Source: Candidatus Rokuibacteriota bacterium (GTDB lineage: Bacteria; Methylomirabilota; Methylomirabilia; Rokubacteriales; CSP1-6). From it: DNA of 49,757 nt. Below, piece by piece: positions 1-49,757 of the stretch (position 1 is the first letter of the stretch; every line of letters begins with the position of its first letter). The notes under the pieces are model-generated. The model saw only the letters and a list, made by a program, of their open reading frames with translations, had not been told where the DNA came from and searched no databases. The stretch spans positions 1-49,757 of the forward strand of contig QHSA01000143.1 of the NCBI GenBank assembly GCA_003220315.1. The letters are read 5' to 3'. Position numbers and translations under genes: made by a program.

Positions 1-2
1 AC

Positions 3-935
3 CGGTGGCTCATGGGCCAGGCTGCCGGCGTGGCTGTGGACGCGCAGGACCACGTCTGGGTGCTCCAGCGCCCCCGCACGCTGACCGAGGAGCCGCGCTC
101 CCTCTGCTGCGTGCCGGCGCCGCCCGTCCTCGAGTTCGACCCCACCGGCAATCTCCTCCAGGCCTGGGGGGGGCCGGGGCAGGGCTACGACTGGCCGGCG
201 GTAGAGCACGGCATCTTCGTGGATTATCAGGGTCACGTCTGGATCGGTGGCAACGGCGAGCGGGATCACCAGCTTCTGAAACTCACTCGGGACGGGAAGC
301 TCGTGCTCCAGATCGGCCGGGCGGGTATGACCGGCGGCGACGGCGACACCGCGCACCTCGGGCGCCCGGCCAACGTCGCGGTGGATCCCGCGACGAACGA
401 GGTCTTCGTGGCGGACGGATACAAGAACCACCGCGTCATCGTCTTCGACGCCCAGACGGGCGCCTACAAGCGCCACTGGGGCGCCGACGGTCGCCCGCCG
501 GGCGACGCGAGCGTGAAGTCTTTCGGCAACCCGGTCCACTGCGTCCGGTTCTCCCGGGACGGGCTCCTCTATGTCTGCGACCGGAGCAACAACCGCATCC
601 AGGTCTTCAAGCGGGACGGGACCTTCGTCAAGGAATTCGTCGTCGCCCCCGCGACGCGCGGCAACGGCTCGGTGTGGGACGTGGACGTCTCGCACGACGC
701 CCCCCAGACCTGGCTCTACACCGCCGACGGCGAAAACAACCACGTGTGGACGCTCCTGCGCGAGAGCGGCCGGGTCCTGGCGAAGTTCGGGCGGAACGGG
801 CGCCAGGCCGGGCAGTTTCTCTCGGTGCACAACCTCGCGGTGGATTCCCGTGGGCACATCTACACGACCGAGGTGGGCTCCGGGAAGCGGGTGCAGAAAT
901 TCCTCTTCAAAGGCACGGTTCCGGCCGAGGAGTGA
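3..935 (+). CDS. NHL-repeat beta-propeller protein (5' end outside window)
   Basis: About 310 residues are visible in an open frame that runs off the left edge, so the real start lies upstream; the ATG at 12 is probably internal. The protein is built from NHL-type blades, each with a hydrophobic strand, an Asp/Gly turn and phrases such as VFVADGYKNHRVIVFD (about residue 135) and LYVCDRSNNRIQVF (about 190). It resembles the propeller of peptidyl-alpha-hydroxyglycine amidating lyase-like proteins common in soil bacteria. A Cys-Cys pair (LCCVPAPPVLEF) sits near residue 35. It probably acts as a binding scaffold; no catalytic function can be assigned. It lies 86 bases upstream of an ABC importer on the same strand. 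Confidence 0.8.
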   Translation, partial: RWLMGQAAGVAVDAQDHVWVLQRPRTLTEEPRSLCCVPAPPVLEFDPTGNLLQAWGGPGQGYDWPAVEHGIFVDYQGHVWIGGNGERDHQLLKLTRDGKLVLQIGRAGMTGGDGDTAHLGRPANVAVDPATNEVFVADGYKNHRVIVFDAQTGAYKRHWGADGRPPGDASVKSFGNPVHCVRFSRDGLLYVCDRSNNRIQVFKRDGTFVKEFVVAPATRGNGSVWDVDVSHDAPQTWLYTADGENNHVWTLLRESGRVLAKFGRNGRQAGQFLSVHNLAVDSRGHIYTTEVGSGKRVQKFLFKGTVPAEE

Positions 936-1021
936 CCGCGCCGACCTGACCGCGCGACCCTCTTGTCAGTCGGCGGCGACGGTGCGACACTCCCGCCACC
1001 GTCCCGAGGGAGGGGTTCGCC

Positions 1022-2362
1022 ATGATCGGACGACGCACTCTCGCCGCCGCGCTCTCCGCGCTGGTCCTCGTCCTCTCCGTCGCCCTCGCTGAGGCGGCCG
1101 ACAAGAAGGTCATCCGGCTCTGGCAGACCGAGACCGAGCCGCAGACCCTCGCGGTCCTGAACCAGATGGCCGCGGAGTACGAGAAGACGCACCCGGACGT
1201 CTCGGTCAAGATCGAGGGGCTCGCCTGGGGCGACCTGGAGAGGAAGCTCACCGCCGCGCTCGCAGCCGGCGCGCCGCCAGACGCGGCGCACGGCCAGCCG
1301 ATCACGTGCGTCTCGTTCGCGGCGAAGGGGCTCCTCCGACCGGTGGACGACCTCGCCGACTCGATCCCCAAGGACAACCTCGTCGACGCGTTCCGTAACC
1401 TCTGCCAGTGGAACGGCAAGACCTACGGCGTCGGCCACTCCCCCGCGTCGTCCGTCTTCGTCTACCGGAAGGACCTGCTCGCCCAGAAGGGCCTCAAGGT
1501 GCCGCGCACGTGGGACGAGCTCGTCCAGGTAGCCGAGGCGCTGAAGGAGGTCAGGGACGGCCAGGTCGTGCGCTGGGGGCTCACGATGACGGGGCAGCCG
1601 CTCTTCATCAACATCGCGGTCGGCGAGCTCTTGAGGACGAACGGCGGCCGGCTGTTCGACGCCGAGGGGCGCCCGACCCTCACCGAGAAGCCGGTGCTCG
1701 AGCTGCTCGACTTCTACAAGAAGCTCGGCCGCGTCCTGCCGCCCGGCTGGACGGGCCACAGCTACCTCGACACGTTCGCCAACCTCGCGAACGACAAGGC
1801 GGCGATGCTCTACCAGGCCTACGGCCGCGGCGTCGGCTACATCGAGAAGTATGCGGCCAAGGACATTGCGGATCCGGACCACTTCGCGGTCGCGGACAAG
1901 GTGGTCGGTCCCTCGGGCCGGACGCCGGCGGCGCAGCTCGACTGCGAGCCGTGGATGGTCTTCAAGGATGCCAAGGGCGGCCCCGAGGCGGTGGACTTCC
2001 TCAAGTTCTTCTTCCAGGACGAGAACTACGTCCCGTACCTGCATTCGGTGCCGATCCACCTCCTGTCGATCAAGAAGTCCACCTCTCGGAACCCGAGATA
2101 CGCGGACAACGCGATGATCCGGAAGTGGCGGCCCTGGGTGGACATGCAGGAGAAGTACTTCCGGAACGACTGGATCAAGCCGGTCCTGGTCACGGACTGG
2201 GAGGACATGAAGAAGCCCTACCTGCTCGAGGTCATGGGGTCGGGCATTCTCGTGGACATGGTGCTCGACTCGGTGAAGGGCGTGCCGTCCGCCGAGGCGG
2301 CCGCCCGGGCGCAGAAACGCGTCGAGGAGCTGCTCGCGAGCTCTGGCTACCTGAAGAAGTAG
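1022..2362 (+). CDS. ABC sugar transporter, extracellular solute-binding protein (family 1)
   Basis: A 446-residue periplasmic binding protein of the CUT1 (maltose/glycerol-3-phosphate type) class. The N-terminus is a Sec signal peptide: MIGRRT, then a hydrophobic Ala/Leu/Val run, with probable cleavage after AEA near residue 24. The mature part opens with KVIRLWQTETEPQTLAVLNQ, the typical first strand of bacterial extracellular solute-binding family 1. The length fits the family. A purine-rich ribosome site (GAGGGAGGGG) precedes the ATG. The two permease genes follow directly, so this is the substrate receptor of that importer. The substrate is not readable; sugars or sugar alcohols are the family norm. 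No ATPase gene accompanies it. Confidence 0.92.
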   Translation: MIGRRTLAAALSALVLVLSVALAEAADKKVIRLWQTETEPQTLAVLNQMAAEYEKTHPDVSVKIEGLAWGDLERKLTAALAAGAPPDAAHGQPITCVSFAAKGLLRPVDDLADSIPKDNLVDAFRNLCQWNGKTYGVGHSPASSVFVYRKDLLAQKGLKVPRTWDELVQVAEALKEVRDGQVVRWGLTMTGQPLFINIAVGELLRTNGGRLFDAEGRPTLTEKPVLELLDFYKKLGRVLPPGWTGHSYLDTFANLANDKAAMLYQAYGRGVGYIEKYAAKDIADPDHFAVADKVVGPSGRTPAAQLDCEPWMVFKDAKGGPEAVDFLKFFFQDENYVPYLHSVPIHLLSIKKSTSRNPRYADNAMIRKWRPWVDMQEKYFRNDWIKPVLVTDWEDMKKPYLLEVMGSGILVDMVLDSVKGVPSAEAAARAQKRVEELLASSGYLKK

Positions 2363-2364
2363 CG

Positions 2365-3249
2365 TTGCGTCGGCGCCTCCCGGGGGCGGTCCTGGGCGTG
2401 CTCTGGATCCTCCCGGCGCTCGTCCTGATCACGAGCCTCATCCTCTACCCGGTCGCCTACGCGATCTGGCTCTCGTTCTTCGACAAGCACTCCTTCTTCC
2501 CGGCCGAGCGCTGGGTCGGCCTCGGCAACTACGCGCGGATCGCGGGCGACGCGGAGTTCTGGGACAGCCTGTGGAAGGGGGTCGTCTATGCGGGGGCGTC
2601 GACCGGCCTCCAGCTGGTCCTCGGCCTGGCCGCGGCGCTCGTGCTCCACCAGGCCTTCCGCGGGCGGACCGCGATCCGCGCGCTCGTGCTCTTCCCGTAC
2701 ATGATCCCGACGATCGTGGCGGTCATCGTGTGGCGCTGGCTCCTCAACGAGACCTACGGCGTGGTGGACGACGTGCTCCTGCGCCTCCGGCTCGTCCGCG
2801 AGCCGGTCGTCTGGCTCGGCGTGGACCACATGATGGCCTCGCTCATCGCGGTCAGCGTCTGGCAGTTCACGCCGTTCGTCGTCGTCAGTCTGCTCGCGCG
2901 CCTGCAGACGATCCCGCTCGAGCTCGGCGAGGCGGCGCGGGTGGACGGCGCGTCCGCGTGGGCGCGGTTCCGCCACGTCACCCTGCCCCAGCTCAGGGCG
3001 GTGCTCTTCGTCGTCGTGCTCCTCCGCTCGATCTGGATGTTCACGAAGTTCGACACCGTGTGGCTCTGGGGCGAGGGCGCCGGGGCGGGGCGCGAGATCC
3101 GGACGCTGCCGATCTACGCGTACATGCGGACCTTCACCTATTACCAGGCCGGCTTCGGCGCCGCGCTCGCGGTGATCATGTTCCTCATGCTCATGGCGGC
3201 GACGCTCGTCTACTTCCGGCTCTTCTGGGGCGAGGAGGACGCGGCGTGA
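2365..3249 (+). CDS. ABC sugar transporter permease (MalF/UgpA type)
   Basis: A 294-residue inner-membrane permease with about six hydrophobic segments, beginning LPGAVLGVLWILPALVLITSLILYPVAYAIWLSF. The EAA loop that contacts the ATPase is visible as LGEAARVDGASAWARFRHVTLPQL near residue 190. The chosen start is TTG at 2365, two bases after the binding-protein stop. The open frame continues far upstream but only as antisense-like arginine-rich sequence inside the previous gene. It forms the channel with the next gene, which it overlaps by four bases. Confidence 0.9.
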   Translation: MRRRLPGAVLGVLWILPALVLITSLILYPVAYAIWLSFFDKHSFFPAERWVGLGNYARIAGDAEFWDSLWKGVVYAGASTGLQLVLGLAAALVLHQAFRGRTAIRALVLFPYMIPTIVAVIVWRWLLNETYGVVDDVLLRLRLVREPVVWLGVDHMMASLIAVSVWQFTPFVVVSLLARLQTIPLELGEAARVDGASAWARFRHVTLPQLRAVLFVVVLLRSIWMFTKFDTVWLWGEGAGAGREIRTLPIYAYMRTFTYYQAGFGAALAVIMFLMLMAATLVYFRLFWGEEDAA

Positions 3250-4073
3250 GGCGGCTCGCGTGGCGGGCGTTCGTCTACGCGGCGGCGCTCGGGCTCGCGG
3301 CCCAGGCCGTCGTGCCGCTCCTGTGGATGCTCTCCACGTCGCTCAAGCCGCCGCGCGAGGTCTTCGCCACGCCGCCGACGTTCGTGCCCGCCGCGCCGAC
3401 CCTCGAGAATTTCGTGCGCCTCGTGACGGACACCGCGTTCCTCACCTACTTCCGCAACAGCGTGGTCGTCGCGGGGCTGACGGTCGTCCTGACCATGGCG
3501 GTCGGCGCCCTCGGCGCCTACAGCCTGACGCGCTTCGCCTTCCCTGGGCGCGAGGCGGTCGCGCGGCTGGTCCTCTGCACCTACATGTTCGCGCCGATCA
3601 TGATCGTGATCCCGATCTACATCCTGGCCCGCCGGATGTCCCTCGTGAACACCCACACGGCCCTGGTGCTCGCGTACTCGTCGTTCTGCCTGCCGTTCGC
3701 GCTGTGGCTCCTGCGCGCCTTCTTCCGCTCGATCCCCGTCGAGCTCGAGGAGGCGGCGCACGTGGACGGCGCGGGGCGCGGCCGGGCGGTAATCTATATC
3801 GTGCTGCCCCTCGCGCTCCCGGGCCTGATCGCGACGTCCATCTTCACGTTCACGCTGGCGTGGAACGACTACATCTTCACGCGCATCCTGATCGCCTCGG
3901 ACGAGCTCAAGACGCTCCCCGTCGGCGTCCAGGACCTCTTCGCCGCCGCGGTCGTGGACTGGGGGCTCGTCATGGCGGCGGGCATGCTGATCACGATCCC
4001 CGCGCTCGCCTTCTTCATGGCGGTCCAACGCCATCTCGTGGCGGGCTGGGGCACGGGAGGGCTCAAGGGATGA
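3246..4073 (+). CDS. ABC sugar transporter permease (MalG/UgpE type)
   Basis: A 275-residue permease starting at GTG 3246 in a GTGA overlap with the preceding permease stop, which indicates translational coupling. It has about six membrane segments. The MalG-type N-terminal phrase LLWMLSTSLKPPREVF is present, as is the EAA loop (LEEAAHVDGAGRGRAVIYIVLPLAL, about residue 165), and the protein ends LKG as this family often does. It pairs with the 2365-3249 permease. The next gene starts inside its stop codon (ATGA). Confidence 0.9.
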   Translation: MRRLAWRAFVYAAALGLAAQAVVPLLWMLSTSLKPPREVFATPPTFVPAAPTLENFVRLVTDTAFLTYFRNSVVVAGLTVVLTMAVGALGAYSLTRFAFPGREAVARLVLCTYMFAPIMIVIPIYILARRMSLVNTHTALVLAYSSFCLPFALWLLRAFFRSIPVELEEAAHVDGAGRGRAVIYIVLPLALPGLIATSIFTFTLAWNDYIFTRILIASDELKTLPVGVQDLFAAAVVDWGLVMAAGMLITIPALAFFMAVQRHLVAGWGTGGLKG

Positions 4074-4420
4074 CGACTCGCGGGCTCCGCCACCTCGCGC
4101 TCCGGACCCGGGACCTCGGACGCACCGAGCGCTTCTATCTGGACGTCCTCGGGCTCAAGCCCGCGTTCCCACACGAGGGGATGATCTTCCTCGAGACGCC
4201 CGGGGGCCACGACCTCCTGAACTTCGTCCAGAGCCGGCGCGCGTTCGACCCCGGCGCCGGCGGCCTCGACCACTTCGGCCTGCACTTCCCGCGCGCCGAG
4301 TGGAGGAAGGTCTGCGAGCGGGTGAAGCGCGCCGGCGTGCGGATCACGGGCCGGCGCGGGCCGTCCGCGATCTACATCGAAGACCCGAACGGCTATACCG
4401 TCGAGCTCTACTGCGACTGA
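4070..4420 (+). CDS. VOC/glyoxalase-fold protein
   Basis: A 116-residue single-domain protein of the vicinal-oxygen-chelate superfamily (glyoxalase I, ring-cleaving dioxygenases, fosfomycin resistance proteins). It opens GLRHLALRTRDLGRTERFYLDVLGL, the typical first beta-alpha-beta module. Candidate metal ligands are His8, His68 (GLDHFGLHF) and Glu112 (YTVELY). It ends with the family phrase IEDPNGYTVELY. The start overlaps the permease stop (ATGA), so it is the last gene of the transporter operon. Substrate unknown; lactoylglutathione lyase activity should not be assumed. Confidence 0.85.
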   Translation: MTTRGLRHLALRTRDLGRTERFYLDVLGLKPAFPHEGMIFLETPGGHDLLNFVQSRRAFDPGAGGLDHFGLHFPRAEWRKVCERVKRAGVRITGRRGPSAIYIEDPNGYTVELYCD

Positions 4421-4421
4421 T

Positions 4422-4437
4422 CCCCGCCCGCGCGGGG
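4422..4437. terminator. hairpin between convergent genes
   Basis: A perfect 6-bp GC stem (CCCCGC/GCGGGG, 4-base loop) lies two bases after the VOC stop and before the convergent nitroreductase gene. It could act as a bidirectional terminator. There is no clear U-tract, so intrinsic termination is uncertain. Confidence 0.4.
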
Positions 4438-4462
4438 TGAACACCCTCTTGCTTCGCCACAC

Positions 4463-5623
4463 CTAGATCAGAAGGGCCTCGGCGGCGCGGCGCGGACTGA
4501 GTGCCGCCGGCCGCGTCGGGTAACCGACCCGGAAGGTCATCAACGCCTGCCAGGCCGCGTCGTCGACGAGCTCCGTGAGCGCCCGCCCGAACGTCGGCTC
4601 GATCGCCAGGACCCGCTCGCGGTCGGCGCGCTCGGTCGGCTGGTTCAGCGGCTGGAGCGCGAGTCCCCGCGCGGTCGCCTGGAGGTGCAGGCGCTGCCAC
4701 GCGCGGCCGCCCCGGAGCCGCTGAGCGTTGTCGCGCGCGTCGTGAACCGAGAGGATGCCGAATCCTGCCGCCGTGGCCACGAAGGTGTCGCGGGTCGCCG
4801 CGAGCCAGAAGCGATCGCTTCGCTCACGCGAGAGCGGCGGGAGCATCTTGGCGGCGACGCGCATGAGCGGGTCCGTCAGGTTCGCGTCGATCGTGATGCC
4901 GTCGCGGTGGCGCTGGACGTCGGCCCAGCGGAACCGGAACCAGCGGGCGCTCGCCCGGCTCTGCGCGTCGTCGGCGACGATCGCCTCGGTCGCGCGGACG
5001 ATGAGCTGGCCGAGCCGACGCCGGTCGGTGTCCGAGACGAGCCAGGAGAGCCTCGCATCGTCGCCGGCCGTGCGGGTCATCGCGTCCAGGAGGTCGGGCG
5101 GCACGGCGCGCGACCGATCATACGGACCACGATTCGTGTGCCGGTGTGGGATCGCCTCGTAGAGCTCGCTCGTCGCCCGAGGGCCCGGCGTGAGATCGAT
5201 CCGCGCCACGTGGGTCGCGTGGGCCCGATCCGGCATCAGCGCGAGCCGCCACGCGAGGCCGCGGGCGCCGGCGGCGAGGAGCAGGTTCTCGAGCGCGCAG
5301 CCGAGCCCGATGTACATCTCGCGGTGATCGGGGTCGACGGCGCCGATGTCGCGCGCCGGATCGGCGAAGAGATCGATCCGCGAGGCGCCCACCCTGAACA
5401 GCCACGGCTGGCTGTTGTGGGGATTGGCCGCGAGGATGGCCGCCCGGACCAGCGCGAGCGGTCCCTCGCTCGGGTCGCTCCGCCAGCGACGCCACGGCTC
5501 GTACGCCGGCCCCTCGCCCGCGCTCCATACCCCCTGCTCCCACGCCCGCCAGACGCCGCCCGCGGCGGCGAGCACGGCGCCGGTCCCGCCGACCTTGAGC
5601 GCTGCGCGTCGGTTGATCTTCAT
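4463..5623 (-). CDS. Nitroreductase-like protein (Acg type) with twin-arginine leader
   Basis: A 386-residue protein. The N-terminus MKINRRAALKVGGTGAVLAAAGG is a Tat-type leader (NRRAALKV), so export of a folded, flavin-carrying protein is likely. The body resembles the Acg subfamily of flavin nitroreductases: AAILAANPHNSQPWLFRVG near residue 60 matches the FMN-binding start of the fold, and HREMYIGLGCALENLLLAA follows near residue 100. It is the last gene of the seven-gene minus-strand operon, 8 bases after the UGA-containing thioredoxin gene, which suggests a linked redox job. Reaction and electron donor unknown. Confidence 0.75.
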   Translation of the reverse strand: MKINRRAALKVGGTGAVLAAAGGVWRAWEQGVWSAGEGPAYEPWRRWRSDPSEGPLALVRAAILAANPHNSQPWLFRVGASRIDLFADPARDIGAVDPDHREMYIGLGCALENLLLAAGARGLAWRLALMPDRAHATHVARIDLTPGPRATSELYEAIPHRHTNRGPYDRSRAVPPDLLDAMTRTAGDDARLSWLVSDTDRRRLGQLIVRATEAIVADDAQSRASARWFRFRWADVQRHRDGITIDANLTDPLMRVAAKMLPPLSRERSDRFWLAATRDTFVATAAGFGILSVHDARDNAQRLRGGRAWQRLHLQATARGLALQPLNQPTERADRERVLAIEPTFGRALTELVDDAAWQALMTFRVGYPTRPAALSPRRAAEALLI

Positions 5624-5631
5624 GCCACGCG

Positions 5632-7119
5632 TCAGAGACCGCGAAGGACCAGCGTGGTCACGTCACCGCTCGCGAGGCTTGCCACCCGGATCGCGTGGTT
5701 GTTGGTATCGGCGATGAAGAGGCGCCCCGCCGCAACGCTCACGCCACTCGGCTCGCTGAAGCGCGCGGCCCCCGCGGCGCCGTCGGCGTGGCCGGGCGCG
5801 CCCGCGCCGAGGAGCGTCCGGCACTCGCCGGTCCGCGGGTCGAGCCGCTTGATCTTGTGGTTGTACGTGTCGGCGACGAAGAGGACGTCGCCGTGCCAGG
5901 CGAGCCCGAGCGGGTGCTGCAGACGCACGCTCGCTGGACCGATGCCGTCCGCGTCGCCGAATTCGAAGAGCCCTTCGCCGACGATCGTCCGGATCGCCCC
6001 GCCCGGCCCGGGCTCGACCGCGCGGACCGCGCTCGCCTCGCTGTCCGCGACGTAGAGCAGCCGGCCGTCGGTCGCGAGGCCGCTCGGCTGGTTCATCGCC
6101 GCCGTCTCGCGTGGTCCGTCCTCCAGCGCCTCGCGGCCGGTCCCGGTGTGCGGCCGGATCTCGCCGCTTCCGAGCCGCATCGCCCAGAGCTGGTGCGTCC
6201 CCGCCATCGCGACGTAGAGCGTGCCGTCCAGGATCGTCAGGTCCCAGGGGGAGGAAAGCGACGTCGCGCGTGCCGGTCCGCCGACGCGCGGGCCCATGAG
6301 CTGTGCGCCCGTGCCGGCGAGCGTCGTGACGCGGCGCCGTCCGAGGTCCACGGCGCGGAGCGCGTGGTTCTCGGTGTCCGCGACGTAGAGCGTGTCGCCG
6401 TCGAGCGCGAGCCCTTGTGGCTGGTAGAAGGCGGCGTCGTCGAAGCTCCCGTCGCCCAGGCCAGGATCGCCTCGGCCGATGACCGCCTCCACCCGGCCGT
6501 CGAGATCCGCGCCGAGAATGCGGTTCCCTCCCGTGTCGCTGATGAAGAGCCGGCCGCCCGCCGCGTCGGCCAGGACCTTGCCGGGGAACCTGAGCGGCGT
6601 TGGCGCCGCGAGCCGCTCGGGCTCGAGCCCGCGGGGCCGCCGGTCGAGCACCCCCGCGGCGTCGAACTCCTCGACCATCTTCGCGATCAGGTCGTCGAAC
6701 GGCTCGAGGGGGAACTCGCCCTCGTGCCGGCCGATGACCTTGCCCTCGGGGTCGACGAACATGAGCGTGGGCCAGGCACGGACCGCATACGCCTGCCAGA
6801 CGCGGAAGTCGCGGTCGTTCACCACCGGATGGCCGACGTTGAGGCGGAGGATCGCGGCGCGGACGGCGTCGGTCTCCCGCTCGCTCAGGAACTTCGGCGA
6901 GTGCACGCCGACGACGGCGAGCTCCTGGCTCCACTTGCGCTCGAGCTTCCGCAACTGCGGAAGGATGTGCAGGCAGTTGATTCAGCAGAAGGTCCAGAAG
7001 TCGAGCAGGACCAGCTTGCCGTGCAGGTCGCGGAGGGAGAGCGGGCGCCCGGTGTTGAGCCAGTCGGCGTCGGGCGGGAAATCGGGTGCGTTGACCCGGC
7101 CGGCGAACCGCTGCGCCAT
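5632..7119 (-). CDS. Candidate selenoprotein: thioredoxin-fold / NHL six-blade propeller protein (NHLRC2-like)
   Basis: Read through one in-frame UGA (6984-6982) this is a 495-residue protein. The N-terminal thioredoxin-like domain (about 1-150) contains [10 protein letters not shown], then the UGA, then [22 protein letters not shown]2-type proteins normally have Cys-Cys-Ile-Asn-Cys here, so UGA stands exactly for the first cysteine of the CxxC redox pair (Sec46, Cys49). Six NHL blades follow, each with an LFxADTxNH-like phrase, for example [16 protein letters not shown] and [16 protein letters not shown]. The ATG at 7119 lies 18 bases after the previous gene. A caller that ignores Sec would start at TTG 6954 and lose the active site. 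The protein is probably a thiol/disulfide or persulfide oxidoreductase with a propeller platform; its partner is unknown. No signal peptide is seen. Confidence 0.87.
6946..6963 (-). promoter_or_regulatory. Candidate bacterial SECIS hairpin of the thioredoxin/NHL gene
   Basis: In the mRNA, 19-36 bases after the UGA, a perfect 7-bp stem (CUUCCGC/GCGGAAG) closes the loop AGUU. G is in the second loop position and is followed by U. The loop lies 26-29 bases after the UGA, inside the 16-37 base range used in the bacterial SECIS consensus, and SelB recognises a loop G. The hairpin is within coding sequence (Leu-Pro-Gln-Leu-Arg-Lys). An alternative stem, CAACUGC with GCAGUUG, also exists, so folding should be computed. 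Confidence 0.75.
6982..6984 (-). other. In-frame UGA, probable selenocysteine codon 46
   Basis: The codon read on the minus strand is TGA between TGC (Cys45) and ATC (Ile47). Both flanks are conserved thioredoxin-like coding sequence in one frame from ATG 7119 to the stop at 5632, so a pseudogene or frameshift is unlikely. The residue occupies the catalytic cysteine position. Confidence 0.85.
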
Positions 7120-7137
7120 CCGACCCGCCGCGGCCGC

Positions 7138-7557
7138 CTACGCGGGTGTGTGGGTGAACGGCAGGACCGCGTAACGCGCGCGCTCGACCTCGATCACGAG
7201 CACGACGCGCTCGGCCGGGTTCTGGCGGAACGGGAAGGGCCGGCGCGCGTACTTCTGCGCGACGCGGTCGATCGTCTCGAAGTCGGCGTCGGGCCGCCGC
7301 TCGACGACGCGGCCGCGGAGCTGCGCTTCCTTGTAGGGGTTGTCCATCGCGATGACGGACAGCGCGACGCGCGCGTCCCGCTTCGTGTTCTTGGCCTTGA
7401 GCGAGGCCTCGCCCGTGCAGACGAGAATCCGGTCGCCCTCGAGGTCGACCCACACCGGTGCCACCTGCGGCGAGCCGTCGGGCATCAGCGTGGCGAGATG
7501 GGCGAAGTTCGCGCCGCGCACGAGCGCCTTGATCTCGTCGGAGAGCTTCGTCGCCAT
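7138..7557 (-). CDS. PPOX-class split-barrel flavin/F420-binding protein
   Basis: A 139-residue member of the pyridoxamine 5'-phosphate oxidase-like split-barrel family. The N-terminal motif NFAHLATLMPDGSPQVAPVWVDLEGDRILVCTG and the later KNTKRDARVALSVIAMDNPYKEAQLRGRV are typical of PPOX-class F420-dependent oxidoreductases in high-GC bacteria. It probably reduces an unknown substrate with F420H2 or FMN; the cofactor cannot be read from sequence alone. It sits mid-operon between the P450 (16-base gap) and the Sec-thioredoxin gene (18-base gap). Confidence 0.85.
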   Translation of the reverse strand: MATKLSDEIKALVRGANFAHLATLMPDGSPQVAPVWVDLEGDRILVCTGEASLKAKNTKRDARVALSVIAMDNPYKEAQLRGRVVERRPDADFETIDRVAQKYARRPFPFRQNPAERVVLVIEVERARYAVLPFTHTPA

Positions 7558-7573
7558 CGGGACCTCGCCGCCG

Positions 7574-8776
7574 CTAGAACGTCACCGGCAGCGCCCTGAG
7601 CCCGCGCAGCGTCGACGATTCTCGCCAGGTCGGCGTCGCGTCGACCGCCAAGCCTGGCCGCTCGCGGAGGAGGGTGCCCAAGGCGATCTGCCCTTCGAGC
7701 CGAGCCAGGGGCGCGCCGAGACAGAAGTGGATGCCAAAGCCGAAGGCGATGTGCCGGTTGTCTCGACGCGTGATATCCAGACGGTCCGGGTCCGGGAAGT
7801 GTGCCGGGTCGCGGTTGGCCGCGCCGATCGCGGCCACGACCATCGAGCCCTTCGCGAGCGTGCGGCCGTCGACCTCGACGTCGGTGGTCGTGATGCGCGC
7901 CGTCCGCTGCACCGGGCTGTCGTACCTCAGCAACTCCTCCACCGCGCTCTGAATCAGCGCCGGATCGTCCCGCAGCCGCCCGAGCTGGTCCGGATGGCGC
8001 AGGAGGGCCAGCAACCCGTTGCCGATCAGGTTGACGGTCGTCTCATGGCCGGCGATGAAGAGCAGGACGCAGGTGGCGAGCAGCTCCCCTTCGCTCAGCG
8101 TGTCGCCGGCTTCCTCGGCGGCGATCAGCAGGCTCAGGAGATCGTCCTGAGGACGCCTGCGCCGCTCGGGGAGAAGACGGCGAAAGTAGTCGCCCAGCTC
8201 GCGACGGGCCGCCCGGCCACGCGCGACGACCTCGATGTCGGATGGCATGCCGATCGCGTCCAGGCTCCGGGCAACATCGGACGACCACTGCCGGATGACG
8301 CCCTCATCTCCCGTCGGCACGCCCAGCATCTCGCAGATCACCGTGACGGGGAGCGGATACGCGAGGTCGGTGATGACGTCCATGCCCTTCGCGTCCCGAA
8401 CCCGACCCAGCAGGCGGTGCACGATGTCCTGGATGTGCTCGCGCATGCGCTCGATCACGCGCGGCGTGAAGGCTTTGCTCACGAGCGCTCGCAGGCGGGT
8501 GTGGTCGGGCGGGTCCCGAAAGAGCATCGACCGGGGAAGGCGACTGGACTCGGCCCGGTCGTCAGCGTAGACGGCGGCGAGCATCTGCTCGAACCCGTCG
8601 CGCCCGAAGCGCGGATCGCGGAGGACCGTGAGGACGTCGTCGTACCGTGTGAGCACCCAGAACCCCATCGGGGTCTGGTACACCGGGGCGACCGCGCGCA
8701 GACGGTGATAGAACGGATACGGGTCCGCGTGGAATTCGGGGAGGTACGGGTTGAACAGCGCCTCGCCAGAAGCCAT
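7574..8776 (-). CDS. Cytochrome P450
   Basis: A 400-residue soluble bacterial P450, the usual class I length. The I-helix oxygen-binding motif is FIAGHETTVNLIGNGLLAL (about residues 240-258). The heme-binding loop is FGFGIHFCLGAPLARLEG with Cys352 as the axial thiolate. The region before it (DPAHFPDPDRLDITRRDNRH) is the canonical meander. Closest in feel to the CYP107/CYP109-type enzymes, but the substrate is unknown. No ferredoxin or reductase gene lies in the operon, so electrons must come from elsewhere. It starts 3 bases after the cupin gene stop, in the same frame. Confidence 0.95.
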   Translation of the reverse strand: MASGEALFNPYLPEFHADPYPFYHRLRAVAPVYQTPMGFWVLTRYDDVLTVLRDPRFGRDGFEQMLAAVYADDRAESSRLPRSMLFRDPPDHTRLRALVSKAFTPRVIERMREHIQDIVHRLLGRVRDAKGMDVITDLAYPLPVTVICEMLGVPTGDEGVIRQWSSDVARSLDAIGMPSDIEVVARGRAARRELGDYFRRLLPERRRRPQDDLLSLLIAAEEAGDTLSEGELLATCVLLFIAGHETTVNLIGNGLLALLRHPDQLGRLRDDPALIQSAVEELLRYDSPVQRTARITTTDVEVDGRTLAKGSMVVAAIGAANRDPAHFPDPDRLDITRRDNRHIAFGFGIHFCLGAPLARLEGQIALGTLLRERPGLAVDATPTWRESSTLRGLRALPVTF

Positions 8777-8779
8777 GCG

Positions 8780-9343
8780 TCAGCAGTTCATGTACTTCGG
8801 CGTGATGAGCGGCTTCTCCGTCCCGTCGGCGTCCCAGATCTTGCGTTTCAAGCCCGCGAGGTCCTTCCCGTAGACGTGGATCTCGACGGTGTCGCGCTCG
8901 GTCGGGTTGCGCATCGCGTGCACCTCGTCCCCGGGGACCAGGCACGAGATGGCGCCCGGCGCGTGGCGCATGACCGCCTTCACCTCGAGCTTCGCCCGGC
9001 CGCTCGCGGCGCCTTCCTCGACGCGGTAGCGCGTCTCCTCGATCTCGTTGTCGATGACCCCGATCACGCCCCACGTTTCGTGGTTGTGCGCGGCGGCGCT
9101 CTCCCCGGGCCCCCAGACGACCGACGTCACGTTGAAACGGGGCGCGCGGTGGAGCATGTAGCGGCCGCGCCTCTGGTCGCGCGGGCGCCGGCGGAATTCG
9201 ACGGGCACGACGTTGGGGTTCGTCACGAGCTTCGCCAGGAGTGGCGCGACGCGCTCGGTGATGGTGCGCGGCGCGGTCTCGTCGCGCGTGATGCGGTCGA
9301 GGTCGGAGACAAAGTTCTCGAGCGTGTAGGGCGCTGTCGCCAT
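8780..9343 (-). CDS. Cysteine dioxygenase-like cupin (thiol dioxygenase family)
   Basis: A 187-residue cupin related to type I cysteine dioxygenases, which oxidise a thiol to the sulfinic acid with Fe(II) and O2. The metal-binding half-site is SAAAHNHETWGVIGVIDNEIEETRYR (His, His near residues 90-92) with a later His in PGDEVHAMRN. The ATG at 9343 starts the conserved ENFVSDLDRI segment. The upstream extension of the frame is antisense-like and was rejected. Its first 121 bases overlap the end of the sulfurtransferase gene, an unusually long overlap. The neighbouring sulfurtransferases suggest a cysteine- or mercapto-acid-type substrate; this is inference. Confidence 0.82.
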   Translation of the reverse strand: MATAPYTLENFVSDLDRITRDETAPRTITERVAPLLAKLVTNPNVVPVEFRRRPRDQRRGRYMLHRAPRFNVTSVVWGPGESAAAHNHETWGVIGVIDNEIEETRYRVEEGAASGRAKLEVKAVMRHAPGAISCLVPGDEVHAMRNPTERDTVEIHVYGKDLAGLKRKIWDADGTEKPLITPKYMNC

Positions 9344-10191
9344 GGGTCCTCCTCTCCCTCCACCGGAGTGTCGGGCCGCCCACCCCATTCTGTCCACGAG
9401 CCGTCGTAGACCGCAACCCGATTCCGTCCGAGGAGGTGGAGCCCGAGCGCCAGCACCGAGGCGGTGATGCCCGAGCCGCAGGTCGTGACCACGGGGCGGT
9501 CGAGATCGACGCCCGCGGCCTCGAAGGCGCGTCGCAGCTCGCCGGGCCCGAGGAGCGTGCCGTCCCTCGCGTAGAGCCGCTCGTACGGCAGGTTGAGGCT
9601 GTCCGGGATGTGACCGGCGCGCAGCCCCGGGCGCGGCTCGGGCTCGGTGCCGACGAAACGGCCGTGCGAGCGCGCGTCGAGCACCTGCTCGCGGCGGCGC
9701 GCGAGGTTTGCGCGCATCTGCTCGAGATCGCGCACGAGGCTCCGGCGAAGACGGGCCGTGTAGCGGCGCCGCCGGGGCGCGGGCAGGCCCGACTCGACGG
9801 GCCGACCCTCGGCGCGCCACTTCGGGAGGCCCCCGTCGAGAACGGCGACCCGCCCATGGCCGAAGGCGCGGAACGTCCACCAGACGCGCGCCGCGCTGAC
9901 GACGCCACGCGTGTCGTAGACGACGACGCCATCGGCGTTCGTGATCCCCAGCCGGCCGACGCGCTCCGCGAACTTCCCCGCGCTCGGGAGCATGTGCGGC
10001 AGGGGCGTGCTCAGGTCGGCGATCTCGTCGATGTCGAAGAACACGGCGCCGGGGACGTGCGCCTCGACGAACTCCTCGAAGGCCTCGCGCCCAAGCCCTC
10101 GCATGTGCCACGAGCCGTCGACGACGCGCAGGTTGCGGCGGCCGAGATTCGCGACGAGCCACCCGGTCGTGACGAGCGCCGGGAGCTTCAC
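9223..10191 (-). CDS. sseA: Thiosulfate/3-mercaptopyruvate sulfurtransferase (two rhodanese domains)
   Basis: A 322-residue tandem rhodanese. The inactive N-terminal domain includes VPGAVFFDIDEIADLSTPLPHMLPS; the C-terminal domain carries the active loop TTCGSGITASV with Cys238. CGSG(V/I)T is the signature of 3-mercaptopyruvate sulfurtransferases. The family normally stops soon after SWTEWGGRPDTPVE (about residue 278). Here the frame continues about 44 residues in a Ser/Arg-rich tail that overlaps the cupin gene, so the tail is probably not conserved and the original stop may have been lost. GTG start at 10191 overlaps the upstream stop (GTGA). Confidence 0.88.
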   Translation of the reverse strand: MKLPALVTTGWLVANLGRRNLRVVDGSWHMRGLGREAFEEFVEAHVPGAVFFDIDEIADLSTPLPHMLPSAGKFAERVGRLGITNADGVVVYDTRGVVSAARVWWTFRAFGHGRVAVLDGGLPKWRAEGRPVESGLPAPRRRRYTARLRRSLVRDLEQMRANLARRREQVLDARSHGRFVGTEPEPRPGLRAGHIPDSLNLPYERLYARDGTLLGPGELRRAFEAAGVDLDRPVVTTCGSGITASVLALGLHLLGRNRVAVYDGSWTEWGGRPDTPVEGEEDPWRQRPTRSRTLSPTSTASRATRPRRAPSPSASRHSWRSS

Positions 10192-11756
10192 AGGAGCCGG
10201 CTCCGGCTACGTCCCTCGGCGTCGAGATCCGTCTCCCACCTGAGGTAGCGTTCCATCGCCGCGCGTCCCCGCTCGTAGGGCTTGAGCACGACGTCGTCGG
10301 GCTCGTCGGCGAGCCGCGTCCGGCCGCTCTCGACGGCACGCCCTGCCTCGACCCACGCGCGCATGCCGCCCTCGAGGACGCTCACGGCGGTGTAGCCGAG
10401 GCGTCCGAGCGTCGCCGCGGCGAGGGTCGAGGCGACGCCGTCGGCACAGGTGACGACGATCGGCGCCTGCCGGTCCGGCGCGACTGTGCCGATCGTCCAC
10501 TCGAGCCGACTGCGACAGAGCCACCGGGCGCCCGGCACGTGGCGGTGCGCGTAGGCGTCGCTCGGGTCCACGCTGACGATCAGGGCCGAGCCGAGGTCGG
10601 CGGGGCCGACGCGCGCGACGCGCTGGCGCGCGGCCTCCCAGCCGAAGGGGACGAGCGCCGGGTGTCCCGGCTCGACGGCGCCGCCGGCGTCGGTCCAGGC
10701 CGACAGGCCCCCGGCGAGCACGGCGACGTCGGGGAGCCCCATGCGGCGGAGCCACGAGGCCGCCATCACAGAGCGTGCGACGCCGTCGCAGACGAGGACG
10801 ATCGACGCGGCGCGGACCGCGACGTACTCGTCGGTCGCCTGCACCGCCTGGCCCCCGGGCGCCCAGACGGCGCCGGCGACGTGGCCCGCGGCGTACTCGT
10901 CGGCCGTCCGGACGTCGAGGACGTAGAGGTTCTGGCGCTCGCGCGTGGCCAGACGCGCGGCGAGCTCGTCGGGCGAGACGAAGGGGATCCCGTCCTCGGC
11001 CGCGACGCGCTTCGCGGTCAGCGTGGCGACGGCTCGGCTCCGCGCCGACGGCGCGGGCGCCCAGCGCGCCGCCCCGCGCTCGAGTGCGAGGCCCGCGAGC
11101 TCCCAGCCCATCGTCCCGTTCTCCAGCGCGACGACAGGGTTGGCGAGCCGCATGCGCCGGAGCGACTCGGCGCCGATGTAGGAACGCGTCCGGCCGCCGC
11201 AGTGGACGACGATCGTCGTCTCGGGGTGCCCGACCAGCTCGGCGATGCGGAAGACCAGCTCGCCGCCCGGGACGCTCCAGGCGCCGGGGAGCGTGCCCCG
11301 CGCGTACTCCTCGGGCGTCCGCGCGTCGACGATCACCAGGTCGTCGCCGCGCTCGATCCGCTCTCGGAGCTCGTGGGGCGCGAGCTGCGGCGTCTGGCAC
11401 TCGTGCAGGGCGCGCTCGCCGAAGACCTTGCTCGGCACGTTGACGCCCTCGACGAGCGGACGCCCCTCGGCGTGCCAGGCGGCGAGGCCGCCGTCGAGGG
11501 TCCGCACGTCGGGGTAGCCCATCTCACCGAGCGTCGGCAGCGCCAGCGCGGCGAGCCGCCCGTCAGCGTCGCAGACGACGAGGGGCGTCGCGCGCGCGGG
11601 GACGAGCGCCGGGAGCCGGAACTCCAGGAGCCGTCGCGGGAGGGACGTGGCGCGATAGATGTGACCCCGCTCGTAGGCCGCTCTCTCGCGCAGGTCGAGG
11701 ACGGCGTGGGGCGCCGCGGACTGCATCAGCCGCGCGAGCTCGCCAGGCGCGATCAT
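10188..11756 (-). CDS. Four-domain rhodanese-like sulfurtransferase
   Basis: A 522-residue protein composed of four rhodanese domains, each ending in a loop with a potential catalytic cysteine: Cys62 (VVCDADGRLA), Cys186 (VHCGGRTRS), Cys323 (LVCDGVARS) and Cys437 (VTCADGVAS). Each domain has its GGLxAW-type terminal motif, for example LDGGLAAWHAEGRPL and LEGGMRAWVEAGRAV. Rhodaneses move sulfane sulfur via a cysteine persulfide, so a relay or multi-site sulfur carrier is plausible. It is the first gene of the seven-gene operon. ATG 11756 is 55 bases from the divergent MFS start. Confidence 0.9.
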   Translation of the reverse strand: MIAPGELARLMQSAAPHAVLDLRERAAYERGHIYRATSLPRRLLEFRLPALVPARATPLVVCDADGRLAALALPTLGEMGYPDVRTLDGGLAAWHAEGRPLVEGVNVPSKVFGERALHECQTPQLAPHELRERIERGDDLVIVDARTPEEYARGTLPGAWSVPGGELVFRIAELVGHPETTIVVHCGGRTRSYIGAESLRRMRLANPVVALENGTMGWELAGLALERGAARWAPAPSARSRAVATLTAKRVAAEDGIPFVSPDELAARLATRERQNLYVLDVRTADEYAAGHVAGAVWAPGGQAVQATDEYVAVRAASIVLVCDGVARSVMAASWLRRMGLPDVAVLAGGLSAWTDAGGAVEPGHPALVPFGWEAARQRVARVGPADLGSALIVSVDPSDAYAHRHVPGARWLCRSRLEWTIGTVAPDRQAPIVVTCADGVASTLAAATLGRLGYTAVSVLEGGMRAWVEAGRAVESGRTRLADEPDDVVLKPYERGRAAMERYLRWETDLDAEGRSRSRLL

Positions 11757-11811
11757 CGTGAGCGCCCATCTTGCCTTCGCGGCCGGGACCGCGCAAGCTG
11801 GAAAAGACGCG

Positions 11812-13032
11812 ATGCCCTTTCCCGAAGCGCTGCGCGCGCTCAACCACCGCGACTTCCGTTTCTTCTGGGGCGGCCAGCTCGTCTCGCTGATCGGCACGTG
11901 GATGCAGTCCGTGGCCCAGTCGTGGCTCGTGCTGCAGCTCAGCGGCTCGCCGCTCAAGCTCGGGCTCATCGGCACGTTCCAGTTCGCCCCCGTCTTGATG
12001 TTCTCGGTCGTCGCGGGCGCGATCGTCGACCGGCTGCCCAAGCGCCGGCTGATCCTCGCGACCCAGTCGGCCCTCGCCCTCCAGGCGTTCACGATCACGG
12101 CGCTCGTCTGGAGCGGGCACGTCCAGTACTGGCACGTCGCCGTCCTGGCGCTCCTCCTCGGCTGCGCGAACGTGATCGACATGCCGACGCGCCAGGTCTT
12201 CGTCGTCGAGATGGTCGGGAAGGACGACCTCGTGAACGCGGTCGCCCTCAACTCCGCCGCATTCAACGGCGCACGCATCGTGGGCCCGGCGGTGGCCGGC
12301 CTCCTGATCGGCCGCCTCGGCGTGGCCCCCGCGTTCCTGCTGAACGGCCTCTCGTTCCTCGTGGTGATCGGCGCGCTGCTCCTCGTCCGCGCGGAGGGCA
12401 CGCCCCGGCCGCGCACGGCCGCGACGGTGAGCCAGGCGGTCCGGGAAGGGCTCCGCTACGCGCTCGGCACGTCGCGGATCGCGCTGGTCCTCGGCCTCGT
12501 GCTGGTCGTAAGTCTCTGCGTCTTCAACTTCACGATCGTCGTCCCCCTCGTCGCGCGGAAGGTGCTCGGGCTGGGCGCCGAGGGGTTCGGCTTCCTCATG
12601 GCAGCGCTCGGGATCGGCGCCGTCACGGGGGCGCTGTCCCTGGCGACCCTCGGCGGCCGCCAGACCCCGCTCCGCACGATCCTCCTCGCGGGCGTCCTCT
12701 CCTGCCTGGCGCTCGTGGCGCTCGCGACCGCCGCCGACTTCCACACGGCCGTCGTGCACCTCTTCCAGCTCGGCTTCTTCTCGATTGTCTTCATGGCAAG
12801 CTGCAACACCACGCTGCAGCTCTCCGCACCCGACGCGCTCCGCGGTCGCGTGATGAGCTTCTACACGCTCGCCTTCGGCGGCGCGTTCCCGCTCGGCGCG
12901 TTCATGATCGGCGCGATCGCCGAGGCGCTGGGGGTTCGGACGGCCCTCGTCGTGGCCGGGAGCGCGGGGCTCGTCGGCATGGCCGCGGTCGTTCTCGGGT
13001 GGGTGTCTACACGTACGCGGGCCCCTCGATGA
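11812..13032 (+). CDS. MFS exporter (EntS/MFS_3 type)
   Basis: A 406-residue major facilitator with about 12 hydrophobic segments. It begins FPEALRALNHRDFRFFWGGQLVSLIGTWMQSVAQSWLVLQLSGS, the standard opening of the MFS_3 (enterobactin exporter-like) group. The loop 2-3 motif is GAIVDRLPKRRLIL. ATG 11812 is preferred because the family starts there; GTG 11758 in frame would add 18 residues. It is divergent from the rhodanese operon and could export a product of it, but the substrate is unknown. Its last 26 bases overlap the convergent pseudogene. Confidence 0.9.
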   Translation: MPFPEALRALNHRDFRFFWGGQLVSLIGTWMQSVAQSWLVLQLSGSPLKLGLIGTFQFAPVLMFSVVAGAIVDRLPKRRLILATQSALALQAFTITALVWSGHVQYWHVAVLALLLGCANVIDMPTRQVFVVEMVGKDDLVNAVALNSAAFNGARIVGPAVAGLLIGRLGVAPAFLLNGLSFLVVIGALLLVRAEGTPRPRTAATVSQAVREGLRYALGTSRIALVLGLVLVVSLCVFNFTIVVPLVARKVLGLGAEGFGFLMAALGIGAVTGALSLATLGGRQTPLRTILLAGVLSCLALVALATAADFHTAVVHLFQLGFFSIVFMASCNTTLQLSAPDALRGRVMSFYTLAFGGAFPLGAFMIGAIAEALGVRTALVVAGSAGLVGMAAVVLGWVSTRTRAPR

Positions 13033-13410
13033 CGGGGTGCTTGACGAGAAAATCCTCGTCCACCTCGACGCCGAGGCCCGGCTTCTCCAGCGGAGCGACG
13101 CAGCCGTTCGTGTCCAGCGTGTAGGGCGCGCTCGTGAGCCGGTCGCGGAAGAGGTTGCCCTTCGAGACGTCCGCCTCGAAGTAGCCGCCGTTGTCGATGG
13201 CGGCCAGGAAGTGGATCGTGGCCGCCATGTTGAGGCCGGTCATCGACGTGTGGGGGTGGATCGAGAGCTTCCACGCGGAGGCGAGCGCCGCGACGTGACC
13301 TTGACCACGACGGCGTCGCGCTTGACGGCGCGTCCGATGCCGAGGGTGACGCTCGCGTCGGGCGGCAGCGGGAACGACGTCGGGTAGGCGCGGAGCTCGG
13401 CGATCTTCAT
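13007..13410 (-). pseudogene. Remnant of an enolase-superfamily (mandelate racemase/muconate lactonising) enzyme
   Basis: Positions 13410 to about 13294 encode a normal N-terminus (MKIAELRAYPTSFPLPPDAS ... VVVKVT). About 13293 to 13007 encodes a normal C-terminus in another frame (AALASAWKLSIHPHTSMTGL ... DFLVKHPVIEGPAYV). A full enzyme is about 370-390 residues, so roughly 750 bases of the barrel, with all metal ligands, are missing and the joint is frameshifted. It is therefore non-functional unless the deletion is an assembly collapse. Confidence 0.85.
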
Positions 13411-13418
13411 CGCCGGCC

Positions 13419-14447
13419 TCAGCAGCTCTTGACGGTCGGATCGTCGCCGACCCTCACGACGAGCTTGCCGAAATTCCTGCCGCGCAAGAGGCCGATGAAC
13501 GCCTCCGGGGCGTTCTCCAGACCGACGACGACGTCCTCCCGGTACCGGAGCCTGCCCTCGCGGAGCCACGCAGAGCAGTCGCGGTGGAAGTCGGCGAAGC
13601 GGTCGGCGTGCTCGGAGACGATGAAGCCCCGGATGAGCGCCCGGTTGACGAGGAGCGGGGACGGATTCGGCCCGGGCGGGGGCTCCGCGGCGTTGTATTG
13701 CGAGATCAGGCCGCAGAGCGGGATGCGCGCGAACGGGTTGATGAGCCGCAGGACGGCGGCGAGGACGTCCCCGCCGACGTTGTCGAAGTAGACGTCGATC
13801 CCCTTCGGGCACGCCTTCTGGAGCGCGGGCACGAGGGGCTCGGCGCGGTAGTTCACGCAGGCGTCGAAGCCCAGCTCCTTCACGACGAACTCGCACTTCG
13901 CCTGCGCGCCCGCCACCCCGACCGCCCGGCATCCCCGGATCTTCGCGAGCTGCCCCACCACCGAGCCGACGGCGCCGGCCGCGGCGGAGACGACGACCGT
14001 TTCGCCGGGCTTGGGCTGGCCGATGTCGAAGAGGCCGACGTATGCCGTCATTGCGGGCATGCCGAGGACGCCGAGCGCCGTGGACAGCGGCGCTGCCTTC
14101 GGATCGAGCTTCCGCATGCCGGCGCCCCGGGAGAGCGCATACGCCTGCCAGCCAGTCGGGCCGACGACGAAGCTCCCCGTCGGGAACGCGGTGTGGTTCG
14201 AGGCGATGACCTCACTGACGGCTCCGCCGACCATGGGCTTGCCGAGCTCGACGGGTTGGGCGTACGACTTCACGTCGTTCATCCGCCCGCGCATGTAGGG
14301 GTCGAGCGAGAGGTAGATCGTGCGGCACAGGAGCTCGCCCTCTCCCGGTGCGGGCACGGGCGACTCGACGAGCTCGAAGTCGGAGACCCGGGGCTCGCCC
14401 GTGGGGCGGCTTCGGAGGAGGACCTGGCGGTTCAATAAGTTTTGCAT
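13419..14447 (-). CDS. Zinc-independent NADP(H)-dependent MDR oxidoreductase (CurA / prostaglandin reductase type)
   Basis: A 342-residue medium-chain reductase without the zinc-binding cysteines. It opens NRQVLLRSRPTGEPRVSDFE, and the cofactor-binding segment is VVVSAAAGAVGSVVGQLAKIRGCRAVG (about residues 150-176). LDPYMRGRMND near residue 50 is the signature of the leukotriene-B4 dehydrogenase/curcumin reductase group. It probably reduces alpha,beta-unsaturated ketones or quinones. It ends TGC-TGA 8 bases before the remnant enolase-superfamily gene. It is divergent from the small gene at 14507. Confidence 0.9.
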   Translation of the reverse strand: MQNLLNRQVLLRSRPTGEPRVSDFELVESPVPAPGEGELLCRTIYLSLDPYMRGRMNDVKSYAQPVELGKPMVGGAVSEVIASNHTAFPTGSFVVGPTGWQAYALSRGAGMRKLDPKAAPLSTALGVLGMPAMTAYVGLFDIGQPKPGETVVVSAAAGAVGSVVGQLAKIRGCRAVGVAGAQAKCEFVVKELGFDACVNYRAEPLVPALQKACPKGIDVYFDNVGGDVLAAVLRLINPFARIPLCGLISQYNAAEPPPGPNPSPLLVNRALIRGFIVSEHADRFADFHRDCSAWLREGRLRYREDVVVGLENAPEAFIGLLRGRNFGKLVVRVGDDPTVKSC

Positions 14448-14452
14448 GGGGC

Positions 14453-14496
14453 CGAGGGTACACTAGAGTAGAAGGAGATGGCGATGCGTACCCTCG
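14453..14496. promoter_or_regulatory. 9-bp inverted repeat in divergent promoter region
   Basis: CGAGGGTAC (14453-14461) and GTACCCTCG (14488-14496) are perfect complements 26 bases apart. They flank the AGAAGGAG ribosome site and two ATGs of a very short ORF. It could be an operator dyad between the divergent genes or an mRNA hairpin that sequesters the ribosome site of the plus-strand gene. Confidence 0.4.
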
Positions 14497-14510
14497 CCAG
14501 AGAGCGGTGA
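14484..14510 (+). CDS. Short leader ORF (8 residues), coupled to the next gene
   Basis: ATG 14484 lies six bases after GGAG and encodes MRTLARER before a TGA that overlaps the GTG start at 14507 (GTGA). Good ribosome site spacing and the 4-base overlap suggest translational coupling or a leader. The alternative is that the downstream gene really starts here and a frameshift (real or sequencing) separates them. Confidence 0.35.
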   Translation: MRTLARER

Positions 14511-14752
14511 CGGAGTTCATTCCGGACACCCCGTCCGTTGCGCGCGCGTATTGTCCCGGCTGTGAACCCGACGCCGATCCCAGCCTGGAGATCCTCGACG
14601 TGCGCTGGTGCGAGTCGCATGCCCCGGCGCGCGACGGCGCTGACGACGAGGTCGTGACCGCCGCGGCCTATCTCTCGGGTAGCGCCGAGGCGGGCGGTGA
14701 CGACAACCGGCGCTGGTGCGAGGTGCTGCACGGGCGTCGGCGCCGCCGCTAG
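14507..14752 (+). CDS. Small conserved-looking Cys-containing protein
   Basis: An 81-residue protein from GTG 14507. It contains ARAYCPGCEPDADPSLEILD with a CxxC pair (about residues 16-19) and DVRWCESHAP with another Cys and His, so a single metal- or thiol-binding site is possible. The C-terminus is Arg-rich. Coding character is supported by the conserved-looking CPGC and WCESHAP segments and by the coupled leader upstream. I do not recognise a named family. The end is followed by a strong hairpin. Confidence 0.55.
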   Translation: MTEFIPDTPSVARAYCPGCEPDADPSLEILDVRWCESHAPARDGADDEVVTAAAYLSGSAEAGGDDNRRWCEVLHGRRRRR

Positions 14753-14760
14753 GTCATCGA

Positions 14761-14781
14761 AGGGGGCCTCGACGGCCCCCT
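14761..14781. terminator. Terminator-like hairpin between convergent genes
   Basis: A perfect 8-bp stem AGGGGGCC/GGCCCCCT with a 5-base loop lies 8 bases after the small gene and before the convergent HAD gene. There is no U-tract. It could stop both transcripts. Confidence 0.55.
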
Positions 14782-14859
14782 CCGAGCCACCCCCCGAATC
14801 CGGTTGCGCCGGCAAAGCCGGCGCTCGAACACCGACGCGTCGCTGAGGCGGCGCCGGGC

Positions 14860-15564
14860 TCAGCCCGGGGCTTCGACCAACTCGCGCAGCGAACGGACGA
14901 CCCGGTGGGGGCGGACTCGGCTTCCCGCCGGGAGGCCGTGGCCAGCCCGATCGATCCACACGCCGTGCAATCCCAGCCGTTGGGGAGCGTCCACGTCGAA
15001 CTCGAGGTGATCGCCCGCCATCCACGCCTCCTCGGGCGGCGCGCCGAGCGCCCGGAGGGCGTGACGATAGACGATCTCCTCGGGCTTGCCGACGCCGAAC
15101 TCGCCCTCGATCAGGACGACGTCGAAGAAGCGCCCAAGGTCGTGGCGCTCGATCTTGTCGCGCTGCTGGGAGGCATCGCCGTTGGTCACGAGCGCGAGCG
15201 GGATCCCCCGGCGCCGGAGGCGCTCGAGGCTCTCGACGGTGTCGGGGAAGAGGCGCATCGCGTCGCGCCGACGTGCGGCGAAGTCGTGGGCGATCGCCTC
15301 CGCCAGCCCGTCGGCCTCGACGCCCGTGCGCTCGAGGGCGTACTCTGCGATGTGCCGCCAGGCGGCGAGCATGTTCACGCGCTCGCGGCGGTGTCGGTCC
15401 GGATCGTCCCAGAACCAGCGTCGGGTCTCGGCGAGGGCGATCAGGAGCTTCATGCGATCGAGACCCGGCGGTGCGCACGCGGCCACCGCCGCCTCCCAGT
15501 GGGCGTCGACGCCGCCCGAGTAATCGAGCAGCGTGTCGTCGAGATCGAGCAGGAGGGCCCTCAC
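14860..15564 (-). CDS. HAD-superfamily hydrolase (subfamily IA)
   Basis: A 234-residue phosphatase-type protein. Motif I is LLLDLDDTLLDYSG (nucleophile Asp7, acid Asp9), motif II is LALVTNGDASQQRDKIERHDLGRFFD, motif III is the Lys in GVGKPEEIVYRHAL, and motif IV is WMAGDHLEFDVDAPQRLG. The helical cap between motifs I and II matches YjjG/2-haloacid dehalogenase-type enzymes. Substrate unknown; nucleotide or sugar phosphates are typical. Last gene of the minus-strand operon that starts with pdhA. Confidence 0.88.
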   Translation of the reverse strand: MRALLLDLDDTLLDYSGGVDAHWEAAVAACAPPGLDRMKLLIALAETRRWFWDDPDRHRRERVNMLAAWRHIAEYALERTGVEADGLAEAIAHDFAARRRDAMRLFPDTVESLERLRRRGIPLALVTNGDASQQRDKIERHDLGRFFDVVLIEGEFGVGKPEEIVYRHALRALGAPPEEAWMAGDHLEFDVDAPQRLGLHGVWIDRAGHGLPAGSRVRPHRVVRSLRELVEAPG

Positions 15565-15575
15565 GCGACTATTGT

Positions 15576-15638
15576 AGCGGGGTCCGCGAGGCCGGCGCGA
15601 TTGGTGGGTGGCCTGAGACGAGGTGCGCCGCGGCTCCG
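15576..15638. repeat. 63-bp dispersed repeat, copy outside pcp
   Basis: Identical over 63 bases to 15662-15724, at an 86-base period. It lies between the pcp stop and the HAD start. The core TGGCCTGAGACGAGGTGCGC also occurs near 42400, with a variant near 20065 and 20127. Confidence 0.85.
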
Positions 15639-15654
15639 TTCCCCAGGTCGCTTC

Positions 15655-16320
15655 TCACTCCAGCGGGGTCCGCGAGGCCGGCGCGATTGGTGGGTGGCCT
15701 GAGACGAGGTGCGCCGCGGCTCCGAGGACGCCGAGCGCGACCTCGACCGCCCGCAGCATGAGCGGGAAGTCCATGCTCGGCTGCTCGAGCCCGGTCGCCG
15801 CAACCATCGCCGGGAGGAGCGGGACGTGGATCAAGCCCACCTTCGGCGGGTTCGACCGCTGCCGCACGGAGTGGAGGGTCGTGTAGAGGGTCTGGTTGCA
15901 GAGGTAGGTGCCCGCCGTGTTCGAGACGTACGCGGGGATCCCCTCGGCGGTGAGCGCGCGGAGGATCGCGGCGAGCGGGAGCGTGGCGAAATACGCCGCG
16001 GGCCCGTCCGGGGCGATCGGCTCACCCGACGCCTGGAAGCCCGCGCCGTCGGGCTCGCCGTAGTCCATCACGTTCACGGCGACACGCTCGAGCGCCACCC
16101 GTGCGCGGCCGGCCGCGAGCCCGAGGTGCACGACGGCGACCGGCTCGGTTTCGTCGAGGAGCGCGTCGAGGCGTCGAGCGGCGTCGGCGTGATGCACGGG
16201 CAGGACCGCGCCGCGCGCCGCGCAGGCGCCGAAACGGCGTCCGTCCACCGCCTTTGCGAGCCCTTCCGACGGGTTGACGGAGTGCGCGCCGAAGGGCTCG
16301 AAGCCGGTGACGAGGATCAT
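15655..16320 (-). CDS. pcp: Pyroglutamyl-peptidase I (pyrrolidone-carboxylate peptidase)
   Basis: A cysteine peptidase (family C15) that removes N-terminal pyroglutamate from peptides. From ATG 16320 (MILVTGFEPFGAHSVNPSEG, the family start) it has 221 residues; an in-frame GTG at 16341 would add seven. The catalytic Cys lies in SNTAGTYLCNQ and the catalytic His in GLIHVPLLP. The family normally ends near the VEVALGVLG segment. The last about 22 codons ([21 protein letters not shown]-like) are encoded by a dispersed repeat, so the C-terminus has been replaced or extended. It follows lpdA in the PDH operon. Confidence 0.88.
   Translation of the reverse strand: MILVTGFEPFGAHSVNPSEGLAKAVDGRRFGACAARGAVLPVHHADAARRLDALLDETEPVAVVHLGLAAGRARVALERVAVNVMDYGEPDGAGFQASGEPIAPDGPAAYFATLPLAAILRALTAEGIPAYVSNTAGTYLCNQTLYTTLHSVRQRSNPPKVGLIHVPLLPAMVAATGLEQPSMDFPLMLRAVEVALGVLGAAAHLVSGHPPIAPASRTPLE
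15662..15724. repeat. 63-bp dispersed repeat, copy encoding the pcp C-terminus
   Basis: Second copy of the 15576-15638 repeat; it supplies the last codons and part of the stop region of pcp. On the minus strand it encodes a peptide with [12 protein letters not shown], matching peptides readable from the 20.1 and 42.4 kb copies. Confidence 0.85.
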
Positions 16321-16348
16321 ACGGTCGCGCGTCACCGCCACGGGAGGC

Positions 16349-17737
16349 TCACGCCGGCCGCAAGAGCATCTCCGCGGCCTCCATGAGGGTCTCCGACAGC
16401 GTCGGATGGGTGTGGATCGTCAGGGCGAGGTCCTCGACGGTCAGCGCCGTCTCGACCGCGACGGCGCCCTCTGCGATCAGCTCTCCCGCACCGGGGCCCA
16501 CGATCCCGACGCCGAGCACGCGTCCGGTGTCGGGATCCACCATGAGCTTCGTCAGTCCGTCACTCCGGCCGAGCGTCGCGGCGCGCCCCGAAGCGGCCCA
16601 CGGGAACTTCGCGAGCCGCACGGGGCGTCCCTCGCGCGTGGCCGCGGACTCGGTGAGCCCGCACCACGCGACCTCGGGGTCGGTGAAGACGACCGCCGGC
16701 ACGACGACATTGTCGAACGCCGCGGGTCGACCCGCGATCGCCTCGGCGGCGACCTTGCCCTGGCGCATCGCGCGGTGGGCGAGCATCGGCTCGCCCGTGA
16801 CGTCGCCGACGGCCCAGATGCGCGGGTCGGCCGTGCGACACAGCGCGTCCACGGCGATCACGCCGCGCGCGTCGGGCCGGACGCGCGTCGTCTCGAGGCC
16901 GAGGTCGGCGCTCGCCGGGCGCCGCCCGACGGCGACGAGCACGCGGTCGAAGCCGACGGTGTCGCCGCCGAAGCGCGCCTCGATCCCGGAGCCCGTCTCG
17001 CGCAGCGACGTCACCTTCGTGTCGAGCCAGATCTTCACGAAGCGCCTCTCACACTGGCGCGCGAGCGGCTGGACGAGGTCACGGTCGACCCCGGGCAGGA
17101 GGCCGTCGGTCATCTCGACGAGCATCACCTTGCTGCCGAGCGCGGCGTAGACCTGGCCGAGCTCGAGGCCGATGTAGCCCCCGCCGACGACGAGGAGGCG
17201 CTCGGGCACGTCGGGGAGCTCGAGCGCCGCCGTCGAGTCCATCACGCGGTCCTGCGCCGTGTCGAGGCCGGGCAGCGGACTCGGCGTCGAGCCCGTCGCG
17301 ACGACGGCGTGCTTGAAGCGGATCTTCTGGGGCTCGTCGCCTTCCACGCGGAGCACGCGGGAGTCCTCGAAGACCCCGTGGCCGCCGACGACCTCCACGC
17401 CTTTCGACTTCGCGACGGCGGCGAGCCCTCGCGCGAGCTTGCCGACGACGCGCTCGGTCTTCCACGTGCGGAGGGCGTCGAGCGCGATCCTCGGCTCGCC
17501 GAAGTCCACGCCGAACTCCTTCGCGCGCTCGGCCTCGCCGAGCACCGCCCCGACGTGGAGGAGCGCCTTCGACGGGATGCAGCCTTCCCACAGGCAGACG
17601 CCGCCGAGCCGCCGGCCCGCGTCCACGACGAGCGTCTCGAGGCCGAGCTCGGCGCAGCGGAACGCCGCCGAGTAGCCGCCCGGGCCGCCGCCCACGACGG
17701 CCACGTCCACCTCGCGCACGAGGTCGCCCATCACCAT
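16349..17737 (-). CDS. lpdA: Dihydrolipoyl dehydrogenase (E3)
   Basis: A 462-residue flavoprotein that reoxidises dihydrolipoamide on E2 with NAD+. FAD site: VAVVGGGPGGYSAAFRCAELG. Redox-active disulfide: GGVCLWEGCIPSK (Cys-x4-Cys; the usual Asn after CL is Trp here). NAD-binding site: RLLVVGGGYIGLELGQVYAALG. C-terminal catalytic His-Glu is HTHPTLSETLMEA. It is encoded downstream of E1 and E2 in the same operon, so it serves this complex. Confidence 0.95.
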   Translation of the reverse strand: MVMGDLVREVDVAVVGGGPGGYSAAFRCAELGLETLVVDAGRRLGGVCLWEGCIPSKALLHVGAVLGEAERAKEFGVDFGEPRIALDALRTWKTERVVGKLARGLAAVAKSKGVEVVGGHGVFEDSRVLRVEGDEPQKIRFKHAVVATGSTPSPLPGLDTAQDRVMDSTAALELPDVPERLLVVGGGYIGLELGQVYAALGSKVMLVEMTDGLLPGVDRDLVQPLARQCERRFVKIWLDTKVTSLRETGSGIEARFGGDTVGFDRVLVAVGRRPASADLGLETTRVRPDARGVIAVDALCRTADPRIWAVGDVTGEPMLAHRAMRQGKVAAEAIAGRPAAFDNVVVPAVVFTDPEVAWCGLTESAATREGRPVRLAKFPWAASGRAATLGRSDGLTKLMVDPDTGRVLGVGIVGPGAGELIAEGAVAVETALTVEDLALTIHTHPTLSETLMEAAEMLLRPA

Positions 17738-17771
17738 GGCGACGTCACGGTCCGGCGCGCGCCGATCGCGC

Positions 17772-19040
17772 TCACCACTCGAGGAGGAGCTGCTCGGGGC
17801 GCTCGAGCCGCCGCACGATGGCGGTGGCGAAGCGGGCGCCGTCGGCGCCGTCGGCGACGCGGTGGTCGAACGTGAGCGAGAGCGGCAGCAGGACTCGGGG
17901 AACGATGCGCCCCTCCAGCACCACCGGCTCCTCCCGCGCGCGGGCGACGCCGAGGATGGCGACTTCGGGGTAATTGATGATCGGGACGGCGCCCGTCCCG
18001 CCGAGCGCTCCGATGTTGGTGAGCGTGAAGGTCCCGCCGCGCAGGTCCTCGAGCGTGGCCTTGCCCTCGCGCACGCGCTGCGCCAGGGCGGCGAGCTCGC
18101 GCTGGAGCTCGGGCAAGGCCTTCCGGTCCACGTCGCGGATCACCGGGACGATCAGACCGCGGTCCGTCGCCACCGCGACGCCGAGGTGGTAATACCGTTT
18201 GAGGACCAGCTCGCCGGCCGCCGGGTCGAGGCTCGCGTTGAACTGCGGGTGCTCGAGGAGCGCCAGGGCCGCGGCCTTCAGCAGGAAGCTCGTCAGCGTG
18301 AGCGTGAGCCCGCGCTGCCGCGCGGGCTCGACATTGCGGCGGATGATCGCGTCGAGCTCGGTGATGTCGGCCCGGTCGAAGTGCGTCACGTGGGGGACGA
18401 GCGTGGCCGAGAGCGTCATGCGCTCGGCGATCGTCCGCCGGAGGTGCGAGAGCGGCTGGCGCTCGACGGGGCCCCACTGCTCGAACTTGGGCAGCGCGGG
18501 CGGCGTGATGCCCACCGGTGCCAGAGGTTTCGCGACGGCGGGAGCCGCGGGGGCGGGGCGCTCGGCGGCGGGCTGGGAGGGCGCAGGCTGCCGTCCGCCC
18601 GCAGCGGCCCGCACGTCGTCGTCGGTCACGCGTCCGCCTGGACCCGTGCCACCGCGCACGGTGCGGAGGTCGACGCCGAGCTCGCGCGCGAGCCGGCGCG
18701 TCGCCGGCGTCGCCGCCACAGGCCCGACGTGGGAGGGAGTCGGGGGCGTCGACGATGACGGTGCGCGCGTGGGCGAGGGGGCAGGGAGGGGGCTCCTGCC
18801 GCCCTCCTCGTCGAACGTCACGAGCACCGCGCCGACCTTGACGGTCTGCCCCGGCTGGACGTGGATCTGGGTGACACGCCCCGTGAGCGGCGACGGGATC
18901 TCGACCGTGGCCTTGTCCGTCTCCACCTCGAGGAGCGGCGCGTCCTCCTGGACGAGGTCGCCCTCCTGGACGAGCACCTTGACGATCTCGGCCTCGGTCA
19001 GCCCCTCGCCCAGGTCGGGCAGGACGAACGCGCGGGCCAT
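17772..19040 (-). CDS. pdhC: Dihydrolipoamide acyltransferase (E2) of the pyruvate dehydrogenase complex
   Basis: A 422-residue E2. The single N-terminal lipoyl domain carries ETDKATVEIPSP with the lipoylated Lys near residue 43. A Pro/Ala-rich linker follows, then the E3/E1-binding domain (TPATRRLARELGVDLRTVRGTG-like, about 110-145) and the catalytic domain ending LTFDHRVADGADGARF with the HxxxDG active site. It transfers the acyl group to CoA. E1b lies 3 bases upstream and lpdA 34 bases downstream. A branched-chain 2-oxo acid role cannot be excluded. Confidence 0.93.
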   Translation of the reverse strand: MARAFVLPDLGEGLTEAEIVKVLVQEGDLVQEDAPLLEVETDKATVEIPSPLTGRVTQIHVQPGQTVKVGAVLVTFDEEGGRSPLPAPSPTRAPSSSTPPTPSHVGPVAATPATRRLARELGVDLRTVRGGTGPGGRVTDDDVRAAAGGRQPAPSQPAAERPAPAAPAVAKPLAPVGITPPALPKFEQWGPVERQPLSHLRRTIAERMTLSATLVPHVTHFDRADITELDAIIRRNVEPARQRGLTLTLTSFLLKAAALALLEHPQFNASLDPAAGELVLKRYYHLGVAVATDRGLIVPVIRDVDRKALPELQRELAALAQRVREGKATLEDLRGGTFTLTNIGALGGTGAVPIINYPEVAILGVARAREEPVVLEGRIVPRVLLPLSLTFDHRVADGADGARFATAIVRRLERPEQLLLEW

Positions 19041-19043
19041 CGG

Positions 19044-20033
19044 CTAGAAGGCGAGGGTCTCGCGGGCGGCGGCGACAATGCGCGCGACGTCGGGGATATT
19101 CGCCTTCTCGCGCGCGAAGCCGACGAACGACACGTCGTTCGCCGTGACGCGGCGCACGGGCGCCTCGAGGTGGAGGAAGGCGCCCTCCATGATGGACGCG
19201 GCGACCTCGGCGCCGGGCCCGAAGCTCCGCGGCGCCTCGTGGACGACGACGGCGCGGCCGGTCTTGCCGACCGAGGTGACGATCGTCTCGCGGTCGAGCG
19301 GGGCGATCGTGAGCAGGTCGATCACCTCGGTCTCGACCCGGTCCTCGGCCTGGAGCACGTCGGCCGCCTCCCGGGCGACCCGCAGCATAGCGCCGTACGC
19401 GACGAGCGTGAGATCGACTCCCTCGCGGACGACCTGCGCGCGGCCGATCGGGAGGGTCTCGGGATCCTCGGGAATCTCCTCCTTCGCGGCGTGGTAGAGC
19501 GCCTTCGACTCGAAAAAGACTACCGGGTCGGGGTCGCGGATCGCGCTCGTGAGGAGCGCACGCGCCGTCCGCGGCCCCGACGGGATCACCATCTTGAGGC
19601 CGGGCACGTGCGCGTAGAACTGCTCCTCGGACTCCGTGTGGTGCTCGAGCGCGCGGACGCCACCGCCGTAGGGCATGCGGATCACCATCTGGCAGTGGAA
19701 GCGTCCCTGAGAGCGCTGCCGGTAGCGCGCCGCGTGGTTCTCGATCTGATGGAAGCACTGGAAGGCGAAGCCGGAAAACTGGATCTCGCAGACGGGCTTG
19801 AGGCCGTAGAGCGCCATGCCGACCGCGGTGCCGATGATGGCCGCCTCCGCGAGCGGGCTGTCGATCACGCGCTGGGAGCCGAACTTTCGCTGGAGGTCAT
19901 CCGTGACGCGGAAGACGCCACCGTCCACGCCGACGTCCTCGCCGAGGATCAGCACGTCGGGGTCACGCTCCATTTCCTGCAGGAGCGCGAGGTTGAGCGC
20001 CTTCACCATGTTGAGCTTGGTGATGGGCGTCAT
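19044..20033 (-). CDS. pdhB: Pyruvate (2-oxo acid) dehydrogenase E1 beta subunit
   Basis: A 329-residue E1 beta subunit. Typical segments are ALNLALLQEMERDPDVLILGEDVGVDGGVFRVTDDL, SPLAEAAIIGTAVGMALYGLKPVCEIQFSGF, and the C-terminal ETIVTSVGKTGRAVVVHEAP. It forms the heterotetrameric thiamine-diphosphate enzyme with E1 alpha. Its ATG (20033) overlaps the TGA of a repeat-encoded mini-ORF (ATGA), so translation is probably coupled to the repeat rather than directly to pdhA. Confidence 0.93.
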   Translation of the reverse strand: MTPITKLNMVKALNLALLQEMERDPDVLILGEDVGVDGGVFRVTDDLQRKFGSQRVIDSPLAEAAIIGTAVGMALYGLKPVCEIQFSGFAFQCFHQIENHAARYRQRSQGRFHCQMVIRMPYGGGVRALEHHTESEEQFYAHVPGLKMVIPSGPRTARALLTSAIRDPDPVVFFESKALYHAAKEEIPEDPETLPIGRAQVVREGVDLTLVAYGAMLRVAREAADVLQAEDRVETEVIDLLTIAPLDRETIVTSVGKTGRAVVVHEAPRSFGPGAEVAASIMEGAFLHLEAPVRRVTANDVSFVGFAREKANIPDVARIVAAARETLAF

Positions 20034-20095
20034 GTATCGGAGCTCCAGCCCGGCGCCAACCGTGGGTGGCCTGCGTCAGGTGCGCTGGGCGTCAT
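20030..20095 (-). CDS. Repeat-encoded mini-ORF 2 (21 residues)
   Basis: Starts MTPSAPDAGHPRL and ends APGWSSDT. Its ATG overlaps the stop of mini-ORF 1 and its TGA overlaps the pdhB ATG, each by ATGA. GGAG lies 9 bases before the pdhB ATG. Probably a translational bridge rather than a functional peptide. Confidence 0.4.
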   Translation of the reverse strand: MTPSAPDAGHPRLAPGWSSDT

Positions 20096-20157
20096 GTATC
20101 GAAGCTCCAGCCCGGCGCCAACCGTGGGTGGCCTGCGTCAGGTGCGCTGGGCGTCAT
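20092..20157 (-). CDS. Repeat-encoded mini-ORF 1 (21 residues)
   Basis: Same peptide as mini-ORF 2 but ending WSFDT. Its ATG overlaps the pdhA TGA (ATGA). Together the two mini-ORFs form an unbroken stop/start relay from pdhA to pdhB. Confidence 0.4.
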   Translation of the reverse strand: MTPSAPDAGHPRLAPGWSFDT

Positions 20158-21296
20158 CGCCGCGTGAGGCGCTGGCCGCGCATCGGCGTCGCGCCCTGCG
20201 GGGCCTCGGGCGGTTCGGGCGCGGGGGCGCCGCCCTCGCGCAGCCAGCGGGCGAGCTCCTCGCGCTGCGCGCGGAGGTGGGGCGGCATCTCGGCGTAGAC
20301 GTGGTCGAAGACGAGGAGCGGGTCGGGCGGCGGCGTCGCCTCGAAGCGCCGCACCGCCTCCGCGATCTCCTCGTCCACCCGCTGCTCGAGCCCGTCCTCC
20401 AGGAGGTCCTTCTTCTCGAGGTAGGCGCGGAAGCGCGTGAGCGGGTCCTTCTGCTCCCACGCCGTCACCTCCTCCTGGGTCCGATACTTAGTGGGATCGT
20501 CCGCGGTCGTGTGGACGCCAAGGCGGTACGTCACGCACTCGATCAGCGTCGGACCCTCACCCGCGCGCGCCCGCTCGACCGCCTCGCGCGCGGCCGTGTA
20601 GACCGCGAGCACGTCGTTGCCGTCCACCTGGATCCCGGGCAAACCGTAGGCGAGCGCCTTCTGGGCGATCGTCTTCGAGTGGGTCTGCTTCTTGAGCGGT
20701 ACGGAGATCGCCCACTGGTTGTTCTGGCAGACGAACACGACCGGCACGTGCCAGACCCCCGCGAAGTTCAGCGCCTCGTGGAAGTCACCCTCGCTGGTCG
20801 CGCCGTCGCCGAAATACGCCATGACGACCGCGTCGTCGCCGCGGTACTGGGCGGCGTAGGCCAGGCCGACCGCGTGGGGGAGCTGCGTCCCCACCGGGAT
20901 CGTGATGGGAAGGTCGCGCTGATCGGGCGCCGGCCGGCCGCCCTCGACGTACCCCGCGAAGAAGAGGAGGATCTTCTCGATCGGCCAGCCGCGCCAGATC
21001 ATCGCGGCCGTCTCGCGGAACGACGGGACCATCCAGTCGGTCGCCCGCAGCGTGATGACGCTCCCCAGCTGCGAGGCCTCCTGGCCCTTGATCGGGGCGA
21101 ACGTTCCGATGCGGCCCTGGCGCTGCAGGCGCACCATGCGCTCGTCGAAGCGGCGGGCGAGGACCATCGCGCGATGGAGGGATCTGAGCTCGCCGGGAGA
21201 GAGCTTCGGCTCGAGCGCCGCGTCGAGGTTCCCGTCGCTGTCGAGGATCGACAGGTACTCGACGTGGAACCGCGGCTCGAGGATGGTTCTGGGCAT
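20154..21296 (-). CDS. pdhA: Pyruvate (2-oxo acid) dehydrogenase E1 alpha subunit
   Basis: A 380-residue E1 alpha subunit, first gene of the operon. The thiamine-diphosphate motif is GDGATSEGDFHEALNFAGVWHVPVVFVCQNNQWAIS (about residues 165-200). The N-terminal region has LYRAMVLARRFDERMV-like sequence (LHRAMVLARRFDERMVRLQRQGRIG), typical of PDH E1 alpha. Decarboxylates pyruvate and passes the hydroxyethyl group to lipoyl-E2. It starts about 80 bases from the divergent aldolase-like gene; the PDH promoter must be there. Confidence 0.94.
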   Translation of the reverse strand: MPRTILEPRFHVEYLSILDSDGNLDAALEPKLSPGELRSLHRAMVLARRFDERMVRLQRQGRIGTFAPIKGQEASQLGSVITLRATDWMVPSFRETAAMIWRGWPIEKILLFFAGYVEGGRPAPDQRDLPITIPVGTQLPHAVGLAYAAQYRGDDAVVMAYFGDGATSEGDFHEALNFAGVWHVPVVFVCQNNQWAISVPLKKQTHSKTIAQKALAYGLPGIQVDGNDVLAVYTAAREAVERARAGEGPTLIECVTYRLGVHTTADDPTKYRTQEEVTAWEQKDPLTRFRAYLEKKDLLEDGLEQRVDEEIAEAVRRFEATPPPDPLLVFDHVYAEMPPHLRAQREELARWLREGGAPAPEPPEAPQGATPMRGQRLTRR

Positions 21297-21376
21297 CGCC
21301 GCTCCGGCGCCCTCATTTTACCTCTGGTGGATAATCAACGGGTGATGCGAAGATTCGGCTCCACGGGAGGAGAGCG

Positions 21377-22195
21377 ATGGTGAGCCTCACGCGACGGTGG
21401 TTCGTGACCGGCGGCGCGCTCGTGCTCGCGGCGGCCGCCGCCGACCTCGAGCCCGCGCCCGCCCAGACCGCGCCGCCCTCGGTCGGGCCGGCCGACCCCA
21501 GACTCGTCGAGGACCTGGTGGCCGCGAACCGCATCCTGGCGGACCAGAACGTGCTCGACGGCTACGGGCACGTGAGCGCGCGGCACGATCGCGACCCGAG
21601 CCGCTACCTCATGTCGCGCTCGCTCGCCCCCGAGCTCGTCACCGCGGGCGACGTCCTGGAGTATGATCTCGACTCGAACCCGGTCGATGCGCGCGACCGC
21701 GCCTCCTACCTCGAACGGTTCATCCACGGCGAGATCTACAAGGCGCGGCCGGACGTCCGGGCGATCGTGCACAACCACTCGCCGTCGGTCATCCCGTTCG
21801 GCGTCACGGGCGTGCCGCTCCGGCCCCTCTACCACATGAGCGCGTTCCTCTGGGAGGGCGTACCCGTGTTCGACATCCGCCAGGCGGCCGGCGGCTCCAG
21901 CGACATGCTGGTGCGCACGCCCGCCCTCGGCCGGGCGCTGGCCGGGACCCTCGGGAGCCGCACCGCGGCGCTCATGCGCGGCCACGGCGCAGTGGTCGTG
22001 GGCCCGTCGCTGCCCCAGGCGGTCTTTCGCAGCGTCTACCTCGAGATGAATGCGAGGCTCCAGGCCCAGGCGATGGCGCTGGGCGGCCCCGTGACGTACC
22101 TCGACCCCGAGGAGGCGAAGCAGGCGGCGGGGGCGGTCGGCTCTACTGTGCTCCGGCCCTGGGAGCTCTGGAAGAAGAAGGCGCTTGCGAAATAG
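21377..22195 (+). CDS. Exported class II aldolase/adducin-domain protein
   Basis: A 272-residue protein with an N-terminal leader MVSLTRRWFVTGGALVLAAAAAD (RR followed by a hydrophobic run; Tat-like). A class II aldolase/adducin domain follows: NRILADQNVLDGYGHVSARH, the zinc-binding HNHSPSVIPFGV and GHGAVVVGPSLPQAVF. Most family members are cytoplasmic sugar-phosphate aldolases, so an exported form is unusual and its substrate is probably not a phosphorylated sugar. A strong GGAGGAGAG site precedes ATG 21377. The quinone reductase gene follows after 9 bases. Confidence 0.85.
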   Translation: MVSLTRRWFVTGGALVLAAAAADLEPAPAQTAPPSVGPADPRLVEDLVAANRILADQNVLDGYGHVSARHDRDPSRYLMSRSLAPELVTAGDVLEYDLDSNPVDARDRASYLERFIHGEIYKARPDVRAIVHNHSPSVIPFGVTGVPLRPLYHMSAFLWEGVPVFDIRQAAGGSSDMLVRTPALGRALAGTLGSRTAALMRGHGAVVVGPSLPQAVFRSVYLEMNARLQAQAMALGGPVTYLDPEEAKQAAGAVGSTVLRPWELWKKKALAK

Positions 22196-22204
22196 GAGGA
22201 GACG

Positions 22205-23176
22205 ATGAAAGCGATCCGCGTCCACAAGTTCGGCGGCCCCGAGGTGCTCCAGCTCGACGACGTGCCCGACCCGAAGCCCGGGCCGGGGCAGGTGGTCGTG
22301 CGGATCCGGGCCGCGGGCGTGAACCCGGTGGACACCTATATCCGCTCGGGAAGCTACGCGATGCTTCCGACCCTGCCTTACGTTCCCGGCAACGACTGCG
22401 CCGGCGTGATCGAGACCGTGGGGCAGGGCGTCACCCGGTTCAAGAGGGGCGACCGCGTCTACGTCGTGCGCACCACGACGCCGATGGCCGGCGGCTACGC
22501 TGAGCTCGCGCTCTGCGAGGCGTCCACGGTCCACCCCCTCCCCGCGAACGTCTCGTTCTCCCAGGGCGCGGGGGTGAGCGTGCCGTACGGCACCGCGTAC
22601 CGCGGCCTCCACCACAAGGCCCACGCCCGATCCGGCGAGACCCTCCTCGTCCACGGCGCCTCGGGCGGCGTGGGGATCGCGGCGGTGCAGCTCGGCGTGG
22701 CCCACGGCATGACCGTCGTCGGCACCGCCGGGACCGAGCGCGGGCGCAAACTCGTCCAGGAGCACGGGGCCCACCACGTCCTGGATCACAGCACCTCCGA
22801 CTACCTCACGAAGCTGATGGAGGTCACGGGCACCCGCGGCGCGGACGTGATTCTCGAGATGCTCGCGAACGTCAACCTCCAGAAGGACATCGACGTCGTG
22901 GCGCGCTTTGGCCGCATCGTCGTCATCGGCAACCGCGGGACCATCGAGATCAATCCGCGCGGGACGATGGGGAAGGACGCGGCGATCTTCGGGCTGGCGC
23001 TCTGGAACGCGGCGCCGGAGGAGATGGCGTCCATCCACGCGGCCATCGGCGCCGGCCTGGCGAACAGCACCCTCCGGCCCGTCGTCGGTCAGGAGCTGCC
23101 GCTCAAGGAGGCGGTGCGCGCCCACGAGGCGGTGCTGAAGCCGGGAGCCTACGGGAAGATCGTCCTGATCCCCTGA
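22205..23176 (+). CDS. NADPH:quinone oxidoreductase (zeta-crystallin-like MDR)
   Basis: A 323-residue zinc-independent medium-chain reductase. It opens MKAIRVHKFGGPEVLQLDDVPDPKPGPGQVVVRI and has AAGVNPVDTYIRSG near residue 40, the signature of quinone reductases. The NADPH-binding motif is LLVHGASGGVGIAAVQLGVAHG (about 143-164). Probably one-electron or two-electron reduction of quinones. AGGAGGAGACG precedes the ATG. Second gene of a two-gene operon with the class II aldolase-like gene. Confidence 0.92.
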   Translation: MKAIRVHKFGGPEVLQLDDVPDPKPGPGQVVVRIRAAGVNPVDTYIRSGSYAMLPTLPYVPGNDCAGVIETVGQGVTRFKRGDRVYVVRTTTPMAGGYAELALCEASTVHPLPANVSFSQGAGVSVPYGTAYRGLHHKAHARSGETLLVHGASGGVGIAAVQLGVAHGMTVVGTAGTERGRKLVQEHGAHHVLDHSTSDYLTKLMEVTGTRGADVILEMLANVNLQKDIDVVARFGRIVVIGNRGTIEINPRGTMGKDAAIFGLALWNAAPEEMASIHAAIGAGLANSTLRPVVGQELPLKEAVRAHEAVLKPGAYGKIVLIP

Positions 23177-23185
23177 CGGGGCGGG

Positions 23186-24067
23186 CTACTTCTTGCCGGC
23201 CTGGGCCTTCTTGGCGGGCACAGGCTCGGGGCGCTTGGCCTTCGCGAGCGGCTTCTTCTCCGCCGCCGCGGCGGGGGCCGCGGGCGGAGCCGCCGCGCGC
23301 CGGGCCAGGCTCTGCTTGAGGGCCTCCATGAGGTCGATGACCTGGGCCCGCTGCACCTGGGGTCCGGCGGCGGAAACCTCCTTGCCCTCGACCTTCTGGT
23401 TGACGAGCTCGAGCACGCGCTCGCGGTACTCGTCGCGGTACTTCTCGGGGCTGAAGGTGTCCGACGAGAGGCCGTCGATCAGCTGGAGCGCCAGCTGGAG
23501 CTCCCCCTCCTTGATCTTCGCCGACTCGCCCTTCTCGATCTCGCCGAAGCTCCGCACCTCATCGGCGAAGTACATCGTGTGCAGCATGAGCCCGCCCTGC
23601 GCCGGCCGGATGAGGACGAGGCTCTCCTTGCCGCGCATGACGAACTTCGCGAGCGCGACGCGCCCGTGCGAGCCCATCGCGTCGGCGAGGAGCCGATACG
23701 CCTTCTCACCGCCCTTGTCGGGGCCCAGGTAGTACGTCTTCTCGAAATAGATCGGGTCCACCGACGTGAGTGGCACGAACTCCGCGATGTCGATGACCTT
23801 CGACGCCTCGCCCTCGAGGCTCTTGAGCTCCTCGTCGGCGACGCGCACGTACTGGTCCTTCGCGAACTCGTACCCGCGGACGAGCGCCGCCCGGTCCACG
23901 ACCTCGTTGCAGACCGGGCAGAAGTTCTGCAGCTTGATGCGGGAGCCGCACTTGGCGTGGAGCAGGTTGAAGGAGACGGACTGCGACGCCGCGGCCGTGT
24001 AGAGCTTGACCGGGATCGAGACCAGCCCGAACGAGATCGTCCCGGACCCGGTGGCGTGTGCGGGCAT
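23186..24067 (-). CDS. ku: Ku protein (non-homologous end joining)
   Basis: A 293-residue bacterial Ku that forms a ring on DNA ends and recruits LigD. It starts ATGSGTISFGLVSIPVKLYTA, the hallmark of bacterial Ku. The core KCGSRIKLQNFCPVCNEVVDR has CxxC-type cysteines, and YYLGPDKGGEKAYRLLADAM and VMRGKESLVLIRP follow. The C-terminal tail is Lys/Ala/Pro-rich, as expected for the DNA- and LigD-contacting extension. ATG 24067 is chosen because the conserved core begins there. LigD lies across the divergent promoter. Confidence 0.95.
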   Translation of the reverse strand: MPAHATGSGTISFGLVSIPVKLYTAAASQSVSFNLLHAKCGSRIKLQNFCPVCNEVVDRAALVRGYEFAKDQYVRVADEELKSLEGEASKVIDIAEFVPLTSVDPIYFEKTYYLGPDKGGEKAYRLLADAMGSHGRVALAKFVMRGKESLVLIRPAQGGLMLHTMYFADEVRSFGEIEKGESAKIKEGELQLALQLIDGLSSDTFSPEKYRDEYRERVLELVNQKVEGKEVSAAGPQVQRAQVIDLMEALKQSLARRAAAPPAAPAAAAEKKPLAKAKRPEPVPAKKAQAGKK

Positions 24068-24121
24068 CGTTTGCACGATAGCACGATGCTCCCTATGATG
24101 CGCGAAGGCTTGACACCTCCA

Positions 24122-25531
24122 ATGGATAGCGTGCCCCTCCCCGTCGAGAGACGACATCTCGGGGTCCTCACCTCCCTGTCGGCGGCGGTGCTCCTCGCCT
24201 TCGTGGCGCTGGCGACGTGGCTCCACGCCACGGGCTCTCCCGTGGCGGACGTGGTGGAGCCCGCGCGCGCCCTCGCCGTCGTCGTCGGCCGCTCGCTCGA
24301 CCTGGACGACGGGATCGACGGCGCGCCCGAGTGGGAGCGGCGCGTCTATCGCTCGCTCCTCGGGAGCCGCGCCGACGACCTCGCCGACGCGCTCCGCTGG
24401 TACGAGGAGCTCGAGGGCGAGTCGCTCGAGCCGAGCGTCGACCTCCACCTGGCGATCCTCGAGGGCGAGGCGGGCCGCGCCGAGCGACTCCGCGGCCGAT
24501 TCGACGAGTGGACGCGGCGCGGCGAGCCGTTCGGGACCTTCCGGCACCTGGTCGCGCTCGCGTACCTCTCGGTGGGGCCCGGTGGGGCCGACGCGACCGG
24601 CCTCGTCGCGCAGGCCGACGCGCACCTCGAGCCCGGCTGGTTCCGCGACCGGCTCGTCGCGCGCCTCACGCGGGCGGAGGCGCCCAACCCGCGCGCGGGC
24701 CCGCTCCTGGTTCGCCTGCGCGTGATCACCCTGGTGGAGGTTGCGATTCTGGCATTGGCGCTCGTGACGCTCGCGTGGTGGGCGCGCCACCCCGGTGAGC
24801 GCTCGGATGTCGCGCCGCTTCCGCCGCCCTGGCCGGGGCGTACCGGCGTCGACGTGCTCCTCCGGGGCGGCGCGCTCTGGGCGCTCCTGCTCGCCGCGCT
24901 CTTCCTGGGCGCGGCGTTGCTGCCGGGCGAACCCGCGCACCCGTACGTGAGGGTCGTCGTCGGCACGGCGACGACCCTCGCCCTCCTCCCGGTCATCCTG
25001 ATGGCCTGGTGGTGGCTCCTGCGGCCCTCGGGGCTCGGCATCGTCGGCGGGTTCGGCCTGGCCCTCACGCGCTCCGGCGCGCGAGGGCTGCTGCGCGTCG
25101 CGCTCGTGCTCGTGGCGGCCGGGCAGCTGGGCGACTCGATGGTCGGCGCCGCGGGGCGGGCCCTCGGGATCTCCTCGCACTGGGCCGAGTGGTTCGACCG
25201 CGATCTGGTCTGGGGCGCCTGGCCCGTCGTGCTCGTGACGCTCGTCGACACGGTCGTGCTCACGCCGGTCTTCGAAGAGCTGGTCTTCCGCGGGCTTCTC
25301 TTCGGCACGCTCAGGCGAGGGCTCGGGCCGGCGGCGGCCGCGCTGGTCAGCGCGGTCGTCTTCGCCGTGGCCCACGGCTACGGCGTGCTCGGCTTCGCCG
25401 CGGTCTTCGTGAGCGGGGTCCTGTGGGCGTGGGCGTACGAGCGCACGGGGAGCCTCGTGCCCTCGATCACGGCGCACGCGGTCGACAACCTGTCCGCGGC
25501 GCTCACGGTGCTTGTGGTGCTGCGTGCCTAG
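24122..25531 (+). CDS. CPBP-family intramembrane metalloprotease
   Basis: About 469 residues from ATG 24122; in-frame ATGs at 24086, 24095 and 24098 would add up to 12. One N-terminal membrane segment (VLLAFVALATWL), a soluble helical part of about 170 residues (tetratricopeptide-like), then several membrane helices. The CPBP (CAAX protease/bacteriocin-processing, Abi) motifs are in the last third: FEELVFRGLLFG (EExxxR), VFAVAHGYGVLGF and ITAHAVDNLSA. The substrate is unknown. The 3' end overlaps the LigD start by 8 bases, an unexpected link to end-joining genes. Confidence 0.85.
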   Translation: MDSVPLPVERRHLGVLTSLSAAVLLAFVALATWLHATGSPVADVVEPARALAVVVGRSLDLDDGIDGAPEWERRVYRSLLGSRADDLADALRWYEELEGESLEPSVDLHLAILEGEAGRAERLRGRFDEWTRRGEPFGTFRHLVALAYLSVGPGGADATGLVAQADAHLEPGWFRDRLVARLTRAEAPNPRAGPLLVRLRVITLVEVAILALALVTLAWWARHPGERSDVAPLPPPWPGRTGVDVLLRGGALWALLLAALFLGAALLPGEPAHPYVRVVVGTATTLALLPVILMAWWWLLRPSGLGIVGGFGLALTRSGARGLLRVALVLVAAGQLGDSMVGAAGRALGISSHWAEWFDRDLVWGAWPVVLVTLVDTVVLTPVFEELVFRGLLFGTLRRGLGPAAAALVSAVVFAVAHGYGVLGFAAVFVSGVLWAWAYERTGSLVPSITAHAVDNLSAALTVLVVLRA

Positions 25532-28163
25532 CCGCGGCCTCGACGAGTACCGGCAGAAGCGCGATCCCGCGCGCACGCCCGAGCCGTTCGGCGACCGCCG
25601 GCCGGCCGACGGCCACCTGTTCGTCGTCCACAAGCACTCGGCGCGGCGGCTCCACTACGACCTGCGGCTCGAGATCGACGGCGTGCTCGCGAGCTGGGCG
25701 GTGCCCAAGGGCCCCTCGGTGCGCCACGGCGAACGCCGCCTGGCCGTCCACGTCGAGGACCACCCCATCGAGTACGCCGACTTCGAGGGGGTGATCCCCG
25801 AGGGCAGCTACGGCGCGGGGCCGTCCATTGTCTGGGATCGCGGCTGGTTCCGCACGCTCGGCGACCGGCCGGCGAAGGAGCAGGTCGCGCGGGGCAAGCT
25901 CGAGTTCGAGCTCTTTGGGTTCAAGCTCCGCGGGCGGTGGGTGCTCGCCCGCATGAGCGGCAAGGAGCGGGAGTGGCTCCTCTTGAAGAAGGCCGACGCG
26001 TTCGCGGACGGCGTCGAGCCGGTCGAGACGCTCCCCGAGTCGGTCCTCTCGGGGCTCACCGTCGAAGAGTTGCGCGAGGGCCCCCGCAGGCTCGACGCGC
26101 TCCGCGCCCGGCTCGCGGCCTCGAAGGCCCCGCGCGGCGAGCCGGCGCCGCGCCCGGGCCTCTTCATGCTCGCCACGCTCGTGGACCGGCCGTTCTCCGA
26201 TCCGGCCTGGCTCTTCGAGATCAAGTACGACGGCGTGCGCGTCCTGGCCTCGCGCGTCGGCGAGCGGGTCGAGCTCCGGGGGCGGAGCGGGATGATCGTC
26301 ACGGCGCGCTATCCGGAAGTGGTCCGCGCGCTCCGCGCGCTGCCCCTCGACCGATTCCTCCTCGACGGCGAGATCGTGGCGCTCGACGCGGCGGGGCGCT
26401 CGAGCTTCCAGCGCCTCCAGACGCGCATGAACCTGACGCGCCCGACCGACGTCGAGCGCGCGTCCCTCGAGGTCCCGGTCAGCGCGGCGTGCTTCGACGC
26501 GCTCGCGCTCGACGGACGTGACCTGCGATCCCTGCCGCTGGAGGAGCGCAAGGCGTGTCTCCGGCTCCTCCTGCCGGCGCGCGGCGTCGTCCACTTCGGC
26601 GACCACGTGCTCGAGCAGGGCCGGGAGTTTTTCGACGCGGCGTGTGGCGCGCGGCTCGAGGGCGTCGTGGCGAAGAAGCGCGACAGCCCCTACGTCGGCA
26701 AGCGCTCCCGAGACTGGCTCAAGGTCAAGTGCCAGCTCCGCCAGGAGTTCGTCATCGGAGGCTACACGGCGCCCCGGGGCTCGCGCGCCCACTTCGGCGC
26801 GCTCCACCTCGGGCTCTACGAGGGCGGCCGGCTCGTCTACGTCTCGAAGGTGGGCACGGGGTTCGACGAGTCGACGCTGGCGCTCGTCGCCCGGCGGCTG
26901 GAACCGCTGGCGCGCGCGACGTCGCCGTTCGACGTCGGCACGCCGTCGGGCCGCGGCCACCACTGGGTCGAGCCGAAGCTCGTCTGCGAGGTTCGATTCA
27001 CCGAGTGGACGGCCGACGGCGGGATCCGCCACCCGACCTTCCTGGGTCTGCGTGATGACAAACGGCCTGAAGACTGCGTGCGCGAAGTCCCGACCGAGCG
27101 CGAGGGGCAGGAGGCTCGCCGGCTCCGGGTGCCTTCCTCGACCACGCTAGCTCTCGATGCGCGAGCCCAGTCCGATCGGCCGGCGACGGAGTCGACCCCC
27201 AGAAGCCACGGGTCTCGGAAGGCACCCCGAGCCAGCGAGCCCCCCACCCCCGCTCACTTGGAAGAACGTCCGAGCGTCACCATCACCAATCCGACGAAGG
27301 TGTTCTGGCCGGACGAGGGCTACACGAAGGCCGACCTGGTGGAGTACTACGACCGGATCGCGCCCTTTCTGCTCCCGTACCTCAAGGATCGGCCCGTCGT
27401 GCTCACGCGCTACCCGGACGGGATCGCCGGGAAATCGTTCTTCCAGAAGGACGCGCCCGAGTGGACCCCCGCGTGGATCCGCACCGAGCGGATCCACTCG
27501 AAGGACGCCGGGCGCGACATCGATTACTTCATCGTCAACGACCGCGAGAGCCTCCGGTACGTCATCAACCTCGGGACGATCCCGCTCCACATGTGGAGCT
27601 CGCACCTGGGCTCGCTCGAGCGTCCCGACTGGCTCGTGCTCGATCTCGACCCCAAGGGGGCGCCCTTCACCGACGTCGTCCGCGTGGCGCGGGCGCTCCG
27701 TCGCATCCTGGACGCGCTCGCGCTGCCGAGCTACGTGAAGACCTCCGGCAAGACGGGCCTCCACGTCCTGCTTCCGCTCGGTGCCCGATACGACGACGAG
27801 ACCACGCGGACCTTCGCGCGGCTGCTCGCCGTGCTGGGCGTCGAGGCGGAGCCGGCCATCGCCACGGTCGTCCGGCCGCTCCGGGGCCGCGGCGGCAAGG
27901 TGTACATCGACTGGGGCCAGAACGGGCACGGCCAGACGATCGTCGCGCCGTTCTCGGTGCGCCCGCTGGCGGGCGCTCCCGTGTCGTGTCCACTCCGCTG
28001 GGAGGAGGTCACCGCCCGACTCGAGCCCGCGCGCTTCACGATCGAGACGGTGCCGCCGCGCGTCGAGAAGCTCGGCGACCCGATGGCGCCGGTGCTGCGC
28101 GAGTCCATCGACCTCGCCGCCGCGCTCAGGCGCATCGAGCAGACGTTCGGGAGGAAGGCGTGA
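25524..28163 (+). CDS. ligD: Multifunctional NHEJ DNA ligase LigD (PE-Lig-Pol)
   Basis: An 879-residue three-domain enzyme in the order phosphoesterase, ligase, polymerase. The phosphoesterase domain (about 1-150) contains FVVHKHSARRLHYDLRLE and HVEDHPIEYADFEGVIPEGSYG. The ligase domain has the nucleotidyl-lysine motif LFEIKYDGVR with Lys234. A basic, poorly conserved linker (about 530-590) follows. The polymerase/primase domain starts ITNPTKVFWPDEGYTKADLVEYY and includes LVLDLDPKGAPF. GTG 25524 starts PSRGLDEY, the family start; TTG 25512 is the alternative. It seals double-strand breaks with Ku. Confidence 0.95.
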   Translation: MPSRGLDEYRQKRDPARTPEPFGDRRPADGHLFVVHKHSARRLHYDLRLEIDGVLASWAVPKGPSVRHGERRLAVHVEDHPIEYADFEGVIPEGSYGAGPSIVWDRGWFRTLGDRPAKEQVARGKLEFELFGFKLRGRWVLARMSGKEREWLLLKKADAFADGVEPVETLPESVLSGLTVEELREGPRRLDALRARLAASKAPRGEPAPRPGLFMLATLVDRPFSDPAWLFEIKYDGVRVLASRVGERVELRGRSGMIVTARYPEVVRALRALPLDRFLLDGEIVALDAAGRSSFQRLQTRMNLTRPTDVERASLEVPVSAACFDALALDGRDLRSLPLEERKACLRLLLPARGVVHFGDHVLEQGREFFDAACGARLEGVVAKKRDSPYVGKRSRDWLKVKCQLRQEFVIGGYTAPRGSRAHFGALHLGLYEGGRLVYVSKVGTGFDESTLALVARRLEPLARATSPFDVGTPSGRGHHWVEPKLVCEVRFTEWTADGGIRHPTFLGLRDDKRPEDCVREVPTEREGQEARRLRVPSSTTLALDARAQSDRPATESTPRSHGSRKAPRASEPPTPAHLEERPSVTITNPTKVFWPDEGYTKADLVEYYDRIAPFLLPYLKDRPVVLTRYPDGIAGKSFFQKDAPEWTPAWIRTERIHSKDAGRDIDYFIVNDRESLRYVINLGTIPLHMWSSHLGSLERPDWLVLDLDPKGAPFTDVVRVARALRRILDALALPSYVKTSGKTGLHVLLPLGARYDDETTRTFARLLAVLGVEAEPAIATVVRPLRGRGGKVYIDWGQNGHGQTIVAPFSVRPLAGAPVSCPLRWEEVTARLEPARFTIETVPPRVEKLGDPMAPVLRESIDLAAALRRIEQTFGRKA

Positions 28164-28654
28164 GGGCGCGACTCGCCACGCCGGCCGACGCCGCCGAGAT
28201 CGCGCGAATCTACACCCAGGGCATCGAGGACCGGATCGCCACGTTCGAGACGCGCCCGCGGTCCGCCGAGGACGTGCGGGGCTGGTTCGACGGCGTGCAT
28301 CCCGTCGTCGTGGTCGAGGACGCGGGACGGATCGTCGGGTTCGCCTCGACCTCGTCCTACCGGCCGCGCGAGTGCTACGCGCGCGTGGCCGAGTTCTCGA
28401 TCTACGTCGCGCGGGAGGCGCGGGGCCGGGGCGTCGGGCGGCTGGCACTCGGCGAGCTGCTCGCGGCGGCCGAGCGCGCCGGCCTCGCGAAGCTCGTGTC
28501 GCGCATCTTCCCGGAGAACGACGCGAGCCGCGCCGTGTGTCGCGCGCTCGGGTTCCGGGAGGTCGGGGTATACGCCAAGCACGGACAGCTCGACGGCGTC
28601 TGGAAGGACTGCGTGATCGTCGAGCGGCTCCTGGGAGACGCCACGGACCGTTAG
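28160..28654 (+). CDS. GNAT N-acetyltransferase (phosphinothricin/arsinothricin acetyltransferase-like)
   Basis: A 164-residue GNAT from GTG 28160, overlapping the ligD stop (GTGA). IARIYTQGIEDRIATFETRPR near residue 15 is the signature of the PAT/ArsN1 branch. The acetyl-CoA pyrophosphate loop is EARGRGVGRLAL (R/Q-x-x-G-x-G/A). It acetylates an amine, possibly an amino-acid-like toxin; exact substrate not readable. Convergent with a second PAT-like GNAT, tails overlapping by 4 bases. Confidence 0.87.
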   Translation: MRARLATPADAAEIARIYTQGIEDRIATFETRPRSAEDVRGWFDGVHPVVVVEDAGRIVGFASTSSYRPRECYARVAEFSIYVAREARGRGVGRLALGELLAAAERAGLAKLVSRIFPENDASRAVCRALGFREVGVYAKHGQLDGVWKDCVIVERLLGDATDR

Positions 28655-29160
28655 AGCCGGAGCTGCACGATCGTCACGTCGAGCCAGCGGTCGTGCTTCC
28701 AGGCGACCTCCCACTCGACGCCGACGACCACGAAGCCGTGGCGCGCGTGGAGGCGGAGCGACGCCGTGTTCGCGGAGGTGATGCGGGCGAGCATCGAGTG
28801 GTGACCGTGCGCGCGGGCGCGCCGGATGAGCTCCGCGAGGATCAGGTCGCCGAGCCCGGCCCCGCGGTGGCCACGCTTGACGTAGACGGAGTCCTCGACG
28901 GTCCGCGCGAACGCGGGCTTGGGCCGATAGGGCGCGAGCGCGCCGAAGGCCAGCACCTCGGCGGCCGTGACGGCCACGACGATCGGGTAGCCGGCGGGGT
29001 GACGCGCGAACCACTCGCGCTGCGCGCTGGGATCGCGCGGCTCGGTGTCGGTGGTGACGTCGGTCCAGAGGACCTCGTGGTTCCAGATCGCGGTGATCTG
29101 GGGAAGGTCCGCCTCCGTGGCGTCGCGGACGGTGACGGCGACGAGCGTGTCAGGAGGCAC
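28651..29160 (-). CDS. GNAT N-acetyltransferase (PAT-like)
   Basis: A 169-residue GNAT. VRDATEADLPQITAIWNHEVLWTDVTTD is the family opening. The acetyl-CoA loop is GHRGAGLGDLILAELI, and ARITSANTASLRLHARHGF matches the C-terminal half of PAT-like enzymes. It is a paralogue, in general plan, of the convergent neighbour at 28160. Its start overlaps the end of the small ORF 29150-29356 by 11 bases. Confidence 0.87.
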   Translation of the reverse strand: MPPDTLVAVTVRDATEADLPQITAIWNHEVLWTDVTTDTEPRDPSAQREWFARHPAGYPIVVAVTAAEVLAFGALAPYRPKPAFARTVEDSVYVKRGHRGAGLGDLILAELIRRARAHGHHSMLARITSANTASLRLHARHGFVVVGVEWEVAWKHDRWLDVTIVQLRL

Positions 29161-29356
29161 GCGTCACCGCTCCCCGCGCCGCCCCGCGAACCCACCTCCC
29201 GAGCCCGATCAGCGCCAGGCCGACGCGCTCACGCGGGCTCGGACGCGGGGGCGGCGCCGTCCGTCTGGTGACGAGCGCGTGCAGCGCGGCCTCCGCCCGG
29301 AGTCGCGCGAGCTTGTCTCGGACGACCAGCTCCAGCGCGTACAGGTTCAGGTCCAT
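29150..29356 (-). CDS. Small hypothetical protein
   Basis: A 68-residue ORF from ATG 29356. It begins MDLNLYALELVVRDKLARLR, an amphipathic helix, followed by a Pro/Arg-rich linker and a hydrophobic Gly-rich C-terminus (VGLALIGLGRWVRG). Similar short proteins with the MDLNLY start occur next to regulators in other high-GC bacteria, as far as I recall. It is divergent from the LysR gene and upstream of the GNAT, so it may be regulated by LysR. Confidence 0.5.
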   Translation of the reverse strand: MDLNLYALELVVRDKLARLRAEAALHALVTRRTAPPPRPSPRERVGLALIGLGRWVRGAARGAVTRAS

Positions 29357-29387
29357 GGCCTATGGTCGCGCCGGGCGGCTCATCAGG

Positions 29388-29411
29388 GAAATCAATTGTC
29401 ATTATGATTTC
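29388..29411. promoter_or_regulatory. Inverted repeat, probable LysR operator
   Basis: GAAATCA (29388-29394) and TGATTTC (29405-29411) are perfect complements 10 bases apart. They lie in an AT-rich island upstream of the LysR gene and the divergent small gene. The arrangement contains a T-N11-A-type core expected for LysR-family autoregulation. Confidence 0.6.
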
Positions 29412-29434
29412 CATCAGCTATTTTTTGAGACCCT

Positions 29435-30331
29435 ATGGACCTCCGGCTCGCCCGGCTCGAGACGCTCGCCGCGGTCGCGCGCCACGGCTCGTTCTCGCAC
29501 GCCGCCCGTGAGCTCCACCTGAGCCAGCCCGCGGTGAGCATGCAGGTACGCCAGCTCGAGCTGGCGCTCGGCCTGCCGCTCCTCGAACGCGTCGGCAAGC
29601 GCGCCTTCCCGACGAAGGCCGGCGAGCTGCTGCTTGCCCACGCGGGCCGCGCGTTGCGGGAGCTCGAGACGGGCCTCGAGGTCGTCCAACAGCTCCGCGG
29701 GATCGTGGCCGGACGCATCCGGCTCGGGACGAGCGCCTCGTTCTCGATCTACCTCTTGCCCCCGGCGCTCCGGCGGTTCCGGTCGCGCTACCCGCGGACG
29801 GAGCTGACCGTCGTCACCGGGAACGCGCCCGAGATCGCGCGCGCGGTCGTCGGTCGCGAGCTCGACGTCGGCATCGTGAGCCTGCCGGTGCGCGAGCGTG
29901 AGCTCGCGGTGTCGCCGTTCTACCGGGACGAGGTCGTCGCGATCGCGCCGCCGGACCGGCGCTGGCGGCGCGGGCATCGGGCGGCCGCGCGGGATCTGGT
30001 GAGCGCGCCGCTGATCCTCTTCGAGCGGGGGGCGACGCTCCGCCGCGTGATCGACGACTGGTTCCGCCGCGCGGGCGAGGTCCCGGCGGCGGCGATGGAG
30101 CTCGGCAACACGGAGGCGATCAAGAAGCTCGTCGAGGCGGGGCTCGGGCTCTCGGTCACGTCGTGGTTTGGGGTGGCGGCGGAGGTGCGGCGGCGGAAGC
30201 TCGCGGCGGCGCGGCTCGACCCGCCGCTCTACCGGGAGATCGGCGTCATCCGCCGACGCGACAAGCCGCGGACGCCGGTACTCGAGGCGTTCCTGGCGAC
30301 GCTAGAGGGCCTCCGCCGGTCTCTCGAGTAG
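29435..30331 (+). CDS. LysR-family transcriptional regulator
   Basis: A 298-residue regulator. The N-terminal winged helix-turn-helix is LARLETLAAVARHGSFSHAARELHLSQPAVSMQVRQLE (about 5-42). The effector domain (about 90-298) has ELDVGIVSLPVRERELAVSPFY. The plan resembles CbbR/CysB-like regulators; the inducer is unknown. ATG 29435 follows a T-rich run. Likely targets are the divergent small gene and GNAT. Its 3' end overlaps the convergent DUF72 gene by 30 bases. Confidence 0.92.
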   Translation: MDLRLARLETLAAVARHGSFSHAARELHLSQPAVSMQVRQLELALGLPLLERVGKRAFPTKAGELLLAHAGRALRELETGLEVVQQLRGIVAGRIRLGTSASFSIYLLPPALRRFRSRYPRTELTVVTGNAPEIARAVVGRELDVGIVSLPVRERELAVSPFYRDEVVAIAPPDRRWRRGHRAAARDLVSAPLILFERGATLRRVIDDWFRRAGEVPAAAMELGNTEAIKKLVEAGLGLSVTSWFGVAAEVRRRKLAAARLDPPLYREIGVIRRRDKPRTPVLEAFLATLEGLRRSLE

Positions 30332-31030
30332 GTCGAGGAGCCGGCGGGCGAGGGCGGGGCCCGATCCCGACTCCTCGTGCTTGAAGAAGACGAACGCCTC
30401 GCGCCAGCCGCCGCCGACCTGGCGGAGCCTCGCGATCCAGGCGTCCAGCGCCTCGTCCCCGTACTCGACCGCGCGGAGCCGCACGTAGCCCCAGTCCGCC
30501 GTCGCGACGGTCGGCGTCGTGCCCGCCTCGGTGTCGGCGACGCAGAGGGCGGCGTTGCGCGCCCGGAGCAGGCCGTAGGTCTCGTCGTCGAACCAGCTCG
30601 CGTGACGGAACTCGAACGCCACCCTGAGCCCCGGCGGGAGCTGGGCGAGGAGGTCGCCGAGCCGGTCGGCCGCCTTCCTGAAATTGGGCGGGAGCTGGAA
30701 GAGGACCGGGCCGAGCTTGTCGCCGAGCGTGCGGGCGGTGTCGCAGAAGTACCGGAGCGGCTCGTCGACGTCGCGGAGCCGGGCCACGTGCGTGATCCGT
30801 TGCGGCGCCTTCAGGACGAAGATGAAGCCGGCCGGCGCCGTGTCGCGCCACGCCGCGAGCGTCCGCGCGTTCGGCATCCGGTAGAACGTCGCGTTGATCT
30901 CGACCGTCGCGAAGCGCTCGACGTACCAGGCGAGCATCTTCGAGGCCGGGAGGTCGGCGGGATAGAACGTGCCCTTCCACTCGGCGTAGTTGTACCCGGA
31001 CGTGCCGACGCGGAACGTCAGCCGAGGCAC
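30302..31030 (-). CDS. DUF72-family protein
   Basis: A 242-residue TIM-barrel-like DUF72 protein, beginning FRVGTSGYNYAEWKGTFYPADLPASKMLAWYVERFATVEINATFYRMP, the family signature. FEFRHASWFDDETYGLLRARN follows near residue 140. No activity is established for the family; a nuclease-like relation has been suggested from fold. GTG 31030 is the best start and overlaps the ald stop by 13 bases; CTG 31021 is closer but less usual. Confidence 0.87.
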   Translation of the reverse strand: MPRLTFRVGTSGYNYAEWKGTFYPADLPASKMLAWYVERFATVEINATFYRMPNARTLAAWRDTAPAGFIFVLKAPQRITHVARLRDVDEPLRYFCDTARTLGDKLGPVLFQLPPNFRKAADRLGDLLAQLPPGLRVAFEFRHASWFDDETYGLLRARNAALCVADTEAGTTPTVATADWGYVRLRAVEYGDEALDAWIARLRQVGGGWREAFVFFKHEESGSGPALARRLLDLLERPAEAL

Positions 31031-32130
31031 GCGTCGAGGGGCGTGGCGGGCGCGCCGAGCGCCTCCGCCACCGCGGGGTGCACGACCTGGCCGCGGCAGA
31101 TGTTGACGCCCTTCGCGAGCGCGGGGTTCGCGCGCGTCGCCGCCGCGACGCCGCGGGTCGCGAGCTCGAGCGCGTACGGGAGCGTGGCGTTCGTGAGCGC
31201 GAACGTCGAGGTGCGCGGGACGAGCGCGGGCATGTTGGCGACGCCGTAGTGGACGACGCCCGACACGAGGTAGACGGGGTCGAGGAGCGTCGTCGGATGG
31301 ATCGTCTCGACGCACCCGCCCTGGTCCACCGAGACGTCCACGATCACGCTGCCCTCTTTCATGGTCGCGACCATTTCCTTGGTGACGAGCCGCGGGGCGC
31401 GCGCTCCGGCGAGGAGCACGGCGCCGACGAGCAGGTCGGCGCGCCGCAACACCTGCTCGACGTTGAAGCTGTTGGACATGAGCGTCACGGCCTGACCGCG
31501 AAAGACGTCGTCCACGTGGCGCAGGCGGTCGGGGTTCACGTCGAGGATCGACACGTCGGCCCCGAGGCCGACCGCCGTGCGGGCGGCGTTGAGGCCCGCG
31601 GTGCCCGCGCCCAGGATGACGACGTTGCCGGGCGGGACGCCGGGCACGCCGGAGAGGAGGATCCCACGCCCGCCGTGGGGGCGGCCGAGGTAGAACGCGC
31701 CTTCCTGCACCGCGAGCCGCCCTGCCACCTCGCTCATCGGCGTGAGGAGCGGCAGGCTCCCGTCGGCGCGCTGGACCGTCTCGTAGGCGATCGCGATCGC
31801 GCCCGAGTCGCGGAGCGCCCGCGCCAGCTCGGGCGCCGGCGCGAGGTGGAGGTAGGTGAAGAGGATCTGGCCCGGGCGGAGCCGCGCGGACTCCGCCGGG
31901 AGCGGCTCCTTGACCTTCAGGACGAGATCGGCGCGCTGCCAGACCTCGTCGGCGGCGGCCAGCGCCGCGCCGACGGCGGCGTACTCGTCGTCACGGATCC
32001 CGCTGCCCCCGCCGGCGCCGCGCTCGACGACGACACGGTGGCCGGCTTCGGCGAGGGCGCGGGCGCCGGGGGGCGTCAGCGCGACGCGCGCTTCGCCCGG
32101 CTTGATCTCGCGCGGGACCCCGACGATCAT
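31018..32130 (-). CDS. ald: Alanine dehydrogenase
   Basis: A 370-residue NAD-dependent alanine dehydrogenase: L-alanine to pyruvate and ammonium, reversible. The start MIVGVPREIKPGEARVALTP is diagnostic. Substrate-site Lys and His lie in DLVLKVKEPL and LFTYLHLAPAPEL. The NAD-binding loop is VVILGAGTAGLNAARTAVGLGADVSILD. VSVDQGGCVETIHPTT and GVVHYGVANMPALVPRTST are also typical. It could feed pyruvate to the PDH complex. Confidence 0.96.
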   Translation of the reverse strand: MIVGVPREIKPGEARVALTPPGARALAEAGHRVVVERGAGGGSGIRDDEYAAVGAALAAADEVWQRADLVLKVKEPLPAESARLRPGQILFTYLHLAPAPELARALRDSGAIAIAYETVQRADGSLPLLTPMSEVAGRLAVQEGAFYLGRPHGGRGILLSGVPGVPPGNVVILGAGTAGLNAARTAVGLGADVSILDVNPDRLRHVDDVFRGQAVTLMSNSFNVEQVLRRADLLVGAVLLAGARAPRLVTKEMVATMKEGSVIVDVSVDQGGCVETIHPTTLLDPVYLVSGVVHYGVANMPALVPRTSTFALTNATLPYALELATRGVAAATRANPALAKGVNICRGQVVHPAVAEALGAPATPLDACLG

Positions 32131-32211
32131 CGTGCGCCGAAGGCCGCGACGGAGCCGCGGGTCGGGCGACTCAGCCGATCCGCGCGCGCGGGTCCGTCGC
32201 CGAGATCCATC

Positions 32212-33054
32212 TCACCTCACGTATAACAGGAAAAAGCGCGCGAGGCGCGCCGCGAAATCGGGCGCGAGCTCGCCGTGCCGCCCGCCGGCCGTGAACACGA
32301 ACTCGGCGCGGGGGTTCGCGGCGAGCGCCTCGCGCAAGCGCTCCGCGTGCGCGAACGGGATCTGCTCGTCCGCGCGGCTCGCGACCAGGAGCACCGGCAC
32401 GGTGAGCGTGGCGGCCGCCTCGACGGGCGCCGGCCGCGTGATGTCGTCGCCGACGAAGAGGCGCGACCAGACGCGCGTCATCCCGACGAGCGGGTACTTC
32501 AGGGGCCCGAGCCACGCGTAGAGCTCATGGCCGAGCAGCCGGAGGTCGGCGAACGGCGCGTAGGCGGCGACGGCGCGGATACGTGGATCCTCGGCCGCGG
32601 CGAGGAGGGCGACCGCGCCCCCGAGCGAGAAGCCGAAGACGCCGACCGCGCCGACGCCGCGCGTCGCCAGGAAATCGAGGGCGCGCCCGAGGTCCCGGCG
32701 CTCCTTGAAGCCGAGCGTCGTCAGGCGCCCCTCGCTCCGGCCGAAGTAGCGCTGGTCGAGGAGGAAGACGGTGAAGCGGGAGGCCAGCCCGGCCGCGATC
32801 GGCAGCATGTCGGCACGGTCGGCCGGATAGCCGTGCAGGAGGACGACGGCCGGCGCGCCCGGGCGTGGGGCGAGCCACGCCGCGAGCCGGAGACCGTCGT
32901 CGGTCGTGATCGTCACGTCCTCGACCGTGAGCCCGAAGTCCCGGGGCGCCAGCGGCACGGCGAGCCGCGGCGGCCGGACGGCGAGCCAGAAGACGAAGAG
33001 GCTCGCGCCGACGAAGCCGGCGACGAGCCCCGCCGCGTAGAGGATGAGCCGCAC
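32212..33054 (-). CDS. Alpha/beta hydrolase with N-terminal membrane anchor
   Basis: A 280-residue protein. Residues about 3-27 form one membrane helix (LILYAAGLVAGFVGASLFVFWLAV), so the enzyme is anchored and probably periplasmic-facing. The oxyanion region is VVLLHGYPADRADML and the nucleophile elbow is GVFGFSLGGAVAL (Ser in GxSxG). DLRLLGHELYAWLG and VPVLLVASRADEQIPF give the acid, and GRHGEL the His. Similar to BEM46/YhfR-like hydrolases; ester substrate unknown. Confidence 0.9.
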   Translation of the reverse strand: MRLILYAAGLVAGFVGASLFVFWLAVRPPRLAVPLAPRDFGLTVEDVTITTDDGLRLAAWLAPRPGAPAVVLLHGYPADRADMLPIAAGLASRFTVFLLDQRYFGRSEGRLTTLGFKERRDLGRALDFLATRGVGAVGVFGFSLGGAVALLAAAEDPRIRAVAAYAPFADLRLLGHELYAWLGPLKYPLVGMTRVWSRLFVGDDITRPAPVEAAATLTVPVLLVASRADEQIPFAHAERLREALAANPRAEFVFTAGGRHGELAPDFAARLARFFLLYVR

Positions 33055-33124
33055 GCGGGGATGCTAGAGTCGGGTTTGGCGAGTGTCAACGGCCCGTGAT
33101 TGCGGGCCTGAGCCGCGCCTGCCC

Positions 33125-33958
33125 TCAACCCTTCAAGCCGGTCATCACTGCGGCCTGCACCACCCACTTCTGCAGGACGAGGAAGATGATCAGGATCGGC
33201 AGGACGCTGAGGACGGCGGCGGCGGTCACGAGGTTGTATTCGATGAAGTACATGTTGGTGAAGCCGATCAGACCCAGCGTGACGGTCTTCATCGCCGGGG
33301 AGTTCACGACGACGAGCGGCCAGAAGAACTCGTTCCACGTCCACATGAACTTGATGATGGCGAGGGTCGCGAGGGCCGGGGCGACCGCGGGAACGACCAC
33401 GCGCCAGAAGACCGCCCACTCGTTGCAGCCCTCGATGCGCGCGGCGGCGAGGTAGTCGTCGGGGACCGCCTCGATCGCCTGGCGCATGAGGAAGACGCCG
33501 AACACGCTCACGAGGTCGGGCGCCAGGATGCCGAGGTAGGTGTCGAGCAGCCCCAGGCGATTGACCCAGAGGTAGAGCGGGACGACCACCGACTGGAACG
33601 GCACCATGAGGATCCCGACGATCGCAAAGAAGAGCACGTCGCGCCCCGGAAAGCGGAACTTGGCGAAGCCGTAGCCGGCGAGCGCCGACACGACGAGGCT
33701 GCTCGTCGCCGACACGGTGGCGAGGAGCGCGCTGTTGACGAGAAAGCGCGCGAAGCGCTCGCGCCGGAAGACCTCACGATAGTTCTCGGCGTTGCTCCAG
33801 CGATCGGGCGAGAGCTGGAGCGGCACGCGCTGGATCTCGGGCGCCGTCTTGAGCGACGTGAGGCCGATCCAGACGAACGGGAAGACGGCGGTGAGGGCAC
33901 CGGCGGCGACGAGCGTCGCCGTGAGCCACGAGAGAAGCGGCGAGCGGTGCGGGCTAAT
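33125..33958 (-). CDS. ABC sugar transporter permease (MalG/UgpE type) with non-canonical start
   Basis: About 277 residues. The EAA loop is DDYLAAARIEGCNEWAVFWRVVVPAV (about residues 170-195), FVWIGLTSLKTAPEIQ gives the MalG opening, and it ends MTGLKG. No ATG, GTG or TTG lies in frame between the upstream permease stop and the first membrane helix. ATT 33958, in a TATTAG overlap with that stop and preceded by GGTGGAG, is the best start. The last gene of a binding-protein/permease/permease set. Confidence 0.85.
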   Translation of the reverse strand: MSPHRSPLLSWLTATLVAAGALTAVFPFVWIGLTSLKTAPEIQRVPLQLSPDRWSNAENYREVFRRERFARFLVNSALLATVSATSSLVVSALAGYGFAKFRFPGRDVLFFAIVGILMVPFQSVVVPLYLWVNRLGLLDTYLGILAPDLVSVFGVFLMRQAIEAVPDDYLAAARIEGCNEWAVFWRVVVPAVAPALATLAIIKFMWTWNEFFWPLVVVNSPAMKTVTLGLIGFTNMYFIEYNLVTAAAVLSVLPILIIFLVLQKWVVQAAVMTGLKG

Positions 33959-34859
33959 ACTCCACCGGCTTGCGGAAGATGCGCCACTGCACGAGCGTGA
34001 CGGCGAGCAGGACCGCGAAGACGAACACCGCCATGACCGAGGCCTCGCCGAGGCGGAAGTACTTGAACGCGGTGTCGTAGAGGAGCGGGATGATCGTCTG
34101 GCTCGCGCCGGCGGGCCCGCCCTGGGTCGTGGCATACACCTGGTCGAAGATCTTGAAGTTGAAGATCAGCTCGAGGATGCACACCATGAGGATGTGTGGA
34201 TTGAGGAGCGGCAGCGTGACGTGACGGAGCCGCTGGCGCGCGGTGGCCCCGTCGATCTCCGCGGCCTCGTCGTACTCGCGCGGGATCGCCTGGAGGGCGG
34301 CGAGGAAGATCATCGTGTCGAAGCCCAGCCTGGCCCAGACGTTCACCAGAGCCAACGACGGCAGCACCTCGTCGAGACTCTGGAGCCACTGCTGGGGACG
34401 AAGCCCGACGAGCGAGAGGGCGTGGTTGAGCACGCCGTACACGGGATCGTAGATCCACTGCCAGATGAGCGCCGCGGCGACGAGCGAGACCGCGAAGGGG
34501 ACGAAGTACATGGCCGCCCAGAGACTCCGCCAGCGGAGCGTCAGGCGGTCGAGACCGAGGGCCACCGCCAGCGCCAGCACGACCGTGGCCGGAACGGACA
34601 GCGCGAGGAGCTTCACCGTGTTCCATACGCTGTTCCAGAAAGCGGAGTCGGTGAAGACCAGCTCGTAGAGGCGCAACCCGACGAAGCGGCTGGCCCCACC
34701 CGGGAGCGTCCGGTAGAAGGAGCCGACGAGAGACTCGACGAGCGGGACGAAGTAGACGGCGGTGAAGTACGCGACGGCTGGCAGGACGAAGAGGAAGCCT
34801 GCCCGCCGCTGGCGGTCCATGTAGGTGCGGGGAAGCACGAGGCGCGCCCAGCGCCCCAT
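33954..34859 (-). CDS. ABC sugar transporter permease (MalF/UgpA type)
   Basis: A 301-residue permease with about six membrane segments beginning AGFLFVLPAVAYFTAVYFVPLVESLVGSFY. EAA loop: YDEAAEIDGATARQRLRHVTLPLL near residue 200. LIFNFKIFDQVYATTQGGPAGASQTIIPLLYDTAFKYF is the typical UgpA-type motif after it. It follows the binding protein by 19 bases and pairs with the 33125-33958 permease. Confidence 0.92.
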   Translation of the reverse strand: MGRWARLVLPRTYMDRQRRAGFLFVLPAVAYFTAVYFVPLVESLVGSFYRTLPGGASRFVGLRLYELVFTDSAFWNSVWNTVKLLALSVPATVVLALAVALGLDRLTLRWRSLWAAMYFVPFAVSLVAAALIWQWIYDPVYGVLNHALSLVGLRPQQWLQSLDEVLPSLALVNVWARLGFDTMIFLAALQAIPREYDEAAEIDGATARQRLRHVTLPLLNPHILMVCILELIFNFKIFDQVYATTQGGPAGASQTIIPLLYDTAFKYFRLGEASVMAVFVFAVLLAVTLVQWRIFRKPVEY

Positions 34860-34878
34860 GGTCGCGGCTCGCCGCGCT

Positions 34879-36153
34879 CTACTCTTTCAGGATCCGATCC
34901 ATTCGGCTCGCGGCCTCGTCCAGCAGCGCCTTCGGCTGGCCCTTGCCGTAGAGGACCCCGACGACGGCCTCGCCGAACGCCGTCGCCAGCTCGTTGGACT
35001 TCGGGTGGTAGTAGTTCGGCGGCACCGGCTGCGCGAGCATCTCCTTGGTCGAGGCGTAGTCGGGCCGCGACTTCACGTAAGAGGAGTCCAGGTTCGCCGC
35101 CCACACGGGCAGGATTCCCTGGAGCTGGTGCTGCTCGAGATCGTCCTTGGCGTTGCTGATGAAGCGCAGGAAGTCCCACGCGACGTGCTTGTTTGGGCTC
35201 GCCTTGGAGACGAGGTTGCTCCACGGGAAGAGATTGCCGGCGCCGGGGCACGACGTGCCGCACGGCAGGGCGTACACCCTGAAGCTGACGTCGGGCCCGT
35301 TCTTCTTGAGCCAGCCGAAGTACCACGACTCGCGGAAGATCACCGCCGCGCGCTTCTGGCCGAAGGCGTCCTCGGGGTTGCCGAAGGCCAGGCTCGCCAC
35401 CTTGTGTTTCGTCACCAGGTCGCCGAAGAAGCGGAGCGCCGCCACCATCTCCGGGCTGTTGGCGACGCCGGTGGCCCGGTCCTGGGCGGGACTGATCATC
35501 CTGGCGCCGAAGGCGTGGGCGAAGGGCAGAAACTTGTCGGTGATCCCCACCGGGTGCCCTTTGTGCCGGATCGCGAAGCCAACCTGGGTCGGCTCGCCCT
35601 TGGGGTCGAAGACCGTCAGCTTCTTCATCGCGGCCAGCCAGTCGTCGAGCGTCTTCGGCGGCCGATCCGGATCGAGCCCCGCCTTCCTGAACAGGTCGGC
35701 GTTGATGTACATCTGCTGGAAGTTGCCGTGCTCGATGGGAATGCCGTAGGTCACGCCTCGCCACTGTCCCCACGCGCGCATGTATTTCGGCAGGTTCTCG
35801 CTCCAGACCTTCTCGAGGTCCGGCGGCATCCGGTCGCAGAAGTCGTACTGGCCGCACCATTGGTGCGCGATGCCGTTGAAGAAGTCTGGAGCGCCCGTCT
35901 TGCCCATGAGGGCGGCGAGATACTTGGCCTCGTAGCCCTGATACGGGATCGTGACCACCTCGACCTCGTACCCGCTCTTCCTCGCAAACTCCTTGCCCTT
36001 CGTCTCGTACCACCGGTTGAACTCGGGGTTCTGTTCCCAGTGAGTCCAATAGACGAGCTTTTTCGCCTGGGCGGGTGTCCGCTCAGCGAGCGCGGTCGTC
36101 AGGAGCACGGCCGCCGCGAGCACCGCGATCGCACCGCCCGTCGTTCGTCGCAT
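34879..36153 (-). CDS. ABC sugar transporter, extracellular solute-binding protein (family 1)
   Basis: A 424-residue periplasmic binding protein. Signal peptide: MRRTTGGAIAVLAAAVLLTTALAERTPAQA. The mature start KKLVYWTHWEQNPEFNRWYETKG and the later EVEVVTIPYQGYEAKYLAALMGKTGAPDFF are typical. The substrate is unreadable; the protein has only about family-level similarity to the other two binding proteins here. It lies directly behind the second permease of the upstream set. Confidence 0.93.
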   Translation of the reverse strand: MRRTTGGAIAVLAAAVLLTTALAERTPAQAKKLVYWTHWEQNPEFNRWYETKGKEFARKSGYEVEVVTIPYQGYEAKYLAALMGKTGAPDFFNGIAHQWCGQYDFCDRMPPDLEKVWSENLPKYMRAWGQWRGVTYGIPIEHGNFQQMYINADLFRKAGLDPDRPPKTLDDWLAAMKKLTVFDPKGEPTQVGFAIRHKGHPVGITDKFLPFAHAFGARMISPAQDRATGVANSPEMVAALRFFGDLVTKHKVASLAFGNPEDAFGQKRAAVIFRESWYFGWLKKNGPDVSFRVYALPCGTSCPGAGNLFPWSNLVSKASPNKHVAWDFLRFISNAKDDLEQHQLQGILPVWAANLDSSYVKSRPDYASTKEMLAQPVPPNYYHPKSNELATAFGEAVVGVLYGKGQPKALLDEAASRMDRILKE

Positions 36154-36171
36154 GGTTCCCTCCTTGCCGTC

Positions 36172-37029
36172 CTAGCCCTTGAGGGCGCCGGCCGAGAGGC
36201 CCCGGATGAGGTGGCGCTGGAGATAGGTGAAGAGGACGGCGACGGGCACCGTGGAGATCATGACCCCAGCCGAGAGCTGACCCCACTGGATCTCGTACTG
36301 GCCGACCATGAAGAGGAGGCCGGCGGAGAGTGTCCGCATCTCCGTCTGCGTCGTGAACGTGATGGCGAACAGGAGCTCGCTCCAGGACGTCACGAAGGCG
36401 AAGATCGCCGTGGCCGCGATGCCGGGCGCCGCCAGCGGTAGCACGATGCGGCACAGCGCGCCGAAGCGGCCGCAGCCGTCGATGAGCGCGCTCTCCTCCA
36501 GGTCGCGCGGGATCGCGTCGAAGTACCCCACCAGCATCCAGACCGTGAACGGCACCGTGAAGGAGAGGTTCGAGTAGATGAGCGCCTGGTAGGTGTCGAT
36601 GAGGCCGAGGGCGTACCACTGTGAGAGCAACGGCGCGATGAGGAGCACCGCCGGGAACATCTGCGTCGCGAGGAAGACCAGCAGGAGCGCGTTCCGGCCG
36701 GCGAAGCGAAATCGGGCGAGGGCGTAGCCGGCCAGGATCGAGACGCCGGTCGTGGCCACCATGGTCACCGAGGACACCCACAGGCTGTTGGCGAAGAACC
36801 GGCTGAAGGGCGTGAGCTTGGACGTCCACGCGTCCGCGTAGTTGGCCGCGGTGAGCTCCACGGGCAGGTAGCGGAGCGGCGTGGCGTAGAGGTCGGCGCG
36901 CGTCTTGAGCGACGTGAGGAACACCCACAGGAACGGCCCGAGCGCGAACAACGTTAATAGCGTGATGCCCGTCCACAGCACGGGGCCCCGCAGGACGCGC
37001 TCGGCCGTATCGCCCCGGCCCCGGCTCAC
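36172..37029 (-). CDS. ABC sugar transporter permease (MalG/UgpE type)
   Basis: A 285-residue permease from GTG 37029 in a GTGA overlap with the upstream permease. MalG opening LGPFLWVFLTSLKTRADLYATP; EAA loop LEESALIDGCGRFGALCRIVLPLAAP; end GLSAGALKG. About six membrane segments. It completes the importer begun by the Tat-leader binding protein at 39265; the next importer set starts 18 bases downstream, so the two sets may be co-transcribed. Confidence 0.92.
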   Translation of the reverse strand: MSRGRGDTAERVLRGPVLWTGITLLTLFALGPFLWVFLTSLKTRADLYATPLRYLPVELTAANYADAWTSKLTPFSRFFANSLWVSSVTMVATTGVSILAGYALARFRFAGRNALLLVFLATQMFPAVLLIAPLLSQWYALGLIDTYQALIYSNLSFTVPFTVWMLVGYFDAIPRDLEESALIDGCGRFGALCRIVLPLAAPGIAATAIFAFVTSWSELLFAITFTTQTEMRTLSAGLLFMVGQYEIQWGQLSAGVMISTVPVAVLFTYLQRHLIRGLSAGALKG

Positions 37030-37961
37030 GTGACGCTCTCGATCCCGCGCGTGACGCGCAGATAGAGGACGGTGAAGACGAGCATGATGACGAGAAGCAC
37101 GACCGAGAGCGTCGCCGCATAGCCGAAGTCGAGGTTGGCGTACGCCATGAGCAGCGTGTACGTCGAGGTGATCTGGGTCGCGTTCGCGGGCCCGCCGCCG
37201 GTCATCACGAAGATGAGATCGGCGTAGTTGAAGGTCCAGATGACGCGGGTGGCGGTGGCGACGATGATGATCGGGCGGAGCAGCGGCAGCGTGATGTGCC
37301 AGAAGCGCCGGGTGACGGGGGCGCCGTCCACCCGGGCCGCCTCGTAGAGGTCCTCCGGGATCGCCTGCAACCCCGCGAGCAGCATGATGGCGAAGAAGGG
37401 AACGCCGCGCCAGACGTTGGTCGCGATGACCGCCGGCATCGCCAGGCCGGGATCGCTGAGCCAGGCCACCCGATCGCGGAGCACGCCCGCGCGGAGCAGG
37501 ACGTCGTTGATGACCCCGTAGTTGGGCTGGTAGAGCCACTCCCAGACGAGGGCCACGACCACGCCCGGTACGATCCACGGCAAGAGCGTCACCGTCCGCA
37601 CGAACGCGCGGCCGCGGAAGGACTGGTGGAGCAAGAGCGCCGCGGCGAAACCGCCCAGGAACTGCAGCGAGACGGACCCGAACACCCAGACGAACGAATT
37701 CCACAGCGTGAGCCAGAAGGTCTCGTCACGCAGCAGGCGCGTATAGTTCCCGAGCCCGACGAACCCGTACTCCTGCGGCTTGATGAGCACGTAGTTGAAG
37801 AGGCTCATGTGCATGGCCTTCAAGATCGGGACGACGATCGTGCCGCCGAGAGCGATGGCGACCGGAACCAGGTAGAGGTAGCCCGTCATGAGCTCCCGGG
37901 CCCGCCGGGAGGAGAAGGAGCGCGGGAGCGCGACGGCGACCGTGGCGTCCGAGGGCGCCAT
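37026..37961 (-). CDS. ABC sugar transporter permease (MalF/UgpA type)
   Basis: A 311-residue permease. MTGYLYLVPVAIALGGTIVVPILKAMHMSLFNY is the first membrane segment and LYEAARVDGAPVTRRFWHITLPLL the EAA loop. FNYADLIFVMTGGGPANATQITSTYTLLMAY is a typical following motif. ATG 37961 overlaps the binding-protein stop (ATGA), so translation of the two is coupled. Confidence 0.92.
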   Translation of the reverse strand: MAPSDATVAVALPRSFSSRRARELMTGYLYLVPVAIALGGTIVVPILKAMHMSLFNYVLIKPQEYGFVGLGNYTRLLRDETFWLTLWNSFVWVFGSVSLQFLGGFAAALLLHQSFRGRAFVRTVTLLPWIVPGVVVALVWEWLYQPNYGVINDVLLRAGVLRDRVAWLSDPGLAMPAVIATNVWRGVPFFAIMLLAGLQAIPEDLYEAARVDGAPVTRRFWHITLPLLRPIIIVATATRVIWTFNYADLIFVMTGGGPANATQITSTYTLLMAYANLDFGYAATLSVVLLVIMLVFTVLYLRVTRGIESVT

Positions 37962-39265
37962 CAGGTCATGTTCTTCGCGAGCACGTCGGCGAACTTGTCC
38001 AGGAACTCCCGGGCCGTGAGCTTGCCGACCAGCGCCTGCTGGAAGAGCGGCACGCCCTCGGAGTCGAGCTTGCCTCCCCACCCGGCGTGGGCCAGGTACG
38101 GGCTCACGATCGAGAACGGGAAGGATCTGATGAAGCCCGCGTAGGCCGGGTCCTTGGCGAACTCCGGCCGGTCGGCGAGGGTCTTGCGCGCCGGCAGGAG
38201 GCCGAGGGTCTTGCAGTACATGAAGTTCGGCTCGTCGTCCATGAGCCACGCCATGAAGCGCCACGCCCCCTCGCGGTTCTTTCCATTCCTGAACGCGGTG
38301 AGCGTCTCGGAGAAATAGAACGACGTGCGCTTCTTCGCCGGGCCGATCGGCAGCGGGAGGGTGGCGAAGTTCTGCGCGCCCACGAAATCCTTCTGCTCCT
38401 CCGAGGAGCCAGAGTTGTGGATGTACATGTTGGTGACGCCGCGGCCGAACCCCTCGACGATACCCCGCCAGCCGTCGGTGGGCACGCTCGGCGGGCAGAC
38501 CTTGTCCTTGCGGAAGAGGTCGAGGTACCACTCGAGGCCTTCGACCGCCTCCTTCGAGTTGACGGCCACCTTGCCGTCCTTCAGGACCTGGGCGCCGTTC
38601 GCGTACATGAACTCCGTGGCGTAGAGGATCGCCCAGGTGCCCTGACCGCGCATGCCGAACCCGTACTGGTTCTTGTCGAGCTTCGTGAACGCCCTGGCGG
38701 CGGCCCGGAACTCATCCCACGTCCAGTCCTCCCTGGGCGGCGTGATGCCGTACTCCCTGGCGCGGTCGGTGCGCCAGTAGACGCCGTCGTTGGTGACGAC
38801 CCACGGGAACGAGAGGATCTTGCCCTTCACCGTCACCGTCTGCCAGGCGATCGGGGTGACGTCCTTCCCGTGCTTCCAGTCACGGACGCGGGGCGTGAGA
38901 TCCTCCACGGCGCCCATCCCCTCGAACTCCCCGACCCAGTTGTCCCAGACCTGGCAGCAGTCGGGTGGGTTGTTGGCGGCGATGGACGTGACGAGCTTCT
39001 GCCGCGCCTGCGCCTGCGGCACGAACTCGACCTTCACCTCGAAGTCCTTCTGCGCCTGGTTGAAACGCTGTGCGAGCGACTCGACGAGCGCCGTGCGCTT
39101 GGGCTCGGGGACACTGAACTGGAACCGCACCGGCTGCGCCCCCCACGCCCGGCCGGGACGGACGAGGGGCTCCTCCCACCACGCGAGGTCGGCGGCCGCG
39201 ACGACGCCGGCCGCGGCCATCGTCTGGAGGAGCTGCCGACGGGAGGGGGCCCAGCGGTCGTCCAT
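37961..39265 (-). CDS. ABC sugar transporter, solute-binding protein with twin-arginine leader
   Basis: A 434-residue binding protein. The leader MDDRWAPSRRQLLQTMAAAGVV carries SRRQLLQ, a Tat motif; family members usually use Sec, so export of a folded or ligand-loaded receptor is implied. The mature part starts VRFQFSVPEPKRTALVESLAQRFNQ. A CCQVWDNW segment lies near residue 102. It heads a set with the two permeases downstream. No ATPase gene is present. Confidence 0.92.
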   Translation of the reverse strand: MDDRWAPSRRQLLQTMAAAGVVAAADLAWWEEPLVRPGRAWGAQPVRFQFSVPEPKRTALVESLAQRFNQAQKDFEVKVEFVPQAQARQKLVTSIAANNPPDCCQVWDNWVGEFEGMGAVEDLTPRVRDWKHGKDVTPIAWQTVTVKGKILSFPWVVTNDGVYWRTDRAREYGITPPREDWTWDEFRAAARAFTKLDKNQYGFGMRGQGTWAILYATEFMYANGAQVLKDGKVAVNSKEAVEGLEWYLDLFRKDKVCPPSVPTDGWRGIVEGFGRGVTNMYIHNSGSSEEQKDFVGAQNFATLPLPIGPAKKRTSFYFSETLTAFRNGKNREGAWRFMAWLMDDEPNFMYCKTLGLLPARKTLADRPEFAKDPAYAGFIRSFPFSIVSPYLAHAGWGGKLDSEGVPLFQQALVGKLTAREFLDKFADVLAKNMT

Positions 39266-39351
39266 CGTGTGCCTCCTTTCGAACGGTGGCGAGGCTGTAA
39301 CACGGTCGCGCGAAGGGTGTCAAGGCCGGTGGGTAGCGTACTATCTGCGGG

Positions 39352-40233
39352 GTGATCGCGGAATCGACCCTCGGCGCGCTCGCGGCGCTCGGCTCGGCGC
39401 TGACCTGGGCGGTGAACGGTCTCCTCGCGCGCTCGCTGGTGCCGGGGCTCGGCTCGGTGGTGGTCAACGCCGCCCGCGCGACCGTCGGGGGCGCGCTCCT
39501 GCTCGGCTGGGTGACCGCGACCGCGGGCGTGGGCGCGTTCGCCGCGGCGTCCACGGGCGCCCTCGGGCTGCTGGCGCTCTCGATCGTCACCGCGATCGCG
39601 ATCGGCGACACCGTGTTCTTCGAGTCGACGCGCGCGCTCGGGCTCGGCCGGGCCATGACGATCTCGATGACCTACCCCCTGGGCGCCGCCGCCCTCGCCG
39701 CGGCGTTCCTCGGCGAGCCCGTCACGCTGGCGGTCGCCGCCGGAGCCCTCCTCACCCTGGGCGGCATCGTCCTCATCGTGGCGCCGTGGGCCGAGCGGGC
39801 GCCCGACGAGCGGTTCTGGTTCGGCGTGGGGACGGCGACGCTCGCGTCGCTCGCCTGGGCGGTCTCCGTGATCTTCCTCAAGGCGCCGCTCCGGGAGCTG
39901 GACGCGGTGACCGCGCAGGCGATCCGGTTGCCGCTGGCGGCGGTGGTCCTGTGGACGACGCCGTGGGCGCGCGCCGCGGCGGGTGGCCTCGGGCGGATCG
40001 GCGGCGCGGCCCTCGCCCGACTGGCCGCGCTGAGCGTCCTGACCGCGGTGAGCTCGGTGATGTTCGTCGCGTCCGTCAAGTACGCCGGCGTGGCGGTCTC
40101 GGCGGTGCTCTCGTCCACGGCGCCGATGTTCGCGATCCCCCTCGCGCGGGTCTTCCTCGGCGAGCGCCTGTCGCGCACCGCGCTGCTCGGCGCCGGCGTC
40201 ACCATCGCCGGGATCGTCGTGCTGCAGCTCTGA
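39352..40233 (+). CDS. EamA/DMT-superfamily transporter
   Basis: A 293-residue protein with about ten hydrophobic segments in two EamA repeats (about 5-140 and 150-290). LGLGRAMTISMTYPLGAAALAAAFLGEPVTLAVAAGALLTLGGI closes the first repeat; VSAVLSSTAPMFAIPLARVFLGERLSRTALLGAGVTIAGIVVLQL closes the second. It is an exporter or exchanger of small metabolites. GTG 39352 start. It is divergent from the binding protein at 39265. Confidence 0.92.
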   Translation: MIAESTLGALAALGSALTWAVNGLLARSLVPGLGSVVVNAARATVGGALLLGWVTATAGVGAFAAASTGALGLLALSIVTAIAIGDTVFFESTRALGLGRAMTISMTYPLGAAALAAAFLGEPVTLAVAAGALLTLGGIVLIVAPWAERAPDERFWFGVGTATLASLAWAVSVIFLKAPLRELDAVTAQAIRLPLAAVVLWTTPWARAAAGGLGRIGGAALARLAALSVLTAVSSVMFVASVKYAGVAVSAVLSSTAPMFAIPLARVFLGERLSRTALLGAGVTIAGIVVLQL

Positions 40234-40237
40234 GCGC

Positions 40238-40359
40238 GTGCCGGTCCACCTCACTTCGCCAGACTTCGTTCTCGGTCGTTGCCGATCCTCGCGGACAACC
40301 GCGTACGCTCCGGTCGGCTCCTCCCTCGGGCCTCGTCTGGCTCGTAACTTGGACCGGCA
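40238..40359. repeat. 122-bp nested inverted-repeat element
   Basis: Three nested perfect stems share one centre: GTGCCGGTCCA/TGGACCGGCAC (40238-40248 and 40349-40359), GCCAGAC/GTCTGGC (40258-40264 and 40334-40340), and CGCGG/CCGCG (40290-40294 and 40299-40303). No ORF is evident. It begins 5 bases after the EamA stop. It could be a MITE-like element or a structured RNA/terminator. Confidence 0.7.
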
Positions 40360-40390
40360 CTAGAAGCGCGTCGGAGTCACCACCGTTCGA

Positions 40391-40409
40391 GCGCGGGCTT
40401 CGCCCGCGC
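40391..40409. terminator. GC hairpin (8-bp stem)
   Basis: GCGCGGGC-TTC-GCCCGCGC lies between the convergent EamA and typA genes. There is no U-tract. Terminator-like only by position and stability. Confidence 0.45.
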
Positions 40410-40418
40410 AATCGATCC

Positions 40419-40459
40419 TGGGGGGAGGTATCGGAAGGGGGGCGAAGCCCCCCGCCGAG
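40419..40459. repeat. 41-bp dispersed hairpin repeat, copy 1
   Basis: A GGGGGGAGGT segment followed by the strong stem GGGGGGC-GAA-GCCCCCC. It matches 44206-44246 at 40 of 41 positions by eye. It lies just beyond the typA stop and could terminate it. Confidence 0.85.
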
Positions 40460-40463
40460 TGAA

Positions 40464-42263
<1,800 letters not shown>

Positions 42264-42286
42264 CGTCTCATCGTACCACGTACCAC

Positions 42287-42360
42287 GCGGTGCTCCTCGC
42301 TCGGCTGCGGTGCTCCTCGCTCGGCTGCGGCGCTCCGCGCTCGGCAGCGGCGCTCCGCGC
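42287..42360. repeat. 20-bp tandem repeat upstream of typA
   Basis: Nearly four units of the form GCGGTGCTCCTCGCTCGGCT, the first two identical (42287, 42307) and the third (42327) and partial fourth (42347) variants with CGCTCCGCGC. It lies in the divergent typA/PilZ spacer. Confidence 0.85.
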
Positions 42361-42375
42361 GACGTTGTCGCGGGG

Positions 42376-42431
42376 GCCGCGGAGCCGCCGCGATCGATGG
42401 ATGGCCTGAGACGAGGTGCGCCCCGCCTCCG
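42376..42431. repeat. Dispersed repeat, third locus
   Basis: Shares TGGCCTGAGACGAGGTGCGC with the 15.6 kb copies and similar flanks. The minus strand could encode [12 protein letters not shown], again the peptide pattern of the family. It sits in the spacer upstream of typA and the PilZ gene. Confidence 0.8.
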
Positions 42432-42479
42432 TCCGGCATCGCTCACGCGCCCGGCGCGGGCCATAGTACCCTGAGGCCG

Positions 42480-43106
42480 ATGAGTGACCCCCGGTGTCAC
42501 CACTGCGGTCGTCGGCGCGCTCGGCGCTGCCACCGCGTCGGCGCCCTGGAGCGGGTGCTGTCGGCCGTGTATGTCTACCCGTTCCGCTGCCAGGTCTGCG
42601 GCCGCCGCTTCCGCGCGCTCGCGTGGGGCAAGCGCTACGTGCGGCGGTCGGCGGACCATCGCGAGTTGGAGCGCGTCGCCATCCGCGCGCCCGTCGTCCT
42701 CCGGAGCGGCCACGTGAGCGCGCCGGGCGAGGCGACGGAGCTCTCGCTCGACGGGTTCACGGCGAAGACCGCGGCGCGACTCGGCGTGGGCGCCAGCGTG
42801 AGCGTCACGCTCGACCTCGTCGCTGGCGAGCCTCCGATCGAGGTGCAGGAGGCCGTCGTCCAGTCGACGCGAGACGACGCGATCGGCGTCCAGTTCGTGC
42901 GGCTCCAACCCGGGGAGCGGCGGCGCCTGCAGCGCGTGGTCGTCGACCTGTACCCGCGCTCGCACGACGCGACGGTCCCCCCGGCTCCGGACCTGCCCGA
43001 CGAGCGGAAGCTCCGGATCCTCTACTCGGTCGACTTCTGGCTCGTGGCGCTCGCCGTCGTCCTCGTCCTGGTCGCGTGGCTCCGGCTCTTCCCCTGGTCT
43101 GGGTAG
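42480..43106 (+). CDS. Zinc-ribbon PilZ-domain membrane protein
   Basis: A 208-residue protein. N-terminal CHHC (Cys6, Cys9) and CQVC (Cys37, Cys40) form a zinc ribbon-like pair. The PilZ domain (about 60-160) carries RVAIRAP (RxxxR) and [11 protein letters not shown] (D/NxSxxG form, Glu in the first place), the cyclic-di-GMP binding motifs. A C-terminal membrane helix ([20 protein letters not shown]) anchors it. It probably senses c-di-GMP at the membrane. Divergent from typA. Confidence 0.85.
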
Positions 43107-43117
43107 TGCGTGTACGG

Positions 43118-43123
43118 TATAAA
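43118..43123 (+). promoter_or_regulatory. -10-like TATAAA upstream of cyclophilin gene
   Basis: TATAAA occurs 42 bases before ATG 43165 in an AT-rich patch (GGTATAAATTG) that stands out in the GC-rich context. No clear -35 box. Candidate promoter of the peptidylprolyl isomerase pair. Confidence 0.35.
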
Positions 43124-43164
43124 TTGTTCATGGCCGCGACGCTCGTGTCCCGGGGGCTTCCCGC

Positions 43165-43734
43165 ATGATCCATCGCCTCCTCACGCTCGCCGCTGCCGCG
43201 ATCCTCGCGGGGACCACGCCGGCGCTCGCGCAGCCGCCGCCGCCCGCGCGGCCGACGCCCGCGGTCCCGACGAAGGCGCCGGAGGCGGTGGTGACGCTCG
43301 AGAATGGTGGCGAGATCCGCATCGAGCTGTTCCCCGCGGACGCGCCCCGGCACGTCGACAACTTCGTCAAGCTCGCGAGCCGTGGGTTCTACGACGGCCA
43401 GCGGTTCCACCGCGTCGTCCCGAACTTCGTCGTCCAGATCGGGGATCCCAAGTCCAGGACGAGTCCGCTCGACCATCCGGACATGGGCACCGGCGGGCCG
43501 GGCTATACGATTTCCGCGGAGTTCGGCAAGCGCGAGTTCGTCCGAGGCGTCGTCGGCATGGCGCGCGGCCCGGACCCGAACTCCGCGGGCAGCCAGATCT
43601 TCGTGATGCTCGCCGACGACCGGAGCCTGAACGGCCAGTACACCGCCTTCGGCCGGGTCGTGCGCGGCATGGACGTCGTGGACCGGATCAAGGTCGGCGA
43701 CCGCGTGAAGTCCGTGAAGATCGTCACCAAGTGA
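43165..43734 (+). CDS. Peptidylprolyl cis-trans isomerase (cyclophilin), exported
   Basis: A 189-residue cyclophilin. Signal peptide: MIHRLLTLAAAAILAGTTPALAQ, so it acts in the periplasm on folding of exported proteins. The domain has RIELFPADAPRHVDNFVKLASRGFYDGQRFHRVVPNFVVQIGDP and VGMARGPDPNSAGSQIFVML, including the catalytic Arg-Phe-His. The 5' region is Pro/Ala-rich. The next cyclophilin lacks a leader. SD: CCGGGGGCTTCCCGC near ATG. Confidence 0.94.
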   Translation: MIHRLLTLAAAAILAGTTPALAQPPPPARPTPAVPTKAPEAVVTLENGGEIRIELFPADAPRHVDNFVKLASRGFYDGQRFHRVVPNFVVQIGDPKSRTSPLDHPDMGTGGPGYTISAEFGKREFVRGVVGMARGPDPNSAGSQIFVMLADDRSLNGQYTAFGRVVRGMDVVDRIKVGDRVKSVKIVTK

Positions 43735-43744
43735 GGCGCGCCGC

Positions 43745-44179
43745 ATGAAGCCGACCGCCGTCATGACGCTCGAGAAGGGCGCAGAGATCCGGATCGAGTT
43801 CTTCCCGGAAGACGCGCCGAAGACCGTCGCGAACTTCGTGGCGCTCGCCAAGAAGGGCTTCTACAACGGGCTCACCTTCCACCGCGTCGTCCCGAACTTC
43901 GTCGTCCAGGGCGGGTGCCCCAAAGGCAACGGCACCGGCGGTCCCGGGTACAATGTCCCCGCCGAGTTCAACGCGCAGAAGCACGTCCGCGGGACCATCG
44001 CGATGGCGCGGAGCCAGCACCCCGACTCCGCGGGCAGCCAGTTCTACATCTGCTACGGTCCCACGCCCCACCTCGATGGCAACTACACCGTGTTCGGACA
44101 CGTGGTCGCCGGCATGGAGCACGTGGACCGGATCCAGCAGGGCGACCGGATGGCGTCGGTGGGGATCGTCGACGCGTAG
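43745..44179 (+). CDS. Peptidylprolyl cis-trans isomerase (cyclophilin), cytoplasmic
   Basis: A 144-residue cyclophilin without signal peptide; ATG 43745, 10 bases after the exported paralogue. VMTLEKGAEIRIEFFPEDAPKTVANFVALAKKGFYNGLTFHRVVPNFVVQGG and AMARSQHPDSAGSQFYICYG match the family. With its neighbour it forms a duplicated pair, one exported and one cytoplasmic. Confidence 0.95.
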   Translation: MKPTAVMTLEKGAEIRIEFFPEDAPKTVANFVALAKKGFYNGLTFHRVVPNFVVQGGCPKGNGTGGPGYNVPAEFNAQKHVRGTIAMARSQHPDSAGSQFYICYGPTPHLDGNYTVFGHVVAGMEHVDRIQQGDRMASVGIVDA

Positions 44180-44205
44180 CGACGTGTTGAGTTAACCGCC
44201 GTTCT

Positions 44206-44246
44206 TGGGGGGAGGTTTCGGAAGGGGGGCGAAGCCCCCCGCCGAG
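44206..44246. repeat. 41-bp dispersed hairpin repeat, copy 2
   Basis: Second copy of 40419-40459 (one visible difference). The GGGGGGC/GCCCCCC stem lies after the cyclophilin stop and before the deacylase gene and could terminate the first operon. Confidence 0.85.
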
Positions 44247-44260
44247 GGTATGGCGTGGTA

Positions 44261-44289
44261 GTGCGAGCCGCAGCCGAAGGCGAGGCGAG
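44261..44289. repeat. Short dispersed repeat, copy 1
   Basis: GTGCGAGCCGCAG then CGAGGCGAG, 29 bases in all, immediately before the deacylase GTG. The same pair of motifs recurs at 48529-48578 with a longer centre. It may form a repeat-associated leader. Confidence 0.6.
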
Positions 44290-44292
44290 TCT

Positions 44293-45894
44293 GTGACCTG
44301 GTCGCTGCTCATCCGGAACGGCTCGGTCGTCGACGGGACGGGCGGGCCCGCCCGACGGGCGGACGTTGCCGTGGAGCGGGACCGCGTCGCCGCCGTCGAG
44401 CCCGGGCTCCGGGGCGACGCGCCGCGGGTGATCGACGCCGCGGGTCACGTCGTGGCGCCGGGCTTCATCGACGCGCACTCGCATTCCGATCTCTTCTACT
44501 TCGGCTGCCCGTCCTCCGAGTCGAAGATCCGCCAGGGCTGCACGACCGAAGTCGTCGGCATGTGCTCGTTCTCTCAGGCGCCGATCGCGCCCGGGAGCGA
44601 AGACGCCGTGCGCGGCTGGGCGGGCGGGATCGGCGCGAGCCTCGAGTTTCGCTGGGAGACCTTCGGCGAGTACCTCGCCGCGCTCCGCGCCGTGCGACCG
44701 TCGATCAACGTCGCCCACTTCGTGGGTCACGGCGCGCTCCGTCTCGCGGCCGTCGGCGCGGAGAACCGCGCGGTCTCGCCGGATGATCTGAAGGCGATGC
44801 AGCGGCGGCTCGACGAGGCGATGGACGCAGGCGCGTACGGCTATTCGACCGGGCTCGTCTATCCGCCGAGCGCCTACGCCCCGACCGAGGAGCTGGTCCT
44901 CCTGGCGCGCTCGATGGCCCGGCGCGGGGGGCTCTACTTCTCGCACGTGCGCGGCGAGAGCGCGATGGTCGAGGACTCGATCCGCGAGGCGATCCGCATC
45001 GGCGAGGAGGCTGGCGTCGGCGTCCAGATCGCCCACGTGAAGGTGGGCGGGCGCGAAAACTGGGGGAAGATGGACCGCGTGCTCCGGCTGATCGACGACG
45101 CGCGGACGCGCGGAGTCGACGTCAGCGGCGACGTGTATCCGTATCACGCCGGGAGCACCAAGATGGACAACCTGCTGCCCGCCTGGGTGCACGACGGCGG
45201 GCTCGAAAAGCTGCTCGAGCGGATCGGCGACCGCGCGACACGGCGGCGCATCGTCGAGGAGTGCCTGGTGGACGGCGAGCGCTGGCTCACCGTGTCCGCG
45301 GGCTCCCTCGGCTTCGACGAGATCCGCATCGCGACGTGCCGCCAGCGCGAGCTGGAGGGCCTGACGCTCGCGGCGCTCGCGCGGCAGACGGGCAAGACGC
45401 CGGCCGAGGCGATGCTGGACCTGCTCCGGGAGGAGCGCGCGACGGTCGGGATGGTCTCGTTCTCGCAGAACCTCGAGAACGTCGCCAAGGTGCTGCGCCA
45501 TCCCGCCATCATGATCGGCTCGGACTCGATCGGGCTGTCCGAGGGGACGGGACCGAAGCACGGCAAGCCGCACCCGCGCATGTACGGGACCTTTCCGCGC
45601 GTGCTCGGCGAATACGCGCGCACGCAGAAGCTCTTCCCGCTCGAGACGGCCGTCCACAAGATGACCGGCATGCCGGCCGCGCGGCTCGGGCTCTCTGACC
45701 GCGGGCTCGTCCGCGCGGGGTACGCGGCCGACCTCGTCGTCTTCGACCCCCTGACGGTGACGGACGAGGCGACGTTCGACGACCCTCACCGGTACCCCAC
45801 GGGAATTCCCTACGTCCTCGTCAACGGTGACGTGGTGGTCGACGCGGGGCGCTTCCGCGCGGTGGGCGGCGGCCGCGTGCTCACCCCGCGATGA
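44293..45894 (+). CDS. N-acyl-D-amino-acid deacylase-type amidohydrolase
   Basis: A 533-residue amidohydrolase. The metal motif is VVAPGFIDAHSHSD near residue 60 (HxH). Later segments YGYSTGLVYPPSAYAPTEELVLLA, YFSHVRGES and AHVKVGGRENWGKMDRVLRLID belong to the D-aminoacylase/dihydroorotase-like group; IMIGSDSIG carries the catalytic Asp. Substrate could be N-acyl-D-amino acids or related cyclic amides. GTG 44293 is the start. The aldehyde dehydrogenase follows after 59 bases. Confidence 0.9.
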   Translation: MTWSLLIRNGSVVDGTGGPARRADVAVERDRVAAVEPGLRGDAPRVIDAAGHVVAPGFIDAHSHSDLFYFGCPSSESKIRQGCTTEVVGMCSFSQAPIAPGSEDAVRGWAGGIGASLEFRWETFGEYLAALRAVRPSINVAHFVGHGALRLAAVGAENRAVSPDDLKAMQRRLDEAMDAGAYGYSTGLVYPPSAYAPTEELVLLARSMARRGGLYFSHVRGESAMVEDSIREAIRIGEEAGVGVQIAHVKVGGRENWGKMDRVLRLIDDARTRGVDVSGDVYPYHAGSTKMDNLLPAWVHDGGLEKLLERIGDRATRRRIVEECLVDGERWLTVSAGSLGFDEIRIATCRQRELEGLTLAALARQTGKTPAEAMLDLLREERATVGMVSFSQNLENVAKVLRHPAIMIGSDSIGLSEGTGPKHGKPHPRMYGTFPRVLGEYARTQKLFPLETAVHKMTGMPAARLGLSDRGLVRAGYAADLVVFDPLTVTDEATFDDPHRYPTGIPYVLVNGDVVVDAGRFRAVGGGRVLTPR

Positions 45895-45953
45895 CCTCGT
45901 GAGTTTCGCGAACCACCCGTGACGCCGCCCGGCAGGGCGGTGGAGGAGATCCC

Positions 45954-47399
45954 ATGCCTACAGGACAGCTTTTCATCGCAGGCGCCTGGCGCCCCGCGGT
46001 CTCTGGCGAGACCTACCAGACGATCAACCCCGCGACCGAGGAGCCCAGCGCCACGGTGGCCAAGGGGGACGAGCGCGACATCGACCTCGCCGTGGCGGCC
46101 GCGCGCACCGCGTTCGACCGGGGCCCCTGGCCGCGGATGACCGCCGCCGAGCGCGGCCGGATCGTCTGGAAGCTCGGCGACCTCATCACGCAGCACCTCG
46201 ACGAGATGGCGCGGCTCGAGAGCCTCACGACCGGCAAGACCATGTTCGACTCGGGGAAGGTCGAGATCCCATTCGCCGCGGAGGTCTTTCGCTACTACGC
46301 GGGCTGGGCGACCAAGATCCACGGCGAGACGCTCCAGCTCCGGGAGAACGCCTTCACGTTCACCCTCCGCCAGCCCGTCGGCGTCGTGGGCGCGATCGTC
46401 CCCTGGAACTTCCCGTTCCTGCTCGCGTCGTGGAAGCTCGCGCCGGCGCTCGCGGCGGGCAACACGGTCGTCCTCAAGCCCGCCTCACTCACGCCGCTGA
46501 CGGCGCTCAAGTTCGCCGAGCTCTCCCAGGAGGCCGGCCTCCCCGAGGGCGTGCTCAACGTCGTCACCGGGCCCGGCGGCCGCGCGGGCATGGCGCTCGT
46601 GCGCGACCCGCGCGTCGACAAGATCGCGTTCACGGGCTCCACGGAGGTCGGCAAGACGATCATGCGCGAGGCCGCGGGGACCCTCAAGCGGCTCTCGCTG
46701 GAGCTCGGTGGCAAGTCGCCGAACATCGTCTTCGCCGACGCCGACATGGACGCCGCCGTCAAGGGCGCGATGACCGGCATCTTCTACAACAAGGGCGAGG
46801 TCTGCGCCGCGGGCTCGCGGCTCTTCGTCGAGGAGAAGGTGCACGACGTGTTCATGGCGCAGCTCACCGAGAAGGTCAAAGGCGTCAAGGTGGGCGATCC
46901 GATGGACAAGTCGACCCGGATGGGTCCGGTCGTCTCCCGGCAGCAGCTGGAGACGGTGCTCGGCTACATCGAGGCCGGCAAGAAGGAGGGCGCGCGTCTG
47001 GTGGCGGGCGGCGGGCGCGCGAACGTGGGCGGTGGGAAGGGCTACTTCGTCGAGCCCACGATCTTCGACGGCGTCACGAACACGATGAAGATCGCGCGTG
47101 AGGAGATCTTCGGCCCCGTGCTCTCCGTGATCCCCTTCAAGTCCGTCGAGGAGGGCATCGCGGAGGGCAACCAGACGACGTACGGGCTCGCGGCGGCGGT
47201 GTGGACGCGCGACGTCGCCAAGGCCCTCAAGGCCGCGCGCGCGATCCGGGCGGGCACGGTGTGGGTGAACGCCTACAACCTCTTCGACGCCGCGCTGCCC
47301 TTCGGGGGCTTCAAGGAGTCCGGGTTCGGCCGTGAGATGGGCTCGGTCGGCCTCGACCACTACACGGAGGTCAAGACGGTCTGGGTCGACCTCGGGTAA
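45954..47399 (+). CDS. NAD(P)-dependent aldehyde dehydrogenase
   Basis: A 481-residue ALDH. Cofactor site VPWNFPFLLASWKLAPALAAGN and FTGSTEVGKTIM; general base Glu in LELGGKSPN; catalytic Cys284 in GEVCAAGSRLFVEE. The C-terminal NAYNLFDAALPFGGFKESGFGREMG is typical of betaine/aromatic aldehyde dehydrogenases. A GGAGGAG site precedes ATG 45954. Aldehyde substrate not readable. Confidence 0.95.
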   Translation: MPTGQLFIAGAWRPAVSGETYQTINPATEEPSATVAKGDERDIDLAVAAARTAFDRGPWPRMTAAERGRIVWKLGDLITQHLDEMARLESLTTGKTMFDSGKVEIPFAAEVFRYYAGWATKIHGETLQLRENAFTFTLRQPVGVVGAIVPWNFPFLLASWKLAPALAAGNTVVLKPASLTPLTALKFAELSQEAGLPEGVLNVVTGPGGRAGMALVRDPRVDKIAFTGSTEVGKTIMREAAGTLKRLSLELGGKSPNIVFADADMDAAVKGAMTGIFYNKGEVCAAGSRLFVEEKVHDVFMAQLTEKVKGVKVGDPMDKSTRMGPVVSRQQLETVLGYIEAGKKEGARLVAGGGRANVGGGKGYFVEPTIFDGVTNTMKIAREEIFGPVLSVIPFKSVEEGIAEGNQTTYGLAAAVWTRDVAKALKAARAIRAGTVWVNAYNLFDAALPFGGFKESGFGREMGSVGLDHYTEVKTVWVDLG

Positions 47400-47430
47400 T
47401 CGGCTCGGGTGATCGGCGCGCCGGGGAGTC

Positions 47431-48147
47431 TCAGGGGTGAGCCTCCGTGTCCACGAGGAGGGTGCACCGAGGGTGCAGGCGGAGCGCCGAAGCCGGCACC
47501 GCGGGGTCAATGGAACCGTCGAGGACACGCGCCAGCGGCTCGCGCTTGACGCGGCCGCCGACGAGCACGACGACCTCGCGCGCCGCGAGGATCGTCCCGA
47601 TGCCGAGTGTCACGGCGCGGTCGCTGACCGCGCCCTGGAGGACCTCGTCGGTCAGGATGTAGCGCACGGTCTCGGCGGTGAGGCGCACGGGTCGGGTGCG
47701 GGAGTCGAAGTCGCTCCCGGGCTCGTTCGAGGCGATGTGCGCGTTCGGCCCGAGCCCCATCATGACAAGGTCGAGGCCGCCAGCGCGCTTGATCGCCTCC
47801 TCGTACGCGTCGCACATCGCCTCGAGGTCGGACGCGCCGACGTCGAACGGATGGCAGCGCTCGGGCGGCACACCCGCCCAGGCGAGGAACTCGCGCCGCA
47901 CCTGGCGCCAGAAGTACCCGTCGGCGGGCGCGGGCGGGCAGAGCTCGTCGACCGAGAAGACGCGCATTCTCCCGCAGTCGACGGGCTCGCGCGCCTGCCA
48001 GTCACGCAGGTGCCCGTACATGCGCCGCGGCGTGCGCCCCGCGGGCACCGACATCGCGAGGTCCGGCCTGGCGGCGACGCGCTCGCGGAACAGGGCCGCT
48101 GCGGCCTCGGCGAGCTCGGCCCCGTCGCGGAGGACGACGACCTGCAT
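47431..48147 (-). CDS. Glucosamine-6-phosphate deaminase-like protein (NagB family)
   Basis: A 238-residue NagB/6-phosphogluconolactonase-fold protein. MSVPAGRTPRRMYGHL gives the phosphate loop and VFSVDELCPPAPADGYFWRQV the catalytic Asp region. GLGPNAHIASNEPGS shows NagB-type His and Glu with NAH for the usual N/D-G-H, so activity may be modified. It starts 2 bases after the DsrE selenoprotein stop, so the two are co-transcribed. 6-Phosphogluconolactonase is a less likely alternative. Confidence 0.85.
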   Translation of the reverse strand: MQVVVLRDGAELAEAAAALFRERVAARPDLAMSVPAGRTPRRMYGHLRDWQAREPVDCGRMRVFSVDELCPPAPADGYFWRQVRREFLAWAGVPPERCHPFDVGASDLEAMCDAYEEAIKRAGGLDLVMMGLGPNAHIASNEPGSDFDSRTRPVRLTAETVRYILTDEVLQGAVSDRAVTLGIGTILAAREVVVLVGGRVKREPLARVLDGSIDPAVPASALRLHPRCTLLVDTEAHP

Positions 48148-48149
48148 CC

Positions 48150-48512
48150 TCAGGTCGAGACGACCTTGTCGGCGGCCGCCACCTTCTCGGCGAAGATCTT
48201 CGGCGTGACGAACTGCGCGTTCATGGACTTGAGGTCCTGCTCCGTGACCCCACGGGCCACCGAGCAGCGGCCTCAGACCCAGACGGGCACGCGATGCTCG
48301 ACGACCTTGCGGATCATCTCGGCGAGCGGCGGCATGCCGACCGGGAGCACCGCGCTCGCGATCTCCTGCTTGACCAGATAGGCGGCCTCGCCGGCGATGA
48401 AGATCTCAGGCGCGTGGCCCGCCTCGACGGCCCCGAGGGCGAAGTTGAACGGGAAGCCGGCGCGCGTCGGATCGTCGGTGCCCGAAGTCCCCACGTACAG
48501 AATGCTGGCCAT
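48150..48512 (-). CDS. Candidate selenoprotein: DsrE-family protein
   Basis: Read through one in-frame UGA (48275-48273) this is a 120-residue DsrE/DsrF-like protein (sulfur-relay/persulfide carrier fold). It starts MASILYVGTSGTDDPTRAGF after GGAGG at good spacing. HRVPVWV, then UGA (Sec80), then GRCSVARGVTEQDL matches DsrE relatives that have V(Y/W)VCGxCxxARG, so Sec replaces the conserved Cys and forms a Sec-x-x-Cys pair with Cys83. Forty family-like residues follow (DLKSMNAQFVTPKIFAEKVA) before the real TGA at 48150. Annotation as a truncated 79-residue protein would lose the active site. Probably handles sulfane sulfur or disulfides. Confidence 0.87.
48242..48255 (-). promoter_or_regulatory. 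Candidate bacterial SECIS hairpin of the DsrE gene
   Basis: In the mRNA, 18-31 bases after the UGA, CCGUG/CACGG forms a perfect 5-bp stem with loop GGGU (G in the first two positions, U last). A lower stem CUGCU/AGCAG (6-10 with 32-36) can extend it. The loop lies 23-26 bases after the UGA, within the bacterial range, and the hairpin overlaps coding sequence. Confidence 0.75.
48273..48275 (-). other. In-frame UGA, probable selenocysteine codon 80
   Basis: TGA lies between GTC (Val79) and GGC (Gly81), three residues before TGC (Cys83), at the catalytic position of DsrE relatives. The same frame continues to a TGA two bases before the next gene start. Confidence 0.85.
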
Positions 48513-48528
48513 CAGAGCCTCCGTGGCT

Positions 48529-48578
48529 GTGCGAGCCGCAGGTCGTCGCGGGGCTGGGGCCCCGCCGGCCGAGGCGAG
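48529..48578. repeat. Short dispersed repeat, copy 2, with internal hairpin
   Basis: GTGCGAGCCGCAG (48529-48541) and CGAGGCGAG (48570-48578) frame a 7-bp hairpin GCGGGGC/GCCCCGC (48548-48565). It lies in the spacer upstream of the DsrE gene. Compare 44261-44289. Confidence 0.6.
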
Positions 48579-48666
48579 CGTATGAACATGATTGCGGCCA
48601 AGCATACGCGAAGTCGCCCCGGCGCGGGAGGCGGCGCCCCGGCGCCTCGCGTCGGGCAGTCACGTG

Positions 48667-48672
48667 TATAAT
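48667..48672 (+). promoter_or_regulatory. -10 box TATAAT, possibly leaderless gene
   Basis: A perfect TATAAT ends 9 bases before ATG 48682, so transcription would begin close to the start codon and the mRNA would be nearly leaderless. No clear -35 box. Confidence 0.5.
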
Positions 48673-48681
48673 CGGCGCCCG

Positions 48682-49179
48682 ATGACCCGGCACGCGCCAA
48701 TGCGGCTGGCCCTCGGCGCGCTCGTGGCGTCCCTCGCCACGGTCGCGCCCGCCGCGGCCCACGTGACGACCGCGCCGGCGGTCGCCGTCCCCGCGGCGGC
48801 CCCGCCGTCGGCCGCGCTCGAGGCGGCGGCCTCGGGGTTCCTTCCGGCCTGGGTCGGGCTGGTCCTCCTCGTCGGGGCGCTCGCTCTCGGGAGGCGCCGC
48901 CCGCGGAGCTCGGTCGCCGTCGCGCTCTGTCTCGTCCTCGGGATCTTCGCCTTCGAGGCCGGCGTGCACTCCGTGCACCACCTCGACGCCGGCCATTCGG
49001 CGATCACGCACTGCGCGATTGCCTCTGCGACCGCTCACGCCCCGGCGGACCTTTCCGAAGGGGTCACGGTCGTCCCGGCGCCCGAGCCCGGGCGGCTGGC
49101 CTCGGCCGGCGCTCCCCGCCGGCCCGTCTCGATCTCGCTCCGTCCCGACTCCGGCCGCGCGCCTCCCGCGCTCGCGTAG
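48682..49179 (+). CDS. Small exported/membrane protein of unknown function
   Basis: A 165-residue protein. Signal peptide-like start MTRHAPMRLALGALVASLATVAPAAAH, then one or two membrane segments (WVGLVLLVGALALG and VAVALCLVLGIFAFEAGVHSV). The His-rich segment HSVHHLDAGHSAITHCAIASATAH contains one Cys and could bind copper or another metal, reminiscent of small proteins near metal-transport or porin genes. The C-terminus is Pro/Arg-rich. ATG 48682 is chosen over longer in-frame starts because of the TATAAT box. It precedes a porin gene. Confidence 0.6.
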   Translation: MTRHAPMRLALGALVASLATVAPAAAHVTTAPAVAVPAAAPPSAALEAAASGFLPAWVGLVLLVGALALGRRRPRSSVAVALCLVLGIFAFEAGVHSVHHLDAGHSAITHCAIASATAHAPADLSEGVTVVPAPEPGRLASAGAPRRPVSISLRPDSGRAPPALA

Positions 49180-49275
49180 CGTCACCTCTCGCTTCCAGCG
49201 ACCCCCGATCCGGCGAGACGTCCGTCTCTCCGGAGCGGGTCTGCGATTCCCACGTGAACGCACGAGGAGGCGATT

Positions 49276-49757
49276 ATGCGCCGACTGTTGGCAACGCTCG
49301 TGATGACCGGTGTCTTCGTCCACGCCATTTGGAGCGGCTCGGCCTTCGCTCAGACGGCCTCAGACTTTGAGGCCCTCAAGCAGGAGCTCCGCCGGATGCA
49401 GGATCGCCTCCAGCGGCTCGAGCAGGCGGAGCCGGCCGACCGGGCGCTGCAGCCGCGTCTGGCCCCCAGCCCCTCGCCCGTGGCCGTCCCCCTCGCGGCC
49501 CAGGCGCCGCCGGCCGTGGGTCCTCGTCCAGGCGAGCGCGAGATCCAGCTCGAGCGAGAGCACCCGGCCGAAATGGTCGGGCTGCCGAAGCCCGAGATCG
49601 GGGGCGTCCGCATCTCGGGGTTCTTCGTCGGCTCGGCGAACTACAACTCCCGCATCCAGATGGTGCCGGAGTTCGCGGGCAACGCGGGGGTCAGCTCGGA
49701 GCCCCGCAGTCTCGACTTCAGATTCGACCAGTTCACGATCGGCGCCTACAAGACGTT
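49276..49757 (+). CDS. Outer-membrane porin-like protein, 5' part (runs off window)
   Basis: ATG 49276 follows GAGGAGG at ideal spacing. Signal peptide MRRLLATLVMTGVFVHAIWSGSAFAQ, then a coiled coil (SDFEALKQELRRMQDRLQRLEQ), a Pro-rich linker and the start of a beta-barrel (GVRISGFFVGSANYN). This plan matches DcaP-like porins. 160 residues are visible; the 3' end lies outside. Confidence 0.75.
   Translation, partial: MRRLLATLVMTGVFVHAIWSGSAFAQTASDFEALKQELRRMQDRLQRLEQAEPADRALQPRLAPSPSPVAVPLAAQAPPAVGPRPGEREIQLEREHPAEMVGLPKPEIGGVRISGFFVGSANYNSRIQMVPEFAGNAGVSSEPRSLDFRFDQFTIGAYKT

Follow-up and report, generated by a model that had tools for sequence, protein, structure and literature searches.

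The window, the whole stretch of 49,757 nucleotides analysed here, carries on its minus strand a short gene of the DsrE family that is interrupted by an in-frame UGA at codon 80 (Table 1). The gene starts at an ATG led by GGAGG, and its frame stays open to the terminal stop except for this one TGA, as the original prediction had read it; the sequence and its translation bear that reading out. With TGA translated as selenocysteine (Sec), the context of codon 80 is VPVWV-U-GRCSVARGV, which exposes the UxxC motif UGRC. The Pfam DsrE domain PF02635 spans residues 3–118 (E = 1.8e-15; 57.6 bits, cut-off 22.7), and the product thereby combines the domain and the UxxC motif by which DsrE-like selenoproteins are recognized. 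Automatic annotation truncates dsrE at residue 79, and the active site is lost. In GC-rich DNA, an open frame past a stop carries little weight, so the case for Sec was built on homology.

Table 1 Positions of the genes, codons and RNA elements discussed in the text.
Feature	Position	Strand	Basis or remarks
DsrE-family selenoprotein CDS (predicted)	48153..48512	minus	120 residues; TGA read as Sec; Pfam and AlphaFold2
Terminal stop TGA of dsrE	48152-48150	minus	Translation
In-frame UGA, codon 80, predicted Sec (UxxC with Cys83)	48273..48275	minus	Orthologue conservation and Cys/UGA exchange
GGAGG ribosome-binding site	48518..48522	minus	5 bases upstream of ATG 48512; sequence reading
Bacterial SECIS element region (predicted)	48228..48275	minus	Minimum free energy, covariation, retention in UGA forms
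SECIS core stem	48260-48254 with 48250-48244	minus
SECIS apical loop, GUG	48253-48251	minus
SECIS outer stem, UGAGG/CCUCA		minus
NagB-type gene (glucosamine-6-phosphate deaminase / 6-phosphogluconolactonase family)	47431..48147	minus	PF01182, E 7.9e-27; 2 bases after dsrE stop
Thioredoxin-like domain and NHL repeats (NHLRC2-like), candidate selenoprotein	5632-7119	minus	UGA at 6984-6982

Codon 80 in DsrE homologues and the Sec machinery of the host

All close orthologues in genomes of the class, 16 Rokubacteriales sequences that are 70% identical or more, retain UGA80, the sequence downstream of it and the UGxC motif. Most of these orthologues terminate with TAA or TAG, so UGA80 is no generic substitute for a stop codon. 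When 84,980 species genomes were scanned, 80 homologues from named genomes came back; at codon 80, 48 of them have Cys (TGC/TGT), 32 have TGA and none has TAA or TAG (0/80). The Cys80 forms reside in Acidobacteria, Verrucomicrobia, Bacteroidota and Proteobacteria. Cysteine had been expected at the Sec position of DsrE relatives, and residue 80 indeed exchanges between Cys and UGA in this set. The pN/pS ratio is about equal on the two sides of the codon (0.32 upstream and 0.29 downstream of the UGA; 12 orthologues), consistent with purifying selection acting both upstream and downstream of UGA80.

Under the standard code, the same UGA is a stop, the listed open reading frame ends at 48273, and the locus could be read as a DsrE pseudogene, truncated or in decay, whose product stops at residue 79. 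This is very improbable, given that the UGA persists in independent genomes across two orders and is never TAA or TAG, that the sequence after it is under equal purifying selection, and that Cys homologues read straight through codon 80. Homologues naturally ending at residue 79, which the original prediction had named as the observation to fear, were found neither among the 80 homologues nor among the Rokubacteriales orthologues; all continue through codon 80.

On a 90-sequence tree built from few columns and with many unresolved forks, the fewest Cys/Sec changes by parsimony is two, and a group of Acidobacteria-type UGA forms is nested within the Cys group. Nine UGA dsrE genes lie among Cys forms (L063, L077, L080, L086, L089, L091, L093, L095 and L107); eight are labelled Acidobacteriota and one Deltaproteobacteria, and the GUG-loop hairpin described below is retained in them.

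The genome that contains the window is 98% complete, with 1.8% contamination. One of its contigs (C281) carries together selA (TIGR00474, 580 bits), selB (TIGR00475, 365 bits) and selC, the gene for tRNA-Sec with anticodon TCA, and selD is found at C231:16606-17541 (L041). An in-frame UGA is common to many selenophosphate synthetases, and the selD identified here contains one, making it a selenoprotein gene itself. A lack of sel genes had been put forward as evidence that would speak against Sec; selA, selB, selC and selD are all present. Among relatives, selB scores above the cut-off in 85 of 99 genomes, and the nearest named DsrE homologues (97–92% identical) come from soil metagenome-assembled genomes of Candidatus Rokubacteria / Rokuibacteriota.

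Alternative TGA codes exist in other bacteria, and TGA might likewise encode a different residue in this lineage, such as Trp or Gly. Such a reassignment is scarcely credible here: the exchange partner is Cys rather than Trp or Gly, a tRNA-Sec with anticodon TCA is present, and dsrE itself ends with TGA where its relatives use TAA or TAG. Conservation, Cys exchange and the tRNA-Sec led us to reject a pseudogene, an assembly error and TGA reassignment alike. Judged from sequence evidence, Sec decoding at UGA80, together with an active site based on Sec80, is highly probable.

The hairpin downstream of UGA80

The RNA that follows UGA80 folds into a SECIS-like hairpin with a conserved core, GUGGCCC-GUG-GGGUCAC, whose loop lies 19 nt downstream of the UGA. 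The 48-nt segment starting at the UGA has a minimum free energy (MFE) of -32.2 kcal/mol (z -4.8), a value reached by 0 of 200 shuffles. Across 25 distinct relatives, the 10-pair stem of the core hairpin has 87.6% paired cells, and four of its pairs show changes in both partners; its covariation score is 0.233 against a shuffled mean of 0.107 (0/500 shuffles as high). Sliding the stem partners by one column reduces pairing to 51–58%, and RNAalifold independently picks the same core plus the outer stem that starts at the UGA. The SECIS prediction proposed as a check thus returned a hairpin with covariation in the expected place. The original prediction had also drawn a specific hairpin, CCGUG-GGGU-CACGG, 18–31 bases after the UGA. 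A hairpin does exist there, but the register was wrong, and what is conserved is a longer, overlapping hairpin. We rejected the CCGUG-GGGU-CACGG register on account of the pair C22-G33 of the segment, which is broken in 14 of the 25 distinct relatives, and of a much weaker covariation.

A published model of bacterial SECIS elements describes a loop of 3–9 nt, a G within the first two loop positions, a spacing of 16–37 nt and an MFE of -7.5 or lower (PMC13188914), and the hairpin in the window agrees with it on all four counts. The loop triplet is GUG in 29 of the 32 UGA forms and GGG in the others. No Rfam match was found in positions 44000-49757. The hairpin is also constrained by the codons of the ARGV segment, which are conserved.

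The core pairs are better retained in UGA forms (5.6 of 6) than in Cys forms (3.1 of 6), and the loop triplets of the latter are highly varied. At least five core pairs are found in 30/31 UGA forms versus 3/45 Cys forms, a comparison with too few independent exchanges (two by parsimony) to reach significance. Because the tree holds only two exchanges, the retention of the hairpin in UGA relative to Cys forms appears strong as a pattern and does not constitute independent replication. In the mechanism that we propose, SelB and Sec-tRNA-Sec, supplied by the products of selC, selA and selD, would bind this hairpin right after UGA 48275, and selenocysteine would be inserted at residue 80.

Fold, active site and gene context of the DsrE-family product

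An AlphaFold2 model of the DsrE product, computed on the alignment, has a mean pLDDT of 96, and the top Foldseek matches in the PDB are YchN (1jx7), TusBCD (2d1p) and DsrEFH (2hy5). E. coli YchN is the best match in both sequence and fold. It has a CxxC at the position of the UxxC, followed by an RG motif, and it differs in having Cys in place of Sec and in sharing 16% identity in the structural match. A profile alignment places Sec80 and Cys83 on this CxxC (CKTC), with Sec80 on the first Cys, and it also places Sec80 on a cysteine of TusD. The latter is residue 90 of the 140-residue 2d1p chain and would correspond to Cys78 if the chain includes a 12-residue tag. Cys78 is the essential cysteine of TusD, and in Allochromatium DsrE a persulfide forms on Cys78 and is passed to DsrC (PMC3397948). 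We infer that Sec80 stands where DsrE/TusD have the persulfide-bearing Cys78. DsrE of DsrEFH and TusD of TusBCD accordingly have the same fold and active-cysteine position as the window protein, with Sec replacing Cys. TusD differs in that it has no second Cys three residues on (CVAA). The DsrF/TusC and DsrH/TusB partner genes of the known complexes are absent alongside dsrE, whose neighbors in the window are the NagB-type gene and an aldehyde dehydrogenase gene.

Because Sec80 aligns with the persulfide cysteine, and Sec80/Cys83 with the CxxC of YchN, the protein would most likely serve in the cytoplasm as a small selenol-based carrier of sulfur or in thiol-disulfide (selenenylsulfide) exchange. 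Sec80 and Cys83 would form a UxxC selenol/thiol pair comparable to the CxxC of E. coli YchN, with Cys83 serving as the resolving thiol. We give a redox or exchange role specifically about an even chance. Alternatively, Sec80 could bind a metal(loid) or an organic ligand with no redox or sulfur-transfer chemistry, in the manner of the Sec ligand roles suggested for the SaoB, SaoC and UXX-star families (PMC13188914). We consider this unlikely, as the UxxC pair and the persulfide-cysteine position in the same fold favor thiol/selenol chemistry (PMC3397948).

The gene downstream of dsrE belongs to the general family PF01182 and falls short of the curated NagB cut-off: its scores with the NCBIfam NagB models stay under their thresholds (TIGR00502, 136.6 bits versus 236.9). 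The original prediction had pointed to a coupling of the two genes. Their tight spacing in the window is real, but of 30 loci examined only 7 have dsrE and a NagB-type gene side by side, and these are spread over three genera that are all near relatives. The 2-base gap, the shared strand and the recurrence of the pair in three genera would fit a reading in which Sec is inserted and the protein performs a sugar-related job coupled to the NagB-type enzyme, such as redox control of amino-sugar metabolism. This reading is improbable, as most orthologues, including those 70–85% identical, have other neighbors: a TauE/SafE-like permease, a cytochrome c, a phosphate-type binding protein or a peptidase. 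Besides the NagB-type gene of the near relatives, no conserved neighbor of dsrE was found in about ten loci. Since neighbors vary from locus to locus, nothing links the DsrE protein to a pathway, and the dsrE-NagB pairing, being limited to seven loci in near relatives, is treated as a local, lineage-specific arrangement. In one relative (L011 / L049), the DsrE frame has no stop and runs into the NagB-type region, with a NagB match from residue 24 only, possibly a fusion or a frameshift.

Known DsrE-like selenoproteins, putative double-Sec forms and a second candidate

Sec-containing DsrE proteins had indeed been noted in environmental surveys, as the original prediction stated. DsrE-like UxxC selenoproteins were reported in the Sargasso Sea selenoproteome (PMC1088965), the GOS survey distinguished DsrE 1 and DsrE 2 selenoproteins (PMC2398784), and in a 2026 catalogue DsrE-like proteins are entered as single-Sec UxxC proteins (PMC13188914). 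Sec-containing UxxC DsrE-like proteins have thus been known for two decades, and the window gene joins this catalogued group as an added member, not as a new system. It shares with the known members PF02635, Sec in UxxC, a SECIS directly after the UGA and the existence of Cys homologues; it differs in its host, Candidatus Rokubacteria/Methylomirabilota, and in the NagB-type gene located downstream in near relatives. A literature search combining Rokubacteria, Methylomirabilota or Methylomirabilis with selenoprotein or selenocysteine uncovered nothing specific other than the review PMC13188914, in which a Methylomirabilota metagenome-assembled genome with 63 predicted selenoprotein genes is cited. 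The gene described here represents a selenoprotein firmly supported at the sequence level in an uncultured soil lineage, in a phylum already known for the great size of its predicted selenoproteome.

About 20 Methylomirabilota genomes, including the single-contig genome G066, encode a DsrE with UGA at both codons 80 and 83 (UGGU). These UxxU loci are L018, L024-L029, L031, L122, L123 and L125-L140, and the double-Sec form is absent from the 2026 catalogue (PMC13188914). Most UxxU RNAs can fold either of two alternative hairpins, which exclude each other. The upstream one is in range of just the first UGA, as its loop is no more than 10 nt away from the second; the one farther downstream, with the loop GGAYG, is in range of both, at 29 nt from the first UGA and 20 nt from the second. 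Since the two hairpins hardly vary, they offer no covariation that would favor either one, and codon content by itself might explain both. We tentatively suggest, as a possibility of rather modest probability, that Methylomirabilota possess a DsrE family with a double-Sec form, in which the alternative hairpins act as a switchable SECIS for two Sec residues three positions apart. If so, the single-Sec form in the window would be a simpler relative of the UxxU form. With its Sec and Cys homologues in a matched set, and with the UxxU forms besides, the family makes a good test case for the contribution of selenium to the DsrE/YchN active site.

A second candidate selenoprotein gene in the window encodes a thioredoxin-like domain and NHL repeats, with the UGA in the context LDFWTFC-U-INC. 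The term 'NHL' was not found in the 2026 catalogue (PMC13188914). A hairpin, CUUCCGC-AGUU-GCGGAAG, lies downstream of this UGA (MFE -12.9, z only -0.9). The UGA occupies the same position in five of six relatives, and the codon is Cys in genome G059.
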